Shown piece by piece: positions 1 to 64,000 of a stretch of DNA of 64,000 nucleotides. Within the stretch, counting starts at the first letter, position 1; every line of letters starts with the position of its first letter. A program made the translations under genes and the position numbers. The notes below the pieces were generated by a model. That model worked only from the letters and a program-made list of their open reading frames with translations. It was not told where the DNA came from and did no database searches. Origin of the DNA: Phocaeicola oris (lineage in GTDB: Bacteria > Bacteroidota > Bacteroidia > Bacteroidales > Bacteroidaceae); the NCBI RefSeq assembly GCF_021295095.1, contig NZ_JAJLQX010000004.1:1-64000 (forward strand), given 5' to 3'.

Positions 1-165
1 TGTAAACCTTTTTATGTGTATCTTTTTGGTTATCAAATAGTTATGGTGTGTTTTCTGTTTCTAAACAAAAGTTAAATAGATACGTTTCGTTTTGCTTTTT
101 TGGAACATTTCGTTTTGCGGATTATACATTTAGTAGTTTTGACCTGTTCAATATCATTTATCACC

Positions 166-2295
166 ATGAAAAAAATTATTCTTTTTCTACTAATTGGGTT
201 CATCTCCTTTTTTTCTTTCTCTTGTAACCGGAAGCAAGAAAACACTCAATCTTTTAACCTCAAGAAGATTTCAAAAGAACTAAACGAAGGTTCGACGCTT
301 GTGAAAAGCGATATCTTCAATAAGACAGTTCTTCTGATAACTCCCGACGATGGAAATAAAGGAATTACTGTTTGGAAGAAAGGAGACAAAGAGGATTGGA
401 ACACGAAATATTTCTCTTTCGAAGTTTATAATAAAGCCGACTACAGTGGAGTCATTAATTTGGAGTTTTATCAATCGAACAGCAAATCAGAAAAACAAAT
501 TGTTCAAGGCGGACAAATTTCAGGAACCGAAGCAGAATCACCTTGGATTTCTTGTTTAATAGGCGTCTTGCCAAAGCTAAAGACTAAAGTTATTTTCCCC
601 CTTTCCTATTTAGACGCGCAAAATATATTCCTCGAACGATTCCCTCGCCAACTGAAAGCTACAGTAACAGGAAACAGATTAGATCCTGCCGACATTTCTA
701 AAGTGGTTATTCGCTTTGGACCAAATGATAAAACAAATTACCGAACTGCATTCGAGATAGCATCCATTTCATTAAGTGAAGAACAACCTGAGCCTTATGA
801 AGCTAACGAACCTATCATCGATAAATTAGGGCAAAGAATAGATAAGTCATGGGGGGGCAAGTTGAAAGACGAAAAAGATTTAATAAACCGAAGCGAAACT
901 ATCTCTAAATCATTAGAAGGAACAGAATACCCTTCGAAATGGAGCAAGTATGGAGGATGGAAAGAGAAGAAATTCCAAGCAACCGGTTTCTTCCGTACAC
1001 AATACGATGGCACTCGTTGGTGGCTTGTCGATCCGGAAGGTTACGCTTTTCTCAGTGCCGGAATTGATTGCGTCGGAACTAACGCAACCGGTCCTTATGC
1101 CGGAATAGAAGATTTGTTTGAATGGTTGCCAAACGAAGATGAAGAACAATTCAAGAATGTTATCTCGCAATGGAAAGACCATAAAACAGTTGACTTTTAC
1201 GTGACTAATCTAATCCGTATTTACGGAAAGGATTGGAGAACGAAATGGGAAAACTTTACAATCAATTTATTGAAAAAGACCCGATTTAATACCATTGGCA
1301 ACTGGTCGGATATCAACTTCGCTAAGAGCAGTCATATTCCTTACGTTTTGCCTCTATCTGATTTCCCCTCAACAAAAGTAGCTGTTTATCGCGACTTCCC
1401 TGATGTCTTCTCGGATGAATATCAAAAAAACGCCGAAAAGTTTGCTCAACAATTGAACAACTATAAAGATGATCCATATCTTATAGGTTATTTCTTACGC
1501 AATGAGCCCAACTGGGCTTTTGGCTATCATAATTTAGCGTACGAAATGTTTGCGACAACTCAAGTCTCTGAATCAAAAAAGGAATTTATCCACTGGTTGG
1601 AAAACAAATATAAAGATATTAAAGCTATCAATGAGGCATGGAAACTGAATCTTTCAAGCCCTGCCGAATTAAAAGATAAAACATTTAAAGACTATCCTTC
1701 TGACATTGCTAAGAATGACTTTAATGAATTCTCTGAAATCATGGTCAAGAAATACGTTGATATTCCTTGTGATGAAGTTGCGAAAGTAGATAAGAATCAT
1801 TTAAATTTAGGAATGCGATACGCTTGGATTAGTTCCGATCTGCTTTATAAAGCAGGTGAACGTTTCGATGTATTCTCTATAAACGGATATGGAATGTTCC
1901 CCCCACAAACAGCAGAAATATCTGAAAGAAGTGGAAAACCTGTCATGATCGGAGAATTCCATCATGGCGCAGTTGACTGTGCTTTACCTGCCACCGGAAT
2001 TACCGGAGTTATGAATCAAAAAGAACGTGCAATCGCATACCGGAATTATATGGAAGATGGATTCTCGCGTCCGGAATTGGTTGGCATGCACTACTTCCAA
2101 TGGATAGACCAACCTTATACGGGTAGGTTTGATGGAGAGAATTATAACATCGGCATCGTTACCACTGCCAATATTCCTTATGAAGAATTAGTAAATGGAA
2201 TGACAGAAACTAACGAGCGCATTTATGAAGTAGCCTCAAAAAGAGTTCCACCTTACAGAGTAGATTTACCGGAAACTCCTGCCATACATTATTAA
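166..2295 (+). CDS. Secreted lipoprotein glycoside hydrolase, clan GH-A (GH50/GH42-like)
   Basis: Predicted surface or periplasmic glycosidase of 709 residues. An in-frame ATG exists 66 bases earlier, but the start chosen here gives a clean lipoprotein signal: a lysine-rich n-region, a hydrophobic stretch and a lipobox ending FSFSC (Cys20). A beta-sandwich-like N-terminal half is followed by a catalytic (beta/alpha)8-type region that starts around the WWLVDPEG motif. NEP (Glu447) is the likely acid/base and GEF (Glu597) the likely nucleophile, the usual clan GH-A arrangement. The C-terminal part, with HYFQW and TGRFDGEN, recalls GH50 agarases, but substrate cannot be assigned. It lies 19 bp before a sulfatase on the same strand, so the pair may attack a sulfated polysaccharide. 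No susC/susD pair is in view. Sure of a GH-A hydrolase, unsure of the family. Confidence 0.75.
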   Translation: MKKIILFLLIGFISFFSFSCNRKQENTQSFNLKKISKELNEGSTLVKSDIFNKTVLLITPDDGNKGITVWKKGDKEDWNTKYFSFEVYNKADYSGVINLEFYQSNSKSEKQIVQGGQISGTEAESPWISCLIGVLPKLKTKVIFPLSYLDAQNIFLERFPRQLKATVTGNRLDPADISKVVIRFGPNDKTNYRTAFEIASISLSEEQPEPYEANEPIIDKLGQRIDKSWGGKLKDEKDLINRSETISKSLEGTEYPSKWSKYGGWKEKKFQATGFFRTQYDGTRWWLVDPEGYAFLSAGIDCVGTNATGPYAGIEDLFEWLPNEDEEQFKNVISQWKDHKTVDFYVTNLIRIYGKDWRTKWENFTINLLKKTRFNTIGNWSDINFAKSSHIPYVLPLSDFPSTKVAVYRDFPDVFSDEYQKNAEKFAQQLNNYKDDPYLIGYFLRNEPNWAFGYHNLAYEMFATTQVSESKKEFIHWLENKYKDIKAINEAWKLNLSSPAELKDKTFKDYPSDIAKNDFNEFSEIMVKKYVDIPCDEVAKVDKNHLNLGMRYAWISSDLLYKAGERFDVFSINGYGMFPPQTAEISERSGKPVMIGEFHHGAVDCALPATGITGVMNQKERAIAYRNYMEDGFSRPELVGMHYFQWIDQPYTGRFDGENYNIGIVTTANIPYEELVNGMTETNERIYEVASKRVPPYRVDLPETPAIHY

Positions 2296-2314
2296 TATAT
2301 TAAACTCTACTTAT

Positions 2315-3871
2315 ATGCATTTTAAACAATTATGCGAATTTGGATTCGGAATAGCGGCTTTGACAGGTTGCGCTCAGCAGAATCAAAAGAAAGTTGAGGC
2401 TCCTCTGCCCAAACATCCGAATATTATCTTCATTGTAGCAGATGATTTAGGTTATGGTGATTTAAGTTGCTATGGCGCGACTCAAATTCAAACTCCCAAT
2501 GTAGATTCGCTTGCTCGTCATGGAATGCGGTTTACTGACGCGCATGCAGTAGCCTCAACAAGTACTCCTTCACGCTATTCGCTCTTTACAGGGCAATACA
2601 GTTGGCGAAGGAATGACACAGGCATTGCTCCCGGTGACGCGGGAATGATTATCCGGCCCGAACAAATCACCATTGCCGATATGTTTAAAGAAGCAGGTTA
2701 CACTACGGGCGCAATTGGTAAATGGCACCTCGGTTTAGGTAATGAAACAGGTTCACAAGACTGGAATAAAGAAGTTTCTCCGGGACCTCGAGACATAGGT
2801 TTTGATTATTCTTATTTAATGGCAGCTACCGGCGATCGTGTTCCTTGTGTATGGATGGATAATCAAAAGGTTGCCAACTATGATTCTTCTGCTCCTATAT
2901 ACGTGAGTTATAAAGACTCTTTTCCCGACGAGCCTTTAGGCAGAAATCATCCCGAACTATTAACAAAACTGAAACCTTCACCTAATCATGGGCATAACCA
3001 AGCTATTGTCAATGGCATCTCCCGAATTGGCTATATGAAAGGCGGCGGAAAAGCGCTTTGGGAAGATGAACATATCGCGGATACCTTAACAGCCAAAGCC
3101 GTCGATTTTATCCGAAACAAAAAAGATACCACATTCTTTCTTTATGTCGGGACTAACGATGTGCATGTCCCACGCTATCCGAACGCGAACTTCCGCGACA
3201 AAAGCGGAATGGGATATAGAGGAGATGTCATCCTTCAGTTCGACTGGACTGTTGGTCAAATTATGAGTGAGTTAACAAAAGATGGCTTATTGGAAAATAC
3301 GTTGGTCATCTTAACCAGCGATAACGGGCCTGTCGTTGATGATGGCTATCAAGACCGTGCTGTAGAACTGTTAGGAAATCATCATCCATGGGGAGATATG
3401 CGAGGCGGAAAATACAGTAGTTACGAGGCAGGGACAAGAGTTCCATTCATCGTCTGTTGGCAGGGAAAAGTAGACGCAGGGGAATCCCCGGCACTCTTCT
3501 CACATATCGACCTGTATGCTTCCTTGGCAAATTTAGTTGGACAAAAGATTAAAGATGGCGCGGCTCCCGATAGTCAGAATAACCTTGAGGCGTTGTTAGG
3601 GAAAGATAAAAAAGGACGTAATTATGTCATTGAAGCTTCGCCTTGGATTCTTTCTATTAACGATGGAGAATGGCATTACATCGTCCCCAGCAAAGGACCG
3701 GCATACAACAAATTAACGAATACGGAATTAGGGAACGATCCGAAAGACCAACTGTATAACTTAAAAGAGGATATAGGCGAAAAACATAATGTAGCCGACA
3801 AATATCCAGAGAAAGTAAAAGAGCTAAAAGCTGTTTTAGAGAAAGAAATGGCTTCCGGCTATAAGCTCTGA
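2315..3871 (+). CDS. Sulfatase, Ser-type, probable lipoprotein
   Basis: Alkaline-phosphatase-superfamily sulfatase of 518 residues that hydrolyses sulfate esters, probably on a glycan. The metal-binding Asp pair is in IIFIVADD (Asp43, Asp44). The activation motif is STPSRYSLFTG with Ser83 in the position oxidised to formylglycine. This makes it a Ser-type enzyme, which in anaerobes needs the radical SAM maturase anSME (not in this window). A further metal motif, TSDNGP, lies in the middle. The N-terminus is short but ends LTGC (Cys19), a plausible lipobox, so the mature protein is probably membrane-anchored outside the cytoplasm. It follows the GH-A gene by 19 bp, probably in one transcript. 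The substrate is not readable from the sequence. Confidence 0.9.
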   Translation: MHFKQLCEFGFGIAALTGCAQQNQKKVEAPLPKHPNIIFIVADDLGYGDLSCYGATQIQTPNVDSLARHGMRFTDAHAVASTSTPSRYSLFTGQYSWRRNDTGIAPGDAGMIIRPEQITIADMFKEAGYTTGAIGKWHLGLGNETGSQDWNKEVSPGPRDIGFDYSYLMAATGDRVPCVWMDNQKVANYDSSAPIYVSYKDSFPDEPLGRNHPELLTKLKPSPNHGHNQAIVNGISRIGYMKGGGKALWEDEHIADTLTAKAVDFIRNKKDTTFFLYVGTNDVHVPRYPNANFRDKSGMGYRGDVILQFDWTVGQIMSELTKDGLLENTLVILTSDNGPVVDDGYQDRAVELLGNHHPWGDMRGGKYSSYEAGTRVPFIVCWQGKVDAGESPALFSHIDLYASLANLVGQKIKDGAAPDSQNNLEALLGKDKKGRNYVIEASPWILSINDGEWHYIVPSKGPAYNKLTNTELGNDPKDQLYNLKEDIGEKHNVADKYPEKVKELKAVLEKEMASGYKL

Positions 3872-3901
3872 CATAAAAGGACTAAAAACAACGGGAAAGA
3901 T

Positions 3902-3937
3902 AAAAACGCTCTTACAGCATGTTTAAACGGTGTTTTT
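3902..3937 (+). terminator. Putative intrinsic terminator after sulfatase
   Basis: AAAAACGCT pairs with GGTGTTTTT (with G-T pairs) across an 18-nt loop and ends in a T run. It is placed 30 bp after the sulfatase stop. The stem is weak because it is rich in A-T pairs. Confidence 0.5.
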
Positions 3938-3985
3938 ACCATTCTATCAGATACAATTCAATTGGTCATAAAGAGATTATACAAA

Positions 3986-4087
3986 GTGATACGTATGAAC
4001 TGTTCAACTGATGCGGATGAGTTGCTCGGTTCATGCGGATGAGTTACTCAACTGATGCGGATGAGTTAGGCAATTCATCCGCATCAC
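3986..4087. repeat. 22-bp periodic intergenic array A (five units)
   Basis: Five units begin at 3987, 4009, 4031, 4053 and 4075, exactly 22 bp apart. The core is TSATGCGGATGAGTT in the middle units. The first unit (TGATACGTATGAAC) and the last (TCATCCGCATCAC) are inverted relative to each other, so the array is bounded by GTGAT and ATCAC. A CATAAAGAGA box at 3967-3976 precedes it by 9 nt, and a T run follows it. Confidence 0.85.
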
Positions 4088-4245
4088 TTTTTTCGTTCGT
4101 ATATATCAATGCAATTGTTGTCCATGATCAGTTTTTCCTAAAGCCTTATATCCATCTAAAAAGATACAGCAATATACCACGAGCATCGTTTTAACTCATC
4201 GAATTCACATTATAAACACCCAGCTTCTGTTTAGCAAGAGCTCAA

Positions 4246-4280
4246 AAGTGTAAAATATACACTTGTATGTTGAACAACAT
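4246..4280. promoter_or_regulatory. Two palindromes upstream of galM, candidate operators
   Basis: AAGTGTA-(5 nt)-TACACTT at 4246-4264 and ATGTTG-AA-CAACAT at 4267-4280 are both perfect dyads. They lie about 35-70 bp upstream of the galM -7 box, where an activator or repressor would bind. AraR of the downstream operon is the obvious candidate, but its site is not proven from sequence. Confidence 0.45.
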
Positions 4281-4314
4281 ATCATGTTCAAAGTCAACAA
4301 ATTAAAATAAGCAT

Positions 4315-4322
4315 TACTTTTG
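4315..4322 (+). promoter_or_regulatory. -7 promoter box for galM/ara operon
   Basis: TACTTTTG matches the Bacteroidetes TAnnTTTG -7 element, 48 bp before the galM start. No good TTTG -33 box is seen at the expected spacing, which fits a promoter needing an activator. Confidence 0.6.
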
Positions 4323-4369
4323 CGTCATCCTATAAAAAAGAGTCTATTTTAATTTATATAAAACGCTTT

Positions 4370-5515
4370 ATGAAAAAGACATTATTCGCTGCAGGCTTAG
4401 CGTTAACCATGCTTACTGCTTGTGCTCCACAACAAAAAAAAGAAGCACTGACTATGTCAGGATTAAATCCTGCTAAATTTGAGACCACCATTGACGGAAC
4501 AAAACAAGTTCATCTTTACACATTGAAAAACAAAGCCGGTATGGAAGTTTGCATTACTAACTTCGGCGGTCGTATTGTTTCAATTATGGTTCCCGACAAA
4601 AACGGTGACTTCAAAGATGTTGTTCTTGGCTTTGACAGCATTGCGGATTATCAGAACGTTCCAAGCGACTTCGGCGCAATCATAGGCCGTTATGCCAACC
4701 GTATCGCATTGGGTAAGATTACCATTGACGGCGATACTATTCAATTGCCTACAAACAATTACGGACACTGCTTACATGGTGGTCCTCAAGGATGGCAATA
4801 TGCTGTTTACGATGCTACTCAGCCCGACTCGACAACGTTACAACTTGCCATGGTATCTCCCGATGGCGATATGAATTTCCCGGGTAACGTTACAGTCAAT
4901 GTAACTTACAAATTAACAGAAGACAATGGTATTGACATTGATTATAACGCCACTACCGATAAAAAGACAGTCATCAACATGACCAACCATTCTTATTTCA
5001 ATCTTAATGCCAATCCAAGCGCGGCTACTATGGATGGTATTCTTTATGTCGCTGCAGACAGCATTACCCCCGTCGACAGCACGTTCATGACTACAGGTGA
5101 TATGATGGCTGTTGAAGGTACTCCTTTCGATTTCCGTACCGCTACCCCTCTGACCGACAGAATAAATGCTTCCGACAACGAACAGATTAAATTCGGTCGT
5201 GGCATTGATCATAACTTCGTTCTTACAACAAAAGGTGATGATACTAAACCTGCCGCTAAATTAGTTAGCCCCGTAACCGGCATTTCTTTGACAGTTTATA
5301 CAAACGAACCGGGTATTCAGGTATATACAGGCAACTTCCTCGATGGTACAGTTACAGGCAAACGTGGCACCGTATATCCTCAACGTGCAGCTGTTTGTCT
5401 GGAAACACAGCATTATCCCGATACTCCAAACAAACCACAGTGGCCAACAGCCTATCTAGAACCGGGACAGAAATATCACAGCCATTGTATCTTTAAATTT
5501 GGTGTAGAAAAATAA
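4370..5515 (+). CDS. galM: Aldose 1-epimerase (mutarotase), lipoprotein
   Basis: Interconverts alpha and beta anomers of aldoses, probably arabinose or galactose, outside the inner membrane. It has 381 residues and a lipoprotein signal ending LTAC (Cys18). Family residues are visible: NR at 110-111, LHGG (His136), the catalytic His207 in TNHSYF, GIDHN (Asp280) and the general base Glu345 in CLETQHYPD. It is the first gene of the arabinose operon, 25 bp ahead of the symporter. Supplying the correct anomer to that symporter is the likely role. Gene order matches, from memory, the Bacteroides thetaiotaomicron arabinose cluster. Confidence 0.93.
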   Translation: MKKTLFAAGLALTMLTACAPQQKKEALTMSGLNPAKFETTIDGTKQVHLYTLKNKAGMEVCITNFGGRIVSIMVPDKNGDFKDVVLGFDSIADYQNVPSDFGAIIGRYANRIALGKITIDGDTIQLPTNNYGHCLHGGPQGWQYAVYDATQPDSTTLQLAMVSPDGDMNFPGNVTVNVTYKLTEDNGIDIDYNATTDKKTVINMTNHSYFNLNANPSAATMDGILYVAADSITPVDSTFMTTGDMMAVEGTPFDFRTATPLTDRINASDNEQIKFGRGIDHNFVLTTKGDDTKPAAKLVSPVTGISLTVYTNEPGIQVYTGNFLDGTVTGKRGTVYPQRAAVCLETQHYPDTPNKPQWPTAYLEPGQKYHSHCIFKFGVEK

Positions 5516-5540
5516 TTGTTCTACCATAAAAGCTAATAAT

Positions 5541-7223
5541 ATGCAATCTTTAGACTGGTTAGTTATTGGTGTATTCTGCGTGATTCTCATAAGTATCGTT
5601 ATCTGGGTTATGCGCCAGAAAAATGATAACTCCGCAGATTATTTCTTAGGAGGACGTGACGCAACATGGATTGCCATCGGTGCTTCTATCTTTGCTTCCA
5701 ATATTGGTTCTGAGCACTTGATAGGTTTAGCCGGAACAGGAGCTTCAAGTGGTATGGCTATGGCTCATTGGGAAATCCAAGGATGGATGATTCTTATTCT
5801 TGGCTGGGTATTTGTCCCATTCTATATGCGAAGTATGGTATATACCATGCCCGAATTCCTTGAGAAAAGGTATAATCCGCAATCGCGTACCATCCTTTCC
5901 GGAATCTCACTTATCAGTTATGTACTGACGAAAGTAGCTGTTACTGTATATGCCGGAGGTCTGGTATTCCAACAAGTTTTTGGTATTAAAGAGCTATGGG
6001 GAATAGATTTCTTTTGGATAGCGGCCATAGGTTTAGTTTTAATCACTGCAATTTATACCATTGTAGGCGGTATGAAGTCGGTTCTTTATACTTCCATTTT
6101 ACAAACTCCTATTCTGCTTTTAGGATCTATCATCATACTCGTATTAGGACTGAAAGCAGTTGGCGGTTGGGATGAGTTCATGTCTACTTGTAGTGCCGTA
6201 ACCATCAATGATTACGGAGACAAGATGACCGACCTTATCCGTGATAATCGAGATCCGCAATACCCATGGCTGGGCGCGTTAATCACATCTGCCGTTATTG
6301 GATTCTGGTATTGGTGTACCGATCAATACATTGTTCAGCGCGTACTCTCCGGAAAGAATGAAAAAGAAGCCCGCCGTGGTACTATCTTTGGAGCTTATCT
6401 GAAATTATTACCGGTATTCATTTTCTTAATTCCGGGTATGATTGCCTATGCCATTAACGTCAAAACAGGCGGCGCGTTCTTACCTTTGGACAATGCCGGC
6501 AATGTGCTATCGGATGCAGCATTCCCAACATTAGTATCCAAGCTATTACCTGCCGGACTGAAAGGTTTGGTGGTATGCGGTATTCTCGCTGCCTTGATGA
6601 GTTCTTTAGCTTCTTTGTTCAATTCTTCGTCCATGCTGTTCACTATCGACTTCTATAAACGATTAAAGCCAAATACTTCTGAAAAGAATCTGGTTCGTAT
6701 CGGTCAAATAGCGACTGTTGTAGTTGTTGTCCTCGGTATTCTTTGGATTCCTATCATGCGAAGCATAGGTAATGTCCTTTATAACTACCTGCAAGATGTT
6801 CAATCTCTTTTAGCTCCGGGCATTGCGTCAGTCTTCTTATTAGGTATCTGCTGGAAGAGAACATCTGCCAAAGCTGGTCAGTGGGGATTAGTCACAGGTC
6901 TCGTAATCGCAATTATCCGATTAGGAGCAAAAGTATACTATAGCATTGTAACTGATGCTGCTCAAACTTGGTTCAAAGCTGTATTCTATGACTTCAATTG
7001 GCTGTTCTTCAGCGGTTGTATGCTGATTGTTTGCTTATTGACCGTTATCATTATCAGCCTTTGTACAGAAGCTCCAAGCGCTGAAAAGATTCAAGGGTTG
7101 GTATTCGGTACAGCTACCCCTGAGCAGAAAGCAGCTTCACGAGCAAGTTGGAATCATTGGGATGTTATTCATTCTGTAATTATCATAGCTATTACTGTTG
7201 CATTCTACTGGTACTTCTGGTAA
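5541..7223 (+). CDS. Sodium/sugar symporter (SSS family), probable arabinose transporter
   Basis: Inner-membrane SSS-family (SGLT-like) transporter of 560 residues with about 13-14 hydrophobic segments. Family features include the N-terminal YFLGGRDATW segment, the SNIGSEHLIGLAG region typical of sugar members, and the central WYWCTDQYIVQRVLSG motif shared with SGLT-type glucose transporters. It lies between galM and araR and ends 3 bp before araR. Sodium-driven uptake of L-arabinose is inferred from context; other sugars are possible. It probably corresponds to the transporter called AraP in Bacteroides. Confidence 0.9.
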   Translation: MQSLDWLVIGVFCVILISIVIWVMRQKNDNSADYFLGGRDATWIAIGASIFASNIGSEHLIGLAGTGASSGMAMAHWEIQGWMILILGWVFVPFYMRSMVYTMPEFLEKRYNPQSRTILSGISLISYVLTKVAVTVYAGGLVFQQVFGIKELWGIDFFWIAAIGLVLITAIYTIVGGMKSVLYTSILQTPILLLGSIIILVLGLKAVGGWDEFMSTCSAVTINDYGDKMTDLIRDNRDPQYPWLGALITSAVIGFWYWCTDQYIVQRVLSGKNEKEARRGTIFGAYLKLLPVFIFLIPGMIAYAINVKTGGAFLPLDNAGNVLSDAAFPTLVSKLLPAGLKGLVVCGILAALMSSLASLFNSSSMLFTIDFYKRLKPNTSEKNLVRIGQIATVVVVVLGILWIPIMRSIGNVLYNYLQDVQSLLAPGIASVFLLGICWKRTSAKAGQWGLVTGLVIAIIRLGAKVYYSIVTDAAQTWFKAVFYDFNWLFFSGCMLIVCLLTVIIISLCTEAPSAEKIQGLVFGTATPEQKAASRASWNHWDVIHSVIIIAITVAFYWYFW

Positions 7224-7226
7224 ACT

Positions 7227-7904
7227 ATGACAGACTATTACATCAAGAATACAAAGTTTTATGTCTCTGTAGACTGTATCATATTCGGTTTCGATAAGGG
7301 GGAGCTCAAGCTCCTCCTATTGAAACGAAACTTTGAGCCGTCATTAGGACAATGGTCGCTGATGGGTGGATTTGTTCGAGACAATGAAAGTGTAGACGAC
7401 GCGGCAAAACGCGTACTGAAAGAATTGACAGGACTGAGAAATGTATATATGGAACAGGTTGGAACCTTCGGTGACGTACATCGTGATCCGGGAGAACGGG
7501 TAATATCTGTCGCTTATTATGCACTGATCAATGTCAACGATTATAACAAGAATCTGGTGAAGAAGCACAATGCGTATTGGATCAGTACGGATGCCATTCC
7601 TGAACTGATATTCGACCATCCGAAAATGGTACTGATGGCACTCAACCAAATGCGTAAAAAAGCATCGGCCAGTCCAATAGGATTCAACTTGCTGCCACCA
7701 CTCTTTACGCTTCCTCAACTACAGAGCCTGTATGAAGCAATCTACGGAGAAGCTATTGACAAACGGAACTTTAGGAAGCGCATTGCCGAAATGAACTTTA
7801 TAGAGCGAACAGACATTAAGGACAAGAGTTCTAATACCCGTCATCCGTACCTGTGGAAGTTCAACAATAACGCATATTCGAAGGATCCTAAATTCAAAAT
7901 ATAA
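7227..7904 (+). CDS. araR: Nudix-domain transcriptional regulator, AraR type
   Basis: Arabinose-responsive DNA-binding regulator of 225 residues. The N-terminal Nudix domain (about 10-145) carries a degenerate Nudix box: starting at Gly48, Glu54 and Arg62 are kept, but the REUxEE core reads RVLKEL, so two of the metal-binding glutamates are Val63 and Leu67. This argues against pyrophosphatase activity. The C-terminal half (about 150-225) fits the winged-helix domain of the NrtR/AraR family, with the [14 protein letters not shown] recognition-helix region. It sits between the transporter and araD and ends 2 bp before araD. Regulators of this family in Bacteroides bind arabinose through the Nudix domain; the effector here is inferred. 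Confidence 0.9.
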
Positions 7905-7906
7905 TT

Positions 7907-8599
7907 ATGTTAGAAACATTAAAAGAGAAAGTATATAAAGCTAATATAGACCTTGTCAAACACGGACTTGTATTGTTTACATGGGGAAATGTTTCGGGCA
8001 TCGACCGCAAATCGAATTTGGTCGTCATCAAACCGAGTGGTGTATCATACGATATCATGAAGCCAAATGATATGGTGGTAGTCGACTTAAACGGCAAAGT
8101 GGTGGAAGGTGATTTACGTCCTTCTTCCGACACTCCTACTCATGTAGTACTTTATAAAGCATTTCCCGATATTGGAGGAATTGTCCATACACATTCTACT
8201 TATGCTACGGCCTGGGCTCAGGCAGGAATAGACATTCCTAATATCGGAACGACACATGCAGACTATTTCCATGATGCCATTCCGTGTACTGCCGATATGA
8301 CTGAAGAGGAAGTAAAAGGATCATACGAAACGGAAACAGGTAACGTAATTGTCAAGCGTTTTGAAAAGATCAATCCAATTCATACCCCCGGCGTATTGGT
8401 AAAGAACCACGGACCTTTCTCATGGGGAAAAGATGCCGATGAGGCTGTTTATCATGCTGTTGTGTTGGAACAGGTAGCAAAAATGGCAAGTATTTCGTTT
8501 GCCATTAATCCGAATCTCACCATGAGCCCGTATCTGATAGAAAAACATTTCAGTCGTAAACACGGCCCAAACGCTTATTACGGACAGAAAAAGAAATAA
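7907..8599 (+). CDS. araD: L-ribulose-5-phosphate 4-epimerase
   Basis: Converts L-ribulose 5-phosphate to D-xylulose 5-phosphate, the last step of arabinose catabolism. It has 230 residues, normal for the class II aldolase family. Phosphate binding is by the WGNVSG (26-31) and PSSD segments. The zinc site is His94 and His96 in [10 protein letters not shown] plus His168 in VLVKNHGPF. Catalytic-region residues are in TTHADYFHD (His117 to Asp123). It starts 2 bp after araR and is followed by araA after 30 bp, in one operon. Confidence 0.96.
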
Positions 8600-8629
8600 A
8601 CTGATTAGTCACATTAAAATATTTATATC

Positions 8630-10144
8630 ATGAAAAAAGCATTCTCTAATTATGAAGTATGGTTTGTAACAGGAGCACAACTTCTGTACGGAGGTGACGC
8701 TGTCATTGCTGTTGACGGACATTCAACAAAAATGGTTGACGGTTTGAATGCCTCGGATAATCTTCCTGTCAAAGTAGTATATAAAGGAACAGCCAACTCT
8801 TCTAAAGAAGTTGAAACAATATTCAAAGCAGCTAATAATGATGATAAATGTATTGGCATTATTACTTGGATGCATACGTTCTCTCCTGCTAAGATGTGGA
8901 TTCACGGTTTACAGCAACTAAAGAAACCTTTGCTCCACCTGCATACTCAGTTCAATAAAGAAATTCCTTGGAATACTATGGATATGGATTTTATGAACCT
9001 GAACCAGTCTGCTCATGGCGACCGCGAGTTCGGACATATTCTTTCCCGTATGCGCTACCGTCATAAACTGGTTGTCGGCTACTGGCAAGAAGAAAAGACT
9101 CAAAAACAGATTGCCGTCTGGATGCGTGTAGCTGCTGCATGGGCTGATGCTCAAGATATGCTGATTATTCGTTTTGGAGATCAGATGAACAATGTTGCCG
9201 TAACCGATGGTGATAAAGTTGAAGCAGAACAACGTCTTGGCTATCATGTTGATTATTACCCAATCAACGATGTTATGAAATATTATAATGCAGTCAAAGA
9301 AGCAGAAGTAGAAACACTCGTTGCCGAATACTTCAATTTATACGATCATGACGCTAAATTAGAAAACAAGCGTACTGTCGCATATAAAAAAATATGGAAT
9401 TCCGCGAAAGCAGAGATAGCTATCCGCAAAGTATTGAAAGATACAGGTGCCAAAGGTTTCACTACTAACTTTAATGATCTTGGTGAATTCGATCAGATTC
9501 CGGGTCTGGCGTCTCAACGTTTGATGCAAGAAGGTTACGGGTTCGGCGCAGAAGGTGATTGGAAGTCGGCCGCATTATATCGCACCGTTTGGTTCATGAG
9601 CCAAGGCTTGGGCAAAGGCTGTTCGTTCTTAGAAGACTATACATTAAACTTCGATGGCGATAAGAGTGCTATTCTTGAAGCTCACATGTTAGAGATCTGT
9701 CCTTTGATTGCCGCCGAGAAGAAGCCTAAGTTGGAAGTACATCGTTTAAGCATTGGCATTGATAGCGATACTGCCCGATTGGTATTTACATCAAAGACGG
9801 GTGCCGGCGTAGCAGCTACCGTAGTCGATCTTGGTAATCGATTCCGCCTGATTGTAAGTGATGTGGACTGTATCAAGCCAAAACCGCTGCCAAAACTGCC
9901 GGTTGCGTCTGCTCTATGGATTCCACGTCCCAACTTTGAAGTAGGAGCCGGAGCATGGATTCTTGCAGGAGGAACACATCACTCTTGCTTCTCTTACGAC
10001 TTAACATCTGAGTACTGGGAAGACTACGCTGAGATTGCCGGAATAGAAATGCTTTATATTAATAAGGATACTACCATCAGCAAGTTTAAGAAAGAGCTTC
10101 GCATGAATGAGGTTTATTACATGTTAAACAAAGCATTGAATTAG
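8630..10144 (+). CDS. araA: L-arabinose isomerase
   Basis: Isomerises L-arabinose to L-ribulose in the cytoplasm with Mn2+. It has 504 residues, the usual length. Recognisable family regions are [13 protein letters not shown] at the N-terminus, the metal ligands in the [11 protein letters not shown] and [10 protein letters not shown] segments, and the C-terminal [10 protein letters not shown] histidine motif. A 30-bp spacer from araD carries its own ribosome-binding region, and araB starts one base after its stop. The reading frame is intact. Confidence 0.97.
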
Positions 10145-10145
10145 T

Positions 10146-11744
10146 ATGACAGCAGACGCAATAAAGACCATTGAAAAAGGAAAAGCTGTTCTGGGTATCG
10201 AGTTTGGTTCTACCCGAATTAAAGCTGTCCTGATTGACCAAGGAAACAGACCTATCGCGCAAGGCAGTTATGAATGGGAAAACAAACTTGTCAACGGATT
10301 GTGGACATACAGCATCGAAGCTGTTTGGAAAGGTTTACAGGAATGCTACGCCGATTTGCGCGATGATGTCAAAAAGAAATATAAAGTAGAAATAGAATCG
10401 CTCGCGGCAATTGGAATCAGTGCCATGATGCATGGCTACATGCCGTTCAACAGCAAAGAAAAGATTCTTGTTCCATTCCGCACATGGAGAAATACGAATA
10501 CCGGCAAGGCTGCTGAAAAGCTTTCGAAATTGTTTGCATTCAATATTCCGCTGCGCTGGAGTATCTCACATCTTTATCAAGCTATACTGAACAAAGAAGA
10601 GCATGTAAAAGATATCGACTATCTAACTACGTTGGCCGGCTATGTTCATTGGCAGCTGACCGGTGAAAAAGTCTTAGGTATTGGCGATGCATCCGGTATG
10701 CTTCCTATCAATCCGATTACAAAAGACTATTCAGCAGAGATGGTAAAGAAGTTTGATGAATTAATTGCTCCGAAAGGATATTCATGGAAACTACTTGATA
10801 TCCTTCCGAAAGTAGTGCTTGCAGGAGAGGACGCTGGTAGACTGACAGAAGAAGGCGCAAAGAAGTTGGATACTTCCGGACATTTAAAAGCCGGAGTTCC
10901 GCTTTGTCCGCCGGAAGGTGACGCAGGTACAGGTATGGTTGCGACCAATGCCGTTAAACAACGTACAGGCAACGTCTCTGCCGGAACATCCTCTTTCTCA
11001 ATGATAGTATTGGAAAAAGACTTATCGAAACCTTATAAGGTAATTGATATGGTAACTACTCCCGACGGCAGTCCGGTCGCGATGGTTCATTGTAATAACT
11101 GCACTTCCGACATCAATGCTTGGGTAGGTCTGTTCAAGGAATATCAAGAATTGCTCGGAGTAAAAGTTGATATAAGCGAAATATACGATAGACTGTTCAA
11201 TCAGGCTCTAAAAGGGGATGCCGACTGTGGAGGCCTGATATCATACAACTATATATCAGGTGAGCCGGTAACCGGTTTCACCAACGGTCGTCCTCTGTTT
11301 ATTCGTTCGGCTAACGACAAGTTCAACTTACCCAATTTTATGCGTGCGCATCTGTATGGATCGGTTGGCGTATTGAAGATAGGTAACGATATCCTGTTCA
11401 ATAAAGAAGGTGTCAAGGTAGACCGCGTCACCGGTCATGGCGGACTGTTTAAAACAAAAGGTGTCGGTCAACGTATCTTGGCCGCAGCCATCAACTCTCC
11501 TATTTCTGTTATGGAAACAGCGGGAGAAGGCGGGGCTTGGGGTATTGCGTTGCTCGGCTCTTATTTAATCAATAAGAAAAAAGATCAGTCGTTGGCAGAT
11601 TTTCTGGATCAGAATGTATTTGCGGGAGACAAAGGCGTAGAAGTAAAACCGGATCCTGAAGATGTGAAAGGTTTCAACAAATATATCAAGAGTTATAAGA
11701 CAGGGCTGAAGATAGAACAGGCTGCCGTAGAATTCAAGAAATAA
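10146..11744 (+). CDS. araB: FGGY-family ribulokinase (AraB-type)
   Basis: ATP-dependent sugar kinase of 532 residues, by context L-ribulokinase. The actin-like fold is shown by the phosphate-1 loop [15 protein letters not shown] (about 17-31), the substrate-side MMHGYMPF and [10 protein letters not shown] segments, DASGML in the middle, and the C-terminal [14 protein letters not shown] and AGEGGAWG segments. Members of this subgroup are often annotated xylulokinase by homology; the position directly after araA argues for ribulose. It is the last gene before a strong terminator at 11774-11807. Confidence 0.9.
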
Positions 11745-11773
11745 ACGTTATACCTTACATATCACTTATAGAT

Positions 11774-11808
11774 AAAAAGAGGTTGCATTGAGTTGCGGCC
11801 TCTTTTTC
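11774..11808 (+). terminator. Intrinsic terminator of the arabinose operon
   Basis: AAAAAGAGG (11774-11782) pairs with CCTCTTTTT (11799-11807), with further pairing inside the stem through TTGC and GCGG. A T run closes it. It lies 30 bp after araB. Confidence 0.85.
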
Positions 11809-11891
11809 TGACTATACCATTTGAAAGGAATAAAATAAGTTCAAAGCTTAATCCACATCAACGAAACGGATGATATACAACACTCTGAAAA

Positions 11892-11993
11892 GTCATACGT
11901 ATAAGTCAATCAAATGATACGCATGAGTTGAACAACTCATACGTATGAGTTGAGCAAATGATACGCATCATTTTCTCCATTCATACGCATCAC
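11892..11993. repeat. 22-bp periodic intergenic array B (five units)
   Basis: Units begin at 11893, 11915, 11937, 11959 and 11981, exactly 22 bp apart. The core TSATACGYATGA is a perfect palindrome in the third unit (TCATACGTATGA). The 10-bp linker GTTGAACAAC is also a dyad. The last unit is TCATACGCATCAC, so the array ends with ATCAC as array A does. Confidence 0.85.
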
Positions 11994-12280
11994 TTCAACG
12001 GGACATCAGCATCACAAGATAATATTCATTTTACCATTCATCATCTTCATCCGAAAAAACGGAAATCTCTTACTAAAAAGATACGCCTTTCACTTCATAT
12101 CCTTAAATTTATCCCTGACAAGCATAAAGGAAACATCTTACTGCTACCATGTTCTATGCCCGTTTTAAGGGTAAAGAAGCTCATTACTCGCAAAAGATAT
12201 GCCCACCAAGCTCCAATCCTTCAGTCAGACTGAAATAAAATATTCCCTGCATAAAACATACTTTATGTAAAAGAATTAAC

Positions 12281-12288
12281 TACCTTTG
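12281..12288 (+). promoter_or_regulatory. -7 promoter box for tkt
   Basis: TACCTTTG fits TAnnTTTG, 22 bp before the tkt ATG. A short dyad ACATA-CTT-TATGT lies just upstream at 12256-12268, near the -33 position. Confidence 0.65.
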
Positions 12289-12310
12289 TACTACTTTAAA
12301 CTTATTCATC

Positions 12311-14329
12311 ATGAACAACAAGAATTTAATGAATCACGCGGCTGATAATATTCGTATCTTAGCTGCTTCCATGGTTGAGAAAGCTAATTCCGGTCATCCG
12401 GGCGGCGCAATGGGTGGTGCCGATTTTATCAATGTGCTATTTACTGAGTTCTTAGAATATGATCCAGACAAACCTGATTGGGAAGGACGCGACCGTTTCT
12501 TTCTTGATCCCGGGCACATGTCTCCTATGCTTTATTCCACACTTGCTCTGACAGGTAAGTTTACCATAGAAGAATTACAACAGTTCAGGCAGTGGGGTTC
12601 ACCTACTCCGGGACATCCCGAACTTAACGTGACGCGTGGCATAGAAAACACATCCGGTCCGTTGGGACAGGGACACTGTTTTGCTGTCGGAGCGGCTATG
12701 GCTGCTAAATTTCTTGCTGCTCGCACAGGGAATCCTACATTTACCAAAGAAACTATTTACGCCTACATCTCCGACGGTGGTATCCAAGAGGAGATTTCTC
12801 AAGGCTCCGGAAGAATTGCCGGAACATTAGGTTTAGATAACCTGATTATGTTCTATGATTCCAATGATGTTCAACTCTCTACTGATACAAAAGATGTTGA
12901 CGCTGAAGACACAGCCATGAAGTATCGTGCTTGGAACTGGAACGTGATTCAGATTGACGGTAATGATTGCGAACAGATTCGAGAAGCCTTGAAGCAGGCA
13001 AAAGCCGAGACAAAACGTCCTACTATCATCATAGGCAAATGCATTATGGGCAAAGGTGCTCTGAAAGAAGACGGTTCCTCATACGAACGCACTTGTAAAA
13101 CTCATGGTTCGCCCTTAGGCAACGGCGCATATATTAATACCATTAAACATTTAGGTGGCAATCCGGAGAATCCGTTCGTTGTATTCGATGATGTAAAGAA
13201 ACTCTATGAAGACAGAAAAGTTAAGTTAAGAAGCATAGTTGCCGAACGACATAAAGAAGAAGCTGAATGGGCTGCGTCGAATCCTGACATGGCAGTTCAA
13301 CAAGCCGAGTGGTTCTCGGGAAAAGCTCCGAAAGTAGATTGGAAATCCATTGTACAGAAACCGGGAGTTGCTACCCGTAACGCATCTGCTACAGTACTTG
13401 GCTTATTGGCTGAACAAGTTCCAAATATGATCTGCGCGTCTGCCGACCTGTCCAATTCAGATAAGACCGATGGTTTCTTGAAAAAGACTCACTCGTTCAA
13501 AAACGGAGACTTCAGCGGGGCATTCTTCCAAGCCGGAGTTTCAGAATTGTCAATGGCTTGCTGCTGCATCGGAATGATGCTCCACGGCGGAGTCATTGCG
13601 ACTTGCGGAACATTCTTTGTATTTTCAGATTATATGAAGCCGGCTGTACGTTTAGCAGGTTTAATGGAGACACCTATCAAATTCATCTGGACACACGACG
13701 CATTCCGTGTCGGTGAAGATGGTCCTACTCATGAGCCTGTTGAGCAAGAAGCTCAGATTCGCCTGATGGAGAAATTGAAAAATCATCATGGAAAGAATTC
13801 TTTCCTTGTTCTTCGTCCGGCTGATGCTGAAGAGACAACAGTCGCATGGAAATTGGCAATGGAAAACACCGCCTCTCCTACCGCCTTAATCCTCTCTCGC
13901 CAAACAATTGAAATGTTACCCGAAGGCAACGACTATTCTCAGGCTGCCAAAGGAGCTTATATAGTCAAAGGTTCAGAAAATAACCCGGATGTTATCATGG
14001 TAGCTTCCGGTTCGGAAGTGGCTACATTGGAAGCAGGTGCCATACTCCTTCGAAAAGACGGAATAAAGGTACGCATCGTATCGGCTCCGTCCGAGGGGCT
14101 GTTTCGATCACAGCCAAAAGAATATCAAGAGAGTATTCTTCCAAAGAATGCAAAGATATTCGGTCTGACTGCCGGTTTGCCTGTCACACTTGAAGGATTG
14201 GTTGGTGCCAATGGAAAAGTATTCGGATTAGAGTCTTTCGGATTCAGTGCCCCTTATAAAGTACTCGATGAGAAATTAGGCTTCACTGCCGAGAATGTTT
14301 ACAACCAAGTAAAAGATATGCTCAAATGA
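12311..14329 (+). CDS. tkt: Transketolase
   Basis: Thiamine-diphosphate enzyme of the non-oxidative pentose phosphate pathway, 672 residues, the normal length. Key motifs are ANSGHPGGAMG at the N-terminus, the TPP/Mg segment SDGGIQEEIS followed by LDNLIMFYDSNDVQLS, and in the second domain WTHDAFRVGEDGPTHEPVEQ with the family's catalytic-site His and Glu residues. With rpiB it channels xylulose 5-phosphate produced by the ara operon upstream. Its stop overlaps the rpiB start (ATGA), so the two are translationally coupled. It has its own promoter. Confidence 0.97.
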   Translation: MNNKNLMNHAADNIRILAASMVEKANSGHPGGAMGGADFINVLFTEFLEYDPDKPDWEGRDRFFLDPGHMSPMLYSTLALTGKFTIEELQQFRQWGSPTPGHPELNVTRGIENTSGPLGQGHCFAVGAAMAAKFLAARTGNPTFTKETIYAYISDGGIQEEISQGSGRIAGTLGLDNLIMFYDSNDVQLSTDTKDVDAEDTAMKYRAWNWNVIQIDGNDCEQIREALKQAKAETKRPTIIIGKCIMGKGALKEDGSSYERTCKTHGSPLGNGAYINTIKHLGGNPENPFVVFDDVKKLYEDRKVKLRSIVAERHKEEAEWAASNPDMAVQQAEWFSGKAPKVDWKSIVQKPGVATRNASATVLGLLAEQVPNMICASADLSNSDKTDGFLKKTHSFKNGDFSGAFFQAGVSELSMACCCIGMMLHGGVIATCGTFFVFSDYMKPAVRLAGLMETPIKFIWTHDAFRVGEDGPTHEPVEQEAQIRLMEKLKNHHGKNSFLVLRPADAEETTVAWKLAMENTASPTALILSRQTIEMLPEGNDYSQAAKGAYIVKGSENNPDVIMVASGSEVATLEAGAILLRKDGIKVRIVSAPSEGLFRSQPKEYQESILPKNAKIFGLTAGLPVTLEGLVGANGKVFGLESFGFSAPYKVLDEKLGFTAENVYNQVKDMLK

Positions 14330-14775
14330 AAACAATTGGATTAGCATCCGATCATGCAGGCTTTGAACTAAAAGAGTTTGTCAAATCATGGCTGAAAGAC
14401 AAAGGATATAACACCATTGATTTCGGTACACATAGCACCGACAGTTGTGACTATCCTGACTACGGACATTTAGTTGCGTTCGGAGTTGAGTCAGGCCAAT
14501 GTGATTTAGCTGTTGCTATTTGCGGTTCAGGTGAAGGAATTGGTATGACAGTCAATAAACATCAGAGCATCCGCGGAGCAATATGCTGGAAACCGGAGAT
14601 TGCTCATCTGGCTCGTCAACACAATAACGCAAATGTTTTGATTCTTCCCGGAAGATTCATGACAAGAGAAGAGGCCGTTCCTGTTCTTGAAGAATTTTTC
14701 TCAACAGAATTCGATGGTGGACGACATCTTCGTCGTATCAAGAAAATACCATTGATACCTGTTGAAATAAAATAG
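14326..14775 (+). CDS. rpiB: Ribose-5-phosphate isomerase B
   Basis: Interconverts ribose 5-phosphate and ribulose 5-phosphate. It has 149 residues, typical for the RpiB/LacAB family. The N-terminal GLASDHAGFELKE motif, the catalytic Cys in CGSGEGIGM and the following NKH are all present, and HNNANVLILPGRF closes the domain. It overlaps the tkt stop by 4 bp and is followed by a terminator at 14833-14867. No RpiA is in the window. Confidence 0.96.
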   Translation: MKTIGLASDHAGFELKEFVKSWLKDKGYNTIDFGTHSTDSCDYPDYGHLVAFGVESGQCDLAVAICGSGEGIGMTVNKHQSIRGAICWKPEIAHLARQHNNANVLILPGRFMTREEAVPVLEEFFSTEFDGGRHLRRIKKIPLIPVEIK

Positions 14776-14832
14776 TCTCTAAAAAACAACAACATTTTGA
14801 TTAGATTTAATTAAAAGATAAGTAATAAAAGC

Positions 14833-14867
14833 AAAAAAAGAGGAGCTTTATAGTTTCTCTTTTTTTT
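14833..14867 (+). terminator. Intrinsic terminator after rpiB
   Basis: A-rich arm with AAAAAGAGGAGC pairs with GTTTCTCTTTTT around a 6-nt loop (G-T pairs inside), ending in eight Ts. It separates tkt-rpiB from the DUF4468 gene. Confidence 0.75.
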
Positions 14868-14873
14868 ATTGAC

Positions 14874-14881
14874 TATATTTG
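14874..14881 (+). promoter_or_regulatory. -7 promoter box for DUF4468 gene
   Basis: TATATTTG matches TAnnTTTG, 32 bp before the ATG at 14914 and directly after the rpiB terminator. Confidence 0.6.
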
Positions 14882-14913
14882 CTAAAGAAATAACAAAAAG
14901 ATTTATCAAAAAG

Positions 14914-16065
14914 ATGAAAAAGGCCTTACTTATCATATACTGTATGATTATGAGTTTGAACGTGGTTTTCGCCCAAGATGACAGTAAATATTTAAGAGGA
15001 GCCGTTCCAATGACAAACGGAAAAGTAGTATTCAGCTCGACAATCAACGCGCCAACATTAACGAAAGCCGAACTTTACAATATTATATTAAACTGGGCAA
15101 ACAATTATTTTAAACCTGACCCAAATGATAATGGGAAATTAGCCCCACGCGTTATTCTTCAAAATGCTGACGAGGGACAAATTGTAGGATATGGAGAACA
15201 ATATATAGTATTTACCTCTTCATTTATGTCTCTCGACCGTACTCGCGTCATGTATCATCTTATCATAAACTGCGTTGATGGAAAAGTCAACATGGATATG
15301 ATGCGTATACATTATTTATATGATGAGAACCGCAACGGCGGACTGAAATATGATGCTGAAACGTGGATTGATGATAAGACAGCCGTAAATAAGAAAAATA
15401 CGAAACTTCAACCTATCTGTGGTAAGTTCCGTAGGAAAACCATTGATTTAAAAGATGAAATTTTCAAGAGTGCTCAGAATGCAGTCGGAGAATACTTAAT
15501 CAGTCGTGATCAGAAAAACGCTCAGGCTCAGCAAAAACAAGTTGAAACTCAGCAACCAGCGCAACAAGTCACTATGACTCAAAACGTAACCGATCAGCAA
15601 AACAATGAATCTGTGGTTACTCCACCAAAACATAACCCGATTAGAGAAGTTAAACAATCGAATATAAAAGAAGCTGTAAACACGCTGAAAGATGAAACTA
15701 CAATCACAAGAGATAATACAGCTACAATTGAAAAAGAAATTAAAGATGCTTCCCGCATCACTGTTGCTTCCGAAGGCGATGAACTCACTTTAAGTGAAGA
15801 GTCTTGGGGCGGATTTGGCGAAATGTTCGGAAAGAAGGTTTTGTTTATTTTGGTGGACACACAAAAGACAATGGCCAATATGATGTTCACAAACAATGAT
15901 TCATACGAGATTCGTTTCTACAAGAATGGGCAAAATCAGCCTGTTCAGACTATTAAATGTAAAAAACTGACGCAACAGTCTACGAAAGGTTCGGAAGCAA
16001 TGAAGATCAATTCAAAAGCCAAGCCGGAAAGTACATATAATATGTATGTCGGTGAAGTTGAGTAA
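14914..16065 (+). CDS. Secreted DUF4468-domain protein
   Basis: 383-residue exported protein. A TTG 45 bases upstream is in frame, but the ATG here gives a normal signal peptide (MKKALLIIYC... ending VFAQ). Residues about 25-165 fit DUF4468, a TBP-like fold common in secreted Bacteroidetes proteins, including the VVFSSTINAPTLTKAELY opening. A Gln-rich linker (about 195-230) follows. The C-terminal part (about 285-360) contains WGGFGEMFGKKVLFILVDTQ and may be a second small domain that I do not recognise. Function is unknown. A TPR gene follows after 19 bp and then the ferredoxin oxidoreductase genes, so it may be co-transcribed with them without sharing their function. Confidence 0.7.
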   Translation: MKKALLIIYCMIMSLNVVFAQDDSKYLRGAVPMTNGKVVFSSTINAPTLTKAELYNIILNWANNYFKPDPNDNGKLAPRVILQNADEGQIVGYGEQYIVFTSSFMSLDRTRVMYHLIINCVDGKVNMDMMRIHYLYDENRNGGLKYDAETWIDDKTAVNKKNTKLQPICGKFRRKTIDLKDEIFKSAQNAVGEYLISRDQKNAQAQQKQVETQQPAQQVTMTQNVTDQQNNESVVTPPKHNPIREVKQSNIKEAVNTLKDETTITRDNTATIEKEIKDASRITVASEGDELTLSEESWGGFGEMFGKKVLFILVDTQKTMANMMFTNNDSYEIRFYKNGQNQPVQTIKCKKLTQQSTKGSEAMKINSKAKPESTYNMYVGEVE

Positions 16066-16084
16066 AAGGGGAGACCATAGTGAC

Positions 16085-16360
16085 ATGAATGAAAAGCTCA
16101 AAGAAATTAAGGCTTTAATTCAAGACAATGAATTAGACACCGCTACCACTAAGCTAAAAGAATATATCTGTAGCAGCCCTCAAAGTGATGAAGCTTATTA
16201 TCTTCTCGGAAATCTTTATCGCAAACAAGGTAATTGGCAGTTAGCTTTGAACAATTACCTGGAAGCCATCAATCTGAACTCGAATAGTCCGGCGGTTCAA
16301 GCACATACGATGTTGATGGACATTCTGAACTTTTATAATAAGGACATGTATAATCAATAA
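16085..16360 (+). CDS. Small tetratricopeptide-repeat protein
   Basis: 91-residue soluble protein. The start at MNEKLKEIKALI is preferred to an in-frame ATG 39 bases upstream that would overlap the previous gene. Two TPR-like helical hairpins are readable: one from KEIKALIQDNELDTATTKL and one from EAYYLLGNLYRKQGNWQLAL, with the usual G and A spacing, followed by NYLEAINLN. It ends 10 bp before the ferredoxin gene and is probably part of that operon. TPR proteins mediate protein contacts, so a role in assembling the oxidoreductase is possible but only inferred. Confidence 0.75.
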   Translation: MNEKLKEIKALIQDNELDTATTKLKEYICSSPQSDEAYYLLGNLYRKQGNWQLALNNYLEAINLNSNSPAVQAHTMLMDILNFYNKDMYNQ

Positions 16361-16370
16361 TAACTGACTT

Positions 16371-16601
16371 ATGGGAAAAATAAAAGGTGCAATTGTAGTG
16401 AATACGGAACGGTGTAAAGGCTGTGGACTTTGCGTAGTTGCTTGCCCGTTGCAAATCATCGCACTTACTACTAAGCAGGTAAATAAAAAAGGATACGTTT
16501 TTGCACAACAGATAAAAGATGACACCTGTACCGGCTGTACTTCGTGTGCTATTGTTTGTCCGGATGGTTGCATCAGCGTATATAGAGTAAAAGAACAATA
16601 A
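16371..16601 (+). CDS. korD: 2x[4Fe-4S] ferredoxin, delta subunit of 2-oxoacid oxidoreductase
   Basis: 76-residue electron carrier with two CxxCxxCxxxCP motifs: CKGCGLCVVACP and CTGCTSCAIVCP. This is the delta subunit type found in four-subunit 2-oxoacid:ferredoxin oxidoreductases. It passes electrons from the TPP subunit to soluble ferredoxin. It lies 10 bp before the alpha subunit in one operon. Confidence 0.92.
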   Translation: MGKIKGAIVVNTERCKGCGLCVVACPLQIIALTTKQVNKKGYVFAQQIKDDTCTGCTSCAIVCPDGCISVYRVKEQ

Positions 16602-16611
16602 AAATTTTAAT

Positions 16612-17697
16612 ATGGCAGAAGAAGATGTAGTATTAATGAAGGGGAACGAAGCTATTGCCCGAGCAGCCATTAACTTCGGTGTGGATGCTTATTTCGGCTA
16701 TCCTATCACCCCTCAATCTGAAGTCTTGGAAACACTTGCCGAACTAAAGCCGTGGGAAACCACAGGAATGGTAGTTATTCAAGCTGAGAGTGAGTTAGCT
16801 GCTATTAATATGGTTTACGGAGGTGCCGCCAGTGGAAAAATGTGTATGACATCTTCATCAAGTCCCGGCATTAGTTTAAAGCAGGAAGGTATCTCTTATC
16901 TCGCCGGTGCTGAACTCCCGGCACTTATTGTGAACGTTATGCGTGGCGGCCCTGGTTTAGGGACGATTCAACCAAGTCAATCAGACTATTTCCAAGCAAC
17001 AAAAGGTGGTGGTCATGGTGACTACCGTCTGATTACTTTAGCTCCGGCATCCGTTCAAGAGATGGCCGACTTTGTTGGACTGGCTTTCGACTTAGCTTTC
17101 AAATATCGTAATCCGGCAATTATCTTAGCAGACGGAGTCATTGGTCAGATGATGGAGAAAGTTGTTTTGCCAAAGCCAAGACCTCGCTTAACAGACGAAC
17201 AAGTCATCGCTCGTTGTCCTTGGGCTGCAAACGGAAGAAGAAAAGACAGGAAACCAAATATCATCACTTCTCTGGAATTAGATCCGGCAGCCATGGAGAA
17301 AAGAAACATTCATATTCAGACAAAATACAAAGAAATTGAAGAAAAAGAAGTCCGCTATGAGGAGATTCTCTGTGAAGACGCTGAATACCTGATTGTTGCT
17401 TTCGGATCGTGTGCTCGTATCGCTTTAAAAGCCATGGAGGAAGCACGTGAAGAAGGTATTAAGGTGGGACTCTTCCGCCCGAAGACTTTATGGCCGTTCC
17501 CAAGCAAAGCTATCAAAGAGCGCGCTAAACAAGTCAAAGGCATCTTGACTGTTGAGCTTAATGCCGGTCAAATGATTGAAGATGTAAAACTTGCAGTAGA
17601 ATGTAACGTTCCTGTTGAACACTTCGGCAGATTAGGCGGTATCGTTCCTAATCCGGAAGAAGTAATTGCTGCTTTAAAAGAAAAAATCATCAAATAA
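16612..17697 (+). CDS. korA: 2-oxoacid:ferredoxin oxidoreductase, alpha subunit
   Basis: 361-residue alpha subunit of a Kor/Vor-type enzyme that oxidatively decarboxylates a 2-oxoacid (2-oxoglutarate or branched-chain 2-oxoacids) to acyl-CoA with reduced ferredoxin. The YFGYPITPQSEVLE motif, the QAESELAAINMVYGGAASG segment and SSSPGISLKQEG are typical of alpha subunits without a fused gamma domain. A C-terminal transketolase-like domain follows (about 245-355). The alpha subunit of this clade is usually named 3-methyl-2-oxobutanoate dehydrogenase VorB; the substrate cannot be read from sequence alone. Confidence 0.93.
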   Translation: MAEEDVVLMKGNEAIARAAINFGVDAYFGYPITPQSEVLETLAELKPWETTGMVVIQAESELAAINMVYGGAASGKMCMTSSSSPGISLKQEGISYLAGAELPALIVNVMRGGPGLGTIQPSQSDYFQATKGGGHGDYRLITLAPASVQEMADFVGLAFDLAFKYRNPAIILADGVIGQMMEKVVLPKPRPRLTDEQVIARCPWAANGRRKDRKPNIITSLELDPAAMEKRNIHIQTKYKEIEEKEVRYEEILCEDAEYLIVAFGSCARIALKAMEEAREEGIKVGLFRPKTLWPFPSKAIKERAKQVKGILTVELNAGQMIEDVKLAVECNVPVEHFGRLGGIVPNPEEVIAALKEKIIK

Positions 17698-17706
17698 TTG
17701 AATCGT

Positions 17707-17871
17707 ATGAATACGGACAAAATAAGAAACATTCTAAACATGCTATTCTTAGCATTGGCAGTCGTAGCCATCATCCTCTATTTCACAGCAGGATTCTCCA
17801 CATTTATCATAGTATGCGCAATAGCTATCGTTGTCAAACTGATAGAATTCTTCATGCGATTCATGTTATAA
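17707..17871 (+). CDS. 54-residue membrane protein inside the Kor/Vor operon
   Basis: A short frame begins MNTDKIRNILNM and ends FFMRFML, with two strongly hydrophobic stretches (about 10-29 and 33-50) separated by a TAGFST turn. It starts 9 bp after the alpha-subunit stop and ends 9 bp before the beta-subunit start, filling the space exactly. It is probably a real small inner-membrane protein. I do not recognise a family. Its position suggests a link to the oxidoreductase, perhaps membrane tethering, but that is only inference. Confidence 0.65.
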   Translation: MNTDKIRNILNMLFLALAVVAIILYFTAGFSTFIIVCAIAIVVKLIEFFMRFML

Positions 17872-17880
17872 AAAAAGATT

Positions 17881-18657
17881 ATGACAAAAGAAGAAATAAT
17901 TAAGCCCGAGAATTTAGTTTATAAGAAACCCGACCTTATGAACGACAACTCCATGCACTACTGTCCGGGCTGTAGTCATGGCGTAGTTCATAAATTGATA
18001 GCGGAAATCGTAGAGGAAATAGGAATGGCAGACAAAACTGTCGCCATCTCTCCGGTCGGTTGTGCTGTCTTCGCGTATAATTATCTTGACATCGACTGGC
18101 AGGAAGCCGCTCATGGCAGGGCACCTGCAGTAGCAACTGCCATAAAAAGACTCTGGCCGGACAGACTCGTCTTTACCTATCAAGGAGATGGTGACTTAGC
18201 CTGCATCGGTACATGCGAAACAATTCATACGCTGAACAGAGGAGAAAATATCGCCATCATATTCATTAACAATGCAATCTACGGAATGACAGGTGGTCAA
18301 ATGGCTCCTACCACATTGGTTGGAATGAAGACAGCGACTTGTCCTTATGGCCGTGACCCTAAGATTCATGGATTCCCTTTGAAAATCGCAGATATTGCAG
18401 CTCAACTGGACGGAACTTGCTATGTAACCCGCCAAGCTGTCGATTCTGTTGCTCATATCCGCAAGGCAAAAGCTGCTATCCGCAAGGCATTCGATAACTC
18501 AATGGAAGGGAAAGGAGCAAGTCTGGTGGAAATCGTATCAACCTGTAACTCAGGCTGGAAGATGAGTCCGAATAAGGCAAACGAATGGATGGAAGAGAAC
18601 ATGATTCCGTTCTATCCGTTGGGTGATTTGAAAAATACGGACGGAGTTAAACGTTAA
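17881..18657 (+). CDS. korB: 2-oxoacid:ferredoxin oxidoreductase, beta (TPP) subunit
   Basis: 258-residue TPP-binding subunit. CPGCSHG near the N-terminus contributes a cluster or cofactor ligand. The TPP/Mg motif is GDGDLACIGTCETIHTLNRG followed by IIFINNAIYGMTGGQMAPTT. The N-terminal region with VAISPVGCAVFAYNYLDIDW is also family-typical. It works with the alpha, gamma and delta subunits encoded on either side. The gamma gene follows after 37 bp. Confidence 0.94.
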   Translation: MTKEEIIKPENLVYKKPDLMNDNSMHYCPGCSHGVVHKLIAEIVEEIGMADKTVAISPVGCAVFAYNYLDIDWQEAAHGRAPAVATAIKRLWPDRLVFTYQGDGDLACIGTCETIHTLNRGENIAIIFINNAIYGMTGGQMAPTTLVGMKTATCPYGRDPKIHGFPLKIADIAAQLDGTCYVTRQAVDSVAHIRKAKAAIRKAFDNSMEGKGASLVEIVSTCNSGWKMSPNKANEWMEENMIPFYPLGDLKNTDGVKR

Positions 18658-18694
18658 TGATTATACAGATTGATAAACGATTAATCGAAAAGAA

Positions 18695-19240
18695 ATGAAA
18701 CAAGAAATAATTATAGCAGGATTCGGCGGTCAAGGGGTATTATCCATGGGCAAAATTTTAGCCTATTCAGGTCTAATGGAAGGAAAGGAAGTAACATGGA
18801 TGCCTGCATACGGTCCGGAACAGCGTGGTGGTACGGCAAATGTGACGGTTATCATCAGCGATGAACGAATCTCTTCACCTATATTAAGTCGATACGATAC
18901 AGCCGTCATTCTGAATCAGCCTTCACTCGAGAAATTTGAAAGCAAAGTGAAGCCGGGAGGCATTCTAATCTACGATGGTTACGGAATAATGAATCCGCCA
19001 ACAAGAAAAGACATCACCGTTTACCGCATTGATGCCATGGATGAGGCCAACGAGCGAGGACTTGCCAAGACATTTAATATGATTATCCTTGGCGGTTTGC
19101 TGAAAGTCCGTCCTATCGTGGCTATCGAAAGTGTCATTAAAGGTTTGCATAAGACACTACCGGAAAGACACTACGACTTAATTCCGGAAAATGAGAGTGC
19201 TATCCGTATTGGTATGGATATCATAAAAAAAGCTGAGTAA
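18695..19240 (+). CDS. korC: 2-oxoacid:ferredoxin oxidoreductase, gamma subunit
   Basis: 181-residue gamma subunit, Pfam POR-type. The N-terminal GFGGQGVLSMGKILAYSG is the hallmark glycine motif, and PAYGPEQRGGTANVTVIIS is conserved across gamma subunits. It is the last gene of the operon and is followed by an intrinsic terminator at 19256-19298. Confidence 0.94.
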   Translation: MKQEIIIAGFGGQGVLSMGKILAYSGLMEGKEVTWMPAYGPEQRGGTANVTVIISDERISSPILSRYDTAVILNQPSLEKFESKVKPGGILIYDGYGIMNPPTRKDITVYRIDAMDEANERGLAKTFNMIILGGLLKVRPIVAIESVIKGLHKTLPERHYDLIPENESAIRIGMDIIKKAE

Positions 19241-19255
19241 ATATTTACCGGTATT

Positions 19256-19298
19256 AAACAGAGTCGAAACATTCTTTTGCGCTTCGACTCTGTTTTTT
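19256..19298 (+). terminator. Intrinsic terminator after korC
   Basis: AACAGAGTCGAA pairs with TTCGACTCTGTT around a 14-nt loop, followed by a T run. It is a strong and perfect stem. Confidence 0.9.
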
Positions 19299-19412
19299 AT
19301 TATCTATTCTATTGCTTCGTATTATTAGCCTATCCTATCGGATTTAAGTATCCATCTAAGAAAATTAATCATTTTATAAGTTAATCTATCTGCTTTATAA
19401 TAACAACTAAGT

Positions 19413-19523
19413 GTGTCTCGATGGAAATGCATGTGTCTCACGCAGGTGGTGCACGTGAACCACGCACGTGGCGCACATGTCTCACGCAGGTAGTACACAT
19501 GTATCACGAGCGTGGTACACCTA
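19413..19523. repeat. 22-bp periodic intergenic array C (CACG type, about five units)
   Basis: Units starting at 19437, 19459, 19481 and 19503 repeat every 22 bp. A degenerate unit precedes them from about 19413: its GCATGTG end (19429) is exactly 22 bp from GCACGTG (19451). The core is YCACGCASGTGG and the linker is YGCACRTG, so each unit holds two dyads. The sequence differs from arrays A and B, but period and architecture are the same. Confidence 0.8.
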
Positions 19524-19636
19524 ATTGATTTTATAAATAAATTAAATCTTCAAATAAAAAACAAATAACACACGTTGCCGGAACATAAAATATGTGTATA
19601 AAATGACAATTTTTTGTTTGTAACTGTGATTTGATT

Positions 19637-19644
19637 TATCTTTG
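19637..19644 (+). promoter_or_regulatory. -7 promoter box for the porin gene
   Basis: TATCTTTG fits TAnnTTTG, 10 bp before the ATG at 19655. A TTTG at 19617-19620 is a possible -33 element, although the 16-nt spacing is short. Confidence 0.6.
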
Positions 19645-19654
19645 CAAACAAATT

Positions 19655-21784
19655 ATGAAAAGGATTTTCTTTTGTCTCATTATCAGTTTTCTGTGTTGCC
19701 AAATGAATGTGATGGCACAGCTGAATACCGGAGGCGGCTTTTCTTCAAGCGGGCAGTCGCTTGGTAACCGCGACCGCAATGGTACTCCTATTGATACGGC
19801 TGCTGTAACAGACGCAAGTACAATTCCTGTCGGCGTTCAGCAATGGAAAATAGACGAACGATTCGGTGACGTGACGGAAATTCCGGTCGACACCATTGAA
19901 CACATGTTTCAGAATACGAACATGAACGATGGTATGAAAGGACAATATAATCACTTGGGGAACCTTGGATCACCACGCTTAAACAGGATATTTTTCGATA
20001 GAAGAAATTATAGTGAAGAGTATTTTACCGACCCGTATGATATCATCTTTGTCCGCCCGCAAGACATGATTTTTACCAATACAAAGTCTCCCTTTACCAA
20101 TATTTCTTATTACAAAGAGTTTGATAGCCAGAACGGAGAAGAACGATTCAAATCATATTTTGCCATCAACGCGAACAAACGATTAAGTTTCGGATTTTAT
20201 GCTGATTATATATACGGCAGGGGGCATTACACCGACCAGTCGACCGCGCTGTTTAACGGAGGACTCTTCTCTTCCTACAGGTTTGGAAAGTATGAAATGC
20301 ACTTACTTATAAATCGTAACAACTACAAGATGTCGGAAAATGGTGGCATCTCCGACGACCGTTATATCACTAACCCACTGGATATGGCTGAAGGAAAGCG
20401 CCAATACAGATCGTACGACATACCTGTCAAGCTACAACAAATATGGAATCATAACTCGGGAAAGCATATTTTTCTGACACATCGCTATAGTCTGGGCTTG
20501 CATCGGGAACATGCCGACACGATAAAAGCGGATAGTTTAAGATTGTTGTTGCATACCGACACTATTCATACCGATTCCATCCGAATTATCCGTGAATTTG
20601 TTCCCGTAACCAGTTTCGTTCATACCGTACAATATGATACGAATAAGCGAAAATATTATTCCTATAATACATCGCAGAACGAAAAGTACTGGGAAAACAT
20701 GTATTTAGCAAATGATTCCATCGATAATACACGCTACATCTCTATCAAGAATACGTTCGCCATTGAACTTCGCGAAGGATTCAACAAATGGGCCCAAGCG
20801 GGACTTACCGCGTTTATCTCGCACCAGATGCGGAGTTATCATCTGCCCGACAGTATTTTTATCCATGATCTGCGTCAGCATACACGCTATAAAGAGAATA
20901 ACATTTCAATAGGAGGACAGTTGGCAAAGCGTGAAGGCAAAACTATACATTACTCGGCCTTAGGAGAATTCAATATCGCGGGTGAGAACTCAGGAGATTT
21001 AACATTAGAAGGTACAGCCGATTTAAATGTCCGTTTGTTTGGCGATACTGTGCGTTTAGATTTAATGGGATTCATGAAGAACAAGAAACCTATCTTCTAT
21101 TTCCGGCATTTTCATTCCAAGCACTATTGGTGGGATAATGAGGATTTAAGTAAAGAGACACGTACACATATCGAAGGAAAACTTTCATTCGATAAGCTTG
21201 GCACTACGTTACGGGCAGGAGTTGAGAATATAAAGAACTATACCTATTTAGCCAATACCGGTATTGTTAATCCGGATAACAAATCAAGTTATTTGAATAA
21301 TGCCGCGATTAAGCAACATAATGGTAATATACAAATATTAACTGCGCAGATTCAGCAAAACTTTCATTTAGGATTATTACACCTTGACGCAGAAGTTACC
21401 TACCAGAAATCGAGTGAGCAGAATATTCTCCCTCTTCCTGAGTTAAACTTATATGGTAATGTATATTTGCAAGGCACATTGGCAAAGAAAGTGTTGAAAT
21501 ACGAACTTGGAGCCGATGTCCGTTATTTTACCAAATATAACGCTCCGGATTATGCAGTAGCTATTGGGCAATACTATTTACAGAATCAGGATAATGCCGT
21601 ATCCATTGGCGGATACCCCATTATAAATGCCTATTTCAATATACACTTAAAACGTACCCGATTCTTCGTAATGTACTCACATATTAACCAAGGGTCCGGC
21701 AGTTCAAACTATTTCTTAGCGCCACATTACCCTATTAATCCGAAAATATTTAAGATCGGACTCTCTTGGAATTTCTTTGACTAA
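19655..21784 (+). CDS. Putative outer-membrane porin (Porin_10-like)
   Basis: 709-residue exported protein. The ATG at 19655 gives a signal peptide (MKRIFFCLIISFLCC... ending VMAQ), preferable to a TTG 24 bases earlier. The body has alternating hydrophobic and polar segments rich in aromatic residues, with Tyr and Phe at strand ends, and terminates in FKIGLSWNFFD, close to the aromatic C-terminus expected of a beta-barrel. The N-terminal region with WKIDERFGDVTEIPVDT and NHLGNLGSPRLNRIFFDR matches the family of long putative porins in Bacteroidetes. Transported substrate is unknown. The solute-binding protein gene follows after 17 bp. Confidence 0.7.
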   Translation: MKRIFFCLIISFLCCQMNVMAQLNTGGGFSSSGQSLGNRDRNGTPIDTAAVTDASTIPVGVQQWKIDERFGDVTEIPVDTIEHMFQNTNMNDGMKGQYNHLGNLGSPRLNRIFFDRRNYSEEYFTDPYDIIFVRPQDMIFTNTKSPFTNISYYKEFDSQNGEERFKSYFAINANKRLSFGFYADYIYGRGHYTDQSTALFNGGLFSSYRFGKYEMHLLINRNNYKMSENGGISDDRYITNPLDMAEGKRQYRSYDIPVKLQQIWNHNSGKHIFLTHRYSLGLHREHADTIKADSLRLLLHTDTIHTDSIRIIREFVPVTSFVHTVQYDTNKRKYYSYNTSQNEKYWENMYLANDSIDNTRYISIKNTFAIELREGFNKWAQAGLTAFISHQMRSYHLPDSIFIHDLRQHTRYKENNISIGGQLAKREGKTIHYSALGEFNIAGENSGDLTLEGTADLNVRLFGDTVRLDLMGFMKNKKPIFYFRHFHSKHYWWDNEDLSKETRTHIEGKLSFDKLGTTLRAGVENIKNYTYLANTGIVNPDNKSSYLNNAAIKQHNGNIQILTAQIQQNFHLGLLHLDAEVTYQKSSEQNILPLPELNLYGNVYLQGTLAKKVLKYELGADVRYFTKYNAPDYAVAIGQYYLQNQDNAVSIGGYPIINAYFNIHLKRTRFFVMYSHINQGSGSSNYFLAPHYPINPKIFKIGLSWNFFD

Positions 21785-21801
21785 ATCAAAATTTATTCGT
21801 C

Positions 21802-22662
21802 ATGAACGAACCTGCAAAACCTCAACGCGGACTCAAATATAAAAGATTTAAAAAAAGCTTATGGGTAGGATTTGCCATTTTTGCCGGAGTCCTTATTGGC
21901 AATCTATATAACGATATCATAGGAAGCAGGCATAAATATAAACCTCGAGACTATGCCGCAATAGTCAAGTCAGGGATTCTCAGAGCCGTTACGGAATATA
22001 ATTCCATCAGTTTCCACGTTGACGCCGATTCCGTCGATGGATTCCATTATGCCCTTCTGCAGACTTTTGCAAAGAGCAAAGGATTAAAATTAGAAGTTAC
22101 TCCGATAATGAGTTTTGAAGAACGTTTAAGAGGTGTTGTGGAAGGACGCTTTGACATTTTGGCAAATAGCACGACAATCACGACTGATTTACAAGATTCA
22201 CTCTTATTTACCCATCCTATACAGGTCAGTCGCCAAGTTCTGGTACAACGTAAAGCAAAGAATGAGGACGATACCACCTTTATAAAAAATCATCTGAACT
22301 TGGCAGAAAAGACCATTTACGTCGCAAAAGGGAGTCCTGTCATTGTGCGAATTCATAACTTAAGCAATGAAATCGGTGATAGCATAAAAGTAAAAGAGAT
22401 AGAAAAATATGGACCCGAGCAATTGTTAGCTTTAGTTTCAAACGGAGACATTGACTATGCCGTATGCGATGCAAATATAGCGAAAGCCTCATTGAAAGAC
22501 TTCCCGAATCTGGACGTCAGTATAGATATCAGTTTTTCCCAATTCTGCTCATGGGGAGTAAATAAAACGGCCTTTTCCTTACTCGACACACTGAATGTTT
22601 GGCTTGACAAATTTCTTAAAACACCTGACTTTAAGAAGCTTCAAGAAAAATACTTGCAATAG
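21802..22662 (+). CDS. Membrane-anchored substrate-binding protein (SBP_bac_3-like)
   Basis: 286-residue protein with one N-terminal transmembrane segment (about 20-38, WVGFAIFAGVLIGNLY) and a periplasmic domain of the family 3 solute-binding fold. Typical segments are GILRAVTEYNSISFHVD, GFHYALLQTFAKSKGLKLEV, EERLRGVVEGRFDILANSTT and FKKLQEKY at the end. This resembles the N-terminal half of MltF-type proteins, but no lytic transglycosylase domain follows. No ABC transporter genes are nearby, so sensing or scavenging rather than import is plausible. It is probably co-transcribed with the porin. Confidence 0.75.
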   Translation: MNEPAKPQRGLKYKRFKKSLWVGFAIFAGVLIGNLYNDIIGSRHKYKPRDYAAIVKSGILRAVTEYNSISFHVDADSVDGFHYALLQTFAKSKGLKLEVTPIMSFEERLRGVVEGRFDILANSTTITTDLQDSLLFTHPIQVSRQVLVQRKAKNEDDTTFIKNHLNLAEKTIYVAKGSPVIVRIHNLSNEIGDSIKVKEIEKYGPEQLLALVSNGDIDYAVCDANIAKASLKDFPNLDVSIDISFSQFCSWGVNKTAFSLLDTLNVWLDKFLKTPDFKKLQEKYLQ

Positions 22663-22688
22663 AACTTCATAAAGTTTGCGATTCTTGC

Positions 22689-22696
22689 TATCTTTG
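22689..22696 (+). promoter_or_regulatory. -7 promoter box for the oxidoreductase gene
   Basis: TATCTTTG fits TAnnTTTG, 38 bp upstream of the ATG at 22735, in the 72-bp spacer after the binding-protein gene. Confidence 0.55.
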
Positions 22697-22734
22697 CCCA
22701 TCAGAATAAGGTAAAATCACTTATAAGGATAACT

Positions 22735-23724
22735 ATGGAACCATTGAAGACTGTAAATTGGGGATTTATTGGTTGCGGTGTGGTCACAGAAAAAAAGAGT
22801 GGCCCTGCATTTTCTATGATTGACGGATCACGCGTTATAGCTGTTATGAGCCGCGACAAAGAAAAAGCAGAATCATACGCAAAACGGCATAACATTCCTC
22901 GTTGGTACTCCGACCCGTTAGAGTTAATTGACGATGAAGAGGTGAATGCTATCTATATTGCTACTCCGCCATCTTCGCATGCTACGTTTGCTATCATGGC
23001 CATGAAAGCCGGTAAAGCAGTTTACATAGAAAAGCCTATGGCTGCCAGTTATGAGGATTGCAGCCGTATCAACAGAATTTCAAAAGAGACAGGAATTCCT
23101 TGCTTTATAGCTTATTACCGTCGTTATCTTCCTTATTTTCAAAAAGTAAGAAAAATCATTGAGGACGGAGAAATAGGAAATGTCATCAATATACAAATCC
23201 GATTTGCCCAACCTCCAAGAGATTTGGATTATAATAGTACCAATCTGCCTTGGCGTGTTCAACCGGATATAGCCGGTGGTGGATATTTTTATGACTTAGC
23301 GCCACATCAGTTAGATTTATTGCAAGATATGTTCGGCTGCATTCTTGAAGCTGAAGGATATAAGAGCAATCGTGGAAGATTATATAATGCTGAAGATACA
23401 GTAAGTGCTTGCTTCAAATTCGAATCCGGTCTACCGGGGTCCGGTTCCTGGTGCTTTGTGGCACATGAATCAGCAAAAGAAGATAGAATAGAAATTATCG
23501 GAGATAAAGGTATGCTTAGTTTCTCGGTTTATACTTACGATCCGATTGAGCTCCATACAGAAAGAGGAAAGGAAGAATTCTGCCCGTCAAATCCACCACA
23601 TGTCCAATTGCCATTGATCAAGAACGTTGTAGAACATCTGCAAGGCAAAGCAATCTGCACATGCGATAATATCAGCGCAACTCCTACCAATTGGGTTATG
23701 GATCGTATCTTAAGTAAAATCTAA
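22735..23724 (+). CDS. Gfo/Idh/MocA-family oxidoreductase
   Basis: 329-residue NAD(P)-dependent oxidoreductase acting on a sugar or cyclitol-type substrate. The Rossmann domain has WGFIGCGVVTEKKSGPA near residue 10, AIYIATPPSSHATFA, and the EKP motif in YIEKPMAASYEDC. The C-terminal alpha/beta domain contains the catalytic-type histidine in DLAPHQLDLLQD. Length and order are normal. Substrate unknown. The neighbour downstream starts 7 bp after the stop and is an unrelated envelope protein. Confidence 0.88.
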   Translation: MEPLKTVNWGFIGCGVVTEKKSGPAFSMIDGSRVIAVMSRDKEKAESYAKRHNIPRWYSDPLELIDDEEVNAIYIATPPSSHATFAIMAMKAGKAVYIEKPMAASYEDCSRINRISKETGIPCFIAYYRRYLPYFQKVRKIIEDGEIGNVINIQIRFAQPPRDLDYNSTNLPWRVQPDIAGGGYFYDLAPHQLDLLQDMFGCILEAEGYKSNRGRLYNAEDTVSACFKFESGLPGSGSWCFVAHESAKEDRIEIIGDKGMLSFSVYTYDPIELHTERGKEEFCPSNPPHVQLPLIKNVVEHLQGKAICTCDNISATPTNWVMDRILSKI

Positions 23725-23731
23725 TCTATCA

Positions 23732-24925
23732 ATGATTACCCTCCGACGCATTAGATTACTTTTCATATTACTACTATTTTGCATTTTGAATTCAAATGCT
23801 CAAAATGTAAGGGATAGTATTCCCAATACGTCAATCGATACTGTCGCTACCCCCCGACATTTTATAAAACAAGGCAATACCGCAAAGAAAGACTACAATT
23901 TAACAAAAGAAGTAACTCGAACTTGGCGTCATACACGACGAAAGATTAAAAAAGAAATAAAAGAAATAAATGCCATTGACACCACTTATATTTCTCCAAA
24001 CAAATATAATTTGGCATTTATGTTAGAACGTAGTTTCTGGTACGAGAACTGTATCATTGGTGGAACAACTAATGAGAGCAGACAAAACATCGTATTTGCT
24101 CCTAACCCAGACAGAAAGTTAGGAATTTATTTCGGCTGGCGATGGATATTTCTCGGCTATACATTCGATTTAAATGATGTGTTTGGCAAAAATAAGAAAG
24201 ATACCAAAAATAAAAAAGAGTTTGAACTGAGTATTTATAGCTCTCGTTTTGGAGTGGACTTATATTGGCGAAAAACCGGTAGTAACTTTAAAATTCGTTC
24301 GACAAGCGGATTTGAACTGACAGAAAATGAGAAAAGTTATTTGGGAAATTTCAACGGATTGGAGTGTAATGTGAAAGGATTAAACGCATACTGGATTTTT
24401 AACTATAAAAAATTCTCCTACCCTGCCGTATACAGTCAATCAACTAATCAACGAAAAAGCGCAGGATCTTTGATGGCCGGCTTTTCATATACACAGAACC
24501 ATTATACATTCGACTACACTCAACTGCCTATGTCCATATTGGGACAACTGAACAATGCCATGATGATTAACGAGGAAAAGTATTCAAATTATAGTATCAA
24601 CATAGGCTACGGATATAATTGGGTATTCGCCAAGAATTGTGTAGTGAATCTTTCTCTATCTCCGGCCATCGCTTATAAAAAAGCGAAAACATATAGTAAT
24701 GAAGAAAATGGAGTTCCACAGAATATATTAAAATTCAAATGGCTTAAGGAAGTTAATCTTGACTTAATAGGTCGTACCGGAATTGTTTGGAACAATAGCA
24801 AATACTTCATAGGAGGTTCGGTTCTCTTCCATTCATATAATTATAAACGCGAAAGCTTCTCGGTTACAAATAACTATATCACAGCCCGTATTTATGCCGG
24901 ATTCAATTTCTGGAAAAAGAAATAA
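23732..24925 (+). CDS. DUF4421-domain exported protein
   Basis: 397-residue protein with a signal peptide (LLFILLLFCILNSNAQ). It fits DUF4421, a Bacteroidetes family of probable outer-membrane beta-barrels: NKYNLAFMLERSFWYENCIIGG, FAPNPDRKLGIYFGWRWIFLGYTFDL and a C-terminal ITARIYAGFNFWKKK. Repeating amphipathic strands with aromatic girdles are evident through the second half. Function unknown. It ends close to a hairpin at 24929-24951 shared with the convergent gene. Confidence 0.75.
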   Translation: MITLRRIRLLFILLLFCILNSNAQNVRDSIPNTSIDTVATPRHFIKQGNTAKKDYNLTKEVTRTWRHTRRKIKKEIKEINAIDTTYISPNKYNLAFMLERSFWYENCIIGGTTNESRQNIVFAPNPDRKLGIYFGWRWIFLGYTFDLNDVFGKNKKDTKNKKEFELSIYSSRFGVDLYWRKTGSNFKIRSTSGFELTENEKSYLGNFNGLECNVKGLNAYWIFNYKKFSYPAVYSQSTNQRKSAGSLMAGFSYTQNHYTFDYTQLPMSILGQLNNAMMINEEKYSNYSINIGYGYNWVFAKNCVVNLSLSPAIAYKKAKTYSNEENGVPQNILKFKWLKEVNLDLIGRTGIVWNNSKYFIGGSVLFHSYNYKRESFSVTNNYITARIYAGFNFWKKK

Positions 24926-24928
24926 ATA

Positions 24929-24953
24929 AGGATGACCACAAAGGCCATCCTCC
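24929..24953. terminator. Hairpin between convergent genes
   Basis: AGGATGACC pairs with GGCCATCCT (one mismatch) around a 5-nt loop, with an A run on one side. It is a likely terminator for the minus-strand gene's opposite neighbour, and weaker for the reverse direction. Confidence 0.5.
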
Positions 24954-24997
24954 TAAAAAACATCAATGAAAAATGTTATTATGTTGTTCTTATGCTA

Positions 24998-26641
24998 TTA
25001 AAAGTGCACCCCTATTGTGAAAAGTAATTGATGACGAGAAAAGTCAACATCCGTATAAGGAAGATAAACTTTGTCTACAGTATCATCAAATGGAGAAAAC
25101 TTTGCTTTATACATATCATACTTGTACGCTAAGTCAGCATAAATCACATTACCACGGTAACCGATTCCACAAGTAATAGTATGCTTGTCTTTTGAATTCA
25201 TCCATGCTGTATTTGTACTATAAGGAGCCAACGCATTATAAGCATCCTTATTAAAAGCAGCAGTAGAATAATTATAACCGGCACGAAGACTGAAAGCAGG
25301 AATCACACGATATTCAACACCTACTCTTGCAATATGAACGCCTTTCAGATAATCCTTAACACTTGATTGATCGCCCAATTCATAACCATCAGTATCTTTT
25401 AACTTACTTGTGCCATAATCAGAATATTCATACTCTGCGCCAATTGCAACTGAACGACCAATAGTAGTACCCATATTCACATTGAACTTCCACGGAGTCT
25501 CCACACGATAATCGTAAGTCAAATAATCAGGATTCAAGTAGTCACTCAAGACCTCAGGAGATACCGGTTTCAACTCACGATTATGAAAAGCTACAATATC
25601 AGATGAAATTTTCGCATTATAAGATTCAGTCAAATCATACCATGTAGGAGTATGGATCGCGATACCGAAACGAAATGGAGAATCCTCCAACGGACGGAAA
25701 ATAGCGCCTAACTTCAAATCAACACCCGTACCCTCCAACTTATAATCATTCTCAAGAGTATATCCGCCATTCTTAACAGGTGTATCACCTTCCTGTTTAA
25801 TAGAATAGATTCCACCATCAGAGCCTTGGAAACCAATCAGATTCTCTGTATAAGAAGAATAACGAGAATAATTCAAGTCGTATATGCCCATTGTCACTCC
25901 CAAGTAAACACGGTCGTTCAAGTTAAAAGCGACATTGAAATCGTATGTATTGATTCCACCCTCTACTTTATGATAATAATTGTTATTAGCTCCATTCCAT
26001 CCCGCAGGACTGTTATATCCAAGAGAACTATTAGACTCCCAACCGACCAGACCTGAACGAATTCCCATCAAGCCAAGCACTGAGAAATTTTTGTAATCAC
26101 TCTGAGAATATGGATTACCCTTCGATTCAAAGATTGCGTTCAACTGGCTTTCATTGATACCAGCTTTTCCCAAGTTATTAGCTAACTGCCAAGTCTGAGA
26201 ATAACCATCTAAATCACCACCGGCTTCAAAAAGCTGATTAAAGTTACGACCTTTGTGATAGTTAAACGCAAAATTTACATATCTCAAAGTTGTCGTATTG
26301 CCTATCTTATTGCTATATACAAAACCTATCTGATCAAAAGACGCACGAGTTTTATCCTGACTTATCTTTGTTCCGTTGAAAGTAGCGTCCGCCATGGTTT
26401 TATTAAAGCCAAAAGAAGTAGAAATATCATTACTCCTGAATATGGCAATACCGGCCGGATTCGTACTGATAGTAGATATATCTCCTCCTAAAGCGCCCAT
26501 AGCGCCCCCCATACCCACAAAACGAGCTGTACCATTTAGTTCATTGCTGATTACACGTTCCGCGTCATACAAGTTTTGTGCGTCTATTGTTGATACGGAT
26601 AACAACATAGAAACTGCTATTATCAATTTATTCTTATTCAT
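24998..26641 (-). CDS. FadL/OmpP1-like outer-membrane transport protein
   Basis: 547-residue outer-membrane beta-barrel protein. The start at MNKNKLIIAVSM gives a proper signal peptide ending IDAQ; an in-frame start 27 bases upstream adds a non-signal leader. The mature N-terminus with GTARFVGMGGAMGALGGDISTISTNPAGIAIFRS is typical of the FadL/TodX/OmpP1 family, where Asn-Pro-Ala-Gly forms the hatch region. The C-terminus, FSRHQLLFTIGVHF, is a barrel-closing strand. The likely role is uptake of hydrophobic compounds. It is separated by 66 bp from the W/Y/G-rich gene upstream, on the same strand. Confidence 0.82.
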   Translation of the reverse strand: MNKNKLIIAVSMLLSVSTIDAQNLYDAERVISNELNGTARFVGMGGAMGALGGDISTISTNPAGIAIFRSNDISTSFGFNKTMADATFNGTKISQDKTRASFDQIGFVYSNKIGNTTTLRYVNFAFNYHKGRNFNQLFEAGGDLDGYSQTWQLANNLGKAGINESQLNAIFESKGNPYSQSDYKNFSVLGLMGIRSGLVGWESNSSLGYNSPAGWNGANNNYYHKVEGGINTYDFNVAFNLNDRVYLGVTMGIYDLNYSRYSSYTENLIGFQGSDGGIYSIKQEGDTPVKNGGYTLENDYKLEGTGVDLKLGAIFRPLEDSPFRFGIAIHTPTWYDLTESYNAKISSDIVAFHNRELKPVSPEVLSDYLNPDYLTYDYRVETPWKFNVNMGTTIGRSVAIGAEYEYSDYGTSKLKDTDGYELGDQSSVKDYLKGVHIARVGVEYRVIPAFSLRAGYNYSTAAFNKDAYNALAPYSTNTAWMNSKDKHTITCGIGYRGNVIYADLAYKYDMYKAKFSPFDDTVDKVYLPYTDVDFSRHQLLFTIGVHF

Positions 26642-26707
26642 TTCAAGCAAATTTAATATAACAGACAATTTATTTAATTCATGCTAATACAAACGATCTT
26701 TTTTTAG

Positions 26708-28120
26708 TTATCGGCTACGTGACCCACCTCCAGAAGAACGACTTCCACCACTGAAACTGCCACCTGATGAACGGCTACTACCAAAGCTGCCACCCGATGA
26801 ACGGGTACTACTGCCAAAACTACCACTTGATGATCGAGAATAGCCACTACTATTATTAGATGAACGGGGTACACCCGGAGAATAGGAACGACTATTGCCG
26901 CCACTATTAGAAGAACGACTATATGCTCCTCTTTCAGCTGCTCCGCTATAGCTGCCACCTACACTCGAACGGGTACTGCTCGGACGATTATAAGTCCCAC
27001 TGTTCGAACGGGTATAACCCGAATTTCCATTATTAATAATGCTACCACCTGTTCTTGAACGGCTGCCGGAAGAGCGAACCGATCCGTCATTCGTATTTCC
27101 AGATACTACACGACCACTATAATTGCCACTTCTCGTATAAGTACCGGAAGCAGAGTTACGAGTTCTGTAATCCTGCGCGCTTCTACCGTTACTATAATTA
27201 GAAGAACGGTCACGAGTAGCAGGAGTACCTTGACTAAAGCGAGTTGCTCTCGTATAACCGGAATTATCACGTCTGTAGTTATTGACATATCGATCGCTAT
27301 GGATACCGGATCTCATTTTACTTGAGCCATTCCAGCCCCAGCCGCCCCAATAGCCATGATGCCCCCAGCCTGCATAATGGTAGTAATAAGGACTGCTCCA
27401 GCCCCAGTAGCTTCCCCAGCCACCGTACCAACCACTATACCAGCTTCCATACCAGCCTCCATAGTACCAAGGATCATACCATCCGTAATGCCAAGGAGTT
27501 GAATACCAACTGCTATAATACCAAGGAGATCCCCATCCCCATCCATAATTATAACGCCAGTCCCACCATAAACGATTCGTATATGTAGGAAAAGCATAAG
27601 CATAAAAATCATCGACATAAACGTTCCATTCCCACGAAGGAAGCATATAAATCATATCCCAATATAACGGACTACTTATCGGAACAGCAAAACGAGGATG
27701 ATGGAAACGAACAATTCTCATTGCATAATCGTAATCACTTTGAGAACCTTCAAAACCATTGACCCACTCCCCACGTTCTCCTACAGGCTTTTCTTCTATG
27801 TACAAAGTGTCATTGTCCATAGAAAAGTTATTGTCGCGCGAAGTATAACGGCGATTGTATTCGTCAACATCACGAGTATAGCCATTTCGGTCGTTAATAA
27901 CAGTACGATTACTATTTGCGCCACTATTATTATAAACATTCGAAATAGAGTTCGTGGTTGGACGATGAGATTCTGTTTTAGTCACCTCAGTAGTCTTTAC
28001 CGCTGACTTAGTTTCAGTATTCTTCTTAGGGATGAAATAGAGGTCATCGTTCACATCCTGAGCAATCGCCAAAATAGGCAAACTCATCATCAAAAGTGAA
28101 GTTAAAACAATCTTTTTCAT
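26708..28120 (-). CDS. Exported low-complexity W/Y/G and S/R/G-rich protein
   Basis: 470-residue protein of unknown function. It has a signal peptide ending AIAQ, a polar region (about 20-130), then a globular-looking stretch with DYAMRIVRFHHPRFAVPISSPLYWD. Residues about 165-270 are extremely rich in Trp, Tyr and Gly (repeated GWYG, WYSSWY and GWGW types). From about 275 to the end the chain is Ser/Gly/Arg/Asn-rich with repeats of the RSSGGSFG and GYTRSNSG kind, ending GGGSRSR. Such composition suggests an extended, possibly self-associating surface protein. The frame is clean and the codons are normal, so it is not an artefact. A -7 box lies at 28164-28171. Confidence 0.7.
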   Translation of the reverse strand: MKKIVLTSLLMMSLPILAIAQDVNDDLYFIPKKNTETKSAVKTTEVTKTESHRPTTNSISNVYNNSGANSNRTVINDRNGYTRDVDEYNRRYTSRDNNFSMDNDTLYIEEKPVGERGEWVNGFEGSQSDYDYAMRIVRFHHPRFAVPISSPLYWDMIYMLPSWEWNVYVDDFYAYAFPTYTNRLWWDWRYNYGWGWGSPWYYSSWYSTPWHYGWYDPWYYGGWYGSWYSGWYGGWGSYWGWSSPYYYHYAGWGHHGYWGGWGWNGSSKMRSGIHSDRYVNNYRRDNSGYTRATRFSQGTPATRDRSSNYSNGRSAQDYRTRNSASGTYTRSGNYSGRVVSGNTNDGSVRSSGSRSRTGGSIINNGNSGYTRSNSGTYNRPSSTRSSVGGSYSGAAERGAYSRSSNSGGNSRSYSPGVPRSSNNSSGYSRSSSGSFGSSTRSSGGSFGSSRSSGGSFSGGSRSSGGGSRSR

Positions 28121-28163
28121 ACGCTATTTTTTTAAAATGTTATTATTCGCTTTTTCTCTTTCA

Positions 28164-28171
28164 CAAAAATA
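28164..28171 (-). promoter_or_regulatory. -7 promoter box (minus strand) for the W/Y/G-rich gene
   Basis: CAAAAATA on the plus strand reads TATTTTTG on the minus strand, 43 bp before the start codon. Confidence 0.5.
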
Positions 28172-28211
28172 AATAAAGAAAAATAGCCTCAAAAAAGAAA
28201 ATCCCTACTTT

Positions 28212-28233
28212 TAAATAGGGAAATCCCTATTTA
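28212..28233. promoter_or_regulatory. Perfect palindrome between divergent promoters, candidate operator
   Basis: TAAATAGGGA and TCCCTATTTA flank a 2-bp centre, giving a perfect 22-bp dyad. A further copy of the half-site, ATCCCTA, starts just upstream at 28201. The dyad lies between the minus-strand -7 box (28164-28171) and the plus-strand -7 box (28248-28255), roughly over the plus-strand -33 position. A repressor or shared regulator of both genes is likely. Confidence 0.6.
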
Positions 28234-28247
28234 TTTCTTTTTTTATT

Positions 28248-28255
28248 TATATTTG
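28248..28255 (+). promoter_or_regulatory. -7 promoter box for the amidase gene
   Basis: TATATTTG fits TAnnTTTG, 35 bp before the ATG at 28291. Confidence 0.6.
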
Positions 28256-28290
28256 TAACCAATAAAATTAAAACAAATAATATACCTCAA

Positions 28291-29517
28291 ATGAATACAA
28301 AAAGATTATTTTTCTTAATTTTTGCTATATTACTTTTATCTGTTAACGAAATAAGTGCATGTACCTCTTTCATTGTATCGGGGAGAGTGACTGCTGATGG
28401 ACGTCCTATGATCTTTAAAAATCGTGATGCGGACAATTTGAGCAATATGAGTCTTTTTGTCAAAGGAGAGAAATATAACTATATAGGTATTGTAGCTGGA
28501 AAAACAAAAGAAGTCCGCGATGTATGGGTTGGACATAATGAAGCAGGATTTGCCATTTTTAATACGGCAGCTTATAATCTAAATGATAAAGAAGATGGTC
28601 CAATTGAGTTGGACGGTGAAGTCATGCGCCGTGCGTTGGAAATTTGCGCATCGCTTTCCGACTTTGAAAATATGCTTGATACCCTACAACGCCCGATGCT
28701 TGTTGACTCTAACTTTGGCGTTATCGACGCGAATGGTGGCTGTGCATATTATGAAGTCGGAAATTCAACGTATGTGAAGTTTGACGCTAACGATCCGAAT
28801 ATTGCTCCTTATGGCTATCTGGTCCGTACCAATCATGGCTTTTCGGGTGACCGCTCAAAAGATAAAGGAATTGAGCGATATATGGCTATATCTGAAGTGA
28901 TGATGAACGCAGAATATTCAAATAACCTAAATGCCGAATATCTGATAACGAATGTTCCAAGAACATTAAAACATGGATTGACGAAAATTGATATACGCGA
29001 CTTTATGCCGGAATCTGCCAATGAAACAAGGTTCTTTCCTTTCCACGATTATATTTCCCGGTCTTATACTTCATGTTCCGTTCTAATCCAAGGAGTTAAA
29101 AAAGGAGAGAATCCTTTATTAACCGTCAGTTGGACAATTGTCGGTAATCCATTAACCACTGTAGCTGTTCCTTTAGTTATTACTTCCACGCATAAGCTTC
29201 CGCAGGTGATAACAAAAGGAGAAGACGGTTGTTCTTCGCTATGTGAAGCCGGATTGAGATTAAAAAATAAATTATTCCCTTTAAGACGAGGTTCCGCTAC
29301 CGACTATATCAATATTGCAGCCTTAATAAATAAAGAAGGAACAGGAATTCTACAACAGATTCTTCCGGTGGAAAAAGAAATCATCCGACGTGGAGACGAA
29401 GAGTTAAGAAAGATTCGCTCAGCAGGAAAAACTGACACATCCATAGAGCAATACTACGATTGGGTTAACCAATACATAAAAGAAAAATACAAACAAATCT
29501 TCGGACTCGAATTGTAG
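28291..29517 (+). CDS. Secreted Cys Ntn-hydrolase (choloylglycine hydrolase/C45-like amidase)
   Basis: 408-residue protein that probably cleaves a linear amide bond. The signal peptide ends at SACTSF, so Cys24 becomes or lies at the mature N-terminus, as needed for the nucleophile of N-terminal nucleophile hydrolases. The next conserved segment, RPMIFKNRDAD (NRD motif), and the VGHNEAGFAIFNTAAYN region match the choloylglycine hydrolase/penicillin V acylase/C45 group. Substrate could be a conjugated bile acid, an N-acyl amino acid or a peptide. It stands alone, between a regulated divergent promoter and a bidirectional terminator. Confidence 0.8.
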   Translation: MNTKRLFFLIFAILLLSVNEISACTSFIVSGRVTADGRPMIFKNRDADNLSNMSLFVKGEKYNYIGIVAGKTKEVRDVWVGHNEAGFAIFNTAAYNLNDKEDGPIELDGEVMRRALEICASLSDFENMLDTLQRPMLVDSNFGVIDANGGCAYYEVGNSTYVKFDANDPNIAPYGYLVRTNHGFSGDRSKDKGIERYMAISEVMMNAEYSNNLNAEYLITNVPRTLKHGLTKIDIRDFMPESANETRFFPFHDYISRSYTSCSVLIQGVKKGENPLLTVSWTIVGNPLTTVAVPLVITSTHKLPQVITKGEDGCSSLCEAGLRLKNKLFPLRRGSATDYINIAALINKEGTGILQQILPVEKEIIRRGDEELRKIRSAGKTDTSIEQYYDWVNQYIKEKYKQIFGLEL

Positions 29518-29548
29518 TGAAAGTGAGTTTAATGAATTTAAATAAAAA

Positions 29549-29589
29549 AGCCGTGTATCATTACTTCTTTTTAAATAGATACACGGCTT
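29549..29589. terminator. Bidirectional terminator between convergent genes
   Basis: AAGCCGTGTATC pairs perfectly with GATACACGGCTT. The A run on the left and T-rich DNA on the right serve both the amidase gene and rseP. Confidence 0.85.
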
Positions 29590-29632
29590 GTGTTATTTTA
29601 AATCGTCAATTGACCTTATTTATACCCCAATT

Positions 29633-30973
29633 TTAAAACAAGAATCGTAGTACATCATTAAAATTAGCCCATATCAACAAGGCAAACAATATGAACATAC
29701 CTGTTATTTGGGCATACTCCATGAATTTATCACTTGGTTTACGCCGTGCAATAATTTCGTAGAATAGAAATAGCACATGACCGCCATCCAAAGCAGGTAT
29801 CGGAAGAATATTCATAAATGCCAAGATAATAGATAAAAACGCTGTCATTGACCAAAACTTATGCCAATCCCATTGCTTTGGAAATATACTTCCTATAGTT
29901 CCAAAACCTCCCAAGCTCTTAGCTCCCTCCTTGGTAAATACATATTTCATATCGTCTACATATCCTTTCAATGTATTTACACCTAATCTTATGCCTGCCG
30001 GGAAAGACTCAAAGAAACTATATTTTAAGTTAGTATACCTATAGTCAATCTTCTTTGCTATTGTTCCAACCATAAAAGCGGTATCTGTTTGACACGTGAC
30101 AGTATCTTGCACTCCATTCCGACCGTAAACGACACTTAATGTTGCCGTTTTTTCGTTTTTAGCAAGCGCGTCGGCTTTTAAGTCGTCCATTATTTGCAGG
30201 AAAGTGTTCCATGAATTAACCGACTGACTATTTACCGCTAAAATCTTATCGCCTTTTTGAATGCCTGCATTAGCGAAAGCATGATTAGGCAAAACGGAAT
30301 CTATTTCATTTGGAATCAACACATCTATAAACGGAGGATTTTCTTTCGCCATTTCCAGCAAACTGACTTCCGGCATCAAAATAGTCTTCTTCTGCACATG
30401 GCGTAAAACGGTTACTTCACGAGCGTCCGCAATAGCACGATACATATTAATGTCAAAACGTTGCAATTGTTTGCCATCTGCCGATAACAGTACATCACCA
30501 TCCTGAAAACCTATCTTCTGGGCCGTCTCATTAAATTTCATGCCATTGGTCATGTCCTGCAAAGAGATATAAGAATCTCCCCAATGAAACAGAATCATGG
30601 AATAAATAAACAAAGCGAGCAAGAAATTCATTACCACTCCCGCAACCATAATAATCAATCGTTGCCATGCCGGTTTTGAACGAAACTCCCATGGTTGGGG
30701 ATCTTTCTTCATTTGCTCGGTATCCATAGACTCATCAATCATTCCTGCTATTTTCACATAACCTCCTAATGGTAACCACCCTACTCCATACTCTGTTTCA
30801 CTACGTTTTGGTTTCCAACGGAACAAAGCAAACCAAGGATCAAAGAAAATGTAGAACTTTTCTACCCGAACCTTAAATATTTTAGCTGCAACAAAATGTC
30901 CTCCTTCATGAATAATAACCAAAAGTGAAAGACTTAAAATCAATTGAAGGACACGTATTAAAAATGTTTCCAT
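29633..30973 (-). CDS. rseP: Site-2 intramembrane metalloprotease RseP
   Basis: 446-residue inner-membrane zinc protease that cleaves membrane-bound regulators and leftover signal peptides. The zinc motif HEGGH is at residues 22-26 in the first transmembrane segment. A PDZ region (about 190-260) follows, and the second catalytic motif NILPIPALDGGHVLF lies near the C-terminus. The length is normal for the family. It lies 16 bp after dxr, in the usual dxr-rseP arrangement of Bacteroidetes. Confidence 0.95.
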   Translation of the reverse strand: METFLIRVLQLILSLSLLVIIHEGGHFVAAKIFKVRVEKFYIFFDPWFALFRWKPKRSETEYGVGWLPLGGYVKIAGMIDESMDTEQMKKDPQPWEFRSKPAWQRLIIMVAGVVMNFLLALFIYSMILFHWGDSYISLQDMTNGMKFNETAQKIGFQDGDVLLSADGKQLQRFDINMYRAIADAREVTVLRHVQKKTILMPEVSLLEMAKENPPFIDVLIPNEIDSVLPNHAFANAGIQKGDKILAVNSQSVNSWNTFLQIMDDLKADALAKNEKTATLSVVYGRNGVQDTVTCQTDTAFMVGTIAKKIDYRYTNLKYSFFESFPAGIRLGVNTLKGYVDDMKYVFTKEGAKSLGGFGTIGSIFPKQWDWHKFWSMTAFLSIILAFMNILPIPALDGGHVLFLFYEIIARRKPSDKFMEYAQITGMFILFALLIWANFNDVLRFLF

Positions 30974-30989
30974 ATCTATTTTCTATTAT

Positions 30990-32132
30990 TTACAATAAAT
31001 CTTGTGCTATTCTTCGAGCATCGGCATCTGTCGCCACATAATCTTCGTATGTCGGTTTGCTGATGTAACAAGCTTTCCACATCGTTTCTTCTATGATATC
31101 ACTCATTCCTAAAAACGAGATTTTATCATGCAGGAAAGCATCAACGACAACTTCATTCGCGGCATTAATAATACATGGCATATTCCCACCTTTATGAATA
31201 GCCTCATACGCTAAAGCTAAGTTCCGAAACTTCCCCAAATCAGGTTTTTCAAAAGTCAGACTTTTTATATCGAATAAATCCAAACGTTCAAAATCTGACT
31301 TTAATCGTTTAGGAAAAGAAAAAGCAAATTGAATAGGAAGTCGCATATCCGGCATTCCCAATTGGGCTTTAACCGATCCGTCCACAAACTGAACAGCCGA
31401 ATGCACAATCGACTGCGGATGAACTAACACCTCTATCCGGTCCGGATGAACATCAAAAAGCCATTTTGCTTCCATTACTTCAAAGCCCTTGTTCATCATA
31501 GAAGCGGAATCGATAGTAATCTTTGCTCCCATTTTCCAATTCGGATGATTCAAAGCTTCCTCCTTAGTAACCTTAGCAATCTGATCCATAGAATATGTTC
31601 TGAAAGGACCTCCTGAAGCTGTCAATAAAATTTTCTCTATAGGATTTCCATATTCCAAGCACTGAAAGATAGCCGAATGCTCCGAATCAACAGGAAGAAT
31701 TGGAACATGATATTCATTCGCCATAGCGGTAATAATCTCACCTGCCACGACCATCGTTTCTTTATTAGCCAATGCTATGACCTTTCCGGCTTTAATAGCC
31801 TCCATTGTAGGCTTTAAACCTGCGTATCCAACCATTGAAGCTAAAACGATATTTATAGGATCTGCAGTAACCACCTCACAGATAGCTTTCATGCCGGCAT
31901 ATACTTTAACAGGTATATCCGCAACTAAATCCTTTAGCCGATTGTACTTAGCTTCATTGGCTATAACCACACAATCGGGCAAGAATTGATGTGCCTGCTC
32001 TGCCAATAGTTCCACACTGTTATTTGCCGTTAACGCATAAACCTCAAATAAATCGGGATTAGCTCCAATCACTTGTAAAGCTTGCGTTCCAATGGAACCG
32101 GTAGAACCTAATATCGCTATCTGCTTCTTCAT
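30990..32132 (-). CDS. dxr: 1-deoxy-D-xylulose-5-phosphate reductoisomerase
   Basis: Second enzyme of the MEP isoprenoid pathway, making 2-C-methyl-D-erythritol 4-phosphate with NADPH. 380 residues. NADPH is bound by [11 protein letters not shown] near residue 8. The metal site is in [14 protein letters not shown]. The flexible loop and active-site region has [23 protein letters not shown] and [12 protein letters not shown]. It overlaps the rimM stop by 4 bp. ispF of the same pathway lies 5 kb away at 37350. Confidence 0.97.
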
Positions 32133-32647
32133 TCTAACAAACCTTCCGGAATTTGTACTATAAGCTTCTTATTTTCCTTATCTACTTCCATAATAAAGTC
32201 TTCATGAGCCGGAAGCAAGAGTTCCTTACCGGCATTATCTATTTTAAGAAGTACATTCATAGTGCTGTCGTCATAATCAACCACCATCCCTAAAATACCA
32301 TATTTGACATCTTCCACACTGAAACCTACCAAATAATTCCATGAAAGCACTTCGTCGTCCGATAACTTATCCACATATTTTTTAGGGAAAAAAACTTCTA
32401 CATTGGTAAACATCTTGGCCTTTTCTTCCGAATCCACATCTTCCAACTTCACTAAAGCCGTCATGTCCGACCTAAACCGATATTCTTCTATATAGAAAGG
32501 AACAAGGATTCCGTCCATATCACAAATAAAGAAATCACAATCCACCCTATCAAAGATATCATCAGTAAACGTAAATAACAGTTCACCATTTATTCCATGA
32601 GGGCGATTAAACTTCCCTATTTTATAGACATCCTCAACTTTTATCAT
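32129..32647 (-). CDS. rimM: Ribosome maturation factor RimM
   Basis: 172-residue factor that helps mature the 30S head by binding S19. The N-terminal RimM barrel begins with [21 protein letters not shown], and the PRC-barrel half has [19 protein letters not shown] and [14 protein letters not shown]. It overlaps the start of dxr by 4 bp and lies 10 bp after the DUF4290 gene. These genes form a cluster with tsaB on the minus strand. Confidence 0.93.
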
Positions 32648-32657
32648 TTAGGACATT

Positions 32658-33290
32658 TTAAAAATTACTCTTCCGATACTGATTATTTTGTTTTCGTTGA
32701 TTACTCTGCTTTCGCTGAATATTATTTTGCTTCTTTGAAGAAACAACCTTCGTTTCTGCCAAATATAAATCTTCTATTGACAAATTGATAGCTCCATTCG
32801 AATATTCTCGAAGATCATCTACTATCTTTTGGTCTTCTACATTCTCCTTATTCCAATTCACATAGCTTCGCTTCATGTAATTGGCTATCAAATTGATAAG
32901 TTGCATCTTTTCTTCTCCATCCGGATAAGCGACAGCACGTTGAATCATCATCTCAACCAAGTGTCCATAATAACGATACCGGATTCTCTCTTGCTGATAA
33001 GGAATTTGATCCGGTTTTACATGAAGTTCATCCTTCCTGACTATATCATACGGATAGTCAATGTCAAGTTGAAAATCAGACATAATGGCCAAATGATCCC
33101 ATAATTTATGCTTAAAATCTTCCGAGTCTCTTAAACGGGGGAACATATTCCCCATGATATCAATAATGGTATTGGCACAATGTTGACGTTCTTTGCGGTC
33201 TTCTATTGTCAGACAATAATCAACCATATTCTGCACACTTCTTCCATATTGTGGAAGCGGTAATTTCCGCCGTTGGGTATTATATTCCAT
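32658..33290 (-). CDS. DUF4290-domain protein
   Basis: 210-residue cytoplasmic protein of unknown function, restricted to Bacteroidetes as far as I recall. Its N-terminus, EYNTQRRKLPLPQYGRSVQNM, and the segment IMGNMFPRLRDSEDFKHKLWDHLA are family-typical. The C-terminal 30 residues are Gln/Arg/Asn/Lys-rich and probably disordered. The start is 3 bp after the tsaB stop, so the genes are co-transcribed with rimM and dxr. Confidence 0.82.
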   Translation of the reverse strand: MEYNTQRRKLPLPQYGRSVQNMVDYCLTIEDRKERQHCANTIIDIMGNMFPRLRDSEDFKHKLWDHLAIMSDFQLDIDYPYDIVRKDELHVKPDQIPYQQERIRYRYYGHLVEMMIQRAVAYPDGEEKMQLINLIANYMKRSYVNWNKENVEDQKIVDDLREYSNGAINLSIEDLYLAETKVVSSKKQNNIQRKQSNQRKQNNQYRKSNF

Positions 33291-33293
33291 ACA

Positions 33294-33983
33294 TTACAAC
33301 ATTTTTTTAGGTTTAGTAGCCACAAACTCTTTCAAATAGAAAGGTTCAAAGTAAGCAACATCTTCGTATTCTTTATTTACATTCGCTTTTTCCGCCAAAG
33401 GAAACATCCATTTTGCTTCAGGAACGATGTTTTCAATAAAATGAGCATTAGGATGATTTATTCTTGCTTTACACTTCAATGCTCCATTTCCAAAGAAATA
33501 AACAGGTCTTTTATCCAGATATTCTTGATAAGAATATTCATCTACAATGTCAGCTGCTATAGGACGAATAGCAGTTAGAGAACGGTCATAGACAGCAGCA
33601 TATACTTCCATACGCCGTGCGTCAATCATAGGGCAAAGCAACGCATCCTCCGGAATGTCATGATTCAATAAAACAGGAACGGAAAGAATCTTTAATGACG
33701 GAATAGCTATTAAAGGGATACCACGCCCAAAACAAACTCCCTTAGCCATAGAAACGCCTATTCGTAAACCTGTATAAGACCCCGGACCACTGCTAACTGC
33801 AACGGAATCAACAGGGATAGCATGACTATCGGCAAAAGAAAAGGCCTCGTCAACAAAAACGCCTAACTGTGTTGCATGTGAAGGCCCATTCAAGTCTTCC
33901 TGATTAAAAATAGTCATCCCATCCTGACTCAACGCCACCGAACATGCTTCTGTAGAGGTTTCTATATTAAGAATACAAGACAT
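33294..33983 (-). CDS. tsaB: tRNA threonylcarbamoyladenosine protein TsaB
   Basis: 229-residue partner of TsaD in the complex that makes t6A37 in tRNA. It has the actin-like N-terminal domain: ILNIETSTEACSVALSQDG at the start, then SSGPGSYTGLRIGVSMAKG at about 65-83, which is the diagnostic motif. It is the first gene of the minus-strand cluster leading to rseP. A -7 box, TATATTTG on the minus strand (34011-34018), lies 28 bp upstream, divergent from yicC. Confidence 0.95.
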   Translation of the reverse strand: MSCILNIETSTEACSVALSQDGMTIFNQEDLNGPSHATQLGVFVDEAFSFADSHAIPVDSVAVSSGPGSYTGLRIGVSMAKGVCFGRGIPLIAIPSLKILSVPVLLNHDIPEDALLCPMIDARRMEVYAAVYDRSLTAIRPIAADIVDEYSYQEYLDKRPVYFFGNGALKCKARINHPNAHFIENIVPEAKWMFPLAEKANVNKEYEDVAYFEPFYLKEFVATKPKKML

Positions 33984-34010
33984 AATCGTCGAATTTCAAA
34001 TTATAACCTG

Positions 34011-34018
34011 CAAATATA
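34011..34018 (-). promoter_or_regulatory. -7 promoter box for tsaB (minus strand)
   Basis: CAAATATA on the plus strand reads TATATTTG on the minus strand, at a suitable distance from the tsaB start (33983). Confidence 0.6.
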
Positions 34019-34026
34019 CACTTTTC

Positions 34027-34060
34027 TTTGCACTTAATTCTTCTAAAATCACTACTTTTG
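34027..34060 (+). promoter_or_regulatory. Promoter for yicC-gmk-nadD-menA
   Basis: TTTG (34027-34030) and TACTTTTG (34053-34060) form a -33/-7 pair with 22-nt spacing, just upstream of the yicC start. It is divergent from the tsaB promoter and only about 10 bp from it. Confidence 0.65.
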
Positions 34061-34077
34061 TGAAAAATATATATTAT

Positions 34078-34950
34078 ATGATACAATCAATGACAGGATA
34101 TGGCAAAGCAACTGCCACATTCGGAAATAAAAAAATTATCGTAGAGATTAAATCGCTCAATAGCAAGGCAATGGATTTATTCACTCGCATCGCGCCCGAT
34201 TATCGCGAAAAAGAAATGGATATCCGAACGCTTATTTCAAAAAAGTTAGAGCGGGGAAAAGTGGATTTCAGCCTTTGGATCGAAGTACAGGCCGATTCTT
34301 CCGCTACTCCTATTAATGCTACCTTAATAAGCAATTATCATAAACAAATTATATCTATTGCAAAAGAACAGCATATTCCGGAACCTATCGATTGGTTTAG
34401 CACACTTCTACGTATGCCTGATGTACTGAATAAGGTGGAATCCGCGGAATTGGAAGATGAAGAATGGCAAGTGGTTTGGAAAGCTGTTGAAGAAGCCATA
34501 GAGCATTTAGTTCACTTTCGTATACAAGAGGGGGCTGCCCTTGAAAAGAAATTTACTGAAAAAATTGATAACATAGAACGTTTGTTAGCCTCTATTGAAC
34601 CTTTTGAAAAAGAACGTGTCCAAAAGATTCGAGACCGCATTATTGAGCAATTAAAAACACTACCTGTAGACTATGACCGGAACCGATTGGAACAGGAACT
34701 CATCTATTACATTGAGAAGTTGGATATCAGCGAAGAAAAACAACGCTTGACAAACCACTTGAAATATTTTCGGGAAACAATGAAAAATGGTCATGGACAA
34801 GGAAAAAAATTAGGATTTATCGCTCAAGAAATGGGACGTGAAATCAACACTACAGGCAGCAAGTCCAATCAAGCCGAGATGCAAAATATCGTTGTTCAGA
34901 TGAAAGATGAGTTAGAACAGATTAAAGAACAAGTTTTGAATGTGATGTAA
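34078..34950 (+). CDS. yicC: YicC-family endoribonuclease-like protein
   Basis: 290-residue member of the YicC family (YicC_N plus DUF1732). The start at MIQSMTGYGKAT is preferred to a GTG 18 bases upstream, because family members begin with MIxSMTGYG. The C-terminal helical part, with SEEKQRLTNHLKYF, GKKLGFIAQEMGREINTTGSK and NQAEMQNIVVQMKDELEQI, is strongly conserved. Family members have been linked to RNA cleavage and stationary-phase survival. It ends 2 bp before gmk. Confidence 0.92.
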   Translation: MIQSMTGYGKATATFGNKKIIVEIKSLNSKAMDLFTRIAPDYREKEMDIRTLISKKLERGKVDFSLWIEVQADSSATPINATLISNYHKQIISIAKEQHIPEPIDWFSTLLRMPDVLNKVESAELEDEEWQVVWKAVEEAIEHLVHFRIQEGAALEKKFTEKIDNIERLLASIEPFEKERVQKIRDRIIEQLKTLPVDYDRNRLEQELIYYIEKLDISEEKQRLTNHLKYFRETMKNGHGQGKKLGFIAQEMGREINTTGSKSNQAEMQNIVVQMKDELEQIKEQVLNVM

Positions 34951-34952
34951 CT

Positions 34953-35525
34953 ATGGAAAAAGGTAAACTGATCATCTTTTCTGCTCCAAGCGGTTCAGGA
35001 AAATCAACCATCATTAATTACTTACTAACTCGAAACTTGAATTTGGCATTCTCCATATCCGCGACAAGCAGAAATCCTCGTGGAAAAGAAAAGGATGGCG
35101 TTGAATATTATTTTCTTACTCCCGAAGAGTTCAAAAAGAAAATAGCTAACGATGAGTTCTTAGAATACGAAGAAGTTTACCCCAATCGCTTTTATGGTAC
35201 GTTGAAAGCTCCTGTGAAAAAACAGTTGGAAGAAGGTTACAATGTCATCTTCGATGTTGACGTAAAAGGAGGATGCAACATAAAAAAGTTCTATGGAGAT
35301 AAAGCACTGTCTGTATTTATTCAGCCACCAAGCATTGAAGAATTAAGGCATCGTTTAGTAAATCGTAGAACAGATAAACCGGAGGTCATTGAAGACCGTA
35401 TAGCACGAGCTAAGTTTGAGTTAACCTTTGCTGATAAATTTGATACAGTTATCATTAACGATGATTTGGAAAAAGCAAAAGCTAAGGCATTAGAAACCAT
35501 TCAATCATTCTTAAAGAGGAAATAA
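34953..35525 (+). CDS. gmk: Guanylate kinase
   Basis: 190-residue enzyme converting GMP to GDP. The P-loop is FSAPSGSGKSTI (about 9-20), followed by the GMP-binding SATSRNPRGKEKDGVEYYF segment and VIFDVDVKGG. The length is normal. It lies 2 bp after yicC, as in many bacteria, and its stop directly abuts the small membrane gene. Confidence 0.97.
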   Translation: MEKGKLIIFSAPSGSGKSTIINYLLTRNLNLAFSISATSRNPRGKEKDGVEYYFLTPEEFKKKIANDEFLEYEEVYPNRFYGTLKAPVKKQLEEGYNVIFDVDVKGGCNIKKFYGDKALSVFIQPPSIEELRHRLVNRRTDKPEVIEDRIARAKFELTFADKFDTVIINDDLEKAKAKALETIQSFLKRK

Positions 35526-35717
35526 ATGACGACTAAAGAAATTCAAACAATGAAAGTTATCGTTGTAATAATTGCTGCCGCGTCCATTGCGTTAATGGTT
35601 GTTTCTCTATACCTGAAACAATGGATATTAACCGCTGCTATGGCTTTATGCGCACTGGGACAAATTTATAATTACAGGGCTTGGAACAAAAAGGAAAAAG
35701 AATTAAATAAAAAATAA
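35526..35717 (+). CDS. Small membrane protein between gmk and nadD
   Basis: 63-residue protein with two hydrophobic segments (about 12-27 and 31-49) and a Lys/Glu-rich tail ending KKEKELNKK. Its ATG follows the gmk stop with no gap, and nadD starts 4 bp after its stop, so it is an operon member rather than chance. An internal ATG at codon 10 is an alternative start. No function is recognised. Confidence 0.65.
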
Positions 35718-35721
35718 TCCT

Positions 35722-36306
35722 ATGAAACCACAAATAAAGACCGGGATATTTGGTGGTTCATTTAATCCTATTCATATCGGACACTTAGCCTTAGCCAATT
35801 ATTTGTGCGAATATGGAGAAGTGGATGAAGTATGGTTTCTCGTCTCCCCTCACAATCCGTTAAAGGAGGAAAAAGAACTTTGGGATGATGAATTTCGTTT
35901 GGAACTTACCCGTTTGGCTATAGGTGACTATCCAAAGTTTTCTGTATGCGACATAGAGTTCCACTTACCCAAACCATCGTATACCATTACTACACTTGAC
36001 GCGCTGAAAAGACAGTATCCGGAAAGAGATTTTACTTTAATCATCGGTTCCGATAATTGGGAGATTTTTAACAAGTGGCACAAACCACAGGAAATCATTG
36101 ACAGATATCATCTGCTAATCTATCCGCGATTAGGCTATAACATCAATACCAATAAACTCCCAATACATGTTAAGTTGGTCAATGCGCCAATCTTTGAGAT
36201 GAGTTCTACCATCATTCGGGAAGCCATTCGTGAAAGAAAAGATATTCGTTACTTCCTCCATCCTACAGTTTACCAACGTATCACCAAAGAATTAAGCCAT
36301 GAATAA
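35722..36306 (+). CDS. nadD: Nicotinate-nucleotide adenylyltransferase
   Basis: Forms nicotinic acid adenine dinucleotide in NAD synthesis. 194 residues. The nucleotidyltransferase signature [15 protein letters not shown] (about 9-23) has the HIGH-type motif, and the C-terminal [12 protein letters not shown] is the second ATP-binding motif. [19 protein letters not shown] is also typical. It overlaps menA by 8 bp. Confidence 0.96.
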
Positions 36307-37183
36307 TATAAAAACCAACTCTTTCAAGGCATGGATGCTGGCAGCACGGCCCAAAACATTGGCAGGAGCCGCAGTGCCTGTATTGATTGGTTGCGGATTG
36401 GCTTATTCCGAAAATGTATTCCAACTGATTCCTTCCATAATTTGCTTCCTGTTTGCTTTTGTCATGCAAATTGACGCAAACTTTATCAATGATTATTTTG
36501 ATTTTAAAAAAGGAGATGACAGAGAAGACCGATTAGGTCCGGAACGTGCATGCGCACAAGGATGGATAACACTTCAAGCCATGAAAAAAGGAATTACCAT
36601 CACCTCAATACTGGCTTGTTCCATAGGCAGTTGTATTTTATTCTATGCCGACAGTATTATGATTATTGTCGGACTTCTTTGTGTGTTATTTGCATTCCTT
36701 TATACCACTCGACTCGGGCATCTGGGATTAGGGGACATATTAGTTCTCATTTTCTTCGGACTTGTTCCGGTATGTGGAACATTCTATGTTATGGCTCATT
36801 CCTTGACATGGGAGGTCATCATCGCGTCCCTTGCTTGTGGGTTAGTAATTGACACGCTTTTGATGGTGAATAACTATCGTGACAGAGAACAGGACAAGAA
36901 AAGCAACAAGCGCACTATTGTTGTCCGTTATGGAGAGAAAGCAGGTCAACAACTTTATTTACTATTAGGCATAACAGGAACCGGACTTTGTCTGTTTTTT
37001 ATTCCGAAAGGCCATATTTGGGCAGCCTTTTTACCTCAACTATATCTTATTTTTCATTTGTCCACATGGAAAGAGATGACGCATATCTGCCAAGGCAAGA
37101 AACTGAATATCATTCTTGGAAAGACCTCACGGAATATGCTTCTTTTTGGAATTCTGCTTACATTAGGATTCATTCTAAAGTGA
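36299..37183 (+). CDS. menA: 1,4-dihydroxy-2-naphthoate polyprenyltransferase (UbiA family)
   Basis: 294-residue integral membrane prenyltransferase of menaquinone synthesis. About eight to nine hydrophobic helices. The prenyl-diphosphate motif is [17 protein letters not shown], and the second Asp-rich motif is [36 protein letters not shown] opens the protein as in MenA. It overlaps nadD by 8 bp. Its stop codon TGA is also the first three bases of the 22-bp array D. Confidence 0.93.
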
Positions 37184-37322
37184 TGCCCGACAACGAAGCA
37201 AATGATGAAGATGAAATCATCATTTCATGCGTATGAAATCATTGTTTCACTACTGTGAAACGATCTACTCATACGCATGACTTTCGGAAAACTTCTGATG
37301 ACTTTCAAAAAACTCATGATGA
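37181..37322. repeat. 22-bp periodic intergenic array D (five or more units)
   Basis: Units begin at 37181, 37203, 37225, 37247 and 37269, all exactly 22 bp apart, with degenerate continuation to about 37322. Clear cores are TCATGCGTATGA (37225), TCACTACTGTGA (37247) and TCATACGCATGA (37269). The first unit starts at the menA stop codon. The unit at 37247 resembles the TCAC-GTGA core of array F, so both core types occur in one array. Confidence 0.8.
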
Positions 37323-37349
37323 TATAATCAGAGAATACAAATCAATATT

Positions 37350-37829
37350 TCAATCTTTCTCTATTAGCACCACCGCATAAGCAGATAGGCCTTCTTCTCT
37401 ACCTGTGAAACCCAGCTTTTCTGTCGTAGTTGCCTTGATGGAAACATCGTCAATGTCAACTTTCATGAGCCTTGAAAGGACTTGTTGCATGGCAGGGATA
37501 TGAGGATTCAACTTAGGCTTCTCAGCACAGATAGTAGCGTCTACATTCCCTACACGATAGCCTTTTGTAGCAATCAATTCAACAGTTTCAGAAAGAAGGA
37601 GTTTGCTGTCAACATCTTTATATTCTGCTTCGGTATCAGGGAAATGATAACCGATATCCCGCATATTTGCCGCTCCAAGCAGAGCATCGCAAATGGCATG
37701 AATCAACACATCCGCATCCGAATGTCCCAATAATCCCATGGGATAATCAAACTTTATCCCCCCTAACCATAACTCACGACCGGGAGCCAAGCGGTGAACG
37801 TCATAACCAAAACCTACACGTATCTTCAT
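37350..37829 (-). CDS. ispF: 2-C-methyl-D-erythritol 2,4-cyclodiphosphate synthase
   Basis: 159-residue zinc enzyme of the MEP pathway. The N-terminal GFGYDVHRL has the metal ligands Asp10 and His12, GHSDADVLIHAICDALLGA carries the next, and SIKATTTEKLGFTGREEG is the C-terminal signature. It overlaps the FAH-family gene upstream by 4 bp. Confidence 0.97.
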   Translation of the reverse strand: MKIRVGFGYDVHRLAPGRELWLGGIKFDYPMGLLGHSDADVLIHAICDALLGAANMRDIGYHFPDTEAEYKDVDSKLLLSETVELIATKGYRVGNVDATICAEKPKLNPHIPAMQQVLSRLMKVDIDDVSIKATTTEKLGFTGREEGLSAYAVVLIEKD

Positions 37830-38443
37830 CGTATATAAAAATCTAAAACTTTTTTCTCTTCCAAAAAACCTTCCAAATGTTGTCCTATACTGACAGGTCC
37901 TACTCCTACCGGTGTGCCTGTATAAAGCAAATCACCCATCTTCAAAGTATAGAACCGACTGATATATGAGACAATCTTATTCACATGAAAAATCATATCA
38001 GAGGTGTCTCCGCGCTGAACCGTTTTACCATCAACATTCAGATTAAACTCCAGTTGCTGAATCTCGGGTAGCTTATCCACAGGAATAAAGTCTCCTATTA
38101 CGGCCGCGCCGTCAAACCCTTTCGATATTTCCCATGGACGTCCATCTGCCACCAGCTTCTGCTGCAAATCTCGAGCAGTAAAATCGATTCCCACAGTAAC
38201 AGCATCATAATATCGAGACGCAAAACGTTCGGAAATAGACTTACCAAGTCGATTAATACGAACCACAAGTTCTGTTTCATATTCTATCCAATTTGAAAAA
38301 TCGGGTAAGAAAAAAGGTTTACTGTCTTTTAATAAAGCAGAATCCGGTTTCATAAAAATAACCGGTTCCGACGGCAACTCCATTCCCTGATGAAGTTCCT
38401 GACAGTGTTCCCTGTAATTCATTCCAACAGCAAATATCTTCAT
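37826..38443 (-). CDS. Fumarylacetoacetate hydrolase-family protein
   Basis: 205-residue FAH-domain protein. Metal ligands are expected in the EYETELVVRI segment (Glu-x-Glu) and the downstream Asp of GIDFTARDLQ; SKGFDGAAVIGDFIP and LLYTGTPVGVGPV are family segments. Members act as oxaloacetate decarboxylases/tautomerases or acylpyruvases. It is coupled to ispF by a 4-bp overlap, which is common in Bacteroidetes. The promoter lies in copy 1 of the 86-bp duplication. Confidence 0.85.
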   Translation of the reverse strand: MKIFAVGMNYREHCQELHQGMELPSEPVIFMKPDSALLKDSKPFFLPDFSNWIEYETELVVRINRLGKSISERFASRYYDAVTVGIDFTARDLQQKLVADGRPWEISKGFDGAAVIGDFIPVDKLPEIQQLEFNLNVDGKTVQRGDTSDMIFHVNKIVSYISRFYTLKMGDLLYTGTPVGVGPVSIGQHLEGFLEEKKVLDFYIR

Positions 38444-38460
38444 TTCACTAATCTTTATAT

Positions 38461-38546
38461 TTACAAAGTTATTACTTTTCTGCTTATAAAGAGAGATTAA
38501 GGCATAAAAAAAAGGAACTCGTTTGAGTTCCTTTTTCTTTTATATA
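38461..38546. repeat. 86-bp direct repeat, copy 1 (terminator plus promoter)
   Basis: This stretch is identical to 39731-39816 except for one base (85/86). It contains a terminator hairpin, GGAACTC-GTTT-GAGTTCC with A and T runs (38509-38536), and on the minus strand the -7 box TAACTTTG (38464-38471) that sits 21 bp before the FAH-family gene. Weaker similarity extends about 10 bp further left. Confidence 0.9.
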
Positions 38547-38581
38547 CAGATTTAGTTTATGGTAAGCAACATCATGACACA

Positions 38582-39709
38582 TCAATAAATAATATATTCT
38601 TTATCGACATCTTGCAATCTTTTTTCCTTGTTGGCTTCTTTCTTGCTCATGATAATCTTCATTGCAAAAGGACGAGGGAGTTTCAGAAATTCAGCCTCAC
38701 TGTAACAATTTCCTTGTTTGGGTTGCGCTGTATAAGTCGATGTCAGATGATAGAAGCGGATACCCTTCATCTTTTTTCGGTCAAACTCCTCTATCATATA
38801 ATTGGAATATCGACAGTCACTCAAATAGTAATGCCCATCATGCTGATTATATGTAACTTGGTAATCAATCTTCCAGTCCTTATAGTTATGCCCATAAAAA
38901 GTTTTAAATGTCGCCAATACCAGAGAATTAGTCCTCGTCTTGACATTATACTCCAGTCCGGTATGCCTAACCGCACTGAGAATAACACAACGTGCCGTGT
39001 CCATATAAAAATATCCGGAATCGTTTGCCACCTTATTCGAACGGAAGGCAACCTTGACAATATGACTATCGTTATCTTCTTGACTGCTTCCGCCAACAAA
39101 ACGGTGCTCCTTTATAAAACGTTTGTCCAAGTCAGAAACAAAATCATGGTAGAGCGAATTCTTCAAATTAGTATAATCACATCCTGCTGTCCTATCCTTG
39201 TAAATAATAATACTCTGCGATGGAAGAATCTCAAATTCCTCTCCGCGACGAATAAGTCCTTTACTACTAAATCCGTACAACATTTCATTGCCGACGTTCT
39301 GCGTCTGATAGTCGTAGCTGAAAACGCTCGAATTACCATATATTTCTTCTTTCACTTTCAAGAATTGTCCAAGTTTTTGTCGTATCCATGATGGCTCGCC
39401 ACCAACGACAACAACCTCTGGCAGTATATGAACCAAAGGAACAAGAAACAAGGTATCAGGCAGCGACGTAACAACCTGCTTCCGGTAGTTAACGTGCGAA
39501 ATGGTAAGACTGTCAAAAGCAAAGTCCACTATCACTCGCCCCTCGTCGTCACTGGTAGTACTATTCACACGTCCGTCAACAGCGGCAAAGACACTGACCT
39601 TGCTAATGGGTACACTATATTCCTTATCCCACAGAACACATGATTTCTGAGCATAGAGAGCCGTTACTGCAAGTACCCATACGGTCAGTAGAAATACTTT
39701 CTTTTTCAT
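38582..39709 (-). CDS. Secreted protein with carboxypeptidase-regulatory-like N-terminal domain
   Basis: 375-residue exported protein of unknown function. It has a signal peptide ending ALYAQ. The N-terminal part (about 22-95) looks like the carboxypeptidase-regulatory-like (transthyretin-type) fold common in Bacteroidetes: SVPISKVSVFAAVDGRV, DDEGRVIVDF and DSLTISHVNYR. The rest is beta-rich with many Tyr and Asp residues, similar in style to CarboxypepD_reg-like proteins lacking a barrel. It is bracketed by two 86-bp copies of a terminator/promoter module and looks inserted between tsf and the FAH-family gene. Copy 2 supplies its own promoter 25 bp upstream. Confidence 0.7.
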   Translation of the reverse strand: MKKKVFLLTVWVLAVTALYAQKSCVLWDKEYSVPISKVSVFAAVDGRVNSTTSDDEGRVIVDFAFDSLTISHVNYRKQVVTSLPDTLFLVPLVHILPEVVVVGGEPSWIRQKLGQFLKVKEEIYGNSSVFSYDYQTQNVGNEMLYGFSSKGLIRRGEEFEILPSQSIIIYKDRTAGCDYTNLKNSLYHDFVSDLDKRFIKEHRFVGGSSQEDNDSHIVKVAFRSNKVANDSGYFYMDTARCVILSAVRHTGLEYNVKTRTNSLVLATFKTFYGHNYKDWKIDYQVTYNQHDGHYYLSDCRYSNYMIEEFDRKKMKGIRFYHLTSTYTAQPKQGNCYSEAEFLKLPRPFAMKIIMSKKEANKEKRLQDVDKEYIIY

Positions 39710-39730
39710 TCGATATATGCATCTTTGTAA

Positions 39731-39816
39731 TTACAAAGTTATTACTTTTCTGCTTATAAAGAGAGATTAAGGCATAAAAAAAAGGAACTCGTTTGAGTTC
39801 CTCTTTCTTTTATATA
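39731..39816. repeat. 86-bp direct repeat, copy 2 (tsf terminator plus promoter)
   Basis: Near-identical partner of 38461-38546. The hairpin at 39779-39806 ends the tsf transcript, 22 bp past its stop, and the minus-strand TAACTTTG box (39734-39741) drives the secreted-protein gene. The single difference is ctctttc against ctttttc after the stem. Confidence 0.9.
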
Positions 39817-39827
39817 ATAGCACCAAT

Positions 39828-40823
39828 TTATTCAGCACGGAATGTATAACGTTGGAAAGCCGTTATTTTCAATTCTTTATCCGACTTAGCCATCAACTGA
39901 GCAATGTTCTGGCTTGGATCCATAATATCTTCCTGTTCAACCAAGCAAACTTCTTTATAGAACTTAGCCATACGTCCCTTTGCGATGTTCTGAACCATCT
40001 GTTCCGGAAGATTAGCCATTTTCTCTTCTGCAACCTCTTTCTTAATTCTACGAATATCGTCAGCTTGCTCCTGAGTAATCTCCTTCTTTTCAATGCCTTC
40101 TTCAATATGCTCTTCATTCTCGGCAATGTAGAGGTTATAGCCGGCTTTCTTCAAAGCATTCTGAACAGCTTTCTCAACCTGCTCTTCCTTCGTCTTCTCA
40201 ATTGCAACCTTGAATTCTCTTTCCTTAACTTCTTCAGAAACACTATCCTGATCAATAGCGATTGGATTCATAGCGGCAATTTGCATAGCAATCTGATGAG
40301 CTACAGTTTCATCAGCAACCTTATTAAATGCAACTAAAGTGCCCAAAATGTTCTTACCTTGATGATTATATACGGCAACAGATTCTCCCTCAACTGTGAG
40401 GTATGCACCCAATTCCATTTTTTCACCGGTAATACCACTACGTGCAACAATGGCATCCTGAACAGTATCCTTATCGTTCAACTTTAAAGCTTTAACTTCC
40501 TCAACCGTCTTGCACTTGTTGGCAACGGCAGCATCAATAATCTGCTGAGTTAATTTCACGAAATCAGCATTTGTAGCAACAAAGTCTGTTTCACAATTCA
40601 AAGCAACCAACACAGCGAATGTTCCGGTAGACTTAACCAAGACACAACCATTAGAAGCATCACGATCAGAGCGTTTAGCAGCAACAGCCTGTCCCTTTTG
40701 GCGAAGAATTTCAGTTGCTTTTTCGATGTCATTGTCCGAAGCTTCCAAAGCTTTCTTACAATCCATCATACCCGCTCCGGTCAATTTACGAAGCTTGGTA
40801 ATATCAGCTATAGTAACAGCCAT
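39828..40823 (-). CDS. tsf: Elongation factor Ts
   Basis: Nucleotide exchange factor for EF-Tu, 331 residues, longer than the 283 of E. coli, as usual in Bacteroidetes. The N-terminal UBA-like domain has LRKLTGAGMMDCKKAL, and the core contains the exchange motif NCETDFVA (residues around 77-84). An extra Glu/Lys-rich helical insertion (about 215-290) with EEHIEEGIEKKEITQEQADD forms the coiled-coil region. It follows rpsB after a 130-bp spacer with alternative hairpins. Confidence 0.97.
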   Translation of the reverse strand: MAVTIADITKLRKLTGAGMMDCKKALEASDNDIEKATEILRQKGQAVAAKRSDRDASNGCVLVKSTGTFAVLVALNCETDFVATNADFVKLTQQIIDAAVANKCKTVEEVKALKLNDKDTVQDAIVARSGITGEKMELGAYLTVEGESVAVYNHQGKNILGTLVAFNKVADETVAHQIAMQIAAMNPIAIDQDSVSEEVKEREFKVAIEKTKEEQVEKAVQNALKKAGYNLYIAENEEHIEEGIEKKEITQEQADDIRRIKKEVAEEKMANLPEQMVQNIAKGRMAKFYKEVCLVEQEDIMDPSQNIAQLMAKSDKELKITAFQRYTFRAE

Positions 40824-40865
40824 AATTTATATCCTTTCTTTTAATTAAATATTATCTTCAAAATA

Positions 40866-40945
40866 AATTGAGAGCTGAGAGAGAATTAAAAGAGTTTGCA
40901 GCAAACGCCCGTAGACTCCCATATTCAAACTCTCAACTCTCAACA
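40866..40945 (-). promoter_or_regulatory. Alternative hairpins in the rpsB-tsf spacer
   Basis: In transcript sense (minus strand), TTGAGAGTTGAGAG pairs with CTCTCAGCTCTCAA (40943-40930 with 40881-40868, one mismatch). Part of the same left arm can instead pair as AGAGTTTG with CAAACTCT (40933-40926 with 40898-40891), and each option is followed by a U-rich run. A small dyad GTTTGC-GCAAAC lies between. The arrangement resembles an attenuator controlling tsf relative to rpsB. Confidence 0.5.
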
Positions 40946-40953
40946 ACTATGTG

Positions 40954-41796
40954 TTAAGCCTCTTCTTCGTCTTTATCTTTCATAAAGGCAGCTGCTTTAG
41001 AAGCATTGATAGCTTCCTCCTCAGCTTTACCTAAGCGGGCTCTCGTAGATTTTTTCTTGCTAACTTTTGGAGCCTCCTCTTCTTTAGCTTCCTGATCTAA
41101 TTTTTCAGCCTTGCGTTCTTCCAATCCTTCAGCGATGGCTCCACAAACAGCGTCAAGGATAGCACCAACAGAATCAGTAGCATCATCATTTGCAGGAATA
41201 ACGAAATCAATAGGATTTGGGTCTGAATTCGTATCAACAATACCGAATACAGGAATTCCCAAACGATTAGCCTCACGAACTGCAATATTCTCTTTTAATA
41301 CGTCAACGATAAATAATGCAGCCGGCAAACGAGTCAAGTCAGCAATAGAGCCAAGATTCTTTTCCAATTTAGCACGCTGACGTGTAACCTGCAACATTTC
41401 ACGTTTAGACAAGTTTGAGTAAGTTCCATCACTTGTCAACTTATCTATATTTGTCATCTTTTTCACCGCCTTACGAATCGTTGGGAAGTTAGTCAACATA
41501 CCACCCGGCCAACGTTCAATAACAAAAGGCATATTAACAGAAGTGGCTTTCTCAGCTACAATCTGTTTAGCTTGTTTTTTAGTAGCGACAAACAGGATTT
41601 TCTTGCCTGATTTTGCGATTTGTTTCAATGCTTCAGCAGCCTCATCAACCTTAGCTACTGTTTTATTAAGATCAATGATATGAATACCATTGCGCTCCAT
41701 AAAAATATAAGGAGCCATTGCAGGATTCCATTTTCTTCTTAAATGACCGAAGTGGCAACCTGCTTTTAATAATGTATCGAAATCTGTTCTTGACAT
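40954..41796 (-). CDS. rpsB: 30S ribosomal protein S2
   Basis: 280-residue S2. TLLKAGCHFGHLRRKWNPAMAPYIF at the N-terminus, RWPGGMLTNFPTIRKAVKKM in the middle, and GIPVFGIVDTNSDPNPIDFVIPANDDA near the end are all hallmark. A Glu/Lys/Ala-rich C-terminal extension beyond residue 225 is acidic and likely disordered. It follows rpsI after 120 bp and precedes tsf. Confidence 0.98.
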   Translation of the reverse strand: MSRTDFDTLLKAGCHFGHLRRKWNPAMAPYIFMERNGIHIIDLNKTVAKVDEAAEALKQIAKSGKKILFVATKKQAKQIVAEKATSVNMPFVIERWPGGMLTNFPTIRKAVKKMTNIDKLTSDGTYSNLSKREMLQVTRQRAKLEKNLGSIADLTRLPAALFIVDVLKENIAVREANRLGIPVFGIVDTNSDPNPIDFVIPANDDATDSVGAILDAVCGAIAEGLEERKAEKLDQEAKEEEAPKVSKKKSTRARLGKAEEEAINASKAAAFMKDKDEEEA

Positions 41797-41916
41797 CTTA
41801 TTAATTCTTTTAATCGTTTACTTTCTTTTTTGTTTTTCTAACCAGCCATCGGGTAGTCTGTCCGTATAAAGAATCCCGATAGTTTAGATACTAAACGCAA
41901 TCTTCCAATCCTATAA

Positions 41917-42303
41917 TTAACGTTTACTGAACTGGAATCTACGACGTGCCTTCGGACGACCCGGCTTCTTGCGCTCCACTTCACGTGAATCACGAGTAAC
42001 AAAGCCTGCAGCACGAAGAGCTGCTTTATCATCGGCGTTGATTTTCACCAAAGCACGAGCAATAGCCAAACGCAAAGCCTGCGACTGACCGGTGAAACCA
42101 CCACCCTGAAGATTAACCTTTATATCATATTTTTCAGCAACCTCCAGTTTATTCAGAGGCTGTTTTACTACATACTGAAGAATTGAGGATGGAAAGTATT
42201 GTGCAATGTCTCTCTTGTTAATTGTAATCTTTCCTGAACCCTCGGTTACGAAAACACGTGCTACTGCACTTTTTCGTCTACCCAATGCATTTACTACTTC
42301 CAT
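41917..42303 (-). CDS. rpsI: 30S ribosomal protein S9
   Basis: 128-residue S9. The N-terminal GRRKSAVARVFVTEGSGKITIN and the basic C-terminus KKPGRPKARRRFQFSKR, which contacts P-site tRNA, are typical. It starts 6 bp after the rplM stop and is co-transcribed with it. Confidence 0.98.
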   Translation of the reverse strand: MEVVNALGRRKSAVARVFVTEGSGKITINKRDIAQYFPSSILQYVVKQPLNKLEVAEKYDIKVNLQGGGFTGQSQALRLAIARALVKINADDKAALRAAGFVTRDSREVERKKPGRPKARRRFQFSKR

Positions 42304-42309
42304 TCTATA

Positions 42310-42771
42310 TTATTTAAGTGTATTAATGTCAATTGATTTGGGGTTCTGAGCAATCTGATTGTGCTCACTACCACCATAAACGTACAGATTTCTAATGATT
42401 CTGTCGCCTAAACGAGTTTTAGGGAGCATGCCTCTAACAACTCTTGTTACTAACTCTCTTGCACCATTTGGTTTTGCTAAAATACTTGCAGGAGTTGATT
42501 CGCGCTGACCACCAGGATAACCTGTGTAACGAACATATACATGAGTATGCATTTTATCGGCGGTCATTTTAATCTTATCCGCGTTAATGACAATCACATT
42601 GTCACCGCAGTCAACGTGAGGGGTGTAATCTGGTTTGTACTTTCCTCTCAACAATTTTGCAACTTTCGAACCGAAACGACCTAAGATCTGATCCGTTGCA
42701 TCAACAACAACCCATTCTTTATGAACTGTCTGTTTGTTTGCAGAAATAGTTTTGTAACTTAAAGTATCCAC
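42310..42771 (-). CDS. rplM: 50S ribosomal protein L13
   Basis: 153-residue L13 with WVVVDATDQILGRFGSKVAKLLRGK and the GDNVIVINADKIKMTADK segment; VVRGMLPKTRLGDRIIRNLYVYGG near the end is also typical. It is the first gene of the rplM-rpsI-rpsB-tsf series and is preceded by a strong promoter and a leader of about 115 nt. Confidence 0.98.
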   Translation of the reverse strand: MDTLSYKTISANKQTVHKEWVVVDATDQILGRFGSKVAKLLRGKYKPDYTPHVDCGDNVIVINADKIKMTADKMHTHVYVRYTGYPGGQRESTPASILAKPNGARELVTRVVRGMLPKTRLGDRIIRNLYVYGGSEHNQIAQNPKSIDINTLK

Positions 42772-42892
42772 TTTAAAAATTCTTTTTAATGTTAACTACT
42801 AAAAAACAATTTTCCGACTCCTACAATTATCCCCGGACCGAATAATCGTAGTGCCAGATTTTTCTTTTATTCTTTTGATAATAATCGGCTTG
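42772..42892 (-). other. 5' leader of the rplM operon, possible autoregulatory site
   Basis: About 115 nt separate the deduced start of transcription from the rplM ATG. In transcript sense the leader repeats CGATTATT twice and contains a GC-rich stretch, CGGTCCGGGG, in an otherwise AT-rich spacer. Ribosomal protein operons often carry feedback-binding leaders, but I cannot fold this one reliably. Confidence 0.4.
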
Positions 42893-42923
42893 CAAAAGTA
42901 CGGCTTTTCTTTTAACTGACAAA
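42893..42923 (-). promoter_or_regulatory. Promoter of the rplM-rpsI-rpsB-tsf operon
   Basis: On the minus strand, TTTG (42923-42920) and TACTTTTG (42900-42893) are spaced by exactly 19 nt, an excellent -33/-7 pair of the Bacteroidetes type. Confidence 0.8.
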
Positions 42924-42975
42924 CAAAATCAGTTTTTTTTTGATGTTTTAGAAAAACCAACAGCTTAAAAGTTAT

Positions 42976-43203
42976 TTAACGGAACCATGTGCCATCAACA
43001 GGTTCATCTTTTGGACGAGCAATACCACTGTTCCTTTCACTCAACACTTTGGATGCCGGTACATGTATAACCTTTCCATCAGAACTACCGTAACACAACT
43101 CACCATCACGACGAGCTGTGTCTTCAATAAGCTGACGCTCTGCCACTTCCAATCCATAGCGAAGCTTATTGCTAAATTCCTGATAATCTTCTTTAGTTGA
43201 CAT
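42976..43203 (-). CDS. Small partner of the zeta-like toxin (putative antitoxin)
   Basis: 75-residue protein whose start overlaps the end of the zeta-like gene by 11 bp. It is helical and charged in the first half (EDYQEFSNKLRYGLEVAERQLIEDTARRDG) and has a short beta-like stretch, GKVIHVPASKVL. Small proteins of this pattern often accompany zeta-like kinases in other genomes, where they are candidate antitoxins. The order here is toxin first. The pairing is by context; neutralisation is not shown. Confidence 0.65.
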   Translation of the reverse strand: MSTKEDYQEFSNKLRYGLEVAERQLIEDTARRDGELCYGSSDGKVIHVPASKVLSERNSGIARPKDEPVDGTWFR

Positions 43204-43768
43204 ATCGCTTTATTTGATTAAACAAATTTTTATCATAAATATTAATCTCATCGCCTTTTCGAAATGCGTCTGCAACAATTACTCGAGGAGTATTACTATT
43301 ATCTGCAAGCATCCAATAATCAACACAAGGCATATAAATTTTAAAAAGGTTTTCCAAACCGGACCGATAACGTCTTCGAACAACTAATGGAGGTATATCA
43401 TGCCCTCCATTGGCCACCCTCTGTCTTACTCGTTCTATTGCTAATTCCGGGGAATTAAGCCAAAAATAAATCAGACTCACTGTATATCCCTTTTCTTGAG
43501 CCTGTTTAATCAAGCTAAGATAAGAACGTGTAGATAATGTGGTCTCAACAGAGAATGTTTCTCCAGATGTTAGCAACCCCATGATCCTTTGTATCATCAG
43601 TCGACCTGCCTGAATAGCAACACTTGAGGGATTGAACGGGGAAAGCCCCTTGGCGATTTCATCAGCATTGACAAATTCGCGACATCCTAAAATTTCCGGT
43701 AAAACCGAATAGGATGCTGTAGTTTTCCCTGCGCCATTACAACCGGCAATGATATATAGTGTAGCCAT
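43193..43768 (-). CDS. Zeta-toxin-family P-loop kinase
   Basis: 191-residue protein. Walker A is AGCNGAGKTT (residues 8-17), followed by NADEIAKGLSP with the catalytic-type Asp36, the FSVETTLS strand and the Arg-rich RVRQRVANGGHDIPP and VVRRRYRSGLENL motifs, all characteristic of zeta-like toxins. Classical zeta kinases phosphorylate UDP-N-acetylglucosamine, poisoning peptidoglycan synthesis; the substrate here is unknown. It forms an overlapping pair with the 75-residue gene downstream and lies in a small island between the rplM promoter and pdxT. Confidence 0.8.
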   Translation of the reverse strand: MATLYIIAGCNGAGKTTASYSVLPEILGCREFVNADEIAKGLSPFNPSSVAIQAGRLMIQRIMGLLTSGETFSVETTLSTRSYLSLIKQAQEKGYTVSLIYFWLNSPELAIERVRQRVANGGHDIPPLVVRRRYRSGLENLFKIYMPCVDYWMLADNSNTPRVIVADAFRKGDEINIYDKNLFNQIKRYVN

Positions 43769-43886
43769 TCATTTCCCTTTTTACACAATACAATATCAGG
43801 CTACAAAATAAATAATTCCTAAAATGCTTTCCAAATTAGAAACGTGTAAAAGTGTTAAAATGTGCACATGTTATGATTTTATGTGC

Positions 43887-43920
43887 AAAAAAATGGAGAG
43901 AAAACTATTACAGTCTCTCC
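43887..43920 (-). terminator. Terminator of the pdx operon
   Basis: GGAGAGA (43895-43901) pairs with TCTCTCC (43914-43920). On the minus strand the stem is followed by a T run. It lies 23 bp after the pdxT stop. Confidence 0.8.
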
Positions 43921-43942
43921 ACCTTTCTTATGTAATATTAAT

Positions 43943-44506
43943 TTAAATCATATCAAGAAAATATTGATGAACAGAAACCTCAGAGTCAAGTTCCGGATGA
44001 AATGAAGTTACTAACTGATTTTCTTGTTGAGCAGCAACAATATGTCCATTAACAATAGAAAGTATGTCAACATTATTCCCTACCTTATTTATATAAGGAG
44101 CTCGGATAAATGTCATAGGTATATCACCTATCCCTTTAACAGAAGCAACTGTATGGAAACTTCCCAACTGACGCCCATAGGCATTACGTTTCACAGTAAC
44201 ATCCATAGTCGCCAAACGATCTGCAGGTTCTTCTTCCACCTCTTTGGCTAATAATATTAATCCTGCACATGTTCCATAAACCGGCAATCCTCCTAATATG
44301 GCATCACGGATAGGAAAAAACAAATTCAAATCGTGGAGTAATTTTATCATAGTTGTACTCTCCCCACCGGGAAGAATCAATCCGTCTTTGGGGTGATTCC
44401 AATCATCCAATTGGCGAATCTCAAATGTTTCTGCACCTAATTGTTGAAGCCTCTGCTCATGCTCAATAAAAGCTCCTTGAAGAGCCAATACCGCAATCTT
44501 TTTCAT
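43943..44506 (-). CDS. pdxT: Pyridoxal 5'-phosphate synthase glutaminase subunit
   Basis: 187-residue class I glutaminase that supplies ammonia to PdxS. Motifs are LPGGESTTM, the nucleophile Cys in [13 protein letters not shown], and the His/Glu pair in [13 protein letters not shown]. It follows pdxS after 19 bp. It is the last gene of the pdx operon before a terminator. Confidence 0.97.
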
Positions 44507-44525
44507 AAACTATATCACGTATAAT

Positions 44526-45401
44526 CTATTTTCCACGTTCAGCCATTAACAAACTAATTTCCTGTTCATTAATTCCCACCATGGCTTCACCTAAGTCTTC
44601 GGAAAGTTCAGCCAACTTGTCAGGATCGTTATAATTAGTAACTGCTTGTACAATAGCTGCTGCACGCTTAGCAGGATTACCCGACTTAAAGATACCGGAT
44701 CCGACAAATACACCTTCGGCACCAAGCTGCATCATTAATGCCGCATCAGCAGGAGTAGCCACACCACCTGCCGCAAAATTTACTACAGGCAACTTTCCTT
44801 GTTGATGAACGAAAAGGACCAAATCATAGGGTGCCCCCAATTGCTTGGCAGCTTCATAAACTTCATTTTCGCTTAAGGAAGCAATACGGCGAATTTCACT
44901 TTGAATCAATCTTATATGACGAACAGCCTGTATTACATCACCTGTTCCGGGTTCTCCTTTCGTACGAATCATCGTAGCACCTTCTGCTATGCGACGAAGT
45001 GCTTCTCCTAAGTTCTTTGCTCCACAAACAAATGGAACATCAAACTTTGTCTTGTCTATATGATATACATCATCTGCCGGTGAAAGGACTTCACTTTCGT
45101 CAATATAATCTATTTGAATAGCTTGAAGAATTTGAGCCTCAACAAAATGGCCAATACGACACTTTGCCATTACAGGAATAGATACAGCTCCTTGAATACC
45201 TTTAATCATCTTCGGATCACTCATTCTTGACACTCCGCCTGCGGCGCGAATGTCTGCAGGAATGCGTTCTAATGCCATCACTGCACATGCACCTGCATCT
45301 TGTGCTATCTTTGCCTGTTCCGGAGTAGTAACATCCATAATAACTCCACCTTTTAACATCTGAGCCAAATTTCGATTCAATGATTGTCTGTCTTCTTTCA
45401 T
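44526..45401 (-). CDS. pdxS: Pyridoxal 5'-phosphate synthase lyase subunit
   Basis: 291-residue lyase that builds PLP from ribose 5-phosphate, glyceraldehyde 3-phosphate and ammonia. Conserved segments are [52 protein letters not shown], and the second active-site region [29 protein letters not shown]. It sits between the ThiD-like/AraC fusion gene (14 bp) and pdxT. Confidence 0.98.
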
Positions 45402-45415
45402 AATTCTATTTCTTT

Positions 45416-46513
45416 TTAATTTGATTTATTTCTAAATTCTCTTGGTGTAATATTTCTCGCTTTTTTAAAGAACTTGGTAAAATGTGCCTGAGAGCTAAAA
45501 CCCAAATCGTATGCTATTTCCTGTACAGTCTTATTACTACCACTCAATAGTCCCTCTGCCTGATTCAATAAATAATCGTCAATCAGCATCTTCGGTGTTT
45601 TCCCTGCTAATCGTTTCGTAACCTGAGCAAGATAACGTGAGGTAACATTCAACTGATCAGCATAATAACGCACATCACTACTTCTTTGACTATTTAAAGT
45701 AATAAGACTAATGAACTCATTATAGAGTTCACTGCCTCGACCTTCCAAATTCCCAGCCAATACATATTGCTGACGAATATATGTTTTTGCTTTTTCTACC
45801 GATTCCGAAATGGTAAAACCTTGAGCCAAATAAGTGGCAATAGCAGATGAAAGTGTTCCTCCGATGCCATGCATTGACTCTGTCGCTGAAGGATAAGAGA
45901 TATAAGATGGTTCCTTCACTCCCTTAATCAGCAGCACATCTGTTGCCGTTTCTTCCGAAGTATGTCCTTCTTGAAACAATACCGCTTCACTACCATATTT
46001 TAAAAATTCTTTAGCACAAGCAGTCATTTCCCCTACATTCTCCACCTTTTTATTAAGGAAATGAGATGCGGCTTGCCTGTTGACAACCACTAATGTACAT
46101 AGTTTAAGGAACTGTGCTTTAATACGGCTAATTACGTCCGGTGACATTAATTGATCATTTCTACTTGACACTACTATCGGATCATAAACAATACACTTCG
46201 GATTATGACGAGTAAGAGCTAATGTGATAGCATCAACGACATCAACACTCCTAACCATACCGATTTTAACAGCAACCGGCTGAATATCATCAATAATAGC
46301 TTCAATCTGTCCAACAACAATGGCTGATGGCAAATCAAAAAACTCCTGAATACCTAACGTGTTCTGAACTGTCACTGAAGTAATAGCCGAAACAGCATAA
46401 CCTCCCAAGGCTGTAATAGTCTTTATATCTGCTTGAACACCTGATCCACCGGTACTATCGGAACCGGTAATTGTCAGGACGGGAAGTGTTTTGTTATTCA
46501 TATTCATAGACAT
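45416..46513 (-). CDS. ThiD/PdxK-like kinase domain fused to AraC-type DNA-binding domain
   Basis: 365-residue fusion. Residues about 10-255 match the HMP/pyridoxine kinase fold ([23 protein letters not shown], then VAVKIGMV and YDPIVVSS). The ATP-site motif that is normally GTGC reads GIGG (216-219), so the cysteine serving as catalytic base in ThiD is Gly219. Residues about 265-362 are an AraC-type double helix-turn-helix ([13 protein letters not shown], then [22 protein letters not shown]). It lies 14 bp before pdxS in the same operon. I infer a vitamin B6 or pyrimidine-precursor sensor controlling pdxST. MSM or MNN are alternative starts. Confidence 0.85.
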
Positions 46514-46685
46514 CTTTCCTTTTTAAAACAAAGAAAACAGAAAAAACAGAAATAAAAAAATCAAGTTCTCATTTTGACAAATAATAGGCATTAAAATACA
46601 ACATCTTTTTATAACTCAATTAAAAAACTTGCAACATGAAAATATATGCTGATATGCTCAATGCGCTATAAAGAGACTGATAAAA

Positions 46686-46722
46686 GTAATACGTATGAAT
46701 CACCCGACTCATACGCATTACT
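46686..46722. repeat. 22-bp periodic intergenic array E (two units)
   Basis: Units TAATACGTATGA (46687) and TCATACGCATTA (46709) are 22 bp apart. Together they form an inverted repeat, AGTAATACGTATGA with TCATACGCATTACT (one mismatch). The box TATAAAGAGA at 46667-46676 stands 9 nt before, as in array A. Confidence 0.75.
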
Positions 46723-46853
46723 AAATGAATATTATGAAGAATACGGAAACTCAACCATATTTCTTTCCACATTCTAATGCATGAAAACAATGCTATTATA
46801 GGTAGTTTCAAAAAAAACTTTTATTAATTCAGACTTTCTACAGAATTAAGCAT

Positions 46854-46861
46854 TATCTTTG
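46854..46861 (+). promoter_or_regulatory. -7 promoter box for the PAP2 gene
   Basis: TATCTTTG fits TAnnTTTG, 22 bp before the ATG at 46884. Confidence 0.65.
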
Positions 46862-46883
46862 CCTCTCAAATTGTTAGAAGAAG

Positions 46884-47582
46884 ATGATCGATTATTTACA
46901 GCAGATAGATACCAACTTATTTTTATGGCTGAATGGATTCCACAATTCCTTTTTCAACTCACTAATGTGGTTTGTCTCAGAAAAGTTTATATGGATTCCC
47001 ATGTACACTATTTTCTTATATGTCATACTGAAAAAGTATAAATCGCATCATTTACAGTTATTTCTTATAGCTATGTTCTTCATTAATTTTGCCATTAGCG
47101 ATTTCTTTTGTGGCAATTTTCTACGACATCTTATTTGCCGCCCACGTCCAGCCAATATGGAAAGTCCTATCTGGCAATTTGTTCATATTATAAACGGGTA
47201 TCGTGGTGGCCATTATGGTTTTCCGTCATGCCACGCTGCCAATTCCTTTGGATTAGCAATGTTGACATATCTTCTATTTCGAAGAAAACGCATGGCACTG
47301 TTTATGTTCTCGTGGGCAGCTATCCATTCATATAGCAGAATATATTTAGGAGTTCACTACCCCGGAGACATTTTTGTAGGCGCAATAATTGGAATAACAA
47401 TAGCAAGCTGCGTATTCCTGTCCTTTCAATATTTGTTGAATATCCGGCACGACAATTCTAAAAAATATATTAATTTAATACCTTATACCGGACTAACCAT
47501 AATGGGGATTCTTACGCTCCTCGCATGCTTAGAGCGAATTGGCTTTAACATTCCCATATTAGCGCTTACAGGTGTTATCTGA
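46884..47582 (+). CDS. PAP2-family membrane phosphatase
   Basis: 232-residue integral membrane protein with about six transmembrane helices and the three PAP2 motifs: RHLICRPRPANME (KxxxxxxRP type), FPSCHAAN (PSGH type, with Cys for Gly) and SRIYLGVHYPGD (SRxxxxxHxxxD). Members dephosphorylate lipid phosphates such as undecaprenyl diphosphate, phosphatidylglycerophosphate or lipid A; the substrate is not resolved. The gene is monocistronic, and its 3' end overlaps the convergent DUF4488 gene by 8 bp. Confidence 0.9.
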   Translation: MIDYLQQIDTNLFLWLNGFHNSFFNSLMWFVSEKFIWIPMYTIFLYVILKKYKSHHLQLFLIAMFFINFAISDFFCGNFLRHLICRPRPANMESPIWQFVHIINGYRGGHYGFPSCHAANSFGLAMLTYLLFRRKRMALFMFSWAAIHSYSRIYLGVHYPGDIFVGAIIGITIASCVFLSFQYLLNIRHDNSKKYINLIPYTGLTIMGILTLLACLERIGFNIPILALTGVI

Positions 47583-48063
47583 CCAAATCTTGAGGCACTC
47601 TCAAAGGCATTTCTACCTTCTTCCAAGTCTCATAAACCCAAGAATTAATATCATTGCCATTATTATCTTTTGCAATAAAATACTTCAGAACCATCAGTTC
47701 ATTGCTATCTTTCAAGGAGAAATGAAGCACATTATCCGCACCTGACAACTGTGGTAAATCAATACTTTTCTCCACATGCTCTGTATAAACACTGTCAGAG
47801 TTCACTTTATATTTTCCTTCACCAATAATAATAGCGCCGTGATTCGGAATAACGGTCATATTTATAAACCTTCCGTTATCCGTTAACATCTTAAATGAAT
47901 TGCTCGGCTTCAATTCACCAACCATATCCTGATTGCTTGATACATAGAAACACATCTGCCATATACCACGAATGTCCGGCTTACTGTGCTTTTGTCCCAT
48001 TACACTAACTGATCCTGCCAATAAAAGAATCAACACAAATAAGAAATGAGAAAATTGTTTCAT
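47575..48063 (-). CDS. DUF4488-domain exported protein
   Basis: 162-residue protein with a signal peptide ending VMGQ. The body has a lipocalin-like pattern opening IRGIWQMCFYV and continuing FKMLTDNGRFINMTVI and VYTEHVEKSIDLP, which fits DUF4488. Function unknown. It converges on the PAP2 gene with an 8-bp overlap. Confidence 0.75.
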   Translation of the reverse strand: MKQFSHFLFVLILLLAGSVSVMGQKHSKPDIRGIWQMCFYVSSNQDMVGELKPSNSFKMLTDNGRFINMTVIPNHGAIIIGEGKYKVNSDSVYTEHVEKSIDLPQLSGADNVLHFSLKDSNELMVLKYFIAKDNNGNDINSWVYETWKKVEMPLRVPQDLVR

Positions 48064-48149
48064 AGCATTACATTTTTAGTTAACTAATATCAAAAGTTCT
48101 CTATGGACAAATATAACATTTTTTTCTAACTTTCAAAGGTTTTAAACAA

Positions 48150-48184
48150 AAAAAATCAAGCAAATTAAAATTTGCCTGATTTTA
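48150..48184 (-). terminator. Terminator after asnS
   Basis: AATCAAGCAAATT pairs with AATTTGCCTGATT (one mismatch) around a 2-nt loop, with T runs on both sides in the appropriate strands. It lies about 40 bp past the asnS stop. Confidence 0.8.
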
Positions 48185-48224
48185 TATTCATTAATTCAAC
48201 CTCTGATTTAGACTATCAGCCATA

Positions 48225-49625
48225 TCAGAATTCAGCATTTTTCGGTGTTCGTGGGAATGGAATAACATCACGAATATTGGCCATACCTGTAACAAACAGA
48301 ATCAACCGCTCAAAACCAAGTCCAAATCCTGCATGAGGACAAGAACCATATCGGCGAGTATCAAGATACCAACCATAATTAGCTTCATCCATGCCACGTT
48401 CTTTCATTTCAGCAGTTAATTTTGCATAACTTTCTTCACGAACCGATCCGCCAATAATTTCTCCAATACGAGGGAAAAGCACATCCGTTCCCTGCATAGT
48501 CTTACCATCCGGATTTTTCTTCATATAGAAAGCCTTTATCTCCTTTGGATAGTCAGTCATTATAACCGGACGTTTAAAATGTTTTTCTACCAGATAGCGC
48601 TCATGCTCGCTGGCAAGGTCCATGCCCCAACCAGTAATAGGGAATTCAAATTTATAGCCATTCTTTTGAGCCTCTTCAAGAATATTAAGTCCTTCACCAT
48701 AAGGTAAACGAACGAAATCTTCCTTCAATACACTTTGAAGTGTCTCAAGCAATGATTTATCTATCATCTTATTTAAGAATGCCAGATCATCTTTGCAGTT
48801 ATCCAACGCCCATTGAACACAATATTTAATAAAATCTTCCTCAAGGTCCATTAAACCTTCTTTATCAAGAAAAGCAACTTCCGGCTCTATCATCCAAAAT
48901 TCCGCTAAGTGACGAGGTGTATTGCTATTCTCCGCACGAAATGTCGGTCCAAAGGTATATATAGCGCCTAATGCAGTAGCGCCAAGTTCCCCTTCTAATT
49001 GCCCACTGACAGTCAAACTCGTTTCCTTTCCAAAGAAATCACGTTCATAATCTACTTGTCCTTCTTTTGCGATACGATCTAAATCCAAGGTAGTAACCTG
49101 AAACATTTCACCTGCGCCTTCTGCGTCACTTGCTGTAATCAAAGGAGTGTTAAAGTAATAGAATCCGTGTTCATGAAAATAACGATGTATTGCAATAGCC
49201 ATGTGATGACGAATGCGAAATACAGCGCCAAAAGTATTGGTACGAAGGCGGAGATGAGCATATTGACGCATATATTCAAAACTTTGTCCCTTCTTTTGCA
49301 TAGGGTAATCACTTCCGCACAAGCCATAAATCTCAATGTCCTCACATTGCACCTCTGAGCTTTGCCCGGAACCAACACTCTCGACCAACTTACCTTTTAC
49401 ACTGATACAAGCTCCTGTTGTAATCTGTTTCAACTGCTCTTCATCAAATTTCGCGGTATCAACTACCACCTGCACATTATTAATAGTAGAACCATCATTC
49501 AACGCGATAAAATCAACAGCTTTGCTACTACGATGGGTGCGAACCCATCCTTTTACATTAACAATAGTGCCGTAATCTGTACGTTTCAGCAGATCGACAA
49601 CTTTTGTTCTACGAATTTCCTCCAT
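48225..49625 (-). CDS. asnS: Asparaginyl-tRNA synthetase
   Basis: 466-residue class IIb synthetase. The N-terminal OB-fold anticodon domain opens with [25 protein letters not shown]. Class II motif 2 is [21 protein letters not shown], and motif 3 is [27 protein letters not shown]. It starts 19 bp after rluB and ends the purB-rluB-asnS cluster. Confidence 0.98.
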
Positions 49626-49644
49626 TAAAATTCCTTTCTCTTAA

Positions 49645-50988
49645 TTATTCAAAAGATCCCATGTGAAGTATACTTACTTCTTGTTCAGTAAGAAATCTCC
49701 AATCTCCACGACGCAGGCCTTTCTTTGTCAAACCAGCGAAATAGACACGATCCAACTTATATACTTTATATCCAACAGCTTCAAATATTCGACGAACAAT
49801 ACGGTTACGTCCTGAATGAATTTCAATTCCTACTATTTTCTTATCTTCCAATTTAGGAAAGTTTATGTCATCAGCATGGATCTCTCCATCTTCCAATTCA
49901 ATACCAGTTTTAATCTTTTCCAAATCTTCTTCGTCCAAAGGTTTGTCAAGTGTAACCTGATAAATTTTCTTTTTTTGGAATTTCGGATGAGTCAGTTTTG
50001 AAGCCAAATCTCCATCATTAGTAAGAAGTAAAACACCTGTGGTATTACGATCGAGTCGACCTACCGGATAAATACGCTCAGGACAAGCATTCCGAACCAG
50101 ATCCATAACCGTCTTACGTTCTTGTGGATCTTCCGAAGTTGTGACAGTATCTTTTGGTTTATTCAATAATATATATACTTTATGCTCGATACGAACTCTT
50201 TGATCATGGAATTTAACTTCGTCAGAGCGAAGCACTTTAGTTCCTAACTCTGTTACGACTACACCATTTACAGATACAGCACCCTGCGTGATGTACTCAT
50301 CTGCTTCACGACGAGAACAAATACCTGCATTTGCTAAATATTTATTCAAACGAATCGGTTCATTCGGATCAGCAAGAAGCTCCTTGTACTCAATTCGTTT
50401 CTTCATACTATATTTTGCATTAGGATTATAGTCGGCTGTATGAGGGCGGAAGCTACGGCCTCCTCCTTGTTGATAACGATTGTTCGGACGTCCCTGCCTA
50501 TACCCTTGATTATATCCATCGTTAATACGTTGACGATGCGGACGCATTCCTTGCTGGTCATCACTGCCATTATTATAACGAGGAGAATAACCTCCGGGCT
50601 GACCACTATTATAATTGCCCTGTCTGTTATAGCTATTGGTACGTGGTCGATACGATCTTTGCTGACCTTCACCACCATTATTAAAATTTGGATTATAGCT
50701 ATTTACTCTGCGATACGAACGTTGCTGCCCGTCATCTTCATTATCACCATTATTGGGAGTGAAACGTGGACGGCGCGGACGATCATAATTGTTGTAACGA
50801 TTATATCCTCCTTGCTGTCCGTTTTGATTATATGGGCGATAAGGTCTCTGACGATTGTCACGATTGTAATTTGGATTGTAACCGTTTGTCCTTGGACGAT
50901 AGCCACCTTCACGGTTTACATTCTGACCTTGACTCTGATTTTCATCATTTTCAGACTGCGTAAGTCTGTCTTCATTTTCTGTACTCAT
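49645..50988 (-). CDS. rluB: RluB-type pseudouridine synthase with long Arg/Asn/Gly-rich extension
   Basis: 447 residues. The start MSTENEDRLTQ is preferred to an in-frame ATG 93 bases upstream that would overlap purB. The first 200 or so residues are low complexity, built from Asn, Arg, Gly, Gln and Tyr, with a recurring RPRTNxYNPNYN theme (at least four variants). Then come the S4 RNA-binding domain (IRLNKYLANAGICSRREADEYI) and the catalytic domain with Asp in GRLDRNTTGVLLLTNDG. Expected substrate is 23S rRNA U2605 or the equivalent. The extension is longer than the catalytic domain's usual companions and may bind RNA nonspecifically. Confidence 0.9.
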   Translation of the reverse strand: MSTENEDRLTQSENDENQSQGQNVNREGGYRPRTNGYNPNYNRDNRQRPYRPYNQNGQQGGYNRYNNYDRPRRPRFTPNNGDNEDDGQQRSYRRVNSYNPNFNNGGEGQQRSYRPRTNSYNRQGNYNSGQPGGYSPRYNNGSDDQQGMRPHRQRINDGYNQGYRQGRPNNRYQQGGGRSFRPHTADYNPNAKYSMKKRIEYKELLADPNEPIRLNKYLANAGICSRREADEYITQGAVSVNGVVVTELGTKVLRSDEVKFHDQRVRIEHKVYILLNKPKDTVTTSEDPQERKTVMDLVRNACPERIYPVGRLDRNTTGVLLLTNDGDLASKLTHPKFQKKKIYQVTLDKPLDEEDLEKIKTGIELEDGEIHADDINFPKLEDKKIVGIEIHSGRNRIVRRIFEAVGYKVYKLDRVYFAGLTKKGLRRGDWRFLTEQEVSILHMGSFE

Positions 50989-51046
50989 GGCTTTAAAATT
51001 AAAATTCGGAAAAGCCCTCTCGGGCGTTGTTGTTAAGATTAAAAAA

Positions 51047-52393
51047 TCAAATACCTGTATAGTTGTGTGGTGTAATGGCACGCAACTCTTCTTTTACATT
51101 CTCACTCACGGTCAAAGAATTAATAAAATTCTGAATAGATTCTTTAGTAATTACATTATTCGTTCGTGTCAAAGCTTTCAAAGCCTCATAAGGACGCGGA
51201 TAACCTTCACGGCGAAGAATAGTTTGAATCGCTTCAGCTACCACACTCCAGCAGTTGTCCAAGTCCTCATTAATCTTTTTCTCATTCAATAGCAATTTAT
51301 GTAATCCCTTTAAGGTGCTCTTAATTGCGATGATAGTATGTCCCATAGGAACACCGATGTTACGAAGTACTGTGGAATCGGTCAAATCACGTTGCAAACG
51401 GGATATCGGCAACTTCTGTGACAAATGGTTCAAAATAGCGTTTGCCAATCCCAGATTACCTTCCGCATTCTCATAATCAATAGGATTCACTTTATGAGGC
51501 ATGGCACTCGACCCTACTTCACCTTCCTTAATCTTTTGCTTGAAATATTCCATTGAAATGTACATCCAAAAGTCACGATTCATATCAATCATAACTGTAT
51601 TAATACGTTTCATGGCATCAAAAATAGCGCCCAAACTATCATAATTCGAAATCTGAGTAGTATACTGTTCACGCTCCATTCCCAGTTTTTCACTGACAAA
51701 CTTATTACCGAACTCTTTCCAATCAATTTCCGGATAAGCTACATGATGAGCATTATAGTTGCCTGTCGCGCCACCGAACTTAGCAGTAACAGGAAGTTGC
51801 TTCATTGCGTCCATCTGACGAATTAAACGATAAGAGAAGACTTTTATCTCTTTTCCCAAACGGGTCGGAGAAGCCGGCTGGCCATGAGTCTTTGCCAACA
51901 TAGGAACATCTTTCCAACACTCTGCATACTCATCCAGTAAATCAATTAGTTCCTGAAGCTGAGGATAGTACACTTCGTTAAGCGCGTCTTTCAGTGAAAG
52001 AGGAACAGACGTATTATTAATATCTTGTGAAGTTAATCCGAAGTGTATGAATTCTTTGTATTTCTCCAGTCCACCCATTCGATCGAACTGTTCCTTAATG
52101 AAATACTCCACTGCTTTAACATCATGATTAGTCACACTTTCCATTTCTTTTACACGAGACGCGTCCTTCTCTGAGAAATTCTTATAAATATTGCGTAAAG
52201 TCTCAAACCGCTCATGGTCAAAGTCTTTTAGTTGTGGCAAAGGCAATTCGCATAGCGCGATAAAATATTCTATCTCCACGCGTATTCTGTAACGAATCAA
52301 AGCGAATTCCGAGAAATAAGAGGCCAAGACTCCCGCCTTCCCTCTATAGCGACCATCTACTGGTGATATGGCCGTAAGCATATCAAGTTCCAT
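51047..52393 (-). CDS. purB: Adenylosuccinate lyase
   Basis: 448-residue enzyme acting twice in purine synthesis (on SAICAR and adenylosuccinate). The family signature SSAMPHKVNPIDYENAEG holds the mobile catalytic Ser loop, and THGQPASPTRLGKE and GLTSQDINNTS are the other conserved regions. A possible internal start is MLTAISPVDGRYRG. It leads the purB-rluB-asnS group. A minus-strand -7 box lies at 52438-52445. Confidence 0.97.
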   Translation of the reverse strand: MELDMLTAISPVDGRYRGKAGVLASYFSEFALIRYRIRVEIEYFIALCELPLPQLKDFDHERFETLRNIYKNFSEKDASRVKEMESVTNHDVKAVEYFIKEQFDRMGGLEKYKEFIHFGLTSQDINNTSVPLSLKDALNEVYYPQLQELIDLLDEYAECWKDVPMLAKTHGQPASPTRLGKEIKVFSYRLIRQMDAMKQLPVTAKFGGATGNYNAHHVAYPEIDWKEFGNKFVSEKLGMEREQYTTQISNYDSLGAIFDAMKRINTVMIDMNRDFWMYISMEYFKQKIKEGEVGSSAMPHKVNPIDYENAEGNLGLANAILNHLSQKLPISRLQRDLTDSTVLRNIGVPMGHTIIAIKSTLKGLHKLLLNEKKINEDLDNCWSVVAEAIQTILRREGYPRPYEALKALTRTNNVITKESIQNFINSLTVSENVKEELRAITPHNYTGI

Positions 52394-52437
52394 TTGCCTT
52401 CAAGCTATTAAAATTGGTAATAATGATATATTTGCTG

Positions 52438-52445
52438 CAAAATTA
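52438..52445 (-). promoter_or_regulatory. -7 promoter box for purB (minus strand)
   Basis: CAAAATTA on the plus strand reads TAATTTTG on the minus strand, 44 bp upstream of the purB start. Confidence 0.5.
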
Positions 52446-52611
52446 AGCAAATTTTCAAATCACACTCATAGTTTATCACTAAAGATACTTAAAAAGTATG
52501 GAGAAAAGGGTGCAAAAGATTGCTCCGGTTCCGAGCAAGACGACATAAAATAAGGAGAATTCGACGAATATAAAGCAACAGCTACTGAGTTGTACGTGAA
52601 ACAATGAAAAA

Positions 52612-52887
52612 TGATATGGATGAGTTCCCGTATTCATCAGAAGATTTATTTGTTTCACATCAGTGAAACAAGTGAATCACATCAGTGAAACAAGTGAATC
52701 ACATCAGTGAAACAAGTGAATCACATCAGTGAAACAAGTGAATCACATCAGTGAAACAAGTGAATCACATCAGTGAAACAAGTGAATCACATCAGTGAAA
52801 CGAGAGAATCACTTAAGTGAAACAAATAAATTATCAGTATAAGTTGAGTGATTCATCCACATGAGTAGCTCAACTCATACGCATCAC
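52612..52887. repeat. 22-bp periodic intergenic array F (about 13 units)
   Basis: Units start at 52612 and 52634; after one 21-bp step they run at 52655 and every 22 bp to 52875. Six consecutive units (52655-52786) are identical, with core TCACATCAGTGA and linker AACAAGTGAA. The next two drift (52787, 52809), and the right end returns to the common family: TCATCCACATGAGT (52853) and TCATACGCATCAC (52875). Read on the minus strand, that end has GTGATGCGTATGA, 9 nt from CATAAAGAGA (52906-52897). Confidence 0.9.
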
Positions 52888-53260
52888 ATTTTCAACTCTC
52901 TTTATGATATATTTTAATGAACCTGACGGAAACGTAAAAACATCGTTTAAATATATTCTGTGGATACTTTTATCTCTTCTTTTGATTCTACATAACATTT
53001 CTCTTTTGTATCACACAAAACGCAAACAACCTTGAAAAATTACCATCAGATAAGCTGTGTGATAAAAATAAACGACAAAACAACCTGAATTAATCTTCCG
53101 ATTGATATATTTTTTCGGAATCACCTTAAATATGGCGCAGGAGAAAAACAATAACAGACCAAAGGAAATATTAATATTTAAAACGTCACAAATTTATTTT
53201 AATCAGTACTCTTATCTTCAAATAAATTTATAAACCACTCAACTTTTCTCATCTTTTTCT

Positions 53261-53268
53261 TATCTTTG
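53261..53268 (+). promoter_or_regulatory. -7 promoter box for metF
   Basis: TATCTTTG fits TAnnTTTG, 56 bp before the ATG at 53325. I see no SAM riboswitch in the short leader. Confidence 0.6.
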
Positions 53269-53324
53269 TAAGCTATATATACTTTCTGTTAAGAAGGAAT
53301 CGTTATTAACGAATTGAAAAAAAC

Positions 53325-54278
53325 ATGAGTGTAGTAGATTTTATAAAGAAGACCGACCACACAGCTTTTTCGTTTGAAGTGCTCCCTCCGTTAAAAGGAA
53401 CGGGAATAGAGAAACTTTATCAAACAATAGATACGCTGCGTGAATTCGATCCAAAATACATAAATATCACTACCCATCGGAGCGAATATATTTATAAGGA
53501 TTTGGGTAACGGCCTTTACGAACGTAACCGTGTTCGTCGCCGTCCGGGTACCGTAGCTGTAGCAGCTGCCATACATTATAAATATAAGATACAGACTGTT
53601 CCACATGTTTTATGCAGTGGATTTACTCGCGAAGATACAGAATATCAGTTACTCGACCTTCAGTTCTTAGGCATAACAGATATCCTTATTCTACGCGGAG
53701 ATAAAGCCAAAGACCAGCCGAGATTTATTCCTGAACCGGATGGACATGAGCATGCCATTGATTTGGAGAGGCAAATAAATGATTTTAATAACGGATTATT
53801 TGTCGACGGGTCTCCCATCAAAGTTACAGGTGCTCCTTTTCATTATGGAGTGTCATGTTATCCGGAGAAGCATGAGGAAGCTCCGAATATGGAACAGGAT
53901 ATATATTGGTTAAAAAAGAAAATAGAGACGGGAGCCGAATACGCGGTATCACAGATGTTCTTTGATAATCGAAAGTTCTTCAGTTTTGTTGATCGGATAA
54001 AGAAAATAGGAATAGAAGTTCCCATCATTCCGGGCATCAAGCCATTCAGCAATCTGAATCAGATTAACATGCTCCCAAAGACATTTAAGATAGATCTTCC
54101 GGAAGAATTAGCAAAGGAAGCAATTAAATGTAAGACCGATGAAGAAGCCAAAGCATTAGGTATAGAATGGTGCATCAGTCAATGCAAAGAATTGATTGCG
54201 CATAAAGTACCAAGCATCCACTTCTACTCAATGGGCGTAGCTGACAGTATAAAACAGATAGCAAAAGCTATATATTAA
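53325..54278 (+). CDS. metF: 5,10-methylenetetrahydrofolate reductase
   Basis: 317-residue flavoenzyme that reduces methylene-THF to methyl-THF for methionine synthesis. It has the TIM-barrel elements FSFEVLPPLKGTG (catalytic Glu region), YINITTHRSEY, VLCSGFTREDTEYQL, ILILRGDKAKDQPRF and VSQMFFDNRKFFSFVDR. There is no C-terminal regulatory domain, as usual in bacteria. It leads a cluster with holB 2 bp downstream. Confidence 0.97.
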   Translation: MSVVDFIKKTDHTAFSFEVLPPLKGTGIEKLYQTIDTLREFDPKYINITTHRSEYIYKDLGNGLYERNRVRRRPGTVAVAAAIHYKYKIQTVPHVLCSGFTREDTEYQLLDLQFLGITDILILRGDKAKDQPRFIPEPDGHEHAIDLERQINDFNNGLFVDGSPIKVTGAPFHYGVSCYPEKHEEAPNMEQDIYWLKKKIETGAEYAVSQMFFDNRKFFSFVDRIKKIGIEVPIIPGIKPFSNLNQINMLPKTFKIDLPEELAKEAIKCKTDEEAKALGIEWCISQCKELIAHKVPSIHFYSMGVADSIKQIAKAIY

Positions 54279-54280
54279 AT

Positions 54281-55408
54281 ATGTATTTTAAAGATGTAAT
54301 AGGACAGCAAACCGCGAAACAGCGACTGATTCAGGAAGTGAAGGAACAACGAATCCCTCACGCGTTGTTGATGACAGGTCCTCAAGGCGTAGGAAAACTT
54401 GCTTTGGCCATAGCTTATGCCCGATACATCTGCTGTACAAATCCGACCGATACGGATTCATGCGGAGAATGTCAGAGCTGTCGGCTATTCGATAAACTAA
54501 TTCATCCGGATGTTCATTATGTTTTTCCGGTCATCAAGAAGAAAGGAAGCAGTAAGGAATTCTCATCTGATGATTATATAAACGAATGGCGTGAGATGGT
54601 ACTAAAATCTCCTTATTTTAGTTTGAATGATTGGTTAACCACAATGAAGGCTGACAATCAACAACCGTTGATTTATGTAAAGGAAAGCAATGAGATTATT
54701 CGTAAGCTGAGCGTTAAGTCTATGCTGGGCGGATATAAGATAGTCATTATCTGGTTACCCGAGAAAATGAACTTGGAATGCAGCAATAAACTATTGAAAG
54801 TTATTGAGGAGCCACCTTCGCAAACTGTTTTTCTAATGGTTTCAGATGATCCGTCAGTCATGCTGCCTACTATTCTGAGCCGTACCCAGCGATTTAATAT
54901 TCATAGCCTGCCGGAAACGGAAATTGCAAATCGCTTATTACAAAACGGATTAACCGAAACAGACGCAAGAGCCATTGCTCATAATGCCGAAGGCAGTTAC
55001 TTGAAAGCAATAGAAACGTTGTCTATCAGTGAAGATAATGAAGAATATTTTGATTTCTTTGTCCAACTGACGCGGCTGGCTTATATGAAAAAAGTAAAAG
55101 AGCTGAAGGATTGGAGCGAAAAGATTGCAAATTACGGAAGAGAGTGGCAAAAAAGTTTTCTATCTTACTGCCAACGAATGGTTCGAGAGGACTTTATTTA
55201 CAACTTCCATCAGCCGGATATGGTTTATCTGAATACAGAAGAAAAGAAGTTTTCTCAGAATTTTGCTCCTTATATAAACGAGCGAAATGTTATTGAAATA
55301 ATGAAGGAACTAAATGAAGCAGCATTACATGTTGAACGAAACGTCAACGCAAAAATGGTTTTCTTTGATTTTGCGCTGAAAATCATTATGCTGTTAAGAA
55401 AGAAATAA
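54281..55408 (+). CDS. holB: DNA polymerase III delta-prime subunit
   Basis: 375-residue AAA+ clamp-loader subunit. The P-loop is TGPQGVGKLALAIAYARYICC, with GKL instead of GKT/S, consistent with a subunit that does not hydrolyse ATP. The zinc-binding cysteines follow (CCTNPTDTDSCGECQSC), then the sensor region PTILSRTQRFN, an SRC-motif variant (SRT). It starts 2 bp after metF and ends 6 bp before the ricT-like gene, the common order in Bacteroidetes. Confidence 0.93.
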   Translation: MYFKDVIGQQTAKQRLIQEVKEQRIPHALLMTGPQGVGKLALAIAYARYICCTNPTDTDSCGECQSCRLFDKLIHPDVHYVFPVIKKKGSSKEFSSDDYINEWREMVLKSPYFSLNDWLTTMKADNQQPLIYVKESNEIIRKLSVKSMLGGYKIVIIWLPEKMNLECSNKLLKVIEEPPSQTVFLMVSDDPSVMLPTILSRTQRFNIHSLPETEIANRLLQNGLTETDARAIAHNAEGSYLKAIETLSISEDNEEYFDFFVQLTRLAYMKKVKELKDWSEKIANYGREWQKSFLSYCQRMVREDFIYNFHQPDMVYLNTEEKKFSQNFAPYINERNVIEIMKELNEAALHVERNVNAKMVFFDFALKIIMLLRKK

Positions 55409-55414
55409 ATATAT

Positions 55415-56950
55415 ATGATAAATAATAATTTTAAACTGAAGTATTGCGGTGAAAGTTGTCTATGCTATAAAGGGTGTGGGCGACAAGACCGTCAGCTAAA
55501 TACATACGACTGGCTGGCTGATATTCCGGGGAATACCGATGAACAAGAAATGGTAGAAGTTCAGTTCAAGAATACCCGAAAAGGATATTATAAAAACAGC
55601 AATCATCTTCGTTTAGAGAAAGATGATGTGGTAGCCGTAGAAGCCAATCCGGGCCATGACATCGGACGGGTTACGCTAACCGGACGTTTGGTCCATCTCC
55701 AAATGCGCAAGGCAAATCTAAAGCCGGATATAGAAATCAAACGTATTTACCGAAAAGTTAAACCCGTTGATATCGAAAAATATAATGAAGCAAAAGCCAA
55801 AGAGCATGATACGATGATTCGCTCCCGACAGATTGCCAAGAATTTAAACCTTCAGATGAAGATTGGTGATGTAGAATATCAGGGCGACGGCAACAAAGCT
55901 ATCTTCTATTACATTGCAGATGAACGTGTCGATTTCCGTCAATTGATAAAAGTCTTAGCTGAAACATTTCATGTCCGCATAGAAATGAAACAAATCGGTG
56001 CTCGTCAAGAAGCCGGACGAATTGGAGGAATCGGACCATGTGGCAGAGAACTTTGCTGTGCTACATGGATGACCAGTTTTGTTTCTGTATCTACCGGTGC
56101 CGCTCGAATTCAAGATATTTCACTGAATCCACAAAAATTGGCCGGTCAGTGTGCAAAGTTGAAGTGTTGTTTGAATTATGAAGTTGACTCGTACGTTGAA
56201 GCCCAGCATAAATTGCCAAGTAAAGAGATTGAATTGGAAACCACAACCGGTACATTCTACTTCTTCAAAGCTGATATTTTGAAAGGTTTAATTACCTATT
56301 CTTCTGATAAAACAATTCTTGCCAATACTGTAACCATACCGGTAGCTCGTGCTTTTGAAATTATAAATATGAATAAAAAGGGGCAAAAGCCGGATTCTTT
56401 GGAAGAGACTGCAGAACAAGCAAAAAAACACGCAAACAAACCTATCGACTTGCTTGAGCAAGAGAGCCTGACACGTTTTGATAACCGTAGAAATAACAAA
56501 AAGAAAAAGCGCAATAAAAATAATAATCGTCCTCAACAGAATCAGATACAAATTGAAGACGATTTAAGGAATCAACAACCGATAGTTCAACAGAAAGACA
56601 TTAATAATCAAAATAAACAATGGAATCAAAATCGTTCATCTCACGATAGCAACGATTCTTTTCAACAGCCAACTAATCATAGTCGCAATTTTAGAAATGA
56701 TAACCGCAATCGAAGAAACTATCAAAATCGCGATCCAAGAAATAGAAACAACAACAGAGATTATCAAAATAGAAATCAAGAACAACAAGATCATCAGCAA
56801 AATCAACAAAACAGACAAGCAAATAATAGGTCTAATCAGACTCAAAACACTAAGCCGAATGCTTCGAAATCCAATAACAAACAACCTTCAGAAAGGTTCC
56901 ATAATCCGAGCGAACGTCCTAAGAAAGAGAGTAATAGCCCGAACGCTTAA
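55415..56950 (+). CDS. PSP1-domain protein (RicT/YaaT-like) with N/Q/R-rich tail
   Basis: 511-residue cytoplasmic protein. An N-terminal Cys motif (CGESCLCYKGCGRQDRQL) precedes the PSP1 domain (about 45-300), with KQIGARQEAGRIGGIGPCGRELCC and QCAKLKCCLNYEVD. These cysteines match proteins of the RicT group, which in Bacillus forms an Fe-S complex affecting RNA processing. After about residue 355 the chain is a 150-residue low-complexity tail of Asn, Gln, Arg and Asp. Its 3' end encodes the start region of gldH in another frame. Sure of PSP1; the cellular role here is inferred. Confidence 0.88.
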   Translation: MINNNFKLKYCGESCLCYKGCGRQDRQLNTYDWLADIPGNTDEQEMVEVQFKNTRKGYYKNSNHLRLEKDDVVAVEANPGHDIGRVTLTGRLVHLQMRKANLKPDIEIKRIYRKVKPVDIEKYNEAKAKEHDTMIRSRQIAKNLNLQMKIGDVEYQGDGNKAIFYYIADERVDFRQLIKVLAETFHVRIEMKQIGARQEAGRIGGIGPCGRELCCATWMTSFVSVSTGAARIQDISLNPQKLAGQCAKLKCCLNYEVDSYVEAQHKLPSKEIELETTTGTFYFFKADILKGLITYSSDKTILANTVTIPVARAFEIINMNKKGQKPDSLEETAEQAKKHANKPIDLLEQESLTRFDNRRNNKKKKRNKNNNRPQQNQIQIEDDLRNQQPIVQQKDINNQNKQWNQNRSSHDSNDSFQQPTNHSRNFRNDNRNRRNYQNRDPRNRNNNRDYQNRNQEQQDHQQNQQNRQANNRSNQTQNTKPNASKSNNKQPSERFHNPSERPKKESNSPNA

Positions 56951-57410
56951 ATATCTTCTTTCTATAATTTGTCTTTCTTCTTTTCTCTCCTGTCAAAAAG
57001 AGATTGCATACTACTCGTACCAACCTGTTCCTATCGCAGGTTGGACGAATAGTGACACGCTCACTTTCGCCCTTCCTAAGAAATTTCAAAAAGGCTTTTA
57101 TGACGTCTTTATTGGAGTACGTAATAAAAGCAGCTACCCTTACCAAGATATATGGCTCCGCATTATGCATAATCTTGATGGAACAAATCAGTTTAAGTAC
57201 GAAAAAGTACACTTTGCCATAGCTAATCCCGATGGGACATGGAAAGGAGTAGGAATCAGCAGTTTGTATCAATTAAAAGTTTCATATTTAAGAAACGTAG
57301 AGATAGAGGAAGAAAAAGAAGTACGTGTTTTTAAAATTATTCCCTATATGCGTGATGAATCACTAAAAGGATTGAGTGATATAGGATTATTCATTAAACA
57401 TCATCAATGA
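56859..57410 (+). CDS. gldH: Gliding-motility-type lipoprotein GldH
   Basis: Lipoprotein of the GldH family, so named from flavobacterial gliding but present in non-motile Bacteroidales. The conserved body starts at the lipobox LSSFLSC and continues with the family segment YYSYQPVPIAGWTNSDTLTFALP, NKSSYPYQDIWLRIMHN and a C-terminal GLSDIGLFIKHH. The nearest in-frame ATG (56859) lies 92 bp inside the preceding gene and adds a 30-residue basic leader before the hydrophobic core. No ATG, GTG or TTG lies nearer, so either the leader is real or a rare start codon is used. It converges on rodA with a 7-bp overlap. Confidence 0.8.
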   Translation: MLRNPITNNLQKGSIIRANVLRKRVIARTLKYLLSIICLSSFLSCQKEIAYYSYQPVPIAGWTNSDTLTFALPKKFQKGFYDVFIGVRNKSSYPYQDIWLRIMHNLDGTNQFKYEKVHFAIANPDGTWKGVGISSLYQLKVSYLRNVEIEEEKEVRVFKIIPYMRDESLKGLSDIGLFIKHHQ

Positions 57411-58861
57411 TTGCTCCGACCTGCATCTATTCTCAAAAAGATAAAAAGCAACAAAGTAAAACCCCACAATGAAGAACCTCCATAACTAAAAAAAGGTAAT
57501 GGTATACCAATAACCGGCGTCAAACCTAATACCATACCTATATTAATAAATAAGTGAAAGAAAATAATACTCACAACAGCATACCCATACACTCGACCAA
57601 AAGTTGTATGTTGCCTCTCAGCCAGATAGATTAGTCTAAGTATGAGTATCGTAAACAAAAGAAGTACAGCAGCCGATCCAATGAAGCCTTCTTCTTCGCC
57701 CACCGTACAGAAAATAAAGTCAGTATCCTGCTCCGGCACATATTTCAACTTTGTCTGAGTCCCTTTCAAAAATCCCTTCCCGGTCAGCCCACCAGAACCA
57801 ATAGCTATTTTACTTTGATTAACGTTATATCCTGATCCGGCCGGATCGTCCTCCATACCTAATACAACTTTAATGCGGACCTGTTGATGTGGCTCCAACA
57901 TCTTATCAAAAACATAATCGGCAGAATATAGAAAAGCTACAGACCCAACAGCGAAAACACATACTAAAGCCAACGGCCATAATCTATCCCGAAGAGAAAT
58001 AAATAACAAGTATATAGCCAAGCAGAAAATAAGAGGTAATTGGAAATAAGTTATATTAAAAGGTATTACATATAAAGAAAATAATAGTGCCAATAACGTT
58101 AATCCGATTCCTAAGAAAAAGAGATTACGAGCTAACTCTTGTTTACTAAAACTATATACGTAAATCAGAATAGGAGTTAAAGCAGTAATCATTGCCAAAA
58201 CAGAAAAATGGCCAATAGATGTAATTCGATCCGGCATCAGTTCATCACCGAAACGAATGCCAACAACAAAGAATATAACTGCGCAAATTCCCGCAAAGAG
58301 AAATACACCAGGCATTCCTTCCCGATATAACATTAAAAAGAAAGCAAGATAAACAAGTGCAGAACCTGTCTCTCTCTGCATTACAATCAATGCCATTGGG
58401 ACGAGGAATAATGCTAAGGTGATACCTATATCTTTCACTTTCTGCATAGAATAATTATATTTCGACATAAACTTCGCTAATGCTAAAGCTGTCGCGAACT
58501 TCGCAAATTCTGCCGGCTGTATACTGATACTCCCCAATTTTAACCATGAATACGAACCTTTTGTATTATCCGCTATAAAAGGTGTTACAAACAAGATTAA
58601 TATCATGACTCCATAAAGAAGATAAGCAAATATATCATACAATTTATCATCAAGCATCAACAAGATGAATCCCAATCCCAAAGAACAGGACATCCAAACT
58701 ATTTGTTTCCCTGAACGAGTATCAAAACTAAAGAAATCTATGTCACCATAATCATAACTGGCTCCACAAATGCTAAACCAGCCAAAAATTACTAACGCTA
58801 AATAAAGAGCAATAGTAAACCAGTCAACAGACTTGAACATATTACCTTTCGTGTATGCCAT
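57404..58861 (-). CDS. rodA: Rod-shape peptidoglycan polymerase RodA
   Basis: 485-residue SEDS-family glycosyltransferase that polymerises lipid II with PBP2 during elongation. About ten transmembrane helices. The SEDS signatures include WLKLGSISIQPAEFAKFATALALAKFMSKY and the catalytic Asp loop region with VPEQDTDFIFCTVGEEEGFIG, then GIPLPFFSYGGSSL. It overlaps mrdA by 20 bp, the last gene of the mre cluster. Confidence 0.97.
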   Translation of the reverse strand: MAYTKGNMFKSVDWFTIALYLALVIFGWFSICGASYDYGDIDFFSFDTRSGKQIVWMSCSLGLGFILLMLDDKLYDIFAYLLYGVMILILFVTPFIADNTKGSYSWLKLGSISIQPAEFAKFATALALAKFMSKYNYSMQKVKDIGITLALFLVPMALIVMQRETGSALVYLAFFLMLYREGMPGVFLFAGICAVIFFVVGIRFGDELMPDRITSIGHFSVLAMITALTPILIYVYSFSKQELARNLFFLGIGLTLLALLFSLYVIPFNITYFQLPLIFCLAIYLLFISLRDRLWPLALVCVFAVGSVAFLYSADYVFDKMLEPHQQVRIKVVLGMEDDPAGSGYNVNQSKIAIGSGGLTGKGFLKGTQTKLKYVPEQDTDFIFCTVGEEEGFIGSAAVLLLFTILILRLIYLAERQHTTFGRVYGYAVVSIIFFHLFINIGMVLGLTPVIGIPLPFFSYGGSSLWGFTLLLFIFLRIDAGRSNH

Positions 58862-60692
58862 AATCTATTCGCTTGTTTTGAAATTCTGCTGCTTTTGCTT
58901 CACTCATTGGAGACAATTCTCCATTTAAATATTGTTCTATAATAAGAGAACCCAGAGGAACACCATATTGAGCTCCAAACCCTCCATTCTCAACATAAAC
59001 AGCAACAGCTATCTTTGGATCATTCATCGGAGCAAATCCCATGAATGCAGAATGATCTTTTCCTCTATTCTGAGCCGTACCTGTTTTTCCACACACTTCA
59101 ATGCCAGGAATATTTGCCCCTCTACAAGTACCACCTAATACTGCCTGCCGCATTCCTTGGACAACAACATCATAATACTCTGACTCAACTTTCGTATAAC
59201 GGCGAGTAGTATAAAGAGAATCCAACGGTTCGCCATCTATTTTTCTAACAACATGAGGGGTAATAAAATAACCTCTATTTGCAATGGTCGCACTCAAATT
59301 TGCTATCTGTAAAGGAGTTGCAGTAACCTCACCCTGCCCAATGGAGATAGAAATAACGGTCAGCCCGTTCCATGACTTCTTATAATACTTATCATAATAT
59401 TCGGCATTCGGTATCATACCACGTTTCTCACCGGGCAAGTCCACTCCTAACGGATATCCATATCCCATAGATACCATATAATCCCGCCAAGTAGACATGG
59501 CTTTTTGCACAGAGCCATATTTTTTCCGAGCACCTATCATGTGATAAAGTCCCCAACAAAAATAACCGTTACATGATGTCGCTATAGCCGGCACCAAAGA
59601 TAAAGGAGACGGATGCCCATGACAGCCCACTCTTAAACCCGCATAAACGAATCCATGATAACAAGGGTAAGCAGTCTCGGAAGTGATAATACCTTCCTGC
59701 AAAAAAGCCAAAGCTTGCGATGGTTTGAACGTAGAACCCGGAGGATATGTTCCCATAATAGCACGATTGAGCAATGGTTTCCAAGGATCTTGTGAAAGCA
59801 TCATGTGATTCCTTCCTCTGGGACGACCTACCATCAAATGTGGATCATACGAAGGAGAAGAAACCATACAGAGAATTTCTCCTGTCTTTGGCTCTATAGC
59901 TACAATGCTTCCAATCTTTCCTTCCAGCAAACGCTCTCCCAGCATTTGTAAGTTTATGTCTATACTCAGTCGAAGATTTTTTCCGGGAATAGGAGTAATA
60001 TCATATTTACCATCCTGATAACGGCCTTGAATTCTTCCACGTGCATCACGAAGCAATATTTCTACTCCTTTTTCTCCACGCAATTGCTTTTCATATGAAC
60101 GCTCTACTCCTATCTTTCCTATAAAGTCCCCCTGCACATAATAATCATCTGCTTCAATATCGCTCTTCGATACTTCACCTATATCACCCAATACATGAGC
60201 TGCGGAATTAAAATTATATTGCCGAATTGTTCTTTGCTGAATATAAAAACCAGGAAATTGAAACAATTTTTCTTGAAGAACCGCACATTCTTCAGCCGAT
60301 AGCTGAGTCATTAAAACCTGATGAGTATATGGTGTGTAACCGGGATTCAAGTGCCGGTCTTTGATGTCTCTTAAACGACGTTTCAGATAATCCGGAGAAA
60401 TCTTTAATGTTTTACAAAAGTCGAGTGTATCCAAATGAGTTACCTCTTTCATGACCACAGTCACATCGTATGCCGGCTGGTTATAAACCAACAAACTATC
60501 GTTTCTATCATAAATAATACCGCGACTCGGATATTGTGTTTGATGCAAGAATGCATTACTATCTGCATTCTTCTTATAGTCGGTACTCATAATCTGTAAA
60601 GCAAAAAGACGAAGAAGGTAAAGCAATACAACCAATACTATCGCTCCACCTATGATATACTTCCGTTTCTCAAGATCAAAGCCCTTTTCCAC
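58842..60692 (-). CDS. mrdA: Penicillin-binding protein 2 (elongation transpeptidase)
   Basis: 616-residue class B PBP. An N-terminal membrane anchor (about 12-34) is followed by the dimerisation domain with YPSRGIIYDRN, then the transpeptidase domain: STFK with Ser320 and Lys323, SCN in ATSCNGYF, and KTG in CGKTGTAQNRG. It overlaps mreD at one base and rodA by 20 bp, giving tight translational coupling of transpeptidase and glycosyltransferase. Confidence 0.97.
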   Translation of the reverse strand: MEKGFDLEKRKYIIGGAIVLVVLLYLLRLFALQIMSTDYKKNADSNAFLHQTQYPSRGIIYDRNDSLLVYNQPAYDVTVVMKEVTHLDTLDFCKTLKISPDYLKRRLRDIKDRHLNPGYTPYTHQVLMTQLSAEECAVLQEKLFQFPGFYIQQRTIRQYNFNSAAHVLGDIGEVSKSDIEADDYYVQGDFIGKIGVERSYEKQLRGEKGVEILLRDARGRIQGRYQDGKYDITPIPGKNLRLSIDINLQMLGERLLEGKIGSIVAIEPKTGEILCMVSSPSYDPHLMVGRPRGRNHMMLSQDPWKPLLNRAIMGTYPPGSTFKPSQALAFLQEGIITSETAYPCYHGFVYAGLRVGCHGHPSPLSLVPAIATSCNGYFCWGLYHMIGARKKYGSVQKAMSTWRDYMVSMGYGYPLGVDLPGEKRGMIPNAEYYDKYYKKSWNGLTVISISIGQGEVTATPLQIANLSATIANRGYFITPHVVRKIDGEPLDSLYTTRRYTKVESEYYDVVVQGMRQAVLGGTCRGANIPGIEVCGKTGTAQNRGKDHSAFMGFAPMNDPKIAVAVYVENGGFGAQYGVPLGSLIIEQYLNGELSPMSEAKAAEFQNKRIDYGIHER

Positions 60693-61192
60693 TATTTTCT
60701 CCTCCTTATAGCCTCAGCACAGAATATGCAAACTAAGGTAATAGCAAGGTCTGATATAATTCTTAATCCTAATTGCTGCCAGTTGAAAAATGAAAACGTT
60801 TCCATCATTTCCACTACACAACAAAAAATTAATGTACAAATCAATACATATTTAAAATACGAAGAAAATCCCATTGATGGAATACTCGGAGCAAAATTCT
60901 CTTCCATCTCCTTCAATGTTACCAATCGAATTATCGGTCCACGAACAAAAGCCATCAATGTAGCAGCTGCCGCGTTAATACCCGGAGTATTACAGAATAT
61001 ATCAATAAAGAGACCTAAAAAGAATCCCCAGAGCATAAGAGTACTTCTTCCTACCCCGGAATCATATCTTAACAGAAAGTAGATAAAAAAGAAAGGCGTG
61101 GCATAACCTAAGATATGTACATGGCTCAATACCAATACCTGTAACAATACCAGACCAACAAACCACACCATATTTTCCAATACCACCAACAT
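60692..61192 (-). CDS. mreD: Rod shape-determining protein MreD
   Basis: 166-residue polytopic inner-membrane protein with about five helices, small and poorly conserved as usual for MreD. HILGYATPFFFIYFLLRYD and WGFFLGLFIDIFCNTPGINAAAATLMAFVRGP are the recognisable segments. Position between mreC and mrdA supports the call. The stop/start junction with mrdA shares one base. Confidence 0.92.
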   Translation of the reverse strand: MLVVLENMVWFVGLVLLQVLVLSHVHILGYATPFFFIYFLLRYDSGVGRSTLMLWGFFLGLFIDIFCNTPGINAAAATLMAFVRGPIIRLVTLKEMEENFAPSIPSMGFSSYFKYVLICTLIFCCVVEMMETFSFFNWQQLGLRIISDLAITLVCIFCAEAIRRRK

Positions 61193-61194
61193 CT

Positions 61195-62052
61195 TTACTG
61201 ATTCTCGTCCGCTTTCCTAACTTCTTCTTCCAACTTCTCTTGTTCTAAACCTGTTTTTCTTGAAATTACCCTAACTTCATTTAATCGGGCAAAATCAATA
61301 AACAATCTAACCTTCAACATGTACGAAAGTCCATCATCACTATCTCCTATATCATCAATAGTGCCAACAGGTATACCGGAAGGGAAGATAGAACTATGTC
61401 CACTTGTCACAATGGTATCACCCAATTCAAATATAGCATGGCGAGGAAGATCCCTGATATAAGCATATTCTGTTGATCCGCCATTCCATTTCAAGAACCC
61501 GAAATAATCACTTCGCTCAATTTTACAGCTGATGCTACTCTTTGCATTTAAAACAGGAATAACTACCGCATAATGCGCTGAAGTCTTATAAACGATGCCA
61601 ACGACTCCGTTGCCACCAACAACTCCCATTTCCGGAAACACACCATCCGACTGTCCTTTATCGATTGTCAAATAGTTATGTGAGTAATTGATACTATTAT
61701 TAATAACATTTGCCTTGATAAGATCATAATCCATCAAGGCATTCCGTTTCATTTTCTCTACAAAAGCCGTATCTGCAATAAGTTTTTCATACGCCTCTTT
61801 CAGTTGCTGCATTTGAATTTCCAACTCAACATTTTTATTGACCAAATCTGAATTGATTGATTTCAGATGAAAGTAGCCTTTTACATTATCAGCGACCTCA
61901 TACACAATACCGGTTACTGCATTCGCCGAAGTGAAAAACACGCTTCCCTGATAGCCGTTGAATCGAAACAACAGCATAAAACTGATCATCTCTAAAATAA
62001 AAAAGAGAAACCAGTGTTTATACTTTATCAGGAAATCAAGCAGATTGTGCAT
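61195..62052 (-). CDS. mreC: Rod shape-determining protein MreC
   Basis: 285-residue bitopic protein. One N-terminal transmembrane segment (about 12-28) precedes a coiled coil (about 60-100) and the periplasmic beta-barrel domain, including DKGQSDGVFPEMGVVGGNGVVGIV and VTSGHSSIFPSGIPVGTI. It links MreB to periplasmic PBP2. It lies between mreB (7 bp) and mreD (2 bp). Confidence 0.95.
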   Translation of the reverse strand: MHNLLDFLIKYKHWFLFFILEMISFMLLFRFNGYQGSVFFTSANAVTGIVYEVADNVKGYFHLKSINSDLVNKNVELEIQMQQLKEAYEKLIADTAFVEKMKRNALMDYDLIKANVINNSINYSHNYLTIDKGQSDGVFPEMGVVGGNGVVGIVYKTSAHYAVVIPVLNAKSSISCKIERSDYFGFLKWNGGSTEYAYIRDLPRHAIFELGDTIVTSGHSSIFPSGIPVGTIDDIGDSDDGLSYMLKVRLFIDFARLNEVRVISRKTGLEQEKLEEEVRKADENQ

Positions 62053-62059
62053 TAGGCCA

Positions 62060-63082
62060 CTACCTCATCAGAAAAGAGAATCTATTCACATTCTTTAATG
62101 CCACACCCGTCCCCTTTGCCACACTTAGTAAAGGATCTTCAGCAACATGGAAAGGAATATTAATCTTATCGGTGAGACGTTTATCCAAGCCACGCAATAA
62201 TGCACCACCACCGGCTAAATAAATACCGTTCTGAACAATATCCGCGTATAATTCAGGCGGAGTCTGTTCCAAAGCACTCAAGATTGCGGTCTCAATCTTA
62301 GCGATACTCTTTTCCAGACAATGAGCTATCTCTTGATAATTTACAGCTACTTCCATAGGCAATGCTGTAATACGATTTGGTCCTCGTACCACATAATCCT
62401 CCGGAGCATCCTCTCCCAAATCAGTCAAAGCTGCACCGACATGAATCTTAATACGCTCTGCCATACGCTCACTGACTCTTACACTATGCTGACGACTCAT
62501 ATAATCCTGAATATCCGAAGTCAAATCATCACCTGCTATACGAATGGAGGTATTAGAAACAATACCACCTAACGAAATAACCGCAATTTCTGTTGTTCCA
62601 CCGCCGATATCTACAATCATATTTCCTTCCGGAGCTTCCACATCAACACCTATACCGATAGCAGCTGCCATAGGCTCAAAAATCAAGTACACGTCACGTC
62701 CGCCTGCATGTTCCGCGCTATCACGGACTGCACGCAATTCAACTTCTGTACTGCCCGAAGGAACACCAATCACCATTCGAAGTGACGGAGAAAAGAGCCG
62801 GCTACCCATATTCACTTTCTTAATCAGTCCGCGAATCATTTGCTCGCAAGCATTAAAATCGGCAATCACGCCATCTCTTAACGGACGGACTGTACGAATA
62901 GTAGGGTTTTCCTTTTCATACATCATCTTAGCCTGCTCTCCAACAGCAATCATTTTATCGGTACGACGATCGAGCGCCACTACCGACGGTTCATCTACTA
63001 CGATCTTTCCATTACTGGTAATAATAGTATTCGCAGTACCAAGATCAATTGCTATTTCTTGTGTAAAAGACAATAATCCCAT
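62060..63082 (-). CDS. mreB: Actin-like rod shape-determining protein MreB
   Basis: 340-residue bacterial actin that directs elongasome movement. The phosphate-1 motif is IDLGTANTIITSNGKIVVDEPSVVALD, phosphate-2 is MIVDIGGGTTEIAVISLGG, and the adenosine motif is GIYLAGGGALLRGLD. The N-terminal MGLLSFTQ likely forms the membrane-associating segment. It starts 4 bp after purH ends, so it may be transcribed with it. Confidence 0.98.
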   Translation of the reverse strand: MGLLSFTQEIAIDLGTANTIITSNGKIVVDEPSVVALDRRTDKMIAVGEQAKMMYEKENPTIRTVRPLRDGVIADFNACEQMIRGLIKKVNMGSRLFSPSLRMVIGVPSGSTEVELRAVRDSAEHAGGRDVYLIFEPMAAAIGIGVDVEAPEGNMIVDIGGGTTEIAVISLGGIVSNTSIRIAGDDLTSDIQDYMSRQHSVRVSERMAERIKIHVGAALTDLGEDAPEDYVVRGPNRITALPMEVAVNYQEIAHCLEKSIAKIETAILSALEQTPPELYADIVQNGIYLAGGGALLRGLDKRLTDKINIPFHVAEDPLLSVAKGTGVALKNVNRFSFLMR

Positions 63083-63086
63083 AAAA

Positions 63087-64000
63087 TTAATGTTTAAAAT
63101 GGCGGATGCCTGTTAATACCATGGCAACCCCATGCTGATTACAATAGTCAAAAGTTTGTTGATCGCGAATGGACCCACCGGGCTGAATAACAGCCTTAAT
63201 GCCTTCCTTGTCGGCTAATTCTACACAATCAGGAAATGGAAAGAAAGCATCACTTGACATGACTGCACCATGCAAATCAAATCCGAAAGATTTTGCTTTA
63301 TCAATAGCCTGCTTAAGAGAATCAACACGAGAAGTCTGTCCTACACCACTCGCCAATAGCTGTTTTCCTTTTGCCAAAACAATTGCGTTACTCTTACTGT
63401 TCTTTACAATCTTATTGGCAAACAACATATCTTGAATTTCTTCCTGTGAAGGAGCTTTTTCCGTTACTTGCTTCAAGTCTGCTTCTGTTTCTATATCAAG
63501 GTCTTTGTCCTGAACCAGTACACCGTTCAATAATGAGCGGAACTGCATCTTTGGCAACTTAACATCCTTACGAACCAGAATAATGCGGTTCTTCTTCTGT
63601 CCTAAAATCCGCAAAGCATCTACATCATAATCCGGGGCAATAATGACTTCAAAGAAGAGTTTGTTAATTTCTTCCGCGGTAGCTCTATCAATCACCGCAT
63701 TCGTAATCAAAACACCGCCAAACGCAGAAACGGGATCGCCGGCTAAGGCATCTTTCCATGCCTCAAGTACTGTTGGACGAGAAGCCAAACCACATGGATT
63801 CATGTGCTTCAAGATAGCAAATGTAATCTCATCGTACTCATCAATCAAATCAATGGCAGCATTAATGTCTTGCAAGTTATTATATGAGATTTCCTTACCG
63901 TGAATCTGATCGAACATGGCATCCAAGTCACCATAGAAGTAACCTTTCTGGTGAGGGTTCTCACCATAGCGTAGCTGTTTTTGATTATCTTCAGCAAAAC
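63087..64000 (-). CDS. purH: Bifunctional AICAR transformylase/IMP cyclohydrolase, 3' part
   Basis: Partial gene: the frame is open to the right edge of the window, and the 5' part (IMP cyclohydrolase domain) lies outside. The visible part is the formyltransferase domain with LKHMNPCGLASRPTVLEAW, DPVSAFGGVLITNAVIDR and SDAFFPFPDCVELADKEGIKAVIQPGGSIRDQ, then GVAMVLTGIRHFKH at the true C-terminus. It catalyses the last steps to IMP. An internal ATG at 63926 should not be taken as the start. Confidence 0.97.
   Translation of the reverse strand, partial: FAEDNQKQLRYGENPHQKGYFYGDLDAMFDQIHGKEISYNNLQDINAAIDLIDEYDEITFAILKHMNPCGLASRPTVLEAWKDALAGDPVSAFGGVLITNAVIDRATAEEINKLFFEVIIAPDYDVDALRILGQKKNRIILVRKDVKLPKMQFRSLLNGVLVQDKDLDIETEADLKQVTEKAPSQEEIQDMLFANKIVKNSKSNAIVLAKGKQLLASGVGQTSRVDSLKQAIDKAKSFGFDLHGAVMSSDAFFPFPDCVELADKEGIKAVIQPGGSIRDQQTFDYCNQHGVAMVLTGIRHFKH

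Follow-up and report, generated by a model that had tools for sequence, protein, structure and literature searches.

The intergenic regions of the 64-kb window (the whole stretch of DNA analysed here, 64,000 nucleotides) contain tandem 12-bp dyads in an exact 22-bp phase, and this observation of the earlier note on the same DNA is confirmed. The arrays are likely to be DNA binding arrays of HU-HIG proteins, in which an HU fold is followed by a C-terminal winged helix. This family corresponds to Pfam PF18291, and its solved example is 4fmr, protein BVU_2165 of Bacteroides vulgatus ATCC 8482. The arrays look like landing strips for HU-HIG proteins, because arrays of the same kinds stand before HU-HIG genes. 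What the analysis shows is the period, the symmetry, a conserved frame and the linkage of array types to HU-HIG promoters; binding, cooperativity, autorepression and the chromosomal role are inferred.

Each unit consists of a 12-bp dyad of the TCAY-N4-RTGA type and a 10-bp linker, and such units form arrays in the gaps of the window (Table 1). In a lag scan of the window, where lags from 17 to 29 were compared and a region was called at identity of at least 42/66, four regions were found at lag 22 (3973-4108, 11869-12017, 19401-19533 and 52622-52857) and none at any other lag. No region at lag 22 appeared in 50 local-composition shuffles of the window. Pairs of dyads (TCAY-N4-RTGA, at most one mismatch) are separated by 22, 44, 66 and 88 bp in 19, 14, 12 and 9 cases, respectively, and no other spacing up to 100 bp is seen in more than two cases.

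Table 1. Arrays of 22-bp units in the window (strand-neutral features are marked with a dot).
Position	Strand	Feature	Context and remarks
3987..4096	.	type A array, five units (TCATGCGGATGA + GTTG..)	gap between sulfatase and aldose epimerase genes
11849..12024	.	type A array, eight units by the 22-column model	gap between carbohydrate kinase and transketolase genes
19413..19523	.	type C array, five units (CACGCAGGTG)	gap between POR-domain and porin genes
37181..37290	.	five units of types A and B, intermixed but all in one phase	convergent gap; cap ACTTCTGATGA on the right
46687..46730	.	type A array, two units	divergent gap; cap TCTCTTTATAG on the left flank
52612..52654	.	left end of the 52.6-kb array: one type A-like unit and cap TCATCAGAAGA	keeps the 22-bp phase; beyond it on the left, at 52553, is a diverged match to the terminal repeat
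52655..52830	.	type B array, eight 22-bp units (TCACATCAGTGA + AACAAGTGAA)	heart of the finding; gap between the adenylosuccinate lyase gene (-) and the MTHFR gene (+)
52831..52896	.	right end of the 52.6-kb array: three units grading into type A, then cap TCTCTTTATGA	

The strict 22-bp phase had been claimed for six arrays of the window. Four of them are recovered by the lag scan, and the remaining two, at 37181 and 46686, are weaker, yet in phase. It is also correct that the gene context of the arrays varies between tandem, convergent and divergent. The statement that all five gaps over 300 bp hold an array, on the other hand, cannot be upheld: counting ORFs from 90 aa upwards, the window does have five such gaps, but an array is present in four of them, and the gap 42772-43192 has none. 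Two arrays of the window lie in gaps shorter than 300 bp (213 and 166 bp). The ten window proteins adjoining arrays have no Pfam family in common.

With another 788 kb added to the window, the analysis covered 852 kb of the 2.98-Mb draft genome (G000, 50 contigs). At a threshold of 20 bits, a 22-column model finds 71 arrays in this sequence and none in the reversed sequence. Most of the arrays (54 of 71) have from four to eight units, and in four of the 71 most of the length is held by ORFs. A two-unit pattern has 331 matches per strand genome-wide and no matches in the reversed control. A scan for 22-nt autocorrelation, which had been proposed as a check, was performed on the 852 kb without any motif. 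Lag 22 dominates with 3246 positions, whereas lag 21 has 33 and the remaining lags between 18 and 26 have none, and four regions are found that were not caught by the 22-column model.

The 22-bp period holds in most arrays, but upstream of some HU-HIG genes it is replaced by 21 or 23 bp. HU-HIG promoter arrays with the 23-bp period are found on contig C16 of the same genome (22740-22840, L343) and in genome G011 (L351). The centre of the C16 array is N5 instead of N4, so that the period and the length of the centre shift together.

The genes adjoining 235 arrays, 71 from the source genome and 164 from other genomes, with some loci seen twice, were clustered. Two families recur next to the arrays: VapE-like proteins with DUF3874 (15 arrays) and HU-HIG proteins (11 arrays). 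In all 26 cases the array is situated 5' of the gene. Pfam was run on one VapE member and two HU-HIG members of these clusters. Two proteins adjoining arrays match PF18291 with 132.1 and 90.1 bits, and the proteins from contigs C6 and C11 match it with 95.2 and 101.9 bits (cut-off 26.2). Among the VapE/DUF3874 genes with an array directly upstream are those at the G011 loci L304, L310, L311 and L314, two of which are divergent from a HU-HIG gene.

In the source genome, near-full-length HU-HIG alignment matches are present on contigs C6, C11, C13 and C16 (on C13 and C16 the sequence covered stops short of the gene ends). All four of these full-length genes have a four-unit array directly upstream, and the four arrays are of four different sequence types. 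The HU-HIG protein encoded on C22 ends before the winged helix, and its upstream region contains no array. Two tandem classic HU-like frames were observed at about 116.2-117.1 kb of G000:C11, downstream of the type A array at 115925.

Promoters of HU-HIG genes were scored by identity at lags 20-23 within 450 bp upstream, with a threshold of 40/66. The threshold is reached by 12 of 21 HU-HIG promoters from four genomes and by one of 228 control promoters (Mann-Whitney p 6e-11), and the three classic HU genes have promoter scores of 27-28. Three rows from G041 were used in this set, and the HU-HIG genes on C17 and C62 of G059, cut by contig ends, and the G011 rows 4981173, 1316329 and 4113982 were left out. 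If the genes of the source genome and the two G011 arrays known beforehand are excluded, seven of 14 HU-HIG promoters score at least 40. One of the 12 promoters, that of C63 in G059, is a 10-bp tandem repeat, and setting it aside gives six of 14. Nine of the 21 promoters score below 40, and one of them (G011 806664) nonetheless has an array. A score of at least 40 is observed for 11 of 14 long HU-HIG genes, that is, those of a size to include the winged helix, and for one of seven short ones (p 0.009); at a cut-off of 37 the respective counts are 11 of 14 and three of seven (p 0.13). The evidence for a link to the winged helix is protein length, and it depends on which of these cut-offs is applied.

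The box TAnnTTTG, which we take to be the Bacteroidetes promoter element, precedes the repeat by 8-32 bp in 12 of the 21 cases, counted in HU-HIG promoters alone. Where they accompany HU-HIG genes, the arrays lie in the promoter region, where the operator of an autoregulated gene would be expected, and their position just after the promoter-like box suggests autorepression. Several paralogs have an array of their own type before their own gene, and it is probable that these paralogs repress themselves via the promoter arrays.

The array types can be linked to individual paralogs. Searched against the 852 kb, the C6 promoter array has its best match in the window, at 52652-52737 (87% over 86 nt, E 9e-25). 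For the C11 promoter array, matches are found at 19430-19501 of the window (82% over 72 nt, E 2e-14) and in five further places. No matches came from the reversed sequence used as a control. In G011, there are 16 arrays other than the promoter arrays of the HU-HIG genes 2282671 and 806664, and by linker letters alone the closest counterpart of each is one of three HU-HIG promoter arrays: six are assigned to the first, nine to the second and one to the third. All 16 assignments exceed the 95% shuffle level, though five do so by a small margin and stay under the maximum of the shuffles.

The earlier note had concluded that sequence is less conserved than period and symmetry. The cores do differ between arrays, but their change is explained by the existence of several array types, and several HU-HIG paralogs, each with its own site, would produce such differences. 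Type A is the commonest in the source genome (57 of the 71 sampled arrays), and no HU-HIG promoter matching this type (the TCATRCGYATGA array) was found in the draft, which is 95% complete. Genome G059 has many TCACTnnAGTGA arrays, none of which stands before the HU-HIG genes whose upstream DNA was read, and its HU-HIG gene on C14 has no array. The MITE-like elements that carry some of the arrays may account for the high copy number in the source species.

The model of the C6 protein has a mean pLDDT of 84 and a pTM of 0.50. In this model, the HU part resembles 4fmr and the winged helix resembles MarR-type repressors. A C-terminal winged helix after the HU domain is one of the fusions named by Pfam for PF18291. 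Sequence comparison relates the HU part to HU and IHF chains and, weakly, the C-terminal part to a Z-alpha winged helix.

One HU-HIG dimer would occupy one unit of about 22 bp. Its two winged helices would read the inverted half-sites (TCAC/GTGA) together with the half-linkers, and the HU body would lie over the central four bases, indifferent to their identity. The dimers would stand side by side, often four per array, and may bind cooperatively. The species consensuses are symmetric and the halves do not pair with each other, as would be expected if a dimer recognised its two half-sites independently. Elsewhere between genes, arrays of the same type as a paralog's promoter array would be further chromosomal sites of that paralog, and we infer that they help to organise the chromosome and do not control every neighbouring gene.

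It is possible, though we advance it only tentatively, that the Bacteroidales have several parallel chromosome-addressing systems, in which each of several HU-HIG paralogs has its own array type both in its promoter and dispersed over the chromosome, around the origin in the one lineage observed. At fixed loci, such rows of HU dimers could bend the chromosome or bridge it, and selection would hold the frame of the site while its centre would turn over rapidly.

Similar arrays, often of four units, are carried by Bacteroidales relatives. The two-unit pattern was found in 22 of 59 congeners beyond the source genome, with cores such as TCACTnnAGTGA, and in about 16 of 19 loci taken from pattern-bearing relatives there are four units, as judged by eye. 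In G059, the flanks of the arrays (L193, L194, L196, L199, L200, L201, L205) often reach CAGGGCTGACGCATTA within about 40 bp. When one genome per species is considered, the four-unit pattern finds at least 101 stretches, off-order tandem repeats included; they occur in Bacteroides, Parabacteroides, Prevotella, Hoylesella, Hallella, Tannerellaceae, Phocaeicola and others. In an order-wide sample, the four-unit TCA-N6-TGA pattern (at most three mismatches) matches 15 of 296 genomes including the source one, with an unclean control: the reversed count equals or exceeds the forward one in four of the 15 (G106, G129, G213, G242), and reversed matches are also seen in some genomes without forward matches. 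Therefore the TCA..TGA version of the arrays is patchy across the order. Arrays of other families contain other dyads, as seen by eye (e.g. GAAACTnnAGTTTC in G203).

G011 is a single contig of 5,163,189 bp, and its arrays are at loci matching those of G041. In seven syntenic loci of these two genomes the fixed positions TCAC/GTGA differ in two of 224 cases and the linker in 12 of 210, whereas the four central bases, with 34 differences of 112, are the fastest diverging part. The respective values are 26/168 for the outer 12 bp, 35/672 for the flank at 12-60 bp and 319/4684 for the flank at 60-400 bp. In the 18 best G011/G041 pairings, at least two of which are not true orthologues, there are 19/576 differences in the fixed positions, 47/540 in the linker and 67/288 in the centre. 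Five further species pairs have 8/16, 8/16, 2/16, 13/16 and 2/16 differences in the centre and 3/32, 3/32, 1/32, 2/32 and 1/32 in the fixed letters; the centre is fast in three of these pairs and no faster than the near flank in the other two. Judged against the flanks, these alignments indicate that the frame of the array is held and the centre turns over. One array is whole in G041 (L342) and interrupted by about 2.4 kb in G011 (L341).

In these two genomes the arrays appear to cluster around the origin. By sampled GC skew, the origin half contains 15 of 18 arrays in G011 and 16 of 19 in G041. The array-free arcs constitute 43% and 45%, respectively, and the chance of such a gap is at most 1.3e-3 and 3.5e-4. 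Since the arrays of G011 and G041 are orthologous, the clustering near the origin counts as an observation on one lineage only. The two-unit pattern with at most one mismatch has 19 loci in G011 by our own count (four matches in the control), and none of them lies between 2.908 and 5.124 Mb. The HU-HIG genes of G011 have no origin bias: 11 of 15, also by our count, are inside this arc. Genome G052, where GC skew is positive in 17 of 20 samples, is left out of the origin analysis.

Three options had been offered in the earlier note: a site for a multimeric chromosome-organising or nucleoid protein, a non-autonomous repeat, and a structured RNA. The first fits best, in the particular form of array types tied to HU-HIG genes. 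One could suppose that the arrays are sites of some other protein of the neighbourhood, such as VapE/DUF3874 or a lost phage or satellite repressor, and that HU-HIG genes are merely regulated through them. Indeed, a VapE/DUF3874 gene stands behind 15 of the 235 arrays, in G011 four of seven DUF3874 genes have an array directly upstream, and type A is left without a HU-HIG partner. However, G059, G052 and G047 have arrays and no DUF3874 match, and the four array types of the four full-length HU-HIG genes in the source genome would not be predicted by one common regulator. We consider this explanation rather unlikely. Another view takes the arrays for non-autonomous MITE-like repeats comparable to BrickBuilt, spread by transposition and having no cellular function, and a part of the arrays in the source species are indeed non-autonomous repeats. 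Some arrays of the source species are surrounded by elements of about 450 bp with a leader, a tail and the ends ACGTGAGTTCGACGAA, and a terminal-inverted-repeat match is situated at most 350 bp from nine of the 71 arrays, against 0.47 expected by random placement. Similar ends are listed in PMC4596501 for MITE239 and ISPg3 of P. gingivalis. At the same time, 62 of the 71 sampled arrays have no such end at up to three mismatches, and terminal inverted repeats are present at both ends in three arrays and at one or both in nine, so that the non-autonomous repeat stands for this minority and fails for the rest. Besides, G011 and G041 have their arrays at corresponding loci, where the frame is kept and the centre has diverged, the array types match HU-HIG promoters, and no clean empty site was found among the three G011/G041 differences examined, one of which is an insertion into an array and two of which lie within more widely differing DNA. 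The 450-bp elements are real, but the MITE was rejected as the whole answer, and a purely transpositional origin without function seems improbable.

The leader of these elements, modelled after removal of array units, has 15 matches, and for 11 of these an array is at most 100 bp away. It is largely a terminator-like hairpin that is present elsewhere too. A hairpin of this kind, GCCGTGTATC..GATACACGGC, set between A- and T-rich runs, was observed at 29520-29617 of the window, and the same hairpin occurs at C33:730-801 (L057) and C2:6417-6482 (L064), with near-identical copies in the genome and in some leaders. Further along L057 (C33, about 13641-14257), repeats with ATCTACAATAGTAGAAATT lie beside a type C array; in appearance they resemble a type V-A (Cas12a) CRISPR repeat.

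The dyads could also form a structured RNA or a DNA cruciform, and the Watson-Crick covariation between species, which peaks on the whole-array dyad, would agree with that. It was calculated on 105 of 131 arrays, after near-duplicates and 15 loci that were off-order or consisted of long tandem repeats had been removed. This whole-array covariation vanished in the within-genome test, made on 16 single-genome groups with 65 arrays: halves of one array are no more complementary to each other than to halves of other arrays (z -2.4 for the array and -1.5 with flanks), and thus there is no maintained hairpin of the REP/BIME kind. Same-array pairing is higher in some single genomes (G041, PH5-46). 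As the covariation disappears within genomes, it reflects the symmetric species consensuses. The linker halves of one unit pair less (0.384) than random halves from different arrays (0.423), the G-U strand is unrelated to the direction of genes (9 sense, 7 antisense), and Rfam has no matches in the window at gathering scores. The hairpin, G-U strand and Rfam tests being negative, the RNA option is disfavoured, and a folded RNA or cruciform is very improbable. Slippage producing a minisatellite without function deserves even less credence: the near-identity of the eight units at 52655 suggests recent amplification, but the arrays of relatives often have four mutually different units, lag 22 prevails over all other lags from 18 to 26, and the frame is conserved between species.

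The binding arrays of HU-HIG proteins would thus provide a likely and directly testable DNA target for a widespread HU-type family. No described DNA site for this family, and no paper on such arrays in Bacteroidales beyond the P. gingivalis repeats, was found in the open-access literature, outside which most subscription papers lie. If the proposed function is true, the arrays constitute a chromosome-wide binding system for which no earlier description was found. A major order of gut bacteria would then have sequence-specific HU-based nucleoprotein sites kept at fixed loci, with separate address codes for separate HU-HIG paralogs. This bears on chromosome organisation in these bacteria and on the divergence of such specificities.

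Several known systems are comparable. The nucleoid-occlusion sites of Noc in B. subtilis and SlmA in E. coli are short scattered palindromes, less frequent near the terminus. The apparently origin-centred arrays of G011 and G041 would be similar in this respect. However, the protein family is different, the arrays contain multiple units, and the origin bias comes from one lineage. REP/BIME elements are palindromes linked to a tyrosine transposase (RAYT). The arrays, too, are intergenic palindromes in groups, but unlike REP/BIME their halves are not kept paired. BrickBuilt of P. gingivalis is described in PMC4596501 as a MITE with a 23-nt minisatellite, a leader and a tail, present in about 19 copies in one strain; the same source mentions 22-nt tandem repeats in strain W83, where it speaks of them, without locations. 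BrickBuilt and the arrays share the intergenic position, a tandem unit of about two helical turns, the occurrence in Bacteroidales and, for some copies, a place inside terminal repeats; compared by description only, the arrays differ in being tied to HU-HIG promoters and in having four units in relatives. Finally, PG0121 of P. gingivalis, a small HU of about 10 kDa, is reported to prefer inverted-repeat DNA over control DNA, and the capsule locus has a 77-bp inverted repeat (PMC3969353). Going by this account, PG0121 has no winged helix, unlike HU-HIG proteins, and the 77-bp repeat is set against the arrays by description only; in both cases, an HU protein of Bacteroidales would be directed to DNA with inverted repeats.
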